34,378 nucleotides of DNA from an uncultured Bacilli bacterium (GTDB taxonomy: Bacteria; Bacillota_I; Bacilli_A; RF39; UBA660). This document shows positions 1 through 34,378 of the stretch, one piece after another. Location: contig CALVSK010000008.1 in the NCBI GenBank assembly GCA_944359015.1, forward strand, positions 1 to 34,378, written 5' to 3'. The position numbers and the translations under genes were made by a program. The notes below the pieces were generated by a model. That model saw only the letters and a program-made list of their open reading frames with translations, was not told the origin of the DNA and ran no database searches. Positions within the stretch are counted from its first letter, which is position 1, and every line of letters starts with the position of its first letter.

Positions 1-2
1 CT

Positions 3-66
3 CACGTGCATAGCACGTGGTTTAAACTCACGACGTTTATACGTCGTGGCAATTCTGATGAATTGC
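3..66. repeat. Array of three perfect small hairpins
   Basis: Three perfect inverted repeats stand almost end to end: 3-9 with 13-19 (CACGTGC, 3-nt loop), 29-36 with 41-48 (CACGACGT, loop TTAT) and 49-55 with 60-66 (GCAATTC, loop TGAT). The spacer at 20-27 is itself the palindrome GTTTAAAC. None is followed by a T-run, so they are not simple terminators. The array lies beyond the gpmI terminator and is cut by the window edge. Stacked small hairpins of this kind occur at ends of IS200/IS605 (TnpB) elements and in some structured RNAs. Which applies here cannot be told without the flanking sequence. Confidence 0.6.
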
Positions 67-70
67 GTAA

Positions 71-101
71 TAAAAAATGCATTATTTATTAATAATACAT
101 T
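71..101 (-). terminator. Intrinsic terminator after gpmI
   Basis: On the minus strand a hairpin (98-101 plus 91-96 pairing with 81-86 plus 76-79, one internal mismatch, loop AATA) is followed by a run of T (71-77). It starts 14 nt past the gpmI stop codon. Confidence 0.6.
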
Positions 102-114
102 ATAAAAAAACAAC

Positions 115-1617
115 TTAATTTTCAATTAATAAAGAATCTGTTTCTTTCATTTCTTCAGGTATAGCAATATCCATATAATCCAATATAGTAGGAGCAACAT
201 TAACTAAAGAACCGCTTTCCTTTAGTTTTATTTTATTATCAACAATTATAAAAGGAACCTTACTAGTAGTGTGAGTAGTACAAATACTACCATCAGAATT
301 AATCATTGTATCGGCATTACCATGGTCTGCTAGAAGAATAACTTTATAAAAATTATCATCTGCTCTTTCCAATATTTTACCTAAACACAAATCAATTGCC
401 ATACACGCTTTAGTTGCTGCCTCCATATTACCGGTATGCCCAACCATATCAGGATTTGCAAAATTTACTAAAATAAAATCATAATCACTATTCATTGCAG
501 AAATTACTTTTTTAGTAACTTCCACACAACTCATCTCAGGTTTTAAATCATAAGTTGCAACAGCGGGAGAAGCAATATGAAATTTATCACATTTTTCGAT
601 TTTTCCATCATAACCACCATCAAAAAAATAAGTAACATGAGCATATTTTTCACTTTCAGCAATTCTAGCCTGAGTAAAATCTAGTTCGCTTAGATATAAA
701 CCTAACGGATGTTTTATTTCTATTTTTTTAACTAAAGTATTCGTTTTAATTTTTTTATCAATTTCAAAAAAACTAAAAACAGTTAAATCACTCATATCTT
801 TAACCAAAAAAGCATCAAATGTATCAAAATTTACCAAAGTACTAAGTATTTGTTTAGACCTATCTGCCCGATAATTCATCCAAATTAAAACATCACCATT
901 TTTAACTAAACTATTCGAAGTTTTAATTGGTTTAATAAATTCATCAGTAATATTTTTTTCATAACTATTATTTATACTTTTTTGAACATCTAAAGCATTA
1001 ACACCTACACCATTAACAACTAAATCATAATACACTTTTGTTCGAGCCCAATTTTCATCTCTATCCATAGCATAATATCTACCACATACACTTGCTATTT
1101 CTCCAACATTATTATTTTTAGTTATTTCATCTTGAACCATTTTAATATATTTAAAAGCTTCATTTACTTTAGTATCTCTACCATCAGTTATTATATGAAA
1201 ATGTATTTTAGTAAAACCATTATTTACTAAAAATTTATACATATTTATAAAGTCATCTACACCAGCATGAATATTACCATCACTACACAATCCCATAATA
1301 TGAATATCTTTATCTTTTAAACTAAACAACTTACTAACATTTTTATCTTCTAAATCAGGATTTTCTAAAAATTCATTTACCAAAATTTCAGGTTGTTTTA
1401 AAATTCTCCCAGCCCCTATAGTCATATGTCCTACTTCACTATTTCCTGGTTGACCTACATTTAACCCTACAGCTTCTTCTGAAGCATCTAACAAAGCATG
1501 AGGATAATTTTTCCACAAATTATCAAAATTTTGCATATTTGCAGCTTTTACAGCATTACCATTTTCTTCATCACGAATACCAAAACCATCAAAAATAATA
1601 GTTAATATTTTCTTCAT
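115..1617 (-). CDS. gpmI: 2,3-bisphosphoglycerate-independent phosphoglycerate mutase
   Basis: Cytosolic iPGM (alkaline phosphatase superfamily, Mn-dependent) interconverting 3- and 2-phosphoglycerate. The 500-residue length is normal for the family. The N-terminal metal ligand Asp10 lies in IIFDGFGIR. The catalytic Ser60 lies in GQPGNSEVGHMTIGAG. The substrate-binding DGRD motif is near residue 145, and the late metal motif ADHGNADTM is near 430. The ATG at 1617 has a good ribosome site (AAGGTGG). The gene is preceded by spo0A and its terminator and has its own promoter, so it is probably a separate transcript. In B. subtilis gpmI directly follows tpiA; here spo0A separates them. Identification is firm. 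Confidence 0.97.
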   Translation of the reverse strand: MKKILTIIFDGFGIRDEENGNAVKAANMQNFDNLWKNYPHALLDASEEAVGLNVGQPGNSEVGHMTIGAGRILKQPEILVNEFLENPDLEDKNVSKLFSLKDKDIHIMGLCSDGNIHAGVDDFINMYKFLVNNGFTKIHFHIITDGRDTKVNEAFKYIKMVQDEITKNNNVGEIASVCGRYYAMDRDENWARTKVYYDLVVNGVGVNALDVQKSINNSYEKNITDEFIKPIKTSNSLVKNGDVLIWMNYRADRSKQILSTLVNFDTFDAFLVKDMSDLTVFSFFEIDKKIKTNTLVKKIEIKHPLGLYLSELDFTQARIAESEKYAHVTYFFDGGYDGKIEKCDKFHIASPAVATYDLKPEMSCVEVTKKVISAMNSDYDFILVNFANPDMVGHTGNMEAATKACMAIDLCLGKILERADDNFYKVILLADHGNADTMINSDGSICTTHTTSKVPFIIVDNKIKLKESGSLVNVAPTILDYMDIAIPEEMKETDSLLIEN

Positions 1618-1640
1618 GCTTCCACCTTCACTCTAAAATT

Positions 1641-1669
1641 ATGATAGCATAAGTTCTTAAAAAAAACAA
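1641..1669 (-). promoter_or_regulatory. Candidate sigma-A promoter of gpmI
   Basis: TTGTTT (1664-1669), a 17-nt spacer and TATCAT (1641-1646) with a TGN extended -10 stand just upstream of gpmI. The -35 lies in the T-run of the spo0A terminator. Confidence 0.5.
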
Positions 1670-1690
1670 CATATACCAAAAGCATATGTT
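1659..1690 (-). terminator. Intrinsic terminator of spo0A
   Basis: A 9-bp stem with one G-U pair (1682-1690 with 1668-1676) is followed on the minus strand by eight T (1659-1666). The hairpin overlaps the TAA stop of spo0A. Confidence 0.85.
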
Positions 1691-2453
1691 ATCCTACAAG
1701 TTCTTTATTTTTAAGTTTCAACCTATCAGCAATAGTAGTTAAAAACTCCGAATTAGTAGGTCTACTGCGTTCAAAATCTATACTATTTCCAAATATATTT
1801 TCCATTAATTTTAAATCTCCTCTAATCCAACTAATTTCGATTGCATGTCTAATTGCACGTTCAACTCGAGAAGATGTAGTATTATATCTATTTGCTATTT
1901 CTGGGTATATTTCTTTAGTAATTAGATGAGATGCTGCTTCACTAGAATAAAGAAGCATTATACCCTCTCTAATATATCTATACCCTTTTACATGAGAAGG
2001 GATACCTAAATTATGAAGCATTGAACTTACTTCAACTTCAATAGTTGTATTGTTAGAATTTTTTATATCTATTACTTCATTAAATAAATCTAATATTCTT
2101 CCTTCTAAAATTTCCATATCTATTGGTTTTAACATATAATAATTAACACCTAAAATTTGTAATCTTTTAATTGTATAATCATCTTTAAAACTAGATAATA
2201 TAATAATATTTTTTCTAATATTATGACCTTTTAATTCTTCAAGAATTTTAATACCATCAATTTCTGGTAATAAAATATCTAATAAAATCAAATCATATTC
2301 ATTAGATTTATTTAACAAATAATACATTCCTTCTTTTCCACTGTTAAATGTTCTTACAACATCTATTTTTACACTACCTTTAAAATGACTTCTTATACTA
2401 CTCAATACTGCATCGTTGTCATCAATAACAACTACCTTAATAATTTTGCTCAT
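1689..2453 (-). CDS. spo0A: Sporulation master response regulator Spo0A
   Basis: DNA-binding response regulator that commits the cell to sporulation once phosphorylated by the phosphorelay or orphan kinases. The receiver domain spans about residues 1-125: acidic pocket Asp11/Asp12 (VVVIDDND), phospho-acceptor Asp59 (LILLDILLP), conserved Lys109 (YMLKP). The C-terminal effector domain (about 145-254) carries the diagnostic SRVERAIRHAIE recognition-helix region. The length of 254 is close to B. subtilis Spo0A (267). The ATG at 2453 has the ribosome site AGAGGA. The gene has a terminator and probably its own promoter. Its place between tpiA and gpmI, inside what is usually a glycolytic operon, is unusual; in most Bacilli it follows spoIVB. 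Identification is very secure and is the best evidence that the organism forms spores. Confidence 0.97.
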   Translation of the reverse strand: MSKIIKVVVIDDNDAVLSSIRSHFKGSVKIDVVRTFNSGKEGMYYLLNKSNEYDLILLDILLPEIDGIKILEELKGHNIRKNIIILSSFKDDYTIKRLQILGVNYYMLKPIDMEILEGRILDLFNEVIDIKNSNNTTIEVEVSSMLHNLGIPSHVKGYRYIREGIMLLYSSEAASHLITKEIYPEIANRYNTTSSRVERAIRHAIEISWIRGDLKLMENIFGNSIDFERSRPTNSEFLTTIADRLKLKNKELVG

Positions 2454-2496
2454 AAGTGTCCTCTTTCTTTTTCATGTATTTCTCGCACATGAGTTC

Positions 2497-2582
2497 ATTA
2501 TAAGATATAAAATTACAAAATGCTACAAAAATATTTGTCGAGTTATGTAAATCATTGTAAATAGGTGTCAAACACTATCGAA
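2497..2582 (-). promoter_or_regulatory. spo0A upstream region: -10 element and 0A-box-like sites
   Basis: A consensus TATAAT on the minus strand (2497-2502) stands 44 nt before the spo0A start, without a clear -35. Two sequences resembling the Spo0A box TGTCGAA lie just upstream: TGTCGAG (2536-2542) and TATCGAA (2576-2582), both one base off. Autoregulation by Spo0A is known in B. subtilis; these sites are suggestive only. Confidence 0.35.
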
Positions 2583-2618
2583 AATAAAAAAAACTTAGCA
2601 ACATTTGTTACTCAAGTT
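2581..2618 (-). terminator. Intrinsic terminator of the pgk-tpiA transcript
   Basis: An 11-bp stem with one bulged G (2607-2618 pairing with 2592-2602, loop AAAT) is followed by a T-rich tract on the minus strand (2581-2592). It overlaps the last codons of tpiA. Confidence 0.8.
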
Positions 2619-3312
2619 CTCCAAACATACTAATCACACTATCAGGGCTTAAACTAGCACCACCAACCAAAAAGCCATCAACCACTTTTATATTATTAAT
2701 ATCTAAAATATTACTTTTATTAATACTTCCTCCATATAATACATCAATATTAACTTCATATTTTTCTTCTATAATATCTTTAATAAACTCTATAGTTTCT
2801 TTTATTTCATCGATTTTTGGAATATTACCAGTACCTATTGCCCAAACAGGCTCATAAGCAATCATTATATTTTTTATTTCAACATTATTTAATACTTCAC
2901 TTATTTGTTTTTCCAAAACCATATACGTATTTCCATCTTCTTTTTCTTTTAAAGTTTCACCAATACAATAAATAACTTTTATATCATTTTCCAAAGCATT
3001 ATTTATTTTATTTATAAAATCAATATTTATTTCATGCTTATATTCTCTTCTTTCGCTATGACCCACAATTACATAACTAACACCTAGACTTTTAAGTTGC
3101 TCACCAGTAACTTCACCAGTAATAGTTTTATCGACAAAAGAACTTATATCTTGAGAGCCAATACACAAGCCATCAAAAAAAGACAAAAATGGCAAAGAAG
3201 GACATAAAACCAACTTTACCTTTTTGCTTTCTATTTCTTTTATTTTATTGTTATATTTAATTATTTCTTCTTTAGTTAACTTATTTTTAAAATTACAAAC
3301 AAAATATTTCAT
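2608..3312 (-). CDS. tpiA: Triose-phosphate isomerase
   Basis: Cytosolic TIM-barrel enzyme interconverting glyceraldehyde-3-phosphate and dihydroxyacetone phosphate. The substrate Asn/Lys motif near the start reads CNFKNKL, where most enzymes have GNWKMN. The catalytic His lies in VIVGHSERR and the catalytic Glu in AYEPVWAIGTG, followed by the phosphate-binding YGGSIN and GFLVGGASL. A longer frame reaches ATG 3330 inside pgk, but family alignment puts the start at the ATG at 3312, giving 234 residues, a little short of the usual 250. The start lies 8 nt after the pgk stop codon and has only a weak ribosome site, so translation is probably coupled to pgk. Confidence 0.96.
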   Translation of the reverse strand: MKYFVCNFKNKLTKEEIIKYNNKIKEIESKKVKLVLCPSLPFLSFFDGLCIGSQDISSFVDKTITGEVTGEQLKSLGVSYVIVGHSERREYKHEINIDFINKINNALENDIKVIYCIGETLKEKEDGNTYMVLEKQISEVLNNVEIKNIMIAYEPVWAIGTGNIPKIDEIKETIEFIKDIIEEKYEVNIDVLYGGSINKSNILDINNIKVVDGFLVGGASLSPDSVISMFGELE

Positions 3313-3320
3313 AATACATT

Positions 3321-4442
3321 CTACATCCATTCTAAAGCAGCAAGTTTTTTATCAGCTATATATTCCAAAGTAGCACCGCCACCACTTGAAACAAACAAAA
3401 AACTATTTTCATAACCAAATTTTTTAACAGCGGATGCTGTATCTCCACCACCTACAATTACCTTTTTATTACTTTCCTTTAATGTTCTAAATAACTCTTT
3501 AGTTCCTTCAGTAAATCTTTCATCTTCAAACTTTCCACAAGTTCCGTTAACAAAGATTATTTCTGCAGAATTTATATATTTTTTAAATAAATCAATACTT
3601 TTATTTCCAATATCATAAATAATACCATCGTCTATAGTAAAATCTATAGGTAAAATAATTTTCTTTTTATATTTATGCATTAAATCATTTAATTCTTTTA
3701 ATATATTTTCATCATTAGTAGCAATACTAGAACCAACCGATGCTCCTTTAGCTTTTAAAAAGGAATTAGCAATTCCACCACCTAATAATAAATAATCACA
3801 TCTATCAAGTAAAGATTTAATAATCGGAAGTTTATCATCAACTTTAGCACCGCCCATAAAAACAATAAAAGGTTTAGGAGTACCATTAATCAAAATATCT
3901 AAATTTTTAAGTTCGTCTTCAACTAAAAATCCAATTACAGAGGGTAAAAATTTAGCAATACCCGCAGTAGATGCATGAGCTCTATGAAGAGAACCAAAAG
4001 CATCATTTACAAAAATATCCCCTAAGGAAGCCCAAAACTTAGCAAGTTCTAAATTATTTTTACTTTCTAATTTTTCAGGATAATCCATATATCTTGTATT
4101 TTCTAATAAAATTATATCCCCATTATTACATGAAGAGACAAACTCCTTAACTTTTTCTCCATAACATTTATCTACAAATTTAACTTCCCTACCCAACAAA
4201 TTACTAAGTTCTTGTCCAACATATTTTAAAGTATTCTTATTTTTATCTTCTTCACTTTTAACTCTACCAAAATGACTTAGTATAACTATTTTACAATTGT
4301 GTTCAATTAAATACTTTAAAGTTTTTAAACTCTTAACTATTTTAGAATTATCCTTTATTATAGTACCTTCAATAGGCACATTATAATCGCATCTAATTAC
4401 AATACTTTTATTACTTACTTCTATATCTTTTAATGTTTTCAT
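3321..4442 (-). CDS. pgk: Phosphoglycerate kinase
   Basis: Transfers phosphate from 1,3-bisphosphoglycerate to ADP. The N-terminal substrate-binding motifs are RCDYNVPIEG and LSHFGRV. The mid region has NDAFGSLHRAHAST. The nucleotide domain has FMGGAKVDDK, and GGGDTASAV and SSGGGATLEY lie at the C-terminal end. At 373 residues it is slightly shorter than the usual 390-395, without an obvious missing block. The ATG at 4442 has the ribosome site AAAGGA. It forms a two-gene unit with tpiA. No convincing promoter lies between pgk and the surface-protein gene ending at 4522, so pgk and tpiA may depend on transcription reading through that gene and its hairpin. Confidence 0.97.
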   Translation of the reverse strand: MKTLKDIEVSNKSIVIRCDYNVPIEGTIIKDNSKIVKSLKTLKYLIEHNCKIVILSHFGRVKSEEDKNKNTLKYVGQELSNLLGREVKFVDKCYGEKVKEFVSSCNNGDIILLENTRYMDYPEKLESKNNLELAKFWASLGDIFVNDAFGSLHRAHASTAGIAKFLPSVIGFLVEDELKNLDILINGTPKPFIVFMGGAKVDDKLPIIKSLLDRCDYLLLGGGIANSFLKAKGASVGSSIATNDENILKELNDLMHKYKKKIILPIDFTIDDGIIYDIGNKSIDLFKKYINSAEIIFVNGTCGKFEDERFTEGTKELFRTLKESNKKVIVGGGDTASAVKKFGYENSFLFVSSGGGATLEYIADKKLAALEWM

Positions 4443-4479
4443 ACAATCCTTTCTTGCACTTATGTTGATAACTCGCGGA

Positions 4480-4506
4480 CCCTCGCCGTTTTAAATGCGG
4501 CGAGGG
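4480..4506. other. GC-rich hairpin downstream of putative DGR variable repeat
   Basis: A perfect 9-bp stem, CCCTCGCCG (4480-4488) with CGGCGAGGG (4498-4506), has a 9-nt loop. It stands 15 nt beyond the stop of the 4522-6309 gene. Neither strand has a T-run after it, so it is not an intrinsic terminator, and its GC content is extreme for this genome. In characterised DGRs a GC-rich hairpin or cruciform just past the variable repeat promotes retrohoming. I infer that role from position and form. An attenuator or RNA-stability element for pgk is the alternative. Confidence 0.6.
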
Positions 4507-4521
4507 CTTTAGTTTCTCCTA

Positions 4522-6309
4522 CTAACTTATTCTATATGGATGACTCTCAGTTCCATTTCCACCTACTAACAAGACATCAGAGTTTAGATAAAAGACTGGC
4601 CTGACCGAATAGCCATTGTTCGCGTTATTGCCGTCCAAGAAGCCGTTGCTGTACAGAATGAAAACGTCAGTACTAGACGACGAGATCGGAGTAAGTGTCC
4701 ATTCAGTAGAACCTAAATACAACCAATTTGTACTTCGCAAAGTTGAATCATTGTATCCATTTAATCCTGTTGTCCAATAATCTGTGCTTGCTGCAAATCC
4801 ATAATCACTTACATACATTAATCCTATTTTTTTCATACTATCTGTTGTACTACTTGAACTACTTCCTACTTCTGTATCATAATATTGTTTTGCTGTATTT
4901 GTTAAACTCCATTCCATTCCTCCGACTTTCCATGTGTGCGTAGCTATTTTATTTTGCCATGTTGCACTTAATGAATTATAATATGTTGTATTTAAGGTAC
5001 TTCTCATTGTTGAACTACTCCATGTATTGCTATTATTTGAATCCCATGCATAACTTCCATAACTTGTTGATTTAATTAGTTTTACTTCATTATCGAATAC
5101 GCCAATAATGCGGTATAAGTTATCACTTGGGCAACTTGCATCATCACTTCCAAAGCATACATAATTATTTGGATTTGCTCCAGCGTATCTATAAGAATTA
5201 TCATTTGCATCTATTATTGCTTGTCCAAAAGTCCCACTTCCCATTTCTTCAAATAACAAAGCACCATCTCTCATCACTGCTCCATATCCAACACACTCAC
5301 TTTGAGATGCTGGAACATCAGTTTCACCATTCATTTCGCTATATACTGGAATTTTACTAGTTTTTGTTTCACATATTCCACTACTACTATTCCAATTTAC
5401 TTCTTTAACCACTCCTTCCGGAACTCCAACTGTTATTATTGATGCATCATAATATTCTGGTGTTCCATCAAAGGTTAATGAAAATATTCTTTCACAATCA
5501 GTTTCATTAGATGCTTGTTCACCTCCGCTTTCAGTTAAAGCAAAAACTTCATTATCATTATAAGTACATATTCCTTGTGTTGAAATCATACTTCCATCAT
5601 GATAATATAGGCCATTTGACCCATCTGTATATAAATTCTTTATAACTGTTGCAAATGTACTATCATATTCTTCTCTTTGCATTATAATGTCTGCATCCAT
5701 ACTTTTACCGGTATTAGCTTGTTGATCACTATCCAAATTAATAAATGTTGCAGTAAAGTCCCATTCTTGTACTGTTGGAGTAGTACCATTAGCTGAAATA
5801 CTATAATTAATGGCAATAGGAAACAACCCACTTGCAGTAGTTATATCAAAGCCTTTAACTTGAGTTCCATCTGCCCCAGATGCTGTTACATAATTTAATC
5901 CCTCAATTGAAGTAACTTCTTGACCACTTGGATTAGTAATGCTTAAAATAATTTCTGGTTTAGAATCAGAAGATGTATAAACAAATTCATTATAATTAAT
6001 TCTAAAATAAACATAATAAGTATAAGTAGCAGTGTTAGTACTATTATTTGCAAGTAATGTTGCTGTACCAGTAGCATTACTACTTAAGTTACCTGCATTA
6101 ACACCAAAATTAAATTGATTAATATTTAATGAAATATCATTAGTAATATTAAATTGCAAATCATCCGTAGTATTTGCATTAATATCAACATCTTTTGAAT
6201 CCCCGCTTTGTAATTGTGGTTGAAAAAATGCAAAAGTTACTCCAACAACAGCTAAAATACTAATTATAATTAATAACAAAAATTTATTTTTTCTTAACCA
6301 TTCTTTCAT
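4522..6309 (-). CDS. Membrane-anchored surface protein with C-terminal lectin-like variable domain (putative DGR target)
   Basis: 595 residues from the ATG at 6309 (AGGA 9 nt upstream; another ATG at 6315 is too close to that site). Residues about 8-27 are one hydrophobic segment after a basic N-terminus, a signal anchor. Residues about 30-230 are Asn/Thr/Ser-rich beta-type sequence, broadly like secreted TasA/CalY or pilin-like proteins. The C-terminal half reads NLYRIIGVF...EVKLIKS...AWDSNN and ends with EWTLTP...GYSVRPVFYLNSDV...GNGTESHPYRI. That layout resembles the formylglycine-enzyme or C-type-lectin fold common in DGR variable proteins of gut Firmicutes; the family call is from memory. 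The last 60 codons have markedly different base composition. The gene has a strong promoter, and lies between gapA and pgk where no such gene is normally found. Ligand unknown. Confidence 0.75.
   Translation of the reverse strand: MKEWLRKNKFLLLIIISILAVVGVTFAFFQPQLQSGDSKDVDINANTTDDLQFNITNDISLNINQFNFGVNAGNLSSNATGTATLLANNSTNTATYTYYVYFRINYNEFVYTSSDSKPEIILSITNPSGQEVTSIEGLNYVTASGADGTQVKGFDITTASGLFPIAINYSISANGTTPTVQEWDFTATFINLDSDQQANTGKSMDADIIMQREEYDSTFATVIKNLYTDGSNGLYYHDGSMISTQGICTYNDNEVFALTESGGEQASNETDCERIFSLTFDGTPEYYDASIITVGVPEGVVKEVNWNSSSGICETKTSKIPVYSEMNGETDVPASQSECVGYGAVMRDGALLFEEMGSGTFGQAIIDANDNSYRYAGANPNNYVCFGSDDASCPSDNLYRIIGVFDNEVKLIKSTSYGSYAWDSNNSNTWSSSTMRSTLNTTYYNSLSATWQNKIATHTWKVGGMEWSLTNTAKQYYDTEVGSSSSSTTDSMKKIGLMYVSDYGFAASTDYWTTGLNGYNDSTLRSTNWLYLGSTEWTLTPISSSSTDVFILYSNGFLDGNNANNGYSVRPVFYLNSDVLLVGGNGTESHPYRIS
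4590..4701 (-). other. Putative DGR variable repeat (VR) within the surface-protein gene
   Basis: The 30 codons at 4600-4689 are 50% G+C by hand count (45 of 90 bases), and none has A in the third position. Codons on either side show the usual A/T-ending bias. The stretch follows WTLTP and encodes a run of Ser, Asn, Asp, Gly, Phe, Leu and Tyr. Adenine-directed mutagenesis from an AAC/AAT-rich template gives this pattern: varied first and second bases with fixed non-A third bases. The edges are approximate, because no template repeat is available to align. Confidence 0.6.
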
Positions 6310-6332
6310 AAACATCTATCCTTACTATAAAA

Positions 6333-6361
6333 ATAATACCATGATAATTTAATAAATTCAA
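6333..6361 (-). promoter_or_regulatory. Strong promoter of the surface-protein gene
   Basis: TTGAAT (6356-6361), 17-nt spacer, TATTAT (6333-6338) with TGG extended -10, about 24 nt before the start codon. It faces away from the promoter of the 6425 gene. Confidence 0.7.
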
Positions 6362-6370
6362 CAAATTTAG

Positions 6371-6399
6371 TAGACAAATAAACTAATTTATGTTAATAT
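6371..6399 (+). promoter_or_regulatory. Promoter of the transglutaminase-like gene
   Basis: TAGACA (6371-6376), 17-nt spacer, TAATAT (6394-6399) with a TGT extended -10. A very good ribosome site (AAAGGGGG) follows before the ATG at 6425. Confidence 0.65.
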
Positions 6400-6424
6400 A
6401 GCAAACCAAACAAAGGGGGATACT

Positions 6425-7705
6425 ATGAAAATAAGTGTATACATAGATTATAATTTAGATAATGATTTAATAAATATAGACAAGACACAATATGGGAAAT
6501 ATTTAATATTAATTAAATTTAAAAGTTTAGAAAACTATATAAATTTTAGAAGACATATTTCTTTAAAAAAAGTATTTGTTGATTTATTAGATGTACCTAA
6601 ATCACTAGATAGTTTATTAAAGAAATTTAAAATAAAGCAAGAAATTTTTAAAAAAGTATTTTTAAAAAACAAAGCAAAAATTAATGTAAAGTTTTGTCCA
6701 AAGGAAAACTTAGAAGAAATATATAATACAAAAACACCAATAATATTAAACTTACAGGATTTAACATTTGAAGAAAAAATCGAATTATTAACAGAACCAA
6801 AGATAGATAATCCAAATATATTTTTTGAAGATGAATACACATCTGGAGAATATTTAACTCATAAAGATATGATAGAAATGTATGAACAAATATTATACAT
6901 GAGTAACGAAATAAAGAAAAAAAATTATTCACCAGTTGAAGCATTATATTTTATATATTCACAAATAAAAGAAAGAATATATAAAAAAGAAAAGAAACGA
7001 GACAAAAAATTTAAAAGTAGAAGTTTAAATCAAATAATGAAAAATGATGAAATAGTATGTGTAGGATATTCAAATTTTATTAATGCAATAAGTGACATAT
7101 TGAAATTAAATGTAAGTACAATTTATTGGAATCCAACAAGTGATAAACAAAATGGCCATCAAGAAAATATTGTTGCAATAAATGATGAAAAATATAACAT
7201 TAGAGGAGCCTTTGCTATAGATGCCACATGGGATTCAAAGAAAAATTCGAGTGATGATAGCCACAAAACAAACATAAGACATTTTTTAATGCCATTATCA
7301 ATAGATGAAAAAGAAAAAAAATTACATAATTTAGAATATCCGCAAGACAATTTATATTTTAACATATTATCATCATATATAAGATTAAACAAAATAAGAC
7401 AATATTCAGCTCCATTAATTATAATTGAAAATGAAACAAAAACTTTAATTAACAAAATCAAACGACTATATGAAATGTTAGGAATAAATGCCGACTATGA
7501 AAATATGAAAGTGGATGATGAAATAAATAAAATAAAACGTTTAGGAAATCAATTAATCCCACTTCAAACTTTAGAAAATATAATATATACAGTAGAACAA
7601 AAAAGTGAAGAAGATTTAGAAAAAACTGTATCAAGTTCATATCATTATCTATTTGCAAGTGATATTAAAAAATTAATTTATATATTAAGAAGAGAAAAAA
7701 AATAA
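6425..7705 (+). CDS. Transglutaminase-like (papain-fold) protein, function unknown
   Basis: 426 residues, no signal peptide or membrane segment, rich in Lys, Glu and Ile. The middle has the spacing of a transglutaminase-like core: Cys212 in IVCVGYSNF, His245 in NGHQENIVAI and Asp266 in FAIDATWDS. The C-x-H-x-D order and the aspartate in a D-x-T-W context are typical of microbial transglutaminase-like hydrolases. The N-terminal 200 and C-terminal 150 residues are not recognised; both look mainly helical. The gene is one of only two intact plus-strand genes in the window, has its own promoter, and shares a bidirectional terminator with gapA. It is divergent from the putative DGR target, so the two may have entered together. 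Substrate unknown: it could be a protease, cross-linker or amidase. Confidence 0.6.
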   Translation: MKISVYIDYNLDNDLINIDKTQYGKYLILIKFKSLENYINFRRHISLKKVFVDLLDVPKSLDSLLKKFKIKQEIFKKVFLKNKAKINVKFCPKENLEEIYNTKTPIILNLQDLTFEEKIELLTEPKIDNPNIFFEDEYTSGEYLTHKDMIEMYEQILYMSNEIKKKNYSPVEALYFIYSQIKERIYKKEKKRDKKFKSRSLNQIMKNDEIVCVGYSNFINAISDILKLNVSTIYWNPTSDKQNGHQENIVAINDEKYNIRGAFAIDATWDSKKNSSDDSHKTNIRHFLMPLSIDEKEKKLHNLEYPQDNLYFNILSSYIRLNKIRQYSAPLIIIENETKTLINKIKRLYEMLGINADYENMKVDDEINKIKRLGNQLIPLQTLENIIYTVEQKSEEDLEKTVSSSYHYLFASDIKKLIYILRREKK

Positions 7706-7735
7706 GAATTTCAGAATAAAACATCTGAAATTCTT
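7704..7735. terminator. Bidirectional terminator between convergent genes
   Basis: A perfect 12-bp stem, AAGAATTTCAGA (7704-7715) with TCTGAAATTCTT (7724-7735), has an 8-nt loop. It fills the gap between the plus-strand 6425 gene and minus-strand gapA and is T-rich on the plus-strand exit side. It also marks the right edge of the accessory segment inside the glycolytic region. Confidence 0.85.
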
Positions 7736-8737
7736 TTATTTAAACATTTTTTTTGCTGTTCTTAACATTTGTGAAGTATAACCATATTCATTATCATACC
7801 AAGCCACAATTTTTACTAATTGAGTTCCATCAGATTCCACAATACTAGTTGATAAACCATCAACTATAGCACCATACTTCTTACCTAAAATATCACTTGA
7901 TACAATAGGGTCCATAGTAAATTTTAAAGTTTCATTTTGACCATCTTGCAAAAGTTTATTTATTTTATCAACAGAAGTATTTTTAGAAAGTTCTAAGGTA
8001 ACATCAATAACAGAACCATCAGCAACAGGAACTCTAAAAGCATTTCCATCCATTTTATTAAGTAAATCAGGAATAACTAAACCAATTGCTTTAGCTGCAC
8101 CAGTTGATGCTGGAACAATATTTTGAGCACAAGCTCTACCTCTTCTTGCTTTAATTCCTTTTTTATGAGCAATATCCAAAGTTGCTTGGTCATTAGTATA
8201 AGCATGAACAGTTGTCATAAAACCTTTTTTAATACCAATTTTATCATTAATAATTTTTAAAACTGGTGCCAAACAATTAGTTGTACAACTTGCAGCAGAT
8301 ACTATTTTATCTTCACTAGATAAAGTATCATCATTAACATTAAAAACAATAGTTTTCATTAAACCTTTACCAGGAGCAGAAATTAAAACTTTTTTTGCCC
8401 CAGCATCTAAATGTTTTTTAGCATCATCGTAATTAGTAAATTTACCAGTACATTCTAACACTAAATCAACATCTAAATCTTTCCAAGGAAGATTTTGTGG
8501 TTCTTTTTCAGCATAAACTTTAATATGTTTACCAGCAACTACTAAATCATTGCCTTCAAAACTAATTTCATCTTCATGAAATGTACGATGAACAGTATCA
8601 TATTTAACTAAGTATGCTAAATCTTCCGCACTAGTTAAATCATTAATAGCAACAATATCAAAATCTGTTTGTGTTACTATTTGTCTAAACGCCAATCTTC
8701 CTATTCTACCAAAACCATTAATTGCAACTTTAATCAT
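7736..8737 (-). CDS. gapA: Glyceraldehyde-3-phosphate dehydrogenase (NAD type)
   Basis: Oxidises and phosphorylates glyceraldehyde-3-phosphate to 1,3-bisphosphoglycerate. The Rossmann motif INGFGRIGR opens the protein. Asp33 after the second strand (AINDLT) favours NAD over NADP. The catalytic Cys151 lies in SAASCTTNCLAP and His178 in TTVHAYT. The C-terminal motif WYDNEYGYTSQM is present. The length of 333 is typical. The ATG at 8737 has a strong ribosome site (AGGAGG) and overlaps the end of the upstream kinase-like gene by 8 nt, so the two are co-transcribed and translationally coupled. It is the glycolytic enzyme preceding pgk in the usual operon, but here a terminator and a 3.2-kb insertion separate them. 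Confidence 0.98.
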   Translation of the reverse strand: MIKVAINGFGRIGRLAFRQIVTQTDFDIVAINDLTSAEDLAYLVKYDTVHRTFHEDEISFEGNDLVVAGKHIKVYAEKEPQNLPWKDLDVDLVLECTGKFTNYDDAKKHLDAGAKKVLISAPGKGLMKTIVFNVNDDTLSSEDKIVSAASCTTNCLAPVLKIINDKIGIKKGFMTTVHAYTNDQATLDIAHKKGIKARRGRACAQNIVPASTGAAKAIGLVIPDLLNKMDGNAFRVPVADGSVIDVTLELSKNTSVDKINKLLQDGQNETLKFTMDPIVSSDILGKKYGAIVDGLSTSIVESDGTQLVKIVAWYDNEYGYTSQMLRTAKKMFK

Positions 8738-10376
8738 TATACTTACCTCCTATAAATTCTCTTAAAATTGAATCATCATTTACATATTCCCCAGGAATTG
8801 GAAAAAACTGTTTTAAAAAATCTATCAATCTTCTTGCTTCTTCATAATAATTTGAATCAACACCCACTGATAATAATAGAGGTTCAACATAAACTTTTAA
8901 AACTCCTATTTCATAGGTTAATGCTGTATTAATTATTACATCAGCCTGATGGATATAAGGAAAAATATATTTTTCCTCTCCATTTCTAACTCTTTGCCAA
9001 TTATCAATTGTTTTAAATACATCATATCCTCTAGTTCTATTATCTCTCACAATTCTTCTAAGTAACCTTAAATCTAGAGTAGAAACATAATTATGCTCAT
9101 CTATATTAAGGGGAATAAATGGACTTAAATAAATTTTATATTTATGTTTATTTTCTACATTTATTGTTAAATCATCATTTAATGCATGAAGACCTTCAAT
9201 TAAAAATATTGTATTATCTTGTAATTTTACAGTATTTTTTGAATATTCTCTTTTACCAGTTACAAAATTATAAACAGGTAAAGCTATTTCTTCACCATTT
9301 AATAACCTATTTAAATCATCATTAAAGGTTTTAACATCTATAGCTTCCAAGCATTCAAAATCATATTTACCATCTTCATCTATTGGATTATTATCTCTAT
9401 CCACAAAATAATCATCTAAACTTATTTTAATTGTATTATAACCTAGAGCCTCTAAATATGAAGCGATTCTAGCAGTAGTTGTTGTTTTACCCGAAGATGA
9501 TGGCCCAGCAACTAAAATAAACTTAATATCATGATTACTAATAATATTATCGACAACTTTAGCAATATTTAAACTAAAAATCAACTCATTAGAACGAATA
9601 AAATCTTTTATACGTCCATTACCAATAGTTTTATTCAAATCACTAATATAAGGCATTTTTAAATTATCTAGCCATTTTTTCCCATCTAAAAACGAATTAA
9701 TAATATTATCATAGTGAACATACTCTGGAACACTACCATTGCTTCTAACAGATGGAAAAATAAAAATTATTCTATTTTTTCCTAAATAAACTAGTTCATA
9801 TTTATTTATACTACCAGTAGAATAAGGCATAATTGAATAAAAATAATTTAATTTATTATGCAATTTATACAAAGTAACCATTTTATCACTAACACTTTGA
9901 ACATTACTTGCTTTTTCTAATTCATTATTTTTAAGATAATATTTAATTGCTTCTTTTGGTGAAACATTTAATTTTTCAATTCTAGCATTTTCATTAACAA
10001 TTTGAGCCATTTTATCTTTAATTTTTGATAAATCATCTTGAGTTAAAATTTTATCACCTTTAACTACCCCTAACATTCCTCTAGGAACACTATGTTCATA
10101 AGAAATTTCTAAAGTAGGAAAAGTTTCTACCAAAGCAACTTCAAATAAAAATTTTAAACCAGCTTTATAAATTTTATTACCAATTAAATCATTAGTATTA
10201 ATAAATTCTATTTTTTTATCAGTACTTACTTTATTATCTAATGAAAAAACTTCGTTATTTACTTTATACCCCATAATATTATCCATAGCAAAATCTTTAC
10301 TCATTTCATAGTAAGTAGTACCTTTTTCATATTCATGAATAGTATCATCTTGAAAAATTATTTTAACTTTTTCCAT
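8730..10376 (-). CDS. TGS-domain nucleoside (uridine) kinase-like protein
   Basis: 548 residues from the ATG at 10376 (ribosome site GAGGGA; the frame reaches a TTG one codon upstream). Residues 1-60 resemble a TGS domain and 60-200 resemble the threonyl-tRNA synthetase second additional domain. The C-terminal half is a uridine-kinase/PRK-type P-loop domain: Walker A in VAGPSSSGKTTTTARI (about residue 290), then KISLDDYFVDRD, FDFECLEAID-like sequence (DGKYDFECLEAID), and IFLIEGLHALND. This architecture is a known widespread Bacillota/Thermotoga family usually named nucleoside kinase or uridine kinase; its physiological substrate is less certain. It overlaps the gapA start by 8 nt and has its own promoter, heading the udk-like/gapA operon. 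Confidence 0.85.
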   Translation of the reverse strand: MEKVKIIFQDDTIHEYEKGTTYYEMSKDFAMDNIMGYKVNNEVFSLDNKVSTDKKIEFINTNDLIGNKIYKAGLKFLFEVALVETFPTLEISYEHSVPRGMLGVVKGDKILTQDDLSKIKDKMAQIVNENARIEKLNVSPKEAIKYYLKNNELEKASNVQSVSDKMVTLYKLHNKLNYFYSIMPYSTGSINKYELVYLGKNRIIFIFPSVRSNGSVPEYVHYDNIINSFLDGKKWLDNLKMPYISDLNKTIGNGRIKDFIRSNELIFSLNIAKVVDNIISNHDIKFILVAGPSSSGKTTTTARIASYLEALGYNTIKISLDDYFVDRDNNPIDEDGKYDFECLEAIDVKTFNDDLNRLLNGEEIALPVYNFVTGKREYSKNTVKLQDNTIFLIEGLHALNDDLTINVENKHKYKIYLSPFIPLNIDEHNYVSTLDLRLLRRIVRDNRTRGYDVFKTIDNWQRVRNGEEKYIFPYIHQADVIINTALTYEIGVLKVYVEPLLLSVGVDSNYYEEARRLIDFLKQFFPIPGEYVNDDSILREFIGGKYND

Positions 10377-10399
10377 CAATTTCCCTCTATTCTTTAAAG

Positions 10400-10428
10400 A
10401 TTATAACATAATTATATTAATTTTTGAA
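10400..10428 (-). promoter_or_regulatory. Promoter of the nucleoside kinase-gapA operon
   Basis: TTCAAA (10423-10428), 17-nt spacer, consensus TATAAT (10400-10405) with a TGT extended -10. The -35 is shared with the opposing clpP promoter. Confidence 0.65.
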
Positions 10429-10451
10429 TAAATTTTAACTTATTTTACTAT
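10424..10451 (+). promoter_or_regulatory. Candidate promoter of clpP
   Basis: TTGAAT (10424-10429), 16-nt spacer, TACTAT (10446-10451), ending 20 nt before the TTG start codon. I see no CtsR heptad repeat (GGTCAAA) nearby. Confidence 0.45.
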
Positions 10452-10471
10452 TATTTATTTAGGTGATTAAT

Positions 10472-11050
10472 TTGAATATAATACCAACAGTATTAGAAAA
10501 AAGCAGTAATAAAGAATATGCTTTTGATTTATATTCTCGAATGCTAAAAGATAGGATTATATTTTTAGTGGGAGAAATAAATGATAATATGGCAAATATT
10601 ATCATTAGTGAACTATTATACTTAGATAATATAAATAATGAAAATATATATTTATATATTAATAGTCCTGGTGGTTCTATAACATCAGGAATGAGCATAT
10701 ATGACACAATGAATTTTATTAACAGTAAAGTTATAACTATAGGTTTAGGTATGTGTGCTAGTATGGCAGCCTTTTTACTTTCAAGTGGTAGCATTAGATA
10801 TGCCTTACCAAATACTGAAATAATGATACATCAACCTCTAGGTGGTGCTCAAGGCCAAGCAACAGATATTAAAATCGCAGCAGAAAGAATATTAAAATTA
10901 AAAGAAAAACTAAATAAAATATTAGCCAAAAATACTAAACAAACAATAGAAAAAATAACATTTGATACTGAAAGAGATAATTTTTTAAGTGCCGAAGAAG
11001 CATTAGAATATGGATTAATAGACAAAATAATTAAAAAGAATGAACTTTAA
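10472..11050 (+). CDS. clpP: ATP-dependent Clp protease proteolytic subunit
   Basis: Serine peptidase that forms tetradecameric rings and degrades unfolded and tagged proteins with ClpX or ClpC partners. The catalytic triad is Ser97 (MCASMAAF), His120 (IMIHQPLGG) and Asp169 (TERDNFLSA). The oxyanion and hinge sequences INSPGGS and [10 protein letters not shown] are normal. The start is taken as the TTG at 10472: it follows AGGTGA at good spacing and gives MNIIPTVLE, matching the standard N-terminus; a GTG at 10463 lies inside the ribosome site. Length 192, typical. The TAA overlaps the convergent divIC stop, and no terminator lies between them. It is the only clear housekeeping gene on the plus strand here. 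Confidence 0.95.
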
Positions 11051-11346
11051 TCCATTCTTAAAATAATATCACCATCTTGAGAATATAAAAATTTCTCTTT
11101 AGCATATCTAGCAATATAATCAGAATCTTGCAATTTTGTTACATCACTTTTTAATTTTTCCTCTTCTGCAAGCATATTTTCATATTCTTCAGTTAACTGT
11201 TTAATTTGATGATTATTATCCATTATCTCAAGCCAATCACTAGCTACTGAGTTTATTAAAACACCAAACATAGAAACCAATACTACTGATATTAATACAA
11301 GTCGCATTTTTTCTTTTTTGGTCTTTTTTATAATAACCACCTCCAT
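11047..11346 (-). CDS. divIC: Septum formation initiator family protein DivIC
   Basis: Small bitopic divisome protein working with FtsL and DivIB. It has a short basic N-terminus, one membrane segment (about residues 15-33), then a coiled coil ([20 protein letters not shown]) and the short conserved tail [21 protein letters not shown]. The 99-residue length and the position after yabP-yabQ match B. subtilis. The start is uncertain. The ATG at 11346 is fused to the GGAGGTGG at 11337-11344, which would make it part of the ribosome site. In-frame ATT (11332-11334) or ATA (11329-11331) sit at the right distance from that site, and the next ATG is 13 codons in with no ribosome site. Confidence 0.88.
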
Positions 11347-11387
11347 ATTTATAAATAATTATAACAAGAAAAAAGTAAAATCAATAT

Positions 11388-11702
11388 TCATTTTACTCTT
11401 TTTTTTAAATCATTTACACATTTTTTACACCAAAATAATAATTTATTAAAGTTTAAATAAAGAATTACATAACCAATTATCAAAGACAAAATAAAGTATA
11501 TATGAAATATTCCATTATTTATTTTATACATTAAATAAATATAAAGTATTACTATGTCAATAATAAAAACTAATGTTACTAATAATTTAACTAATACTTT
11601 TTTATTATTAATTAATGATTCATTTACTTTAGAAGTTAAGCAAAAAAACATTCCATAGAAAAAAGAAAAAGCAAAAGATATTAATTGTATATTACTAGAC
11701 AT
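11388..11702 (-). CDS. yabQ: Spore cortex biosynthesis protein YabQ
   Basis: 104 residues with three predicted membrane segments (about 5-23, 37-58 and 66-86) and a Lys-rich tail, as in YabQ of spore formers, a mother-cell membrane protein needed for cortex assembly in B. subtilis. It ends in TGA, which shows UGA is a stop here. It is coupled to yabP (stop and start share one base) and followed by divIC, the same trio order as B. subtilis. Sequence conservation in this family is low, so context carries much of the call. Confidence 0.85.
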   Translation of the reverse strand: MSSNIQLISFAFSFFYGMFFCLTSKVNESLINNKKVLVKLLVTLVFIIDIVILYIYLMYKINNGIFHIYFILSLIIGYVILYLNFNKLLFWCKKCVNDLKKRVK

Positions 11703-11980
11703 TATTTAAATAATTTATTAAGCATACTTTCAGATTTATCTTTTACTTTACCATCAATATATGTAAACGAATTAATTTTTCCTTTTATTTTTACATTGCC
11801 ATCATTCGTATCTAATTTTAATAACTCTAAACCTTCACCTAACAATCTAACATTACCCATAATAGTTTCTATTAAAAACTCTTCATCATCAAAACTAACG
11901 ATTTTATTAACTCCCGATAATGTAAGATTACTTCTATCAATTAATTTTAATTCTTGCGTACCAAAATTTATCCCTTCCAT
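11702..11980 (-). CDS. yabP: Sporulation protein YabP
   Basis: YabP/YqfC family, a small beta-rich protein acting with YabQ in spore cortex formation. The core NLTLSGVNKIVSFDDEEFLI followed by T.MGNVRLLGEGLELLKLD is typical of the family. I start at the ATG at 11980 (92 residues), with GGGTGA upstream; a GTG three codons earlier lacks a ribosome site. Its stop overlaps the yabQ start. Expression in the mother cell is likely by homology, but I could not pick a sigma-E promoter with confidence. Confidence 0.88.
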   Translation of the reverse strand: MEGINFGTQELKLIDRSNLTLSGVNKIVSFDDEEFLIETIMGNVRLLGEGLELLKLDTNDGNVKIKGKINSFTYIDGKVKDKSESMLNKLFK

Positions 11981-12027
11981 ATATTTCACCCATTTAATTA
12001 TATGTTTTAAACATATTTTTATGATTA

Positions 12028-12489
12028 TTACTTAGAAGACATAGGTGAACGGTTAAGGGTTGGAATATCCATTAATTCAGACATCGAATTTTCAGGTTCA
12101 TATACATTTTCAACATTATCTAAAAACTCTTTTTCTTCAACGAAAGAAACTCCCAAAGATGCAATTAAATCATCCAAAGTATATTTTACATCCAAATCAC
12201 TAGACCATGTAATAACGCTATCATTACTTTCCAAAAAAGAAAAAGTTCCAGTCTGTGGAAAATAAACAACTCCAATAGCATTACAAGAAAAAAATCTACA
12301 AATAAAATTATTTATATTAGTAATACCTAAACTATCAGCCAATTCTCTAGAAGCCATAATTTCATTTAAAGAATAAGCAAAACCAACATAATATTCTTTG
12401 GAACTAATTCTAAATCCATCAAAACTAATTAACTTTATTCCTAAAAGTTTATTATTATCATAAACATATCTTACTTTATTTACTAACAT
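12028..12489 (-). CDS. Hypothetical protein between spoVG and yabP
   Basis: Not recognised. An upstream extension of the frame (to 12573) runs through the spoVG terminator, so the start is the ATG at 12489 with a strong AAAGGAG site, giving 153 residues. It has no membrane segment. The N-terminal half looks like mixed alpha/beta sequence (NKVRYVYDNNKLLGIKLISF), with FICRFFSCNAIGVVYFPQTG in the middle. The C-terminal 40 residues are acidic and Ser/Pro-rich and probably disordered. Lying between spoVG and yabP it could have a sporulation role, but only position suggests this. Confidence 0.65.
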   Translation of the reverse strand: MLVNKVRYVYDNNKLLGIKLISFDGFRISSKEYYVGFAYSLNEIMASRELADSLGITNINNFICRFFSCNAIGVVYFPQTGTFSFLESNDSVITWSSDLDVKYTLDDLIASLGVSFVEEKEFLDNVENVYEPENSMSELMDIPTLNRSPMSSK

Positions 12490-12560
12490 AAATTTATTCT
12501 CCTTTAATATAATTTTTTTGATATGCTTATAATATATGTACAATATAATAATTTTATTAC

Positions 12561-12585
12561 AAAAAAAAATCAATTTTCATTGATT
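12561..12585 (-). terminator. Intrinsic terminator of spoVG
   Basis: A perfect 7-bp stem AATCAAT/ATTGATT with a GAAA tetraloop (12568-12585) is followed by at least eight T on the minus strand. Confidence 0.88.
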
Positions 12586-12586
12586 C

Positions 12587-12850
12587 TTATTCATTAATTT
12601 TTTTATAATATTCATCTAAAATAGCTTTTTCTATTTTTTCTCTTAACTCTTTATTAGTAGGAAAAACAACATTTTCTTCTTTTCCATACTTATTATTCTT
12701 TCCAGGCATTGAAACAAAAACTCTAGATTTACCTTCGATAATTTTTGCTCCTTTAATTGCTAAGCATTCATCTAATGTAAAATCTACAAATGCTTTTAAT
12801 TTTGAACCTTCTTTTTCTTTTAAATAAACTTTAACTTGCGTTACTTCCAT
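12587..12850 (-). CDS. spoVG: Septation/sporulation regulator SpoVG
   Basis: Small conserved protein, an RNA/DNA-binding regulator in several Bacillota that affects septation and cortex formation. It opens MEVTQVKVYL, then FVDFTLDECLAIKGAKIIEG, RVFVSMPGK and VFPTNKELREKIEKAILDEY, which match the family along its length. The frame extends seven codons upstream, but the ATG at 12850 has AAGGAG 8 nt before it and gives the family's standard N-terminus (87 residues). A good promoter lies just upstream and a terminator just downstream, so it is monocistronic. Confidence 0.95.
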   Translation of the reverse strand: MEVTQVKVYLKEKEGSKLKAFVDFTLDECLAIKGAKIIEGKSRVFVSMPGKNNKYGKEENVVFPTNKELREKIEKAILDEYYKKINE

Positions 12851-12869
12851 AATTAATCTCCTTACATAC

Positions 12870-12898
12870 ATTTTAAATTATTTTTATTTTTTTTGCAA
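12870..12898 (-). promoter_or_regulatory. Promoter of spoVG
   Basis: TTGCAA (12893-12898), 17-nt spacer, TAAAAT (12870-12875). This is sigma-A-like; in B. subtilis spoVG uses sigma-H, whose motif I do not see here. Confidence 0.6.
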
Positions 12899-13483
12899 CA
12901 TAATTTTATTTAAGTTTAGGTTTTTTACAAATTTTTTGATTTATATGTAACTAAATTTTAAAAATTAACATAAAGTATTACAAAAAATAATTTTTTTACA
13001 TACTAATATAAAATCATTAATAACACTTTTATTAAATCATTTTAAATAGTCAATTTTTAGAATTTTAACAATAATTGCTCTAGTTGCTATTTCATAGAAT
13101 AAAATCGTAAAATAATAAATTAAAGACTTTTAGAATTTAAAGATAACATAAAAAATTATCATTTTCTTGTAATTTCATAATGAGTAATAAAATTAAAACT
13201 TATAAAAATAAAATAAATATTTTAGAAAACTATAGCTATTATGAATGCACAATTATTTTTGCAATCCTATTAAAATGTAATGCTTATTAATTATAAAGAA
13301 ATAAAATTATTTAACAAAGTACATTTTAATTGGTTAATTAAAAAATTAAGATTTGATATTGGGGTGTATAATTAAAAAAGTGATTTTGATAACAAAATCC
13401 AAAAAATTAGCAAATTTTATTTTAAATTAATTAAAAAATAAAACATTATTTTGAAAAAATTATAAATAGTACAGCATATGCTT
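12899..13483. other. AT-rich intergenic stretch without a gene
   Basis: Nearly pure A/T sequence with no open frame that looks coding on either strand. One perfect hairpin, GATTTTG/CAAAATC with a 4-nt loop (13382-13399), has a T-run on the minus side (13374-13379) and could be a secondary terminator. A TATAAT occurs at 13367-13372 on the plus strand without a clear -35. Nothing else supportable. Confidence 0.5.
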
Positions 13484-13518
13484 AAAAAAATAAATAGGGA
13501 AGTTTATTTTGCTTCTCT
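13484..13518 (-). terminator. Probable terminator of the 13586 gene
   Basis: A 7-bp stem with one mismatch (13512-13518 with 13496-13502, 9-nt loop) is followed on the minus strand by a T-rich tract (13484-13495). Confidence 0.5.
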
Positions 13519-13585
13519 TTATACTTACTATTTTGTGATTTTATCTAGTTTTTTTATTAGCAAACTATACTAAAAAAATAATAAA

Positions 13586-14194
13586 TTATATTTTTGACGA
13601 AATAGAAGGATAATCATAATCTCTTAAAATCTCGTTGCCTTGCAAAAATTGAGTAATAAAATATTCCCCTGACAAATTATTTAAAACAGTAGTATCTAAA
13701 ATATTAACAGATGATTGATAAAATGCATTCCCATACATATAAGCAAATTCATTAGTTAACTTATAAAATCCTTTTTTTAAAAATTCTAATAACAAATGTT
13801 CATTTATATTTTTTGCATAATAAAATGGAGATTTTGAAATAATTTTTAAATGATTTATAAATATATCTTTATAATTATCATCTAAAATTAAATATTGAAT
13901 AAACGATGGATCAATTAAATAATTATCACTTTTGTTAAAAGTGGCTACTATAAAACTATGACCATTACAATTTGGAGTAATACATTTATTAGTTATACAA
14001 GGATAAATTTTAACCCCTAAATTAAAAAGATATTTCCCAATTAAACCTTGTAAAGTATCACATGTATTTTCATAAGTAGGATGATTAACTATATTAGTAG
14101 CAATTTGACAAATGCAAGTCAAAAAAAAGTCTATTTCTTCTTGTGTTAATAATGCTTTTTCTTTTATCTTATTTTCTATTTCAATCAAATTCAT
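13586..14194 (-). CDS. Small protein with Cys-His-Asp triad, transglutaminase/papain-like, unknown role
   Basis: 202 residues from the ATG at 14194; the frame extends to a GTG three codons earlier, and neither has a clear ribosome site. No signal peptide or membrane segment. Cys45 (ENTCDTLQG), His79 (NCNGHSFIVA) and Asp95 (YLIDPSFIQ) have the order and strand context of a transglutaminase-like core: helix-capping Cys, His and Asp on adjacent strands. Three other cysteines cluster before the His (PCITNKCITPNC) and could bind metal. Family not recognised. It lies alone in a 1.7-kb AT-rich gap between spoVG and veg, where B. subtilis has other genes, and has its own terminator. It may be accessory. 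Confidence 0.55.
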   Translation of the reverse strand: MNLIEIENKIKEKALLTQEEIDFFLTCICQIATNIVNHPTYENTCDTLQGLIGKYLFNLGVKIYPCITNKCITPNCNGHSFIVATFNKSDNYLIDPSFIQYLILDDNYKDIFINHLKIISKSPFYYAKNINEHLLLEFLKKGFYKLTNEFAYMYGNAFYQSSVNILDTTVLNNLSGEYFITQFLQGNEILRDYDYPSISSKI

Positions 14195-14203
14195 AATTAT
14201 CAC

Positions 14204-14561
14204 TATAAATAATGTACTAAATTTCTAAAGAAAAGTCTATGTAATAACATTATATTTTATAAAAAATAATAAAAATAAATGCTAACCCATTTATTTTTAC
14301 ATTATAATTTATTTATGTGTATAGTTAATATATTTAAAACATCTAATAATTTATATAACCGCTTACCCTAAAACTATATATTTTACTTTAAAGGATATTT
14401 TTTCTGATTACTGGTATAATTTTCATGAATATACTGAAAATCACAATTGACTATTTGCTGCGGTCTTAAAGTTGATGTCAAAAGAATGATGTTGTGTAAA
14501 ATTACTCATATTGGTTGTTCTACTTATCATTATGGCACTTAAAAAAATACCCTTAAAGTTT
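14204..14561. other. Intergenic stretch with possible coding remnant
   Basis: No intact gene. At about 14420-14540 on the plus strand the base composition rises. One frame reads plausible protein (LFAAVLKLMSKE, then CCVKLLILVVLLIIMAL) interrupted by two TGA stops, so it may be a relic of a membrane-protein gene. It also contains the upstream region of the 13586 gene. Confidence 0.3.
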
Positions 14562-14774
14562 TTATAAATATTTTATTTTTACTTCTCCTGTAATAACATC
14601 TCTATAAGTAAAACTTTTCTCCTCATTATTTACTAATATTGTAAACAAATTTGGATATACTTTATAAATCACTCCTTCATATTTTGTCATTCTATTTCTA
14701 AGACCATAAACTGAAACTACAACGTTTCTATTAATATTCTTATTGATATTTTCCTTTATTATATTAATATTCAA
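14562..14774 (-). CDS. veg: Veg family protein
   Basis: 70 residues. Veg of B. subtilis is a small, highly expressed protein that affects biofilm formation and spore outgrowth, encoded next to yabG. Here the pattern is an N-terminal helix (IIKENINKNINRNVVVSVYG), then a beta-barrel-like stretch (KYEGVIYKVYPNLFTILVN) and SFTYRDVITGEVKI, which match the family. The start codon is TTG (14772-14774), 5 nt after a very strong AAGGGGG. It follows yabG by 11 nt in the same operon. The order yabG-veg is conserved with B. subtilis. Confidence 0.88.
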   Translation of the reverse strand: MNINIIKENINKNINRNVVVSVYGLRNRMTKYEGVIYKVYPNLFTILVNNEEKSFTYRDVITGEVKIKYL

Positions 14775-14785
14775 AATAACCCCCT

Positions 14786-15562
14786 TTATCTTGGATACCC
14801 TACATACATTAATCCATTACAAATTATACCACCCATTCCATCTTCTTTATATTTTGTTTTTTCTAATAATTTAACCAAATCTATTTCTTTATTTCTCTCA
14901 GTTAAAGAAATTGTACTTGCAATAATAGCTGGATCTAAAGCATGGATATTAACTCTTTTTGGACTAGAGGCAAAATTAGCACCGGCTTTAATTAATTCTT
15001 CATAATTGCTTTGACATGCACCTGCAATAATAACTAATTTTTCATGACTTTTTTCATAATTTCTAGCTGCTTTTACTGCTTTTACAAAATAACCCGAATT
15101 TTTATAATTATTTAAATCATTTATATCTCCTCTTTTGCGTAAATAGGCATCATGTCCCGTAATAATTACAATATCAGGTTTATATTCTCTTAATAAAAGT
15201 TGAATTTGTTCATAAATATTTTTTTCATTAATTTTTTTCCCAATTGCTAATATTCCATTCCTTTTATAAAATTTTAAACATCTGTTTAAATAATCTTCAT
15301 CACCATCAATATGCAAAACTTTAGCGGGCAAATAAAAATAATCACCACGTACTAACAACTCATCTTTAATATCTATATCATCTATTTCATCTTGCTCAAT
15401 AACATTTTCTTCTATTTTTAAGTCATCTATTTTAGCATCTGCATATAATCTTACTTCTACACCTTTTAAATAACAAACACCATCTACTATATTAATTACT
15501 TTAAAAATAGTATCATTACCATAACTATTTCTAGTAACATAATCACCTTTATTTATTTGCAT
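14786..15562 (-). CDS. yabG: Sporulation-specific cysteine protease YabG
   Basis: Mother-cell protease that trims spore coat proteins (SpoIVA, SafA and others in B. subtilis) and in clostridia also processes CspBA and pro-SleC. It has an N-terminal SH3-like segment (INKGDYVTRNSYGNDTIFKV). The C-terminal domain carries ITGHDAY and GACQSNYEELIKAGANFASSP, with the likely catalytic Cys in GACQ and His in TGHD, then NIHALDPAIIASTI. At 258 residues it is shorter than the 290 of B. subtilis. It starts with ATG at 15562 and lies downstream of rsmA, upstream of veg. Confidence 0.93.
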   Translation of the reverse strand: MQINKGDYVTRNSYGNDTIFKVINIVDGVCYLKGVEVRLYADAKIDDLKIEENVIEQDEIDDIDIKDELLVRGDYFYLPAKVLHIDGDEDYLNRCLKFYKRNGILAIGKKINEKNIYEQIQLLLREYKPDIVIITGHDAYLRKRGDINDLNNYKNSGYFVKAVKAARNYEKSHEKLVIIAGACQSNYEELIKAGANFASSPKRVNIHALDPAIIASTISLTERNKEIDLVKLLEKTKYKEDGMGGIICNGLMYVGYPR

Positions 15563-15620
15563 GTAATATCACCAATAAATTTATATGCAAATATTTTATA
15601 AATATGAAAAAAAATACCTA

Positions 15621-16394
15621 TTAAGATACCAATTTAAATATCTCAATAAGTACATTTTCCTCCAATTCTTCAGCCCTTATATTTTCATATAAATTATGTT
15701 TTTCTAAAACCATTTTTATTTTACTCCAATCATAATTTCCCAAATTATTTTTTAAAGTTTTTCTTTTATGAGCAAAACACTGTTTTAAAAAAGAAAAATA
15801 CTTATCTACATCCAAATCCAATTTGTTTTGTTTAGGAACCAATTTAATTACTGTACTTTCTACTTTAGGAACAGGATTAAACGAATATTTTGAAACATCA
15901 ATAACTTTAGTAATATCAAAATAATATTTTAAAGCCAAAGTAATATAACCATAATCTTTATTTTTTGCTTGAGCCATAAATCTAAGAGCCACTTCTTTTT
16001 GAACCATAATAATCATTGAATTAAAAGTAATATTACTTTTTATAATATGTTCAATAATCGGAGTTGTAATATAATAAGGTAAATTTCCTACAATAAACAA
16101 ATTTTTATAACAATATTTTTTTAACTCATCTTCTAAAGCTACACTTAAAAAATCTTGATAAATTATTTTTGTTTTATCATTTTCTAAAGGATTTAATATT
16201 TTCTTTAAATCATTATCTACTTCATAACAAACAAGCATGGCATTTTTTTCTTTTAACTTTTTTGTTAATGCCCCCATCCCAGGACCAATTTCAATTATTA
16301 AATCTTCATTTGTAGCTAAAACTTCATCAACTATTTTAACAATAACATCATGACTAACCAAAAAATTTTGACCAAATCTTTTTTTTGCTTTCAT
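15621..16394 (-). CDS. rsmA: 16S rRNA dimethyladenosine transferase (KsgA)
   Basis: Dimethylates two adjacent adenosines in helix 45 of 16S rRNA (A1518 and A1519, E. coli numbering) late in 30S assembly, using SAM. Starts KKRFGQNFLVS. The SAM motif is IIEIGPGMGALTKKL (about residues 34-48), and the catalytic motif is NLPYYITTPI (about 104). The C-terminal helical domain has FNPVPKVEST and FAHKRKTLKNNL. At 257 residues it is slightly short of the usual 270-290. It is flanked by the 3D-domain gene upstream and yabG downstream, as in the yabE-rnmV-ksgA-yabG order of B. subtilis, but rnmV (ribonuclease M5) is missing here. No strong ribosome site. Confidence 0.96.
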   Translation of the reverse strand: MKAKKRFGQNFLVSHDVIVKIVDEVLATNEDLIIEIGPGMGALTKKLKEKNAMLVCYEVDNDLKKILNPLENDKTKIIYQDFLSVALEDELKKYCYKNLFIVGNLPYYITTPIIEHIIKSNITFNSMIIMVQKEVALRFMAQAKNKDYGYITLALKYYFDITKVIDVSKYSFNPVPKVESTVIKLVPKQNKLDLDVDKYFSFLKQCFAHKRKTLKNNLGNYDWSKIKMVLEKHNLYENIRAEELEENVLIEIFKLVS

Positions 16395-16412
16395 AAAAAA
16401 ACTTAGGTGAGA

Positions 16413-16940
16413 TTATTCCCACCCACTCCTTAAAACATCATATGTAATAGAACTTCTACCAATATTATCATAAGCGTAACTTAGACTAGGTGATAAAAAA
16501 TCTAATGAATTTCCAGTAACGCCACGGTCTAAAACTATAGCTACAATTTTATCATCACTTATTCTATTGCTATAAAAACTAACTATCGAACCACATGGTA
16601 AATTTTTACTTGAAGCAACTATATAAACTTCACCATATTCATCATCAACATAAGTATTTGTACCATCTTTAATATTATAACTTGGTTTACATGCAAGCGT
16701 TCCATTACATAAAGGACAATTATATACATAACCAGTTAAATCACCAGTATATGTATCAATTGCTGTAAATTTCAAATTCTTCTCAACTTCAATAACTTTT
16801 AAAGCCATAGTTGATAAATTTATAGTTTTGTTAACATTTTCATTTTCAACTTTAGCAACTTCTACATTAGTACTACTTTTAGCAATAAATAAGACTACCA
16901 TAATTAATGAAAATTTAACAAAAAAATTTATTATTTTCAT
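16413..16940 (-). CDS. Membrane-anchored 3D-domain protein (YabE-like position)
   Basis: 175 residues from the ATG at 16940, which has GAGGTGG upstream; a TTG six codons earlier overlaps that site. One N-terminal membrane segment (about residues 5-22) points to export or anchoring. The C-terminal region resembles the 3D (Asp-Asp-Asp) double-psi barrel of peptidoglycan-active proteins: LPCGSIVSFYS, then AIVLDRG in place of the usual DTGG, LDFLSP, and IGRSSITYDVLRSGW. Four cysteines (CPLCNGTLACKP and the C of LPCGS) may form disulfides or bind metal. B. subtilis has the G5/3D protein YabE at the same place before ksgA; the G5 domain is absent here. A cell-wall or spore-wall role is likely, but lytic activity is unproven. 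Confidence 0.7.
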   Translation of the reverse strand: MKIINFFVKFSLIMVVLFIAKSSTNVEVAKVENENVNKTINLSTMALKVIEVEKNLKFTAIDTYTGDLTGYVYNCPLCNGTLACKPSYNIKDGTNTYVDDEYGEVYIVASSKNLPCGSIVSFYSNRISDDKIVAIVLDRGVTGNSLDFLSPSLSYAYDNIGRSSITYDVLRSGWE

Positions 16941-17042
16941 ATACTTAATCCACCTCAATTGGATAAATTAATTATAGCATTAAACCACATTATTGTCAAA
17001 AATATAGGTGTATTTACCAAAAATAGGATTTACATCAAAAGT

Positions 17043-18451
17043 TTATTCATTATTTACACAGGCATTATCAATAAATACTTCATAAGGACTTGAACTAGAG
17101 CCGTTTCCAGATTTCCAATAAACACACGACTTTAAAGACATAACTGGTCTAATAGTTGCAATATTATTTACAATTTCGGACACTAATTGGCTTGAAGAAT
17201 TATAAATAAACATTGTAGACTGAGAGCTACTTAAAGTTATACAAAACAACATATAAGGACTCATTGTCCACCAAGATTTTAAATTTGTTATACTATTTCC
17301 TTCAGCATTTAAAGAATACCATCCATTTAATCCATTATTAATTGCTGCCCCCGCATAAACAAGTTCATCTGCTGTCATTAGTCCAACAGAATATTTCAGT
17401 TTATTATTTCCTATAATATCACTTGCGGTAAATTTGTCTTCAATACTTGCATTTTCATAAGACAATAAACTTCTAGTATTTCCACATTTATATGAAGGCA
17501 CAGGAATCTTATTATCTACCCGCATCATAGAAGCAAAATAAATTTCAATATAATCATATTCACTAGTGGACCGATCATTACAATATATAGCAGTTTTACT
17601 TATATAAGAATCATACAAAAAATTTTGAACATCTGATTTAGAATATAAGCTTTTTTCATACCATTCATCTATCACATTTTTTACAACTGAATCATTTGTA
17701 TTTAATCTATCATTTTCTAATCCTTCTCCATCTCCATACATATACCCCACGTATTCAGAAGATTTTTTTCATCATTAAATACACTTTCTCCAATATAACC
17801 TTCTGTAGTAAAAGGACTGGTTCCAGAATACAGCAATCTTATACTATCATCCTCATTAATCCAAATAATTCTCCAATATAAGTCTTGATTATTTTCGTTT
17901 TTTCCAAACTTTACCCAATTATTTAAAGCATTTCCAGCAAAATAATACACATCTTCTCCAACACCATCATTATTAATATCCTCAGTTTCATTTCCCAAAG
18001 CAACAAATATTTGCCCAACATTATCTTCTGAATACGAAACAGAAAAAACTGTACGAGTTAAAACGTTAGGATTATCCTGTAAAATAACATCTTTTAAAGT
18101 ACTTTCATTAAACAAATCAAAGTACACATAGCACTTATCACTTTTATTTGTTTGCATTATTATTCTTTTTGTTTCTTCATTCCAAGAAAGTGTTCCACCA
18201 TTTTCACAGCCCGATAGTCTTTCATTAAATACATAATCATCCTGAGATCACACTGTGTCCGTTGAAATTTGATATTCACCACTACCAGCCTCTGTTTCAT
18301 ACATCATACTTATAGCATTTGAAGAAATCTTACTTTCGGATTTTTCATTAACAACAACATTAGAAGTATAATTTTTTTCACTAATAAATACTGTAAAACC
18401 TACACATACTAAAACAAAACAAAGAAAATAAAAAAATTTATACCACTTCAT
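17043..18451 (-). pseudogene. Broken surface protein of the lectin-like (DGR-target-like) family
   Basis: Three collinear pieces read as one protein of about 470 residues. Piece one (18451-18251) has a membrane anchor and ends at a TGA (18248-18250) that is in frame with piece two. Piece two resumes with SQDDYVFNERLSGCENGGTL and continues with KSDKCYVYFDLF and YWRIIWINEDDSIRLLYSG. A 7-A tract (17763-17769) then shifts the frame; one extra A would restore EYVGYMYGDG and the last piece. The C-terminal piece contains CNDRS, VGLMTADELVYAG, WWTMSPY and IRPVMSLKS...GNGSSSSPYEV, the hallmark end of the C-type-lectin-like domain. The family is the same broad type as the 4522-6309 gene, but it has no GC-shifted repeat and no downstream hairpin. 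UGA is a real stop here, so the gene is inactive or needs recoding. Confidence 0.8.
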
Positions 18452-18482
18452 ACAATCACTTCACTATACCACATTTAATCAA

Positions 18483-18511
18483 ATTATAATATTAAACACA
18501 TCAAAAGCCAA
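18483..18511 (-). promoter_or_regulatory. Promoter upstream of the broken surface-protein gene
   Basis: TTGGCT (18506-18511), 17-nt spacer, consensus TATAAT (18483-18488), 32 nt before the start codon. Confidence 0.5.
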
Positions 18512-18578
18512 CGTATACCCGTAACAAATTAATTACACATTTAAATACAATTTTTTTAAAATAAAGGGAGTGAACAAA

Positions 18579-18811
18579 ATGTTACTTAAAGAAGCAACTA
18601 GTAGAAGAATAATAGAACTTTGTAATAAATATGGATATTCACCATCAAGGCTATCAGAAATATCTAGAATACCCGCATCAACTTTTAGTGATATGATTAC
18701 TGAAAAAGGAATAACCCAAGTTCACTAATAATATATAAGATTTGTAAAACACTAAATATAGAACTCAAAGAATTCTATAACTCTGACTTATTTAAAAATT
18801 TAGAAGACTAA
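18579..18811 (+). pseudogene. Frameshifted Xre-family HTH regulator
   Basis: ATG at 18579 after a good GGGAG site. The first frame (49 codons, stop at 18726-18728) reads MLLKEATSRRIIELCNKYGY, then SPSRLSEISRIPASTFSDM, the first helices of a Cro/C1-type HTH. The next frame directly continues PSSLIIYKICKTLNIELKEF to the TAA at 18809-18811, the usual last helices of small Xre proteins. One missing A in the AATAACCC stretch (about 18711-18716) explains the shift. Intact it would be about 77 residues. It is divergent from the broken surface-protein gene, so this small island looks decayed as a whole. Confidence 0.75.
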
Positions 18812-18837
18812 AAAACTATTGAAAAATTATCCAATAG
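18810..18837 (-). terminator. Terminator of the dut-metG-tatD-repeat protein operon
   Basis: A 6-bp stem CTATTG/CAATAG (18816-18837, 10-nt loop) is followed by six T on the minus strand. It overlaps the end of the repeat-protein gene. Confidence 0.7.
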
Positions 18838-20608
18838 CATTATTTGAATTTGGTTTTGTTCTAACTAAACCTATTTCTGTTTTTTTTATATTTGATTTAT
18901 TACATTTTTGTAATAAACCTAAATAAAAATCAACATTAAAAATATCTTTTTTAGATTTCATTCTTTGTAATAACACTTGAATTATTTTAATCATACTTGC
19001 ATCATTTTGATAACTATTTCTTTTTTCTTTTAAATAATTAATGCATATTCTTAAAACCGTATTGTTTTTTTCAAAAAAAGCTACAACTAAAATAATTTTT
19101 TCCATTTCAGATAAATCAGTTTTTTCTATTTCCTCAACAGATAAAATTTCTCCTAAATATATTGCGTTTAATACACTCAAAGAAAACATACTAGTAATTT
19201 TTTTTACTTCTTTGGCACTATCATTTTGTTGTTCAATTTTAAAATCAGTTTTTTCTGGTTGACTTAACTCTTTTTTCGTTTCTTTTAATGGTTTGGATGT
19301 CTTATTAGATTTTTGTTTTAAGTTTTCCTTATGCAATTCATTAATTATCCTTTTTTTATATCTTTTAAAACTCATAGACTTTTCAAAATAAGGATTTTGA
19401 CATATACTTAAAGCTTCTGCAAATTTACCCATTTCAAATAAAATTCTAACACGCTTAAATTGAATTGTAGAATTATATTTAAAACAAAGCATTTCGCTAA
19501 TTTTGAGAACTAAATCATAATCTCCTTTAATTAATAATATAGAAATGCGTTGTGATTGAATAAATTTATTAAATTTAAATTCAGGACGTTCACAAATTCT
19601 TAAAGCCTCATCATATTTTTTCAATAAAATAAGTATTTTAACATATTTAGATTGTATATCAGGTTTATAAAAGAAATAATCTTTTTGACAAATATTTATT
19701 GCATCATCAAATAAACCATTTTGAATTAATATTGATATATACTGAGACTGTATAATTGAAGAACGTAAAAAAGCAGGATTTTGACATACTTTTTCCGCCT
19801 CATCATGTCGACCTAAATATTCCAAAACAGTTATATACTGAGATTGAATAACATAAGAATTTTTATATTGTGGTAACATACAAATTTTAATAGCTTCATC
19901 ATATTTTTTTAAAATAATAAGAATTTTTATTCTTTGTGATTGAATTGAATCTTCATTTTTAAAACATTCACAATTACAAATTTCTAATGCTTCATTAATA
20001 CGCCCTCTTTTTATTAATAAAGATACATATTGAGACTGTATTATTTTGTTTGTTTTAAATTCCTCTTGTTGACATATTGTTATAGCCTCGTTAAACATTT
20101 TTTTAACATTTAAAATGGAAATATGCACAGATTGAACTAGTGGGCTATGTAAAAATTCATCTCTTTGACAAATTAATAATGCTTCATCAATACGTCCCAT
20201 AACTAACAATATTTTAGCATATCGAGCTTGAACAGCTTCACTATTTGCAAATCTTTTATCAGAACATAACAAAACTGCTTTTTCATGTTGTCCTACTTTG
20301 AATAAAGCCTTTACATAAATTAAAATAATGTCTTCATTATTTAAATTATCTAATTTTTCACATTCTTCAATTATTTTTAAATATAAATTATTTTTTATTA
20401 AATAAACTAGATAACTTAAAAATTTATCTTCTAACAAATAACTTTTTTTATTATCATGAACACTTTCAATTTCTTTTATATCTAAAAATCTTTTTTTCCA
20501 ATTATACAAAGTCGAAAGTGAAATATTTGTATCATCACTAATCTTTTTTAAAGACACCCCATCAACAATTTTTTGTAAAACTTCTTCTACAATTTCTTGA
20601 CTATACAC
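18827..20608 (-). CDS. HTH protein with ten 32-residue TPR/PPR-like repeats
   Basis: 593 residues. Residues 1-48 are a transposase/resolvase-like HTH (EEVLQKIVDGVSLKKISDDT, then LSTLYNWKKRF). After a helical linker, about residues 105-420 are ten tandem repeats of exactly 32 residues with the core EAl.iCq..eF....iQSqy..iL...gr. Cys and the IQSQ motif are the most constant, the pattern of a two-helix alpha-solenoid. A Lys/Ser-rich linker (about 420-465) and a helical C-terminal domain follow. The start is GTG (20606-20608) with AGAGAGG 8 nt upstream; an ATG one base out of frame is closed at once by a stop. It lies 15 nt after tatD, last in the T-box operon. Function unknown; DNA binding by the HTH with repeats as a partner or RNA scaffold is inference. 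Confidence 0.7.
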   Translation of the reverse strand: MYSQEIVEEVLQKIVDGVSLKKISDDTNISLSTLYNWKKRFLDIKEIESVHDNKKSYLLEDKFLSYLVYLIKNNLYLKIIEECEKLDNLNNEDIILIYVKALFKVGQHEKAVLLCSDKRFANSEAVQARYAKILLVMGRIDEALLICQRDEFLHSPLVQSVHISILNVKKMFNEAITICQQEEFKTNKIIQSQYVSLLIKRGRINEALEICNCECFKNEDSIQSQRIKILIILKKYDEAIKICMLPQYKNSYVIQSQYITVLEYLGRHDEAEKVCQNPAFLRSSIIQSQYISILIQNGLFDDAINICQKDYFFYKPDIQSKYVKILILLKKYDEALRICERPEFKFNKFIQSQRISILLIKGDYDLVLKISEMLCFKYNSTIQFKRVRILFEMGKFAEALSICQNPYFEKSMSFKRYKKRIINELHKENLKQKSNKTSKPLKETKKELSQPEKTDFKIEQQNDSAKEVKKITSMFSLSVLNAIYLGEILSVEEIEKTDLSEMEKIILVVAFFEKNNTVLRICINYLKEKRNSYQNDASMIKIIQVLLQRMKSKKDIFNVDFYLGLLQKCNKSNIKKTEIGLVRTKPNSNNAIG

Positions 20609-20623
20609 ATTATTATTTCCTCT

Positions 20624-21382
20624 CTAATAAATAATTTTTTTAAACATATTTAAAGCATTTTTTGTAGTAATGTTAGCAACTTCAATTAGTGAAATATTAT
20701 AAATTAAAGATAAAAATTTAGCAACAAAATATACATTACTTGGGTTATTTTGTTTTCCCCTAAAAGGTTCAGGAGATAAATAAGGAGAATCAGTTTCCAA
20801 AACAATATTTTCAATAGAAACATTTTTTAAAACTTCTTTTAAATTGCAATTTTTAAAAGTAACAACCCCATTTATACCTAATAAAAATCCCATTTTAATA
20901 TATTGTTTAGCTGTTTCTTCACTTCCAGAAAAAGAATGAATTATACCTTTAACATTATATTTTTTTAAAATATTTATAGTATCTTCAGTAGCATCCCTAC
21001 TATGAACAATAACTGGAACATTATATTTTTCTGCTAATTTTAATTGCATTTCAAATAGATTTTTTTGTTTTTCTTTATTATCTTTAGTATAGTGATAATC
21101 AAGTCCTATTTCTCCAATAGCAACAATTTTATCGTTAGAAATATTATTTTCAATAAATTTAATATCAGATAAAGTATAGTTTTCAACCATTTCAGGATGA
21201 AGCCCTAAGGCACCATAAACATTTTTATATTTAGTAGTAGTTTCCAGAACTTCAACATTACTTTTATTATCACAACCATTATTTATAAAATACAAAACGA
21301 TTTTATTTTTTGAAATATTTATAATTTCCTGTAAATTATCAAAATACTCTTTATATAAATGACAATGAGTATCTATTAACAT
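20624..21382 (-). CDS. tatD: TatD-family metal-dependent deoxyribonuclease
   Basis: TIM-barrel metallohydrolase, a 3'-5' exonuclease on DNA or RNA in characterised members; YabD in B. subtilis. Metal ligands are seen in DTHCHL (start), AIGEIGLDYHY (Glu), PVIVHSRDA (His), IIHSFSG (His) and VLETDSPYLSP (Asp). The length of 252 is typical. It is coupled to metG by a one-base stop/start overlap, and the metG-tatD pair is conserved across Bacillota. Being under a Met-type T-box, it is induced together with metG. Confidence 0.95.
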   Translation of the reverse strand: MLIDTHCHLYKEYFDNLQEIINISKNKIVLYFINNGCDNKSNVEVLETTTKYKNVYGALGLHPEMVENYTLSDIKFIENNISNDKIVAIGEIGLDYHYTKDNKEKQKNLFEMQLKLAEKYNVPVIVHSRDATEDTINILKKYNVKGIIHSFSGSEETAKQYIKMGFLLGINGVVTFKNCNLKEVLKNVSIENIVLETDSPYLSPEPFRGKQNNPSNVYFVAKFLSLIYNISLIEVANITTKNALNMFKKIIY

Positions 21383-22908
21383 TATTTTACCTCAATTCTA
21401 TTAAATAAGTGCTGTGGTTCACTTAAAATTAAATCTTTTTCTAAATAACCAGACTTAATATCATTTATTGTAGTTTTACTAGTATTTAATTGCTTAAAGA
21501 TTTTTAAAGAAGTATCAGGTAAAAATGGTCCTAAAAATATTGAACAGACTCTTATTGCATCTATTAAATTATATAAAACCGTATTTAGTCTATCTTTACT
21601 GTTTTCATCTTTAGCTAAAGTCCAAGGGGCTGTATCATCTATATATTTATTACACTTTCTTAAAACATCAAAAATTTCTTCTATTGCTTCTCCAATAAAT
21701 AAAGAATCCATTTTCTTTGTTACTTTATCATATAATGCATCGACTGAATCAATTAAATTTTTATCTATTTCTTCACAAATATTTTTATAAATTATTTTTC
21801 CATCAAAATATTTAAAAGCCATACTTACAGTTCTATTTACTAAATTACCAAGAATATTAACTAAATCTGAATTTATTTTTTCTATTAACAAATCTCTTGA
21901 AAAAACGCCATCAGAGGAATACGGTATTTCATGTAAAAAATAATATCTAACTGCATCAACCCCAAATTCATTTACTAAATCATCAGCATATACAACATTT
22001 CCTTTAGATTTACTCATTTTTCCATTGCTCATAATAAGCCATGGATGACCAAAAACTTGTTTAGGTAATGGTAAATTTAAACTCATTAGAAAACAAGGCC
22101 AATATATAGTATGAAAACGAATTATATCCTTACCAATTAAATGTAAATCAGCAGGCCAAAGTTTTTTAAATTCTTCCGTTTGCTCAAAAACATCATATCC
22201 AATATTAGTAATATAATTATTTAAAGCATCTAACCACACATACACAATATGATTTTCATCAAAATCAACTGGAATACCCCATTTAAACGAAGACCTTGAA
22301 ACACATAAATCTTGTAGACCAGGTTTTATAAAATTATTTATCATTTCATTTTTTCTTGATTCCGGTTTAATAAAATCAGGATGACTTTCAATATATTCTT
22401 CTAACTGAGTTTGATATTTTGATAATTTAAAAAAATAAGCTTCTTCTGATTTTTTTTCCACTAATCTTCCACAATCAGGACACTTACCATCAACAAGCTG
22501 AGATTCAGTCCAAAAAGATTCACAAGGAGTACAATACAAACCTTTATATTCTCCTTTATATATATCACCTTGTTCATACATTTTTTTAAAAATATTTTGA
22601 ACAACTTTTATATGATTTTGATTAGTAGTTCTAACAAATTTATCATAGCTTGTATTCATTATATCCCAAATACGTTTTATTTCAGCAGCTTTTTCATCTA
22701 CGAACTCTTTCGGAGTAACACCAGCTTCCTTTGCCTTTATTTCAATTTTTTCACCATGTTCATCCGTTCCTGTTTGAAAATATACATCATAACCTAATAA
22801 TCTTTTAAATCTTGCTATAGCATCAGCTAAAACAATTTCATAAGTATTACCTATATGAGGTTTACCAGAAGTATAAGCAATCGCCGTAGTTATATAATAT
22901 TTTTCCAT
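21382..22908 (-). CDS. metG: Methionyl-tRNA synthetase
   Basis: Class I synthetase charging tRNA-Met. Signature 1 reads KPHIGNTY and signature 2 GKMSKSKGNV. The connective peptide carries a Cys4 zinc knuckle (LYCTPCESF and CPDCGRL). The anticodon-binding helical domain includes NLVNRTVSMAFKYF and DDTAPWTLAK. The protein is 508 residues and stops after the anticodon domain, so it lacks the C-terminal EMAP/Trbp111-like tRNA-binding domain of the 664-residue B. subtilis enzyme; such short forms are common. It sits between dut and tatD with one-base overlaps at both ends. The T-box upstream of dut is the expected control. Confidence 0.97.
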   Translation of the reverse strand: MEKYYITTAIAYTSGKPHIGNTYEIVLADAIARFKRLLGYDVYFQTGTDEHGEKIEIKAKEAGVTPKEFVDEKAAEIKRIWDIMNTSYDKFVRTTNQNHIKVVQNIFKKMYEQGDIYKGEYKGLYCTPCESFWTESQLVDGKCPDCGRLVEKKSEEAYFFKLSKYQTQLEEYIESHPDFIKPESRKNEMINNFIKPGLQDLCVSRSSFKWGIPVDFDENHIVYVWLDALNNYITNIGYDVFEQTEEFKKLWPADLHLIGKDIIRFHTIYWPCFLMSLNLPLPKQVFGHPWLIMSNGKMSKSKGNVVYADDLVNEFGVDAVRYYFLHEIPYSSDGVFSRDLLIEKINSDLVNILGNLVNRTVSMAFKYFDGKIIYKNICEEIDKNLIDSVDALYDKVTKKMDSLFIGEAIEEIFDVLRKCNKYIDDTAPWTLAKDENSKDRLNTVLYNLIDAIRVCSIFLGPFLPDTSLKIFKQLNTSKTTINDIKSGYLEKDLILSEPQHLFNRIEVK

Positions 22909-23390
22909 TATTTATCATCCTTTCTTTTATTTGTACTACCTAAACCACCAATTCTAATGGAGTTAACTTTATCATTATCACAAATTAAAAATTTTGTAAA
23001 TATTCCTTGTGCATAAGCATCACCTTTATTTATTACATAATCCTTATCTCCTTCATTTTGTAAAGAAATAAACATATGTCCTTCATTGCTTTCATTATTA
23101 TAATAATCTGATTCAATAACCCCAACTTGATTAGTCATCCTAACATTATACTTAAAACCCATGCTGCTCCTTACTAAAAGTAACAACATTTCATCTTCAT
23201 TAAAAATTGCTTTATAACCAGTAGGTATTTTTTTTATTTCTCCAGGTTTAATAACAAAATCTTCAATAGCAAAAAAATCATAACCAGCACTATATTTACT
23301 CATTCTTTTTGGTAACATATAATCATCATACAATGATTTATCATAAAACTTACTAAATTCTTCAATACTTATTTTTTCAAAACATCTCAT
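22908..23390 (-). CDS. dut: dUTPase-like protein (dUTP diphosphatase), Asp-to-Glu in motif III
   Basis: Trimeric dUTPase fold, hydrolysing dUTP to dUMP and pyrophosphate. All five motifs are found: SAGYDFFA (I), LVRSSMGF (II), NQVGVIESDYYNNE (III), GDAYAQGIF (IV) and GGLGSTNKR (V). The NN..NEGH insertion after motif III is like that of phage-type enzymes such as YosS. In motif III the usual catalytic Asp (G-x-I-D) is Glu93, read directly from GAA. Activity may therefore be altered. The start is the ATG at 23390, 10 nt after GGAGG, giving 160 residues; the longer frame would start in the T-box terminator. It is the first gene after the T-box and overlaps metG by one base. Confidence 0.85.
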   Translation of the reverse strand: MRCFEKISIEEFSKFYDKSLYDDYMLPKRMSKYSAGYDFFAIEDFVIKPGEIKKIPTGYKAIFNEDEMLLLLVRSSMGFKYNVRMTNQVGVIESDYYNNESNEGHMFISLQNEGDKDYVINKGDAYAQGIFTKFLICDNDKVNSIRIGGLGSTNKRKDDK

Positions 23391-23403
23391 AATAAATTCC
23401 TCC

Positions 23404-23600
23404 AAAATAAAAACCACAAACTAAGGACGAGTTTCCCCGCGGTACCACCTTAATTCATGATTTACATGCTCTTAAATATATAACGGCATAAACCGAATTA
23501 AACTCCAGAAACCATACTCAATATTATTTTTTGTTCTTTTCCACCTACCAAGAATTCTCTATAAAAAAATTAATATTTACTCTTTCCTTCTTCGTTAAAT
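23404..23600 (-). ncRNA. T-box leader, probably methionine-specific
   Basis: The T-box sequence on the minus strand is AAGGTGGTACCGCGG (23437-23451), with the UGG that reads the uncharged tRNA end. It is followed by a competing terminator region (CGGG-GAAA-CTCG, then CCTTAG) and a T-rich run at 23402-23415. Stem I material precedes it, with a candidate AUG specifier at 23513-23515 in GAGTATGG. The codon fits metG, the second gene downstream. The leader starts from a good promoter. Uncharged tRNA-Met should relieve termination and switch on dut, metG, tatD and the repeat protein. Confidence 0.9.
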
Positions 23601-23607
23601 TAATAAA

Positions 23608-23636
23608 ATTTTATCATATTATTTTTATTAGGGCAA
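23608..23636 (-). promoter_or_regulatory. Promoter of the T-box operon
   Basis: TTGCCC (23631-23636), 17-nt spacer, TAAAAT (23608-23613) with a TGA extended -10, directly before the T-box leader. Confidence 0.7.
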
Positions 23637-23647
23637 GAACATAAAAT

Positions 23648-23676
23648 AAAAAAAAGCTATGTTTATAAAACATAAC
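23648..23676 (-). terminator. Intrinsic terminator of spoVT
   Basis: A 9-bp stem with one G-U pair (23668-23676 with 23656-23664), 3-nt loop, then eight T on the minus strand. It sits 3 nt past the spoVT stop. Confidence 0.88.
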
Positions 23677-23678
23677 AA

Positions 23679-24182
23679 TTATATATTAACTTTTTCTGAT
23701 AATATTTTAGATATTAATTTTGCTAAATTAATATTACAATCAGTATTATTAGCTTCAATTATAATTAAACCTAAAGAATCAATCGAAGCAATTATCGGAA
23801 CAATAATGAAATTACCTTCTAAATTGAGATTATCAAAAACTAGTAATTTACAATCTTGTTTTTCCTCTCTATTATCTATTAGACTAAGTAAACTTTTATT
23901 TAAATATTTGCCTAATAGTAAATTATTTGAAGAAGCAATTACTTTTTCTCTATCAGTGATTATAATATTTAATTTATATACACTTGTTATTAAATCACAA
24001 AGTTTATTACTTATATCTTCATAATTTTTAATTTGTGAATGTTTTTTTAAAATAATACTATCATCATCTATAAATATCTCTAAACTTTCACCATCTCTAA
24101 TACCTAAATTTCTTCTTATTTCTTTTGGAATAACTAATCTTCCTAATTCATCTATTTTTCTAGTTACACCAGTTGACTTCAA
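23679..24182 (-). CDS. spoVT: Stage V sporulation regulator SpoVT
   Basis: Forespore transcription regulator with an N-terminal AbrB swapped-hairpin DNA-binding domain (TGVTRKIDELGRLVIPKEIR, residues 4-23, then NLGIRDGESLEIF) and a C-terminal GAF-like domain (about 55-160, including GNFIIVPIIASIDSLGLIII). The length of 167 versus 178 in B. subtilis, together with the GAF domain, separates it from short AbrB. The start codon is TTG (24180-24182) with GGAG 9 nt upstream and matches the family N-terminus. In B. subtilis it also follows mfd. It has its own terminator. Confidence 0.92.
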   Translation of the reverse strand: MKSTGVTRKIDELGRLVIPKEIRRNLGIRDGESLEIFIDDDSIILKKHSQIKNYEDISNKLCDLITSVYKLNIIITDREKVIASSNNLLLGKYLNKSLLSLIDNREEKQDCKLLVFDNLNLEGNFIIVPIIASIDSLGLIIIEANNTDCNINLAKLISKILSEKVNI

Positions 24183-24235
24183 TTAATTTCACTCCACTTC
24201 TATATTTATTTTGGATAACATAAAAATATTTATAC

Positions 24236-27200
24236 TTATAAAATTTTCTCTAAAAGTGTAACTAAATAAAACACAAAATGTTTATCTAAATTATTTATAT
24301 ATAATGTAATAATTATTTTTTTATTTACATATTTAATATTAAAATATTTAGATAAAGCCATTGCTTCAATAATTAATTTATCACCTTTTATATTATTTGA
24401 TACTTCCTCTGGCAATGTTAACTCTACAAGTCTATCTGTTTGTATTACATTTTTTATATTATATTTTTTTGCTATCTTTTCTAACCATTCTTCATACATA
24501 TAAATCAACATTTCTTCTGTAATTTTACCAAATCTATCTTCTAATTCTTCTTTTACTTCAATTAATTTATTATATGAATCAATTTCATTAATTTTTTGAT
24601 GAATTTCAATTTTAATATCTTCATCACTTACATACTCATCGCTAATATGGGTATCAACATTTATTAAAGACTTAACATCTTCGTCTTCATCTTCAACCAC
24701 TAAAATGCCTTGCTGACGTTTTAACTCATCTTCAATCATTTTCATATATAATGATATTCCTACAGAATCTACAAATCCTGCCTGCGATGCCCCAAATATA
24801 TCTCCTGCTCCTCTAATACTTAAATCACGCATTGCAATTTTATAACCACTACCTAGTTCTGTAAATTCCTTTATAGTATTTAATCTTTTAATAGAGATTT
24901 CATTCAATACTTTATTTTTTTGATACATTAAATAAGCATAAGCTACTTTATCACTTCTTCCTACTCGTCCTCTAATTTGATAAAGTTGACTCAACCCAAA
25001 ATTCTCGGCATCATGGATTATTAAAGTATTAACATTAGGAATATCTATACCACTTTCAATTATAGTAGTACATACCAATATATCATATTTGTAATCAATA
25101 AAATCATTCATAATATTATCTAATTCAATTTTATCCATTTTTCCATGAGCATAAGTTATTCTTGCATCTGGAACTAAATCTTTAATATGTCTTACATAAT
25201 CGGATATTGAATCAACTAAATTATACAAGATAAATATTTGTCCATTTCTAGAGAGTTCTTTATAAATAGCATCTCTAATTAAGTAATCATCTTCAACCAC
25301 CACATAAGTTTGAACTGGATATCTATTAACTGGGGGCGTATCAATTATAGATAAATCACGAAGACCAGATAAAGCCATTTTTAATGTTCGAGGAATCGGT
25401 GTAGCACTTAATGTTAAAACATTTACGTCATTTTTCAATTCTTTAATTTTTTCTTTATGAGTTACTCCAAATCTTTGTTCCTCATCAATTACTAATAATC
25501 CTAACTTTTTAGGTTTAACATCTTCACTTAATATTCTATGGGTTCCAAATAAAATATCTATTTTCCCATCTTTCATATCATTGACAATTTTTCTAGCATC
25601 TTTAACAGAAATATGCCTGTTAAGTAAGGCAATTTCCACTGGCCAATCTTTAAAACGTTCTTTTGCCACAGTATATTGTTGTTTTGATAATATTGTCGTA
25701 GGACATAAATACATTACTTGATAATTATTTAATACTGTTTTAAATATCGCTCTTAATGCTACTTCTGTTTTACCAAATCCAACATCACCACAAAGTAATC
25801 TATCCATAGGAATTGTACTTTTTAAATCATTATTTATTTCTAAAATACTTTTTTCTTGGTCTTTAGTAAGCTCATATTTAAATGATTGTGCAAATTGCTC
25901 TTCTTCTACATAATTTTTATATGGTAATTTATTTAATGATAATCTTTTTTTATACAAACTAATTAAATCAGCAGAAATATCTTTAATTTTACTACTAATA
26001 TATTTTTTTGTTTTTTCCCAATTTGGACTTCCTAGTTTATTTAGCTTTGGTGGGTTACCATCTTTTCCTGTATATTTGTAAATTAAATTTATTTTCTCCA
26101 CAGGAACATAAATTTTATCAGAACCAACATAATTAATTGTTAAAAAATCTTTTTTTACTCCACGAACAGTTAATGTAGTTATTCCTTTATATATTCCTAT
26201 TCCATGAGCAACATGTACAACATAATCCCCAATTTCTAGCTGATTATAATCTTTTACTTTCTTTCCTATATGATAATTATTTTTATAATTATTTATTGTT
26301 ACATTAACTTTTTCAATATCATATTCACCAATAACAACATACTTATCTAAAATAAATCCATTTTGTATAGGACTTTTAATAATTTTTGCATCTTCAATAT
26401 ATTCTTTAATTTGCTTTGCTTGTTTATCATTTGATAAATAAAAAATTACTTCTTTTCCATTTTTTATCCAAGTTTTATAATCATTTGCTAGTTTTTCAAA
26501 ATTTTGATTATAATTTTCAATATTTTTTGCTCTTAAATCATTTTTTCCACTATTAATTAAATCAATATAGATTCTATCATTATTTTTGATTTCTTCTAAA
26601 CTATACATTAAATCATAATTAATATTTTTTTCATTACAATATTCCAATATATCTTCCTGCAACTTTAAATAACTTGCTTTTATCTGTTCTTCATTTATAT
26701 AAACAACTATTGGATTTAAACAATAATCGAATAATGAATTACTTTTTTCACTATTAATTTCATCAATTGCTTTAATAACAAGTTTTTCAATACTTCCCGA
26801 AGAAAGTTGAGTATTTTCATCAAAATATCTTATTGATTCAATAATATTTCCATCAAATTCAATTCTAACTGGATGTCGTTCTTCAATTGGATAAACATCA
26901 ACAATAAAACCTCTTACTGCAATTTCACCACTGGCAGTAACAAGAGAATCTATTTTATAACCTAAATTAACTAATTTTTCTACCAAATTGTCTCTTTTAA
27001 TTTCTAAATTATTGTTGATAACTACAGAGTTATCCACATCTAACGCCGGTAAATGCTTCAAATACCCCATTAAATTAGTAACAACTATGTTTTTTTCAGA
27101 AATTTTTAATTTATTTAAAGTTTCCAATCTTTTATATTTTAACTCCGGGGAAGAAGCGACAATCATCGATGATAAAAAATCATCCATAGGAAATAATAAA

Positions 27201-27388
27201 GTATTCTCTTCAATCATACTTAGTTTATTATAAATTTTATTAGCTTCATATAAAGATGAAGTTAATACTATAATATTTCTATTAGTATTTTTAAATAATT
27301 TAGACAAATAAAAAATATTTAACTGTTCCGTTAAACCAGACATCTCTGTACCAATTTCATATTTAAAATATTTATCTAAAAAATCCAT
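24236..27388 (-). CDS. mfd: Transcription-repair coupling factor Mfd
   Basis: Translocase that removes RNA polymerase stalled at lesions and recruits UvrA. The N-terminal UvrB-like region (about 1-330) is without a Walker A, as usual. The RNA-polymerase interaction domain is at about 375-440 (LEIGDYVVHVAHGIGIYKG). The SF2 motor has Walker A LCGDVGFGKTEVA (about 534-546), DEEQRFGV, SATPIPRTLKMAL and a motif VI containing QIRGRVGRSDK. The C-terminal regulatory domain ends near IEAMALSKYF. The 1050 residues from the ATG at 27388 (GAGG upstream; a GTG two codons earlier is less likely) are about 120 fewer than B. subtilis Mfd, the loss being spread out. The pth-mfd-spoVT order resembles B. subtilis. 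Confidence 0.97.
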   Translation of the reverse strand: MDFLDKYFKYEIGTEMSGLTEQLNIFYLSKLFKNTNRNIIVLTSSLYEANKIYNKLSMIEENTLLFPMDDFLSSMIVASSPELKYKRLETLNKLKISEKNIVVTNLMGYLKHLPALDVDNSVVINNNLEIKRDNLVEKLVNLGYKIDSLVTASGEIAVRGFIVDVYPIEERHPVRIEFDGNIIESIRYFDENTQLSSGSIEKLVIKAIDEINSEKSNSLFDYCLNPIVVYINEEQIKASYLKLQEDILEYCNEKNINYDLMYSLEEIKNNDRIYIDLINSGKNDLRAKNIENYNQNFEKLANDYKTWIKNGKEVIFYLSNDKQAKQIKEYIEDAKIIKSPIQNGFILDKYVVIGEYDIEKVNVTINNYKNNYHIGKKVKDYNQLEIGDYVVHVAHGIGIYKGITTLTVRGVKKDFLTINYVGSDKIYVPVEKINLIYKYTGKDGNPPKLNKLGSPNWEKTKKYISSKIKDISADLISLYKKRLSLNKLPYKNYVEEEQFAQSFKYELTKDQEKSILEINNDLKSTIPMDRLLCGDVGFGKTEVALRAIFKTVLNNYQVMYLCPTTILSKQQYTVAKERFKDWPVEIALLNRHISVKDARKIVNDMKDGKIDILFGTHRILSEDVKPKKLGLLVIDEEQRFGVTHKEKIKELKNDVNVLTLSATPIPRTLKMALSGLRDLSIIDTPPVNRYPVQTYVVVEDDYLIRDAIYKELSRNGQIFILYNLVDSISDYVRHIKDLVPDARITYAHGKMDKIELDNIMNDFIDYKYDILVCTTIIESGIDIPNVNTLIIHDAENFGLSQLYQIRGRVGRSDKVAYAYLMYQKNKVLNEISIKRLNTIKEFTELGSGYKIAMRDLSIRGAGDIFGASQAGFVDSVGISLYMKMIEDELKRQQGILVVEDEDEDVKSLINVDTHISDEYVSDEDIKIEIHQKINEIDSYNKLIEVKEELEDRFGKITEEMLIYMYEEWLEKIAKKYNIKNVIQTDRLVELTLPEEVSNNIKGDKLIIEAMALSKYFNIKYVNKKIIITLYINNLDKHFVFYLVTLLEKIL

Positions 27389-27395
27389 AAACACC

Positions 27396-27950
27396 TCACT
27401 TCTTAGTGTTAAAAATATTCATAGTTTTATCTACGCCATTTATGATAAATGAATCTATTATATCACAAAAAACTTTCATATTTTCATCTATAATAATTTG
27501 TTCATTTTTTGAAAATTTTCCCAAAACAAAATCTATAACGTTTTCTTTTTTTTCACTAGCAATACCTATTTTTAAACGTAAAAATTCATTACTATTTAAA
27601 CTACTTATAATAGATTTTATACCATTATGTCCACCACTACCACTGTTTTTCTTTAATTTATAATTCCCGATACTTTCATCTAAATCATCTTGTATAACCA
27701 ATAAATCTTTAATTTCAATATTAAAATAATCCATTATTTTTCTAACAGATAAACCAGAATTATTTACATAAGTTAAAGGTTTCAAAAAATAAACAACTTC
27801 ATTATTAATTATTTTTTTGACATACAACCCATCAAATTTTTCTTGATAAGATGTTCCATTTAAATAAGAATCTATTACTTTAAATCCTATATTATGTCTA
27901 GTATTTTCATACTCTTTGCCATAATTTCCTATTCCTACTATTAATTTCAT
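27396..27950 (-). CDS. pth: Peptidyl-tRNA hydrolase
   Basis: Releases tRNA from prematurely dropped peptidyl-tRNA. Signature GIGNYGKEYENTRHNIGF holds the substrate Asn and catalytic His (His19). Then LKPLTYVNNSG, VIQDDLDESIG (Asp) and GSGGHNGIKSI. The length of 184 is standard. It ends 7 nt before the mfd start and follows trmN6 by 3 nt, in one operon. Confidence 0.97.
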   Translation of the reverse strand: MKLIVGIGNYGKEYENTRHNIGFKVIDSYLNGTSYQEKFDGLYVKKIINNEVVYFLKPLTYVNNSGLSVRKIMDYFNIEIKDLLVIQDDLDESIGNYKLKKNSGSGGHNGIKSIISSLNSNEFLRLKIGIASEKKENVIDFVLGKFSKNEQIIIDENMKVFCDIIDSFIINGVDKTMNIFNTKK

Positions 27951-27953
27951 AAT

Positions 27954-28661
27954 TCACTCTCTATCAAATAAATGTTGATAAGTACAACACTTACTAACAT
28001 CAACAATTTTCCTAAATTTAATTTTACTTTTACTATTTTTCACACATTTACACAAAACCAATGTTGGTATATTATCAGTTTTTGTTAATATCAACTGAAT
28101 TTCCTTTACATTTATATTATTTACTCTTGCTAGATATATTATGTCATCTATCCTTTCAACTCGATGAACTATATATAAAACTCCATTATTTTTTAAATAC
28201 TTAAATGCTAACTTAAAAATAATTTCCAAGTTTATAGTTATCTCATGCCTAGCAATGGACAAATACTCATTTTTATTTACCATTTTACCCATATTTTTAA
28301 AATATGGAGGATTCACTGTTATTATATCAAAAAATTCTTGTTTAAAATAATCATCTATGTTTTTAACATCATCATCTATTATTTTTATTTGATTTTCTAA
28401 ATTATTTAACTTTACTGAATCAACAGCTAAATTATATATATCATGCTGAATCTCAAAACCATAAATATTACTATTAGTTTTAGTAGATAAAATTAAAGGT
28501 ACTACCGCATTACCAGTACACATATCTAGTATATTTAAATTTTCTTTAACTTCAACAAATTCTGCAAGTAAAATTGAATCTAAAGAAAATTTAAAACCTT
28601 CTTCCATTTGGTATATATACCGATTTTTATAGTCAAATAAATCATTTTTTACTATTTTCAT
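27954..28661 (-). CDS. trmN6: tRNA1(Val) adenine-N6 methyltransferase-like (YabB)
   Basis: SAM-dependent methyltransferase of the TrmN6/YabB family. The SAM-binding motif is NILDMCTGNAVVPLIL (about residues 43-58), an acidic end of strand 2 follows in YGFEIQ, and the N6-adenine catalytic motif is NPPYF (about 117-121). At 235 residues it is close to the family. It overlaps ricT by 20 nt and ends in TGA, one of the genes proving UGA is a stop. Position after ricT matches B. subtilis yabB. The exact tRNA target is inferred from homology. Confidence 0.87.
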   Translation of the reverse strand: MKIVKNDLFDYKNRYIYQMEEGFKFSLDSILLAEFVEVKENLNILDMCTGNAVVPLILSTKTNSNIYGFEIQHDIYNLAVDSVKLNNLENQIKIIDDDVKNIDDYFKQEFFDIITVNPPYFKNMGKMVNKNEYLSIARHEITINLEIIFKLAFKYLKNNGVLYIVHRVERIDDIIYLARVNNINVKEIQLILTKTDNIPTLVLCKCVKNSKSKIKFRKIVDVSKCCTYQHLFDRE

Positions 28662-29424
28662 CTAAATATATTTCCTCTTTATTATCTCCAACTAAAACTT
28701 GATATTTTCTATTTAAAATATCTAAACTTACTACCTTTCCTTCACCATATATAGTATTAACAACATCACCAACTTGAGGCATATCCTTTAAATTTTCCAA
28801 ATAATTTTCATTTTCAAATGCTAAACAACATAAAAGTCTACCACATGCACCATTTATTTTTGTTGGATTTAAAGCTAAATTTTGTTCTTTTGCCATATTA
28901 ATTGATATAGTTTCTAATTGACTTAAAAACCTTGTACAACATAACTGAGAACCACAAATTCCAATACCTCCAATTTCTTTAGCTTTATCCCTAGCTCCTA
29001 TCTGACGTAATTCAATACGTGTATGATATATACCAGCAAGCCTTTTAGCTAGTTCCCTAAAATCAACTCGTTCATCTGCTATAAAATTAAATAATAATTG
29101 TGTACGTTCAAAAGAAAATTGAGCATTAATTACTTTCATTTCTAATGCTAACTCTTTAACTAAACTTTTACACTTTTTCAAAGCTATTTCAGCGTCTTTT
29201 AAATTTCTTAAATATTGAGCATTATCTTCTTCAGATGCCTTTCTAAGTATTTTTTTTAAATTTTCACTTTGAGGTTGAGTAGCAAAAACTTCATAAACTT
29301 TTCCATATTGAATACCTTTTTCTGTTTCTACTATGACATAATCATTCTTTAAATATCCTTCATCCCCTAAAAAGTTATAAGTTTTATTTCCATCTTTAAA
29401 TATTACCCCATATACTTTATTCAT
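28642..29424 (-). CDS. ricT: RicT (YaaT), PSP1-domain protein of the RicAFT complex
   Basis: PSP1 family, 260 residues. In B. subtilis RicT joins RicA and RicF in a complex that carries [4Fe-4S] clusters, modulates RNase Y mRNA processing and is needed for sporulation, competence and biofilms. The conserved core contains DFRELAKRL, RIELRQIGARDKAKEIGGIG (as two joined motifs), CGSQLCCTRFL, KINGACGRLLCCLAFE and the C-terminal KVVSLDILNRKYQV. The Cys pairs are intact. It overlaps holB by 4 nt (ATGA) and trmN6 by 20 nt. Confidence 0.93.
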   Translation of the reverse strand: MNKVYGVIFKDGNKTYNFLGDEGYLKNDYVIVETEKGIQYGKVYEVFATQPQSENLKKILRKASEEDNAQYLRNLKDAEIALKKCKSLVKELALEMKVINAQFSFERTQLLFNFIADERVDFRELAKRLAGIYHTRIELRQIGARDKAKEIGGIGICGSQLCCTRFLSQLETISINMAKEQNLALNPTKINGACGRLLCCLAFENENYLENLKDMPQVGDVVNTIYGEGKVVSLDILNRKYQVLVGDNKEEIYLDENSKK

Positions 29425-30281
29425 AATACATCACTCAATTCTATAACAAATTTATCTAATAATAATTCTATATTTGCATTATACTCTAAATCTTCTAATA
29501 AATTAGTTACTAACTTTATTCTTTGGATAATTTCTTTACTTGTTAAAAAATCCAAAAAAATAAAATCATTATTTTCCATGTTTTTGCCCAATTTATTATT
29601 TAATAAAGCTTCATAAATAATTAATATTATTTTAAATAATTTTCTAATTTGTTCTCTTTCACTAAAAATATTTAAAACTATGTCTTTATTATACAATATA
29701 AGATGTTTTTTTTCTACTTCTAATTTATTTAAGTAATCTTTAGCTACATCAAAATAATCTTTATTTTCATCATTGTAAATTGTTTTTATATTTAACTCTG
29801 ATTCATCATATTTAACTTTTATAATTTCGCATCTACTTTTTATAGTACTTATTACATTATTTATATCATTGGTAACAAAAAAACCCAAAATATAATCTGC
29901 TGGTTCTTCAACAAATTTTAACATTGTATTCGCCGAAGAACCATTTAATTTTTCTGCATTTTGTATAATATAAACATTCTGCTTTGTATATATCGGAATA
30001 GAACTAAATTTTTTCTTCAAATCTAATATTTGTTCTTTTTTTATTGTATTTCCATCTGGTTCAATAATACATAATGATGGTAAATAATTTTGCTCTATCA
30101 AATTACATATATTACATAATTTACATTCTTTTTCATATTCATTTTCACAAAAAAATTTTTTTATTACTTCTTTTAAATCATAAATACATTTATTTATATT
30201 ATTTGTTTCAATTAAATAAACATGAGAAAGCTTATTCTCATGATAATATGTTACTAATTTTTCCAATTGTTCTACAGCCAT
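29421..30281 (-). CDS. holB: DNA polymerase III delta' subunit
   Basis: Clamp-loader subunit that works with DnaX and HolA to load the beta clamp. AAA+ fold: LSHVYLIET at the start, a Cys4 zinc site (FFCENEYEKECKLCNIC), SSANTMLKFVEEPADY and the SRC motif (IKSRCEIIKV). The Walker A is degenerate, as usual for delta'. At 286 residues it is slightly shorter than B. subtilis HolB. ATG at 30281 with AGGGAG. It heads the holB-ricT-trmN6 cluster. The tmk gene that normally precedes holB is not seen here. Confidence 0.92.
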   Translation of the reverse strand: MAVEQLEKLVTYYHENKLSHVYLIETNNINKCIYDLKEVIKKFFCENEYEKECKLCNICNLIEQNYLPSLCIIEPDGNTIKKEQILDLKKKFSSIPIYTKQNVYIIQNAEKLNGSSANTMLKFVEEPADYILGFFVTNDINNVISTIKSRCEIIKVKYDESELNIKTIYNDENKDYFDVAKDYLNKLEVEKKHLILYNKDIVLNIFSEREQIRKLFKIILIIYEALLNNKLGKNMENNDFIFLDFLTSKEIIQRIKLVTNLLEDLEYNANIELLLDKFVIELSDVL

Positions 30282-30299
30282 AAATACTCCCTACAATTA

Positions 30300-30488
30300 C
30301 TATAATAAAATAAAATACACTCCTATTAATGAAAGCAATCCGCACATTCCTAATGATGATACTACTCCCACTGTAATAATATTAATTGGAATAAAAATAT
30401 CTAACCCACTAGCCACTAAATTAAAAGCATACACTAAACAAATAGCAAATACAATTTTTTTTACTACTGTCACTATTATTTTTTTCAT
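30300..30488 (-). CDS. bofA: BofA family sporulation membrane protein
   Basis: 62 residues from the ATG at 30488, 7 nt after GAGGT; a further ATG four codons upstream overlaps that site. Two membrane segments: about 5-25 (VVKKIVFAICLVYAFNLVAS) and 36-60. The conserved C-terminal pattern is IPINIITVGVVSSLGMCGLL. In B. subtilis BofA holds the intramembrane protease SpoIVFB inactive until the sigma-G signal, delaying pro-sigma-K cleavage. The place right after recR is the same as in B. subtilis. Confidence 0.9.
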   Translation of the reverse strand: MKKIIVTVVKKIVFAICLVYAFNLVASGLDIFIPINIITVGVVSSLGMCGLLSLIGVYFILL

Positions 30489-30525
30489 ATAGTACCTCAT
30501 TAAAATATATGCTATTAAACCTTAA

Positions 30526-31128
30526 TTATTCTGATATTTTCTTCCTATCTTCTAAAGCTTTATCAAGAGTAATTATATCTAAATAATCAATTTCTGCTCC
30601 CATAGGAATTCCATATGATAATCTAGAAATCATTACATCTTTTTTTTCAAAAATCTTTTTAATATACAAAGTTGTAGTTTCACCTTCTATAGTAGATTTT
30701 AAAGCCAATATTAATTCAGGTTTTTTCAAACCTTCTACTCTTTTTACTAAAGATGCTAAATTTATATTTTCTGGACCAATATCATCTGCTGGAGAAATAA
30801 GTCCATTTAAAACATGATATACTCCATTAAAATTTCCTGCCTTTTCAAAAGAAAAAACACTTTTATAATCTTCAATTACACATATTAAATTTTGCTCTCT
30901 GCTACTATCAGAGCATATACTACATATATCTCCTTCAGCTAAATGTCCACAAATTTTACATTTACCCAATTTATCCTTAACATCAATTATTGATTTTGAA
31001 AAATTTTCTAAATCTTCATCTTTAAAATTTAAAGTTGCCAAGGCTAATCTTTCAGCATTTTTTTCTCCAATACCTGGTAATTTTTTATAATAATTAATTA
31101 ATTTTTCTAAAGATTTAGGATATATCAT
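30526..31128 (-). CDS. recR: Recombination mediator protein RecR
   Basis: DNA-binding ring protein acting with RecO and RecF to load RecA. N-terminal HhH (KLPGIGEKNAERLA), Cys4 zinc finger (CKICGHLAEGDICSICSD), and Toprim domain (LICVIEDYKSVFSFE, then ALKSTIEGETT). The C-terminal Walker B-like segment is LSYGIPMGAEIDYLD. 200 residues, standard. It is 1 nt from ebfC. Confidence 0.97.
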   Translation of the reverse strand: MIYPKSLEKLINYYKKLPGIGEKNAERLALATLNFKDEDLENFSKSIIDVKDKLGKCKICGHLAEGDICSICSDSSREQNLICVIEDYKSVFSFEKAGNFNGVYHVLNGLISPADDIGPENINLASLVKRVEGLKKPELILALKSTIEGETTTLYIKKIFEKKDVMISRLSYGIPMGAEIDYLDIITLDKALEDRKKISE

Positions 31129-31129
31129 T

Positions 31130-31426
31130 TTACATCAATCCACTCATTGCACTATATTGACCTAATTTTTCTTCAATTTCATGATTTATTTTTGAAAAAG
31201 CATCCTTAATTGCCAATAAAATCATATCCTCTAACATTTCTTTATCGTTTTCATCAATTACACCATCTTTTAAAATCTTAAATGATTTTAAATCTTTTTT
31301 ACCATTAAAAGTTACTAAAACCCATTCTGATTTTCCTTCAAAAATCTGAGCATCAATTTCATCCTTTTTTTTAGTAATTTCCCTTTGCATTCTTTGTGCT
31401 TGTTGCATTAATTGTTGCATATTCAT
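31130..31426 (-). CDS. ebfC: Nucleoid-associated protein EbfC/YaaK
   Basis: YbaB/EbfC family DNA-binding dimer, 98 residues. It opens MQQLMQQAQRMQREITKKK, contains the core VTFNGKKDLKSFKI and DEMLED-like MLEDMILLAIKDA, and ends GQYSAMSGLM, where most members have GLPGLF. It lies between dnaX and recR, the conserved order. Confidence 0.94.
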   Translation of the reverse strand: MNMQQLMQQAQRMQREITKKKDEIDAQIFEGKSEWVLVTFNGKKDLKSFKILKDGVIDENDKEMLEDMILLAIKDAFSKINHEIEEKLGQYSAMSGLM

Positions 31427-31444
31427 AAATTTTCTCTCCTTTTT

Positions 31445-33049
31445 TTATTCAATTTCTATTTTATTTTTATCAAACAATTCATTAGCAATGCTAGTTAAAT
31501 CGTTATCATCTTTTATATTTTTTTCTTGATTTATTAAGTTATTTTCACTTATATAAACATATTTATACTTTTTTTGTAAATTATCTATGTACTTCTTTTT
31601 TTCAATCTGCCACTTTTCTTCACCAATAAATATTAAATTATACTTTTTATTAATATATTTATTAAAATATTCTTCAATTTCATTTAATTTTTCATTAATT
31701 TCTAATTCTTGATGATTAATTGATGTAACTAATATTGCATATTCATCAGATGCAGTAACTACTTCACTATCACTTACTAATCCCTTAATAACTGCTACAT
31801 CCAAATTTCTAACAAAATCTTCCCAATTTTTTTGAATTTCATTTAAAAAAACTTTAGATGCATTAACAAAACAATTATTTATTCTTATATCAGCAATTTT
31901 TTCATATAAATGATTACTCAATTTATCATTTAATGTATTTTCATTAAAGTTTTCCATTTTGTTTGCTTTTTCATTTAATTCTTCACTATTTTTAACCTGT
32001 ACTTTTTCTATTTTAGAAGTACCATCATTTTTAAAATATTCCAATAATATTATTTTTATTAACAAATAAGCATCAACATTTACATTTATCTTATTTATTA
32101 AATCATTAAACGATAAAATCATCTTCTTACAATCATCATAACTAAATTTCCAACTATTATCTGAAGATAATATCTCAACAGCAATATCTGCTAAAACATA
32201 CACCAATTTTTTTATTAAAACTTTGTAACTTAAATTAATTGTTTGAAACTCATTAAAAATTTTATCAAACTTTTCTAAATTTGTTTCATCTACAGCTTTT
32301 AATAATTCCAATATTTTTTTATTAGAAACACTTCCAATTTCCTTAGAAACCAAAGATAAAGTTATTTTAGTATTATCCTTTGATATTTGATCTAAAATAC
32401 TTAAAGCGTCTCTTAAACCACCATCAGATAAAATTGCAATCTCATTTAATCCTTCTTCTTCATATAAAATATTTTCATTATCACAAACATATTTTAACTG
32501 ATTTTTTATTTCAGCAGCTGAAATTTTTTTAAAATCATATCTTTGACACCTTGATAAAATAGTTATAGGAACGCTTTCTATATTAGTTGTTGCTAAAATA
32601 AATACAACATGTTCTGGTGGTTCTTCTAAAGTCAAAAGTAAAGCATTAAATGCACTTTGACTAAGCATATGAACTTCATCGATTATATACACTTTATACT
32701 TCAAATGAGTAGGCATTATTTTAATATTATTAATAATTTCTCTTATTTCATCAACACCATTATTTGAAGCCGCATCAATCTCTATTATATCTGGACTAGA
32801 GGAAAAGTCTCTACAATTATCACATAAATCACAAGCCATTCCATTTTTAGGATTTAAACAATTTATCGATTTTGCCAAAATTCTAGCAGTTGATGTTTTT
32901 CCTGTTCCCCTAGGACCGGAAAATAAATAAGCATGAGCTATTTTATTTTCTTTGATTGAATTTTGTAGTATTGTTACAATGTGATTTTGACCAATTAATA
33001 AATCAAAATTATTAGGCCTATATTTTCTATATAATACTTTATAACTCAT
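31445..33049 (-). CDS. dnaX: DNA polymerase III subunits gamma/tau
   Basis: Clamp-loader ATPase and replisome organiser. AAA+ domain: YRKYRPNNFDLLIGQ, Walker A FSGPRGTGKTSTARI (about residues 43-57), zinc site (CLNP..ACDLCDNC), Walker B with VYIIDEVHMLS, and SRCQRYDFKKI. The C-terminal third is variable, acidic and Lys/Asn-rich. At 534 residues it is close to B. subtilis (563). I saw no obvious frameshift signal for a separate gamma form. ATG at 33049 with GGAGGG. Confidence 0.97.
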   Translation of the reverse strand: MSYKVLYRKYRPNNFDLLIGQNHIVTILQNSIKENKIAHAYLFSGPRGTGKTSTARILAKSINCLNPKNGMACDLCDNCRDFSSSPDIIEIDAASNNGVDEIREIINNIKIMPTHLKYKVYIIDEVHMLSQSAFNALLLTLEEPPEHVVFILATTNIESVPITILSRCQRYDFKKISAAEIKNQLKYVCDNENILYEEEGLNEIAILSDGGLRDALSILDQISKDNTKITLSLVSKEIGSVSNKKILELLKAVDETNLEKFDKIFNEFQTINLSYKVLIKKLVYVLADIAVEILSSDNSWKFSYDDCKKMILSFNDLINKINVNVDAYLLIKIILLEYFKNDGTSKIEKVQVKNSEELNEKANKMENFNENTLNDKLSNHLYEKIADIRINNCFVNASKVFLNEIQKNWEDFVRNLDVAVIKGLVSDSEVVTASDEYAILVTSINHQELEINEKLNEIEEYFNKYINKKYNLIFIGEEKWQIEKKKYIDNLQKKYKYVYISENNLINQEKNIKDDNDLTSIANELFDKNKIEIE

Positions 33050-33066
33050 CAGAACCCTCCAAAAAA

Positions 33067-33072
33067 ATTATA
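33067..33072 (-). promoter_or_regulatory. Candidate extended -10 before dnaX
   Basis: TGATATAAT on the minus strand between tadA and dnaX, a TGN-extended consensus -10 about 18 nt before the start. No good -35 is visible. Confidence 0.35.
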
Positions 33073-33081
33073 TCACAATTA

Positions 33082-33504
33082 TTACTTTTTTTCTCTTAAT
33101 TTCTTAAAAAAATTACTTAAAATACTACTGTATATTTTTTCATTAGTTAAACTATTGATTTGTAAAAAATTAGTTTTAGAAAATTCCTTTTTATTACTTG
33201 GTTTTTCCAACAAATAATACACATTTTTTATTCGGCATTGCCTAATTATTTCAAAACACATTGAACAAGGTTTTAAAGTAACATACATATCACAACTACT
33301 TAAATTCCAATTATTTAATGCTTTTGCGGCCATTTTTAAGGAATTTATTTCAGCATGACCTAAAATATCACAATCCTTTTCTTTAGTATTATATCCTTCT
33401 CCTATAATTTTTCCATCACAAACAACTATAGCTCCAACAGGAATATCAGAACTTTCTAAAGATTTATTTGCCAATAAAATCGCATAATTAATAAAATTGT
33501 CCAT
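33082..33504 (-). CDS. tadA: tRNA-specific adenosine deaminase
   Basis: Converts A34 to inosine in tRNA-Arg(ACG). Zinc-dependent deaminase motifs: HAE (His50, Glu52) in ILGHAEINSL and PCSMC (Cys80, Cys83) in LKPCSMCFEI. 140 residues. ATG at 33504 with AAGGAG just after the SRP RNA. Its C-terminal tail is somewhat divergent (KEFSKTNFLQINS) from the usual G...G..D motif. Confidence 0.95.
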   Translation of the reverse strand: MDNFINYAILLANKSLESSDIPVGAIVVCDGKIIGEGYNTKEKDCDILGHAEINSLKMAAKALNNWNLSSCDMYVTLKPCSMCFEIIRQCRIKNVYYLLEKPSNKKEFSKTNFLQINSLTNEKIYSSILSNFFKKLREKK

Positions 33505-33520
33505 TAAAACTCCTTAAAAT

Positions 33521-33596
33521 AAAAAGTGCACACAAACATTGACTGATGTGGCTGCCATCTTCCGATTCTGACCAAGTTACAGTATATTTGTTGCAC
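33521..33596 (-). ncRNA. ffs: Small SRP RNA (4.5S type)
   Basis: The SRP helix-8 core is readable on the minus strand at 33550-33573: GGTCAG, then CGGAAG with the GGAA tetraloop, then GGCAGCC. Flanking sequences pair (GTGCA with TGCAC, ACTG with CAGT) to form the single long hairpin. Compared with the usual core, pairs next to the tetraloop are changed in a compensated way. The outer stem runs into TTTTT (33521-33525), giving its own terminator. At about 76 nt it is among the shorter bacterial forms. In B. subtilis scr lies between tadA and dnaX; here it precedes tadA. Confidence 0.87.
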
Positions 33597-33602
33597 AAAG
33601 TT

Positions 33603-33631
33603 ATAATATCAAATGTTTTATTTATTGTCAA
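33603..33631 (-). promoter_or_regulatory. Near-consensus promoter of the SRP RNA
   Basis: TTGACA (33626-33631), 17-nt spacer, TATTAT (33603-33608), with a likely start at G 33596. This is the strongest promoter in the window, as expected for a stable RNA. Confidence 0.85.
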
Positions 33632-33663
33632 ATAAAGATATAACCTAAAATAAGTTACAAAAT

Positions 33664-33677
33664 ATTTCCTGGGAAAT
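33664..33677. promoter_or_regulatory. Noc-binding-site-like palindrome 1
   Basis: ATTTCCTGGGAAAT, one base off the published B. subtilis Noc site ATTTCCCGGGAAAT. Noc keeps division septa off the nucleoid. Confidence 0.6.
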
Positions 33678-33945
33678 AATTTTAACTAAATTAAATAACA
33701 AAAAAAATTTAACATAAAATAAATTATATTTTAAAAACACTATTTATTGTTACATTTTAAGCCAAATTTACAAAATTAAAAATAATTTAAAAAAACTTAA
33801 ATAAAATATTTCAATTTAATTTTGTTAAATTTATTAAAAAAATTAAAATTTTAGTATAAATTTGCATTTTTTGCATTAAATTCCTAAAATTTTAAACATT
33901 TTTATGTAAAAATTATAAAATTGACAAAACTTTTAATTTAACGAA

Positions 33946-33971
33946 AAAAATATTTCCCGGGAAATATTTTT
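33946..33971. promoter_or_regulatory. Noc-binding-site-like palindrome 2 (perfect)
   Basis: The 14-base core ATTTCCCGGGAAAT (33952-33965) is identical to the B. subtilis Noc consensus and lies in a 26-base perfect palindrome. No other GC block of this size is seen in the region. Confidence 0.8.
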
Positions 33972-34116
33972 CACCGATAAAGAACATAAAAAATCTTTTT
34001 ATTACTATAAAAAAAGATATTAAAAAATTTAAAATTTTGTCTTTATTTTAGGCAAATTTATAAAATTGTAAATATAAAAGAAATATAAAATCCAAAATAT
34101 TTTAAAATTTATTTGC

Positions 34117-34147
34117 AAAAAAAGAAAAGCAAACAAATGTTCGTTTT
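34117..34147 (-). terminator. Possible terminator of a gene entering from the right
   Basis: A 9-bp stem with one mismatch and one G-U pair (34139-34147 with 34126-34134, 4-nt loop) is followed by a T-rich run on the minus strand. It would end a minus-strand transcript from beyond the window. Confidence 0.35.
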
Positions 34148-34180
34148 AATTTTATATATTTACTAACATAATATTAACAA

Positions 34181-34196
34181 TGTTTCACGTGAAACA
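34181..34196. promoter_or_regulatory. parS site 1
   Basis: TGTTTCACGTGAAACA, an exact match to the universal ParB (Spo0J) parS palindrome, extended to 20 bases by AA/TT flanks (34179-34198). It nucleates ParB spreading and SMC loading. Confidence 0.95.
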
Positions 34197-34305
34197 TTAC
34201 TAACAAAAATTTATTTTAAAATAAAAAATTAAAATAAAAAATCATAACTATAAATAAATAATAATTATTAACTAGATTAAAAAATATGCTAGCAATAATC
34301 AACAA

Positions 34306-34321
34306 TGTTTCACGTGAAACA
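34306..34321. promoter_or_regulatory. parS site 2
   Basis: A second perfect TGTTTCACGTGAAACA 125 bp from the first. The pair implies the replication origin and a parAB (soj-spo0J) locus lie nearby, probably beyond the right edge. Confidence 0.95.
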
Positions 34322-34378
34322 TCAAGAATTTTTATAATTTATAATATCAACAAAAAACGAAAACAATACTATAAAAAT

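Follow-up and report, generated by a model that had tools for sequence, protein, structure and literature searches.

A GC-rich gene end in an uncultured Bacilli bacterium as a probable remote target of a chromosomal DGR

The 34,378-nucleotide stretch of DNA analyzed here (the window) corresponds to contig C8 in a genome assembly of an uncultured Bacilli bacterium (genome G000; 976 kb, 56 contigs, 90% complete). Based on the present data, the GC-rich segment at the 3' end of one gene in this window is almost certainly a remote (trans) variable repeat (VR) of a chromosomal DGR. The genome contains a template repeat (TR), VRs that differ from it specifically at adenines, a reverse transcriptase (RT), an Avd protein and hairpins of conserved geometry, and together these support the DGR role that the earlier note had assigned to positions 4600-4689 and the hairpin behind them. 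In the mechanism that we propose, the core on contig C15 (Avd, RT and TR) would make TR-derived cDNA with miscopied adenines, and this cDNA would take the place of the 3'-terminal VR in several unlinked surface-protein genes with DUF6273, including the window gene. The exposed strands and loops of a C-type-lectin domain would in this way be re-randomised at 15 AAY codons, with the hairpin behind the stop codon marking the target site. Both the retrohoming reaction and the part of the hairpin in it are what we infer from these elements.

The window gene is flanked by chromosomal genes, namely pgk and a transglutaminase-like ORF. The middle region of its product is common to paralogs, and the protein is presumably displayed on the surface and binds a ligand. 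The gene had initially been placed at 4522-6309; the end at 4522 was correct, but the ORF starts at 6315, position 6309 being the second in-frame ATG. Recounting the segment 4600-4689 gave exactly the composition described previously: 45 of the 90 bases are G or C, and none of the 30 codons has an A in third position (C 14, G 8, T 8), while such an A is present in 222 of the 598 codons of the whole gene. Among the 90-nt stretches of the 34-kb window, this segment has the maximal G+C content (mean 22.1, sd 5.6; none higher), and both framework segments, WTLTP and SVRPVFYLNSD, are located as claimed. Chance is ruled out because the G+C island, the A-specific pattern and the hairpin recur at other loci of the genome. 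A second DUF6273 gene in the window (17043-18157, minus strand) has an AT-rich 3' end with neither a VR nor a hairpin; it consists of two overlapping ORFs (17717-18157 and 17043-17750) and is possibly frameshifted.

Table 1. Features of the target locus in the window and of the DGR RT on contig C15 (L049).
Feature	Position	Strand	Description
DnaA-box-like 9-mer TTATCAACA	4463..4471	-	Follows the hairpin by 8 nt; position conserved at other VRs in the genus
Hairpin	4480..4506	-	GC-rich 9-bp stem, 9-nt loop CATTTAAAA, 93 nt beyond the last base of VR homology; candidate cruciform
DGR target gene, 597 aa	4522..6315	-	Signal-anchor-like hydrophobic N-terminus, paralog-like middle, C-terminal DUF6273 ending in the VR
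DUF6273 domain, residues 370-597	4525..5208	-	Pfam PF19789, 5e-8; C-type-lectin fold predicted, VR near the C-terminus
VR	4600..4689	-	88 bases aligned to the C15 TR; 13/33 adenines and 7/55 other bases changed, p 0.0047
IMH-like 3' end of VR (GGCTATTCGGTCAGG; TR: GGCTATTCGGCCAGA)	4600..4614	-	TR/VR homology ends there
Predicted membrane anchor or signal sequence (MFMKEWLRKNKFLLLIIISILAVVGVTFAFF)	6220..6315	-	N-terminal; inferred from the translation
DGR RT	L049:4087-5148	-	RVT_1 match; motifs GLPIGNMTSQF and YMDDY

Searching the genome with the TR identified eight VRs on six contigs (two on C2, two on C15, and one each on C3, C8, C11 and C27; C8 is the window). Six of them are remote from the RT, and both C15 VRs flank the core. 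No VR lies anywhere other than at the 3' end of a DUF6273 gene, and each of the eight ends a DUF6273 domain; DUF6273 paralogs without similarity to the TR mostly lack a GC island. Over 88 aligned bases, which include 33 TR adenines and 55 other bases, the eight VRs deviate from the TR in 119 of 264 adenine cells versus 30 of 440 other cells (p ~5e-33). This A-specificity is significant for each VR alone (p <= 0.005), and all TR adenines except one vary in at least one VR. A template repeat matching the window VR is present, but the mismatches are not confined to adenines as had been anticipated, since non-adenine bases have changed as well (Table 1). The TR contains 15 AAY codons, in which changes of the adenines can never produce a stop codon; this accounts for the absence of A from the third positions. 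By analogy with BPP-1, the bases at which the homology ends may act as an IMH.

The VRs C2b, C3, C15a and C15b carry only one to three non-A changes each (one in C2b). Two non-A differences of the window VR, G26T and T29C, are common to C2a, C11 and C27, and three further ones are common to subsets of the VRs. Because of these shared differences, an older or second template seems to underlie the group of C8, C2a, C11 and C27, and the window VR may derive from a different, older or lost template; a search of the 90%-complete assembly for a second TR (GTTTTC allele) found none. The GC-rich ends of two further DUF6273 paralogs, located on C12 and C40, are of another kind (TVSR). At L059 and L062 (contigs C40 and C12 of G000) and in relatives (L063-L112), we observed a second VR-like type (EWTISR...VRPSFYL), likewise with GC-rich ends, and relatives carry a more distant DGR RT (~50% identity). 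This RT may serve the second VR-like type, and the ends on C12 and C40 may be part of the second type of DGR that relatives have; neither the distant RT type nor its TR was found in G000.

Both the DGR RT and the template repeat expected elsewhere in the genome turned out to lie on contig C15, where Avd, RT and TR form a core flanked by two local target genes. The TR is a non-coding, adenine-rich repeat directly after the RT stop codon. An Avd-like ORF of 118 aa overlaps the start of the RT; its best matches are phrog_3206 (4e-11), annotated as 'Avd protein of DGR', NF033474 DivGenRetAVD (4e-9) and Pfam bAvd (5e-6), the latter two being below their curated cut-offs. The full-length RT of a relative had as its best PDB match 8ub7, a Bordetella DGR RT entry. 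RTs of DGR-carrying phages are among the best phage matches of this relative's RT, with less than 60% identity at best. No obvious phage genes were observed among the ORFs in 8 kb around the core, and a domesticated prophage origin of the C15 DGR is possible. Two RTs in the genome exceed the Pfam cut-off, on C5 and C15. The C5 enzyme (L050:2393-3343) was rejected as a DGR RT, being a retron-type RT (PADLOC RT_Ec107-like, 5e-124), and a retron assignment of the C15 RT was rejected on its weak and mixed PADLOC matches.

It should be noted that the C15 RT frame contains an in-frame TAA at residue 182 in the G000 assembly. Recoding of this codon was rejected, as the frames of relatives are uninterrupted there. 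Because of this stop the DGR may be silent in the G000 assembly, and the system may be inactive at present in the assembled strain. An RT of the C15 kind is present in 23 of the 30 genus genomes, one genome per species being compared, and the TR is split by an insertion in G006 (C17, L173:5340-8830) and G008 (C43, L181); for these reasons gain and loss of the DGR seem to be frequent. The two insertions have nearly the same interruption point and TTATCGGACA-type ends, and the G006 insert of ~3.5 kb encodes three recombinase-like (RIT-like) proteins. A mobile element thus resides inside the DGR template in two species.

The proposal that the variable segment ends a lectin-like domain agrees with the PF19789 match and with the modelled C-type-lectin fold. 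An AlphaFold2 model of residues 370-597 (pLDDT 85) had its best solved fold match in a chain of the Thomasclavelia IgA peptidase (Z 17.4), the aligned range lying inside the N-terminal DUF6273 domain of that chain (residues 31-322). The next matches were C-type lectins and the Treponema denticola protein TvpA, with Z 5-7 (TvpA, 2y3c, Z 6.2). From this model the target domain of the VR is predicted to adopt a C-type-lectin fold; a DUF6273 sequence search against the PDB gave nothing useful. A VR at the C-terminus of DUF6273, a domain that has been likened to a C-type lectin, is a known DGR target (PMC11792537, PMC10743442). It occurs in this position in Faecalibacterium prophage DGRs, and the tentaclin phages nd4 and nd12 have DUF6273 target domains likened to a C-type lectin (PMC11792537, PMC10743442). 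However, those are phage proteins, whereas the window gene lies between chromosomal genes and a search of the phage collection with its domain gave no match.

The perfect 9-bp GC-rich hairpin described 15 nt past the stop codon, without a T-run on the gene strand, was confirmed. Folded as DNA it reaches -12.2 kcal/mol (z -3.1; none of 200 shuffles equalled it). Seven of the eight VRs have a hairpin behind them, with equal spacing and, in the C15b stem, a mismatch in the outer pair; at C11 the VR is present without one. The exact stem was found eight times in the genome, each time behind a DUF6273 gene: at the seven VRs and at C41. The C41 gene (L056:365-650) has the 3' end of the window gene together with hairpin and 9-mer, but no VR, possibly through segment exchange or VR loss. 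In relatives, stems of other sequence are found at about the same distance with the pairing kept, and between G000/G028 and G013 compensatory changes have altered both sides of four of the nine pairs. Other genera of the family have DGRs with TR/VR pairs and hairpins mostly ~85-120 nt behind the VRs, and the hairpin pattern matched in 10 viral contigs. RNAalifold on a MAFFT alignment of the divergent hairpins, in which the stems were not lined up, gave no structure; the comparison is based on single folds, a gapless 27-nt alignment and a relaxed detector that admits imperfect stems. As in phage BPP-1, the hairpin probably marks the DGR target site.

Several features are shared with the BPP-1 system (mtd/avd/TR/brt), including adenine-specific TR/VR differences, Avd, a YMDD RT, a GC-rich hairpin behind the VR and a C-type-lectin target. 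In contrast to BPP-1, the present system is chromosomal and was not seen in phage, it has eight VRs in trans or cis, and its hairpin has a 9-nt loop, is 93 nt away from the VR and is followed by a DnaA-box-like 9-mer. In BPP-1 the loop is a 4-nt GAAA of which both size and sequence are critical, loop changes killing homing, and phage DGR hairpins have a 4-nt GRNA loop 4-34 nt from the VR (PMC3240598). The window locus has no target site of this phage type, although its 9-bp stem is within the 7-10 bp range of DGR inverted repeats. The target-site pattern found here, a VR with a distant, large-loop hairpin, is distinct from that of BPP-1 and phage DGRs. The far, large-loop hairpin breaks the BPP-1 target-site rules, yet similar hairpins and distances recur across the family.

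The DGR itself is of a known kind and its remote targets have precedents; the target-site architecture is the new part. The chromosomal TvpA DGR of T. denticola has up to seven targets, most of them remote from the core, which encode C-type-lectin variable proteins and are left over where the core was lost (PMC4891356). That system resembles the present one in its chromosomal location and remote C-type-lectin targets, and TvpA is among our fold matches, but it belongs to a different phylum and has an FGE-type target domain rather than DUF6273, whereas here the genome is ~1 Mb. Cyanobacterial DGRs likewise combine a single core with numerous remote genes for C-type-lectin targets, in which the VR is 3'-terminal (PMC7517822); their targets are mostly cytosolic proteins, unlike the membrane-anchored candidates described here. 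Surveys that require a VR beside the RT miss remote targets (PMC8144416), and the window shows that one VR alone suffices to recognise a DGR target. In this ~1-Mb genome of an uncultured Bacilli bacterium, a single template faces eight surface-protein genes.

A quite different explanation for the window segment would be horizontal transfer or codon selection without any retroelement, the hairpin being a transcription terminator. A high G+C content and a GC-rich stem after the stop codon would also be expected of a transferred segment with a terminator, but a TR with A-specific mismatches contradicts this reading, there is no T-run behind the stem on the gene strand, and the stem occurs in the genome only behind target-type 3' ends, with distance and pairing kept in relatives. 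We consider this explanation extremely improbable. It is far more conceivable, though we still doubt it, that the window VR is the product of a DGR but has ceased to be diversified, the RT being broken or its own template gone, and has since been subject to ordinary evolution or to gene conversion between paralogs. The stop codon in the RT frame is consistent with such a fossil, as are the non-A differences shared by C8, C2a, C11 and C27, which point to an older or lost template, and the C41 gene, whose 3' end and hairpin without a VR are a sign of segment exchange. However, the window locus retains an intact frame, hairpin and box, and the RT stop could reflect strain variation or an error in the assembly. 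Moreover, C2b shows just one non-A difference to the TR, which argues for recent homing somewhere in the lineage.

The target sites of a DGR of the type proposed here may have a further component. The 9-mer TTATCMACA, in the form TTATCAACA or TTATCCACA, follows the hairpins of the genus by ~5-10 nt and lies 129-134 nt after a conserved RP codon. It was found at 17 of the 27 genus sites, always in sense orientation; a separate count gave 18 exact sense matches, all within one 20-nt bin, and no antisense match, and one further genus site carries TTATCGACA. In contrast, 23 low-GC DUF6273 genes and 18 VRs of other genera were all devoid of it. On C7, the region upstream of dnaA contains a cluster of both TTATCAACA and TTATCCACA, the presumed oriC boxes of this organism. 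Genome-wide there are 113 copies in 976 kb on both strands, so that one match in a six-position window corresponds to 0.00035; no joint p-value is given for the sites, because they are related by descent. The pattern CGGAGG, 2-10 nt and 9-mer had 26 matches in 30 genomes, 22 of them behind VR-type DUF6273 ends, and the reversed control had none.

Judging from the 9-mer alone, DnaA may bind at these sites. A target site in this genus would then consist of VR, hairpin and DnaA box, and DnaA beside the hairpin could aid cDNA homing by opening the DNA, by extruding a cruciform or by tying homing to replication initiation. We regard this as unlikely at present; if true, it would represent a replication-coupled form of DGR retrohoming, and the 9-mer offers a testable lead on how target DNA becomes accessible to the cDNA. 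Among the papers searched, a single, unrelated one mentions both DGRs and DnaA. A 9-mer without a DnaA role, which would be either a lineage-specific sequence spread by duplication of the target 3' ends or a site at which some other protein binds, is the reading that we consider rather probable, given that all genus sites go back to related target genes, that the 9-mer is absent from other genera, and that it is absent at the C15b, G028, G013a and G029 sites though the hairpin remains. On the other hand, the 9-mer has persisted behind hairpins with several distinct sequences, with drift in the bases that follow it, it is an exact match to the degenerate 9-mer of the cluster upstream of dnaA, and at C11 both hairpin and 9-mer have been lost. 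Two other matches to the CGGAGG pattern, at L253 and L265, are modules of hairpin and 9-mer that retain no more than the final codons of a target gene, and look like relics of deleted DGR targets. Two opposed DnaA-box 9-mers, 17 nt apart, are also present in the window at 27013-27038, inside an mfd-like gene, and similar close pairs occur on C1 (1194/1211) and C9 (12628/12646).
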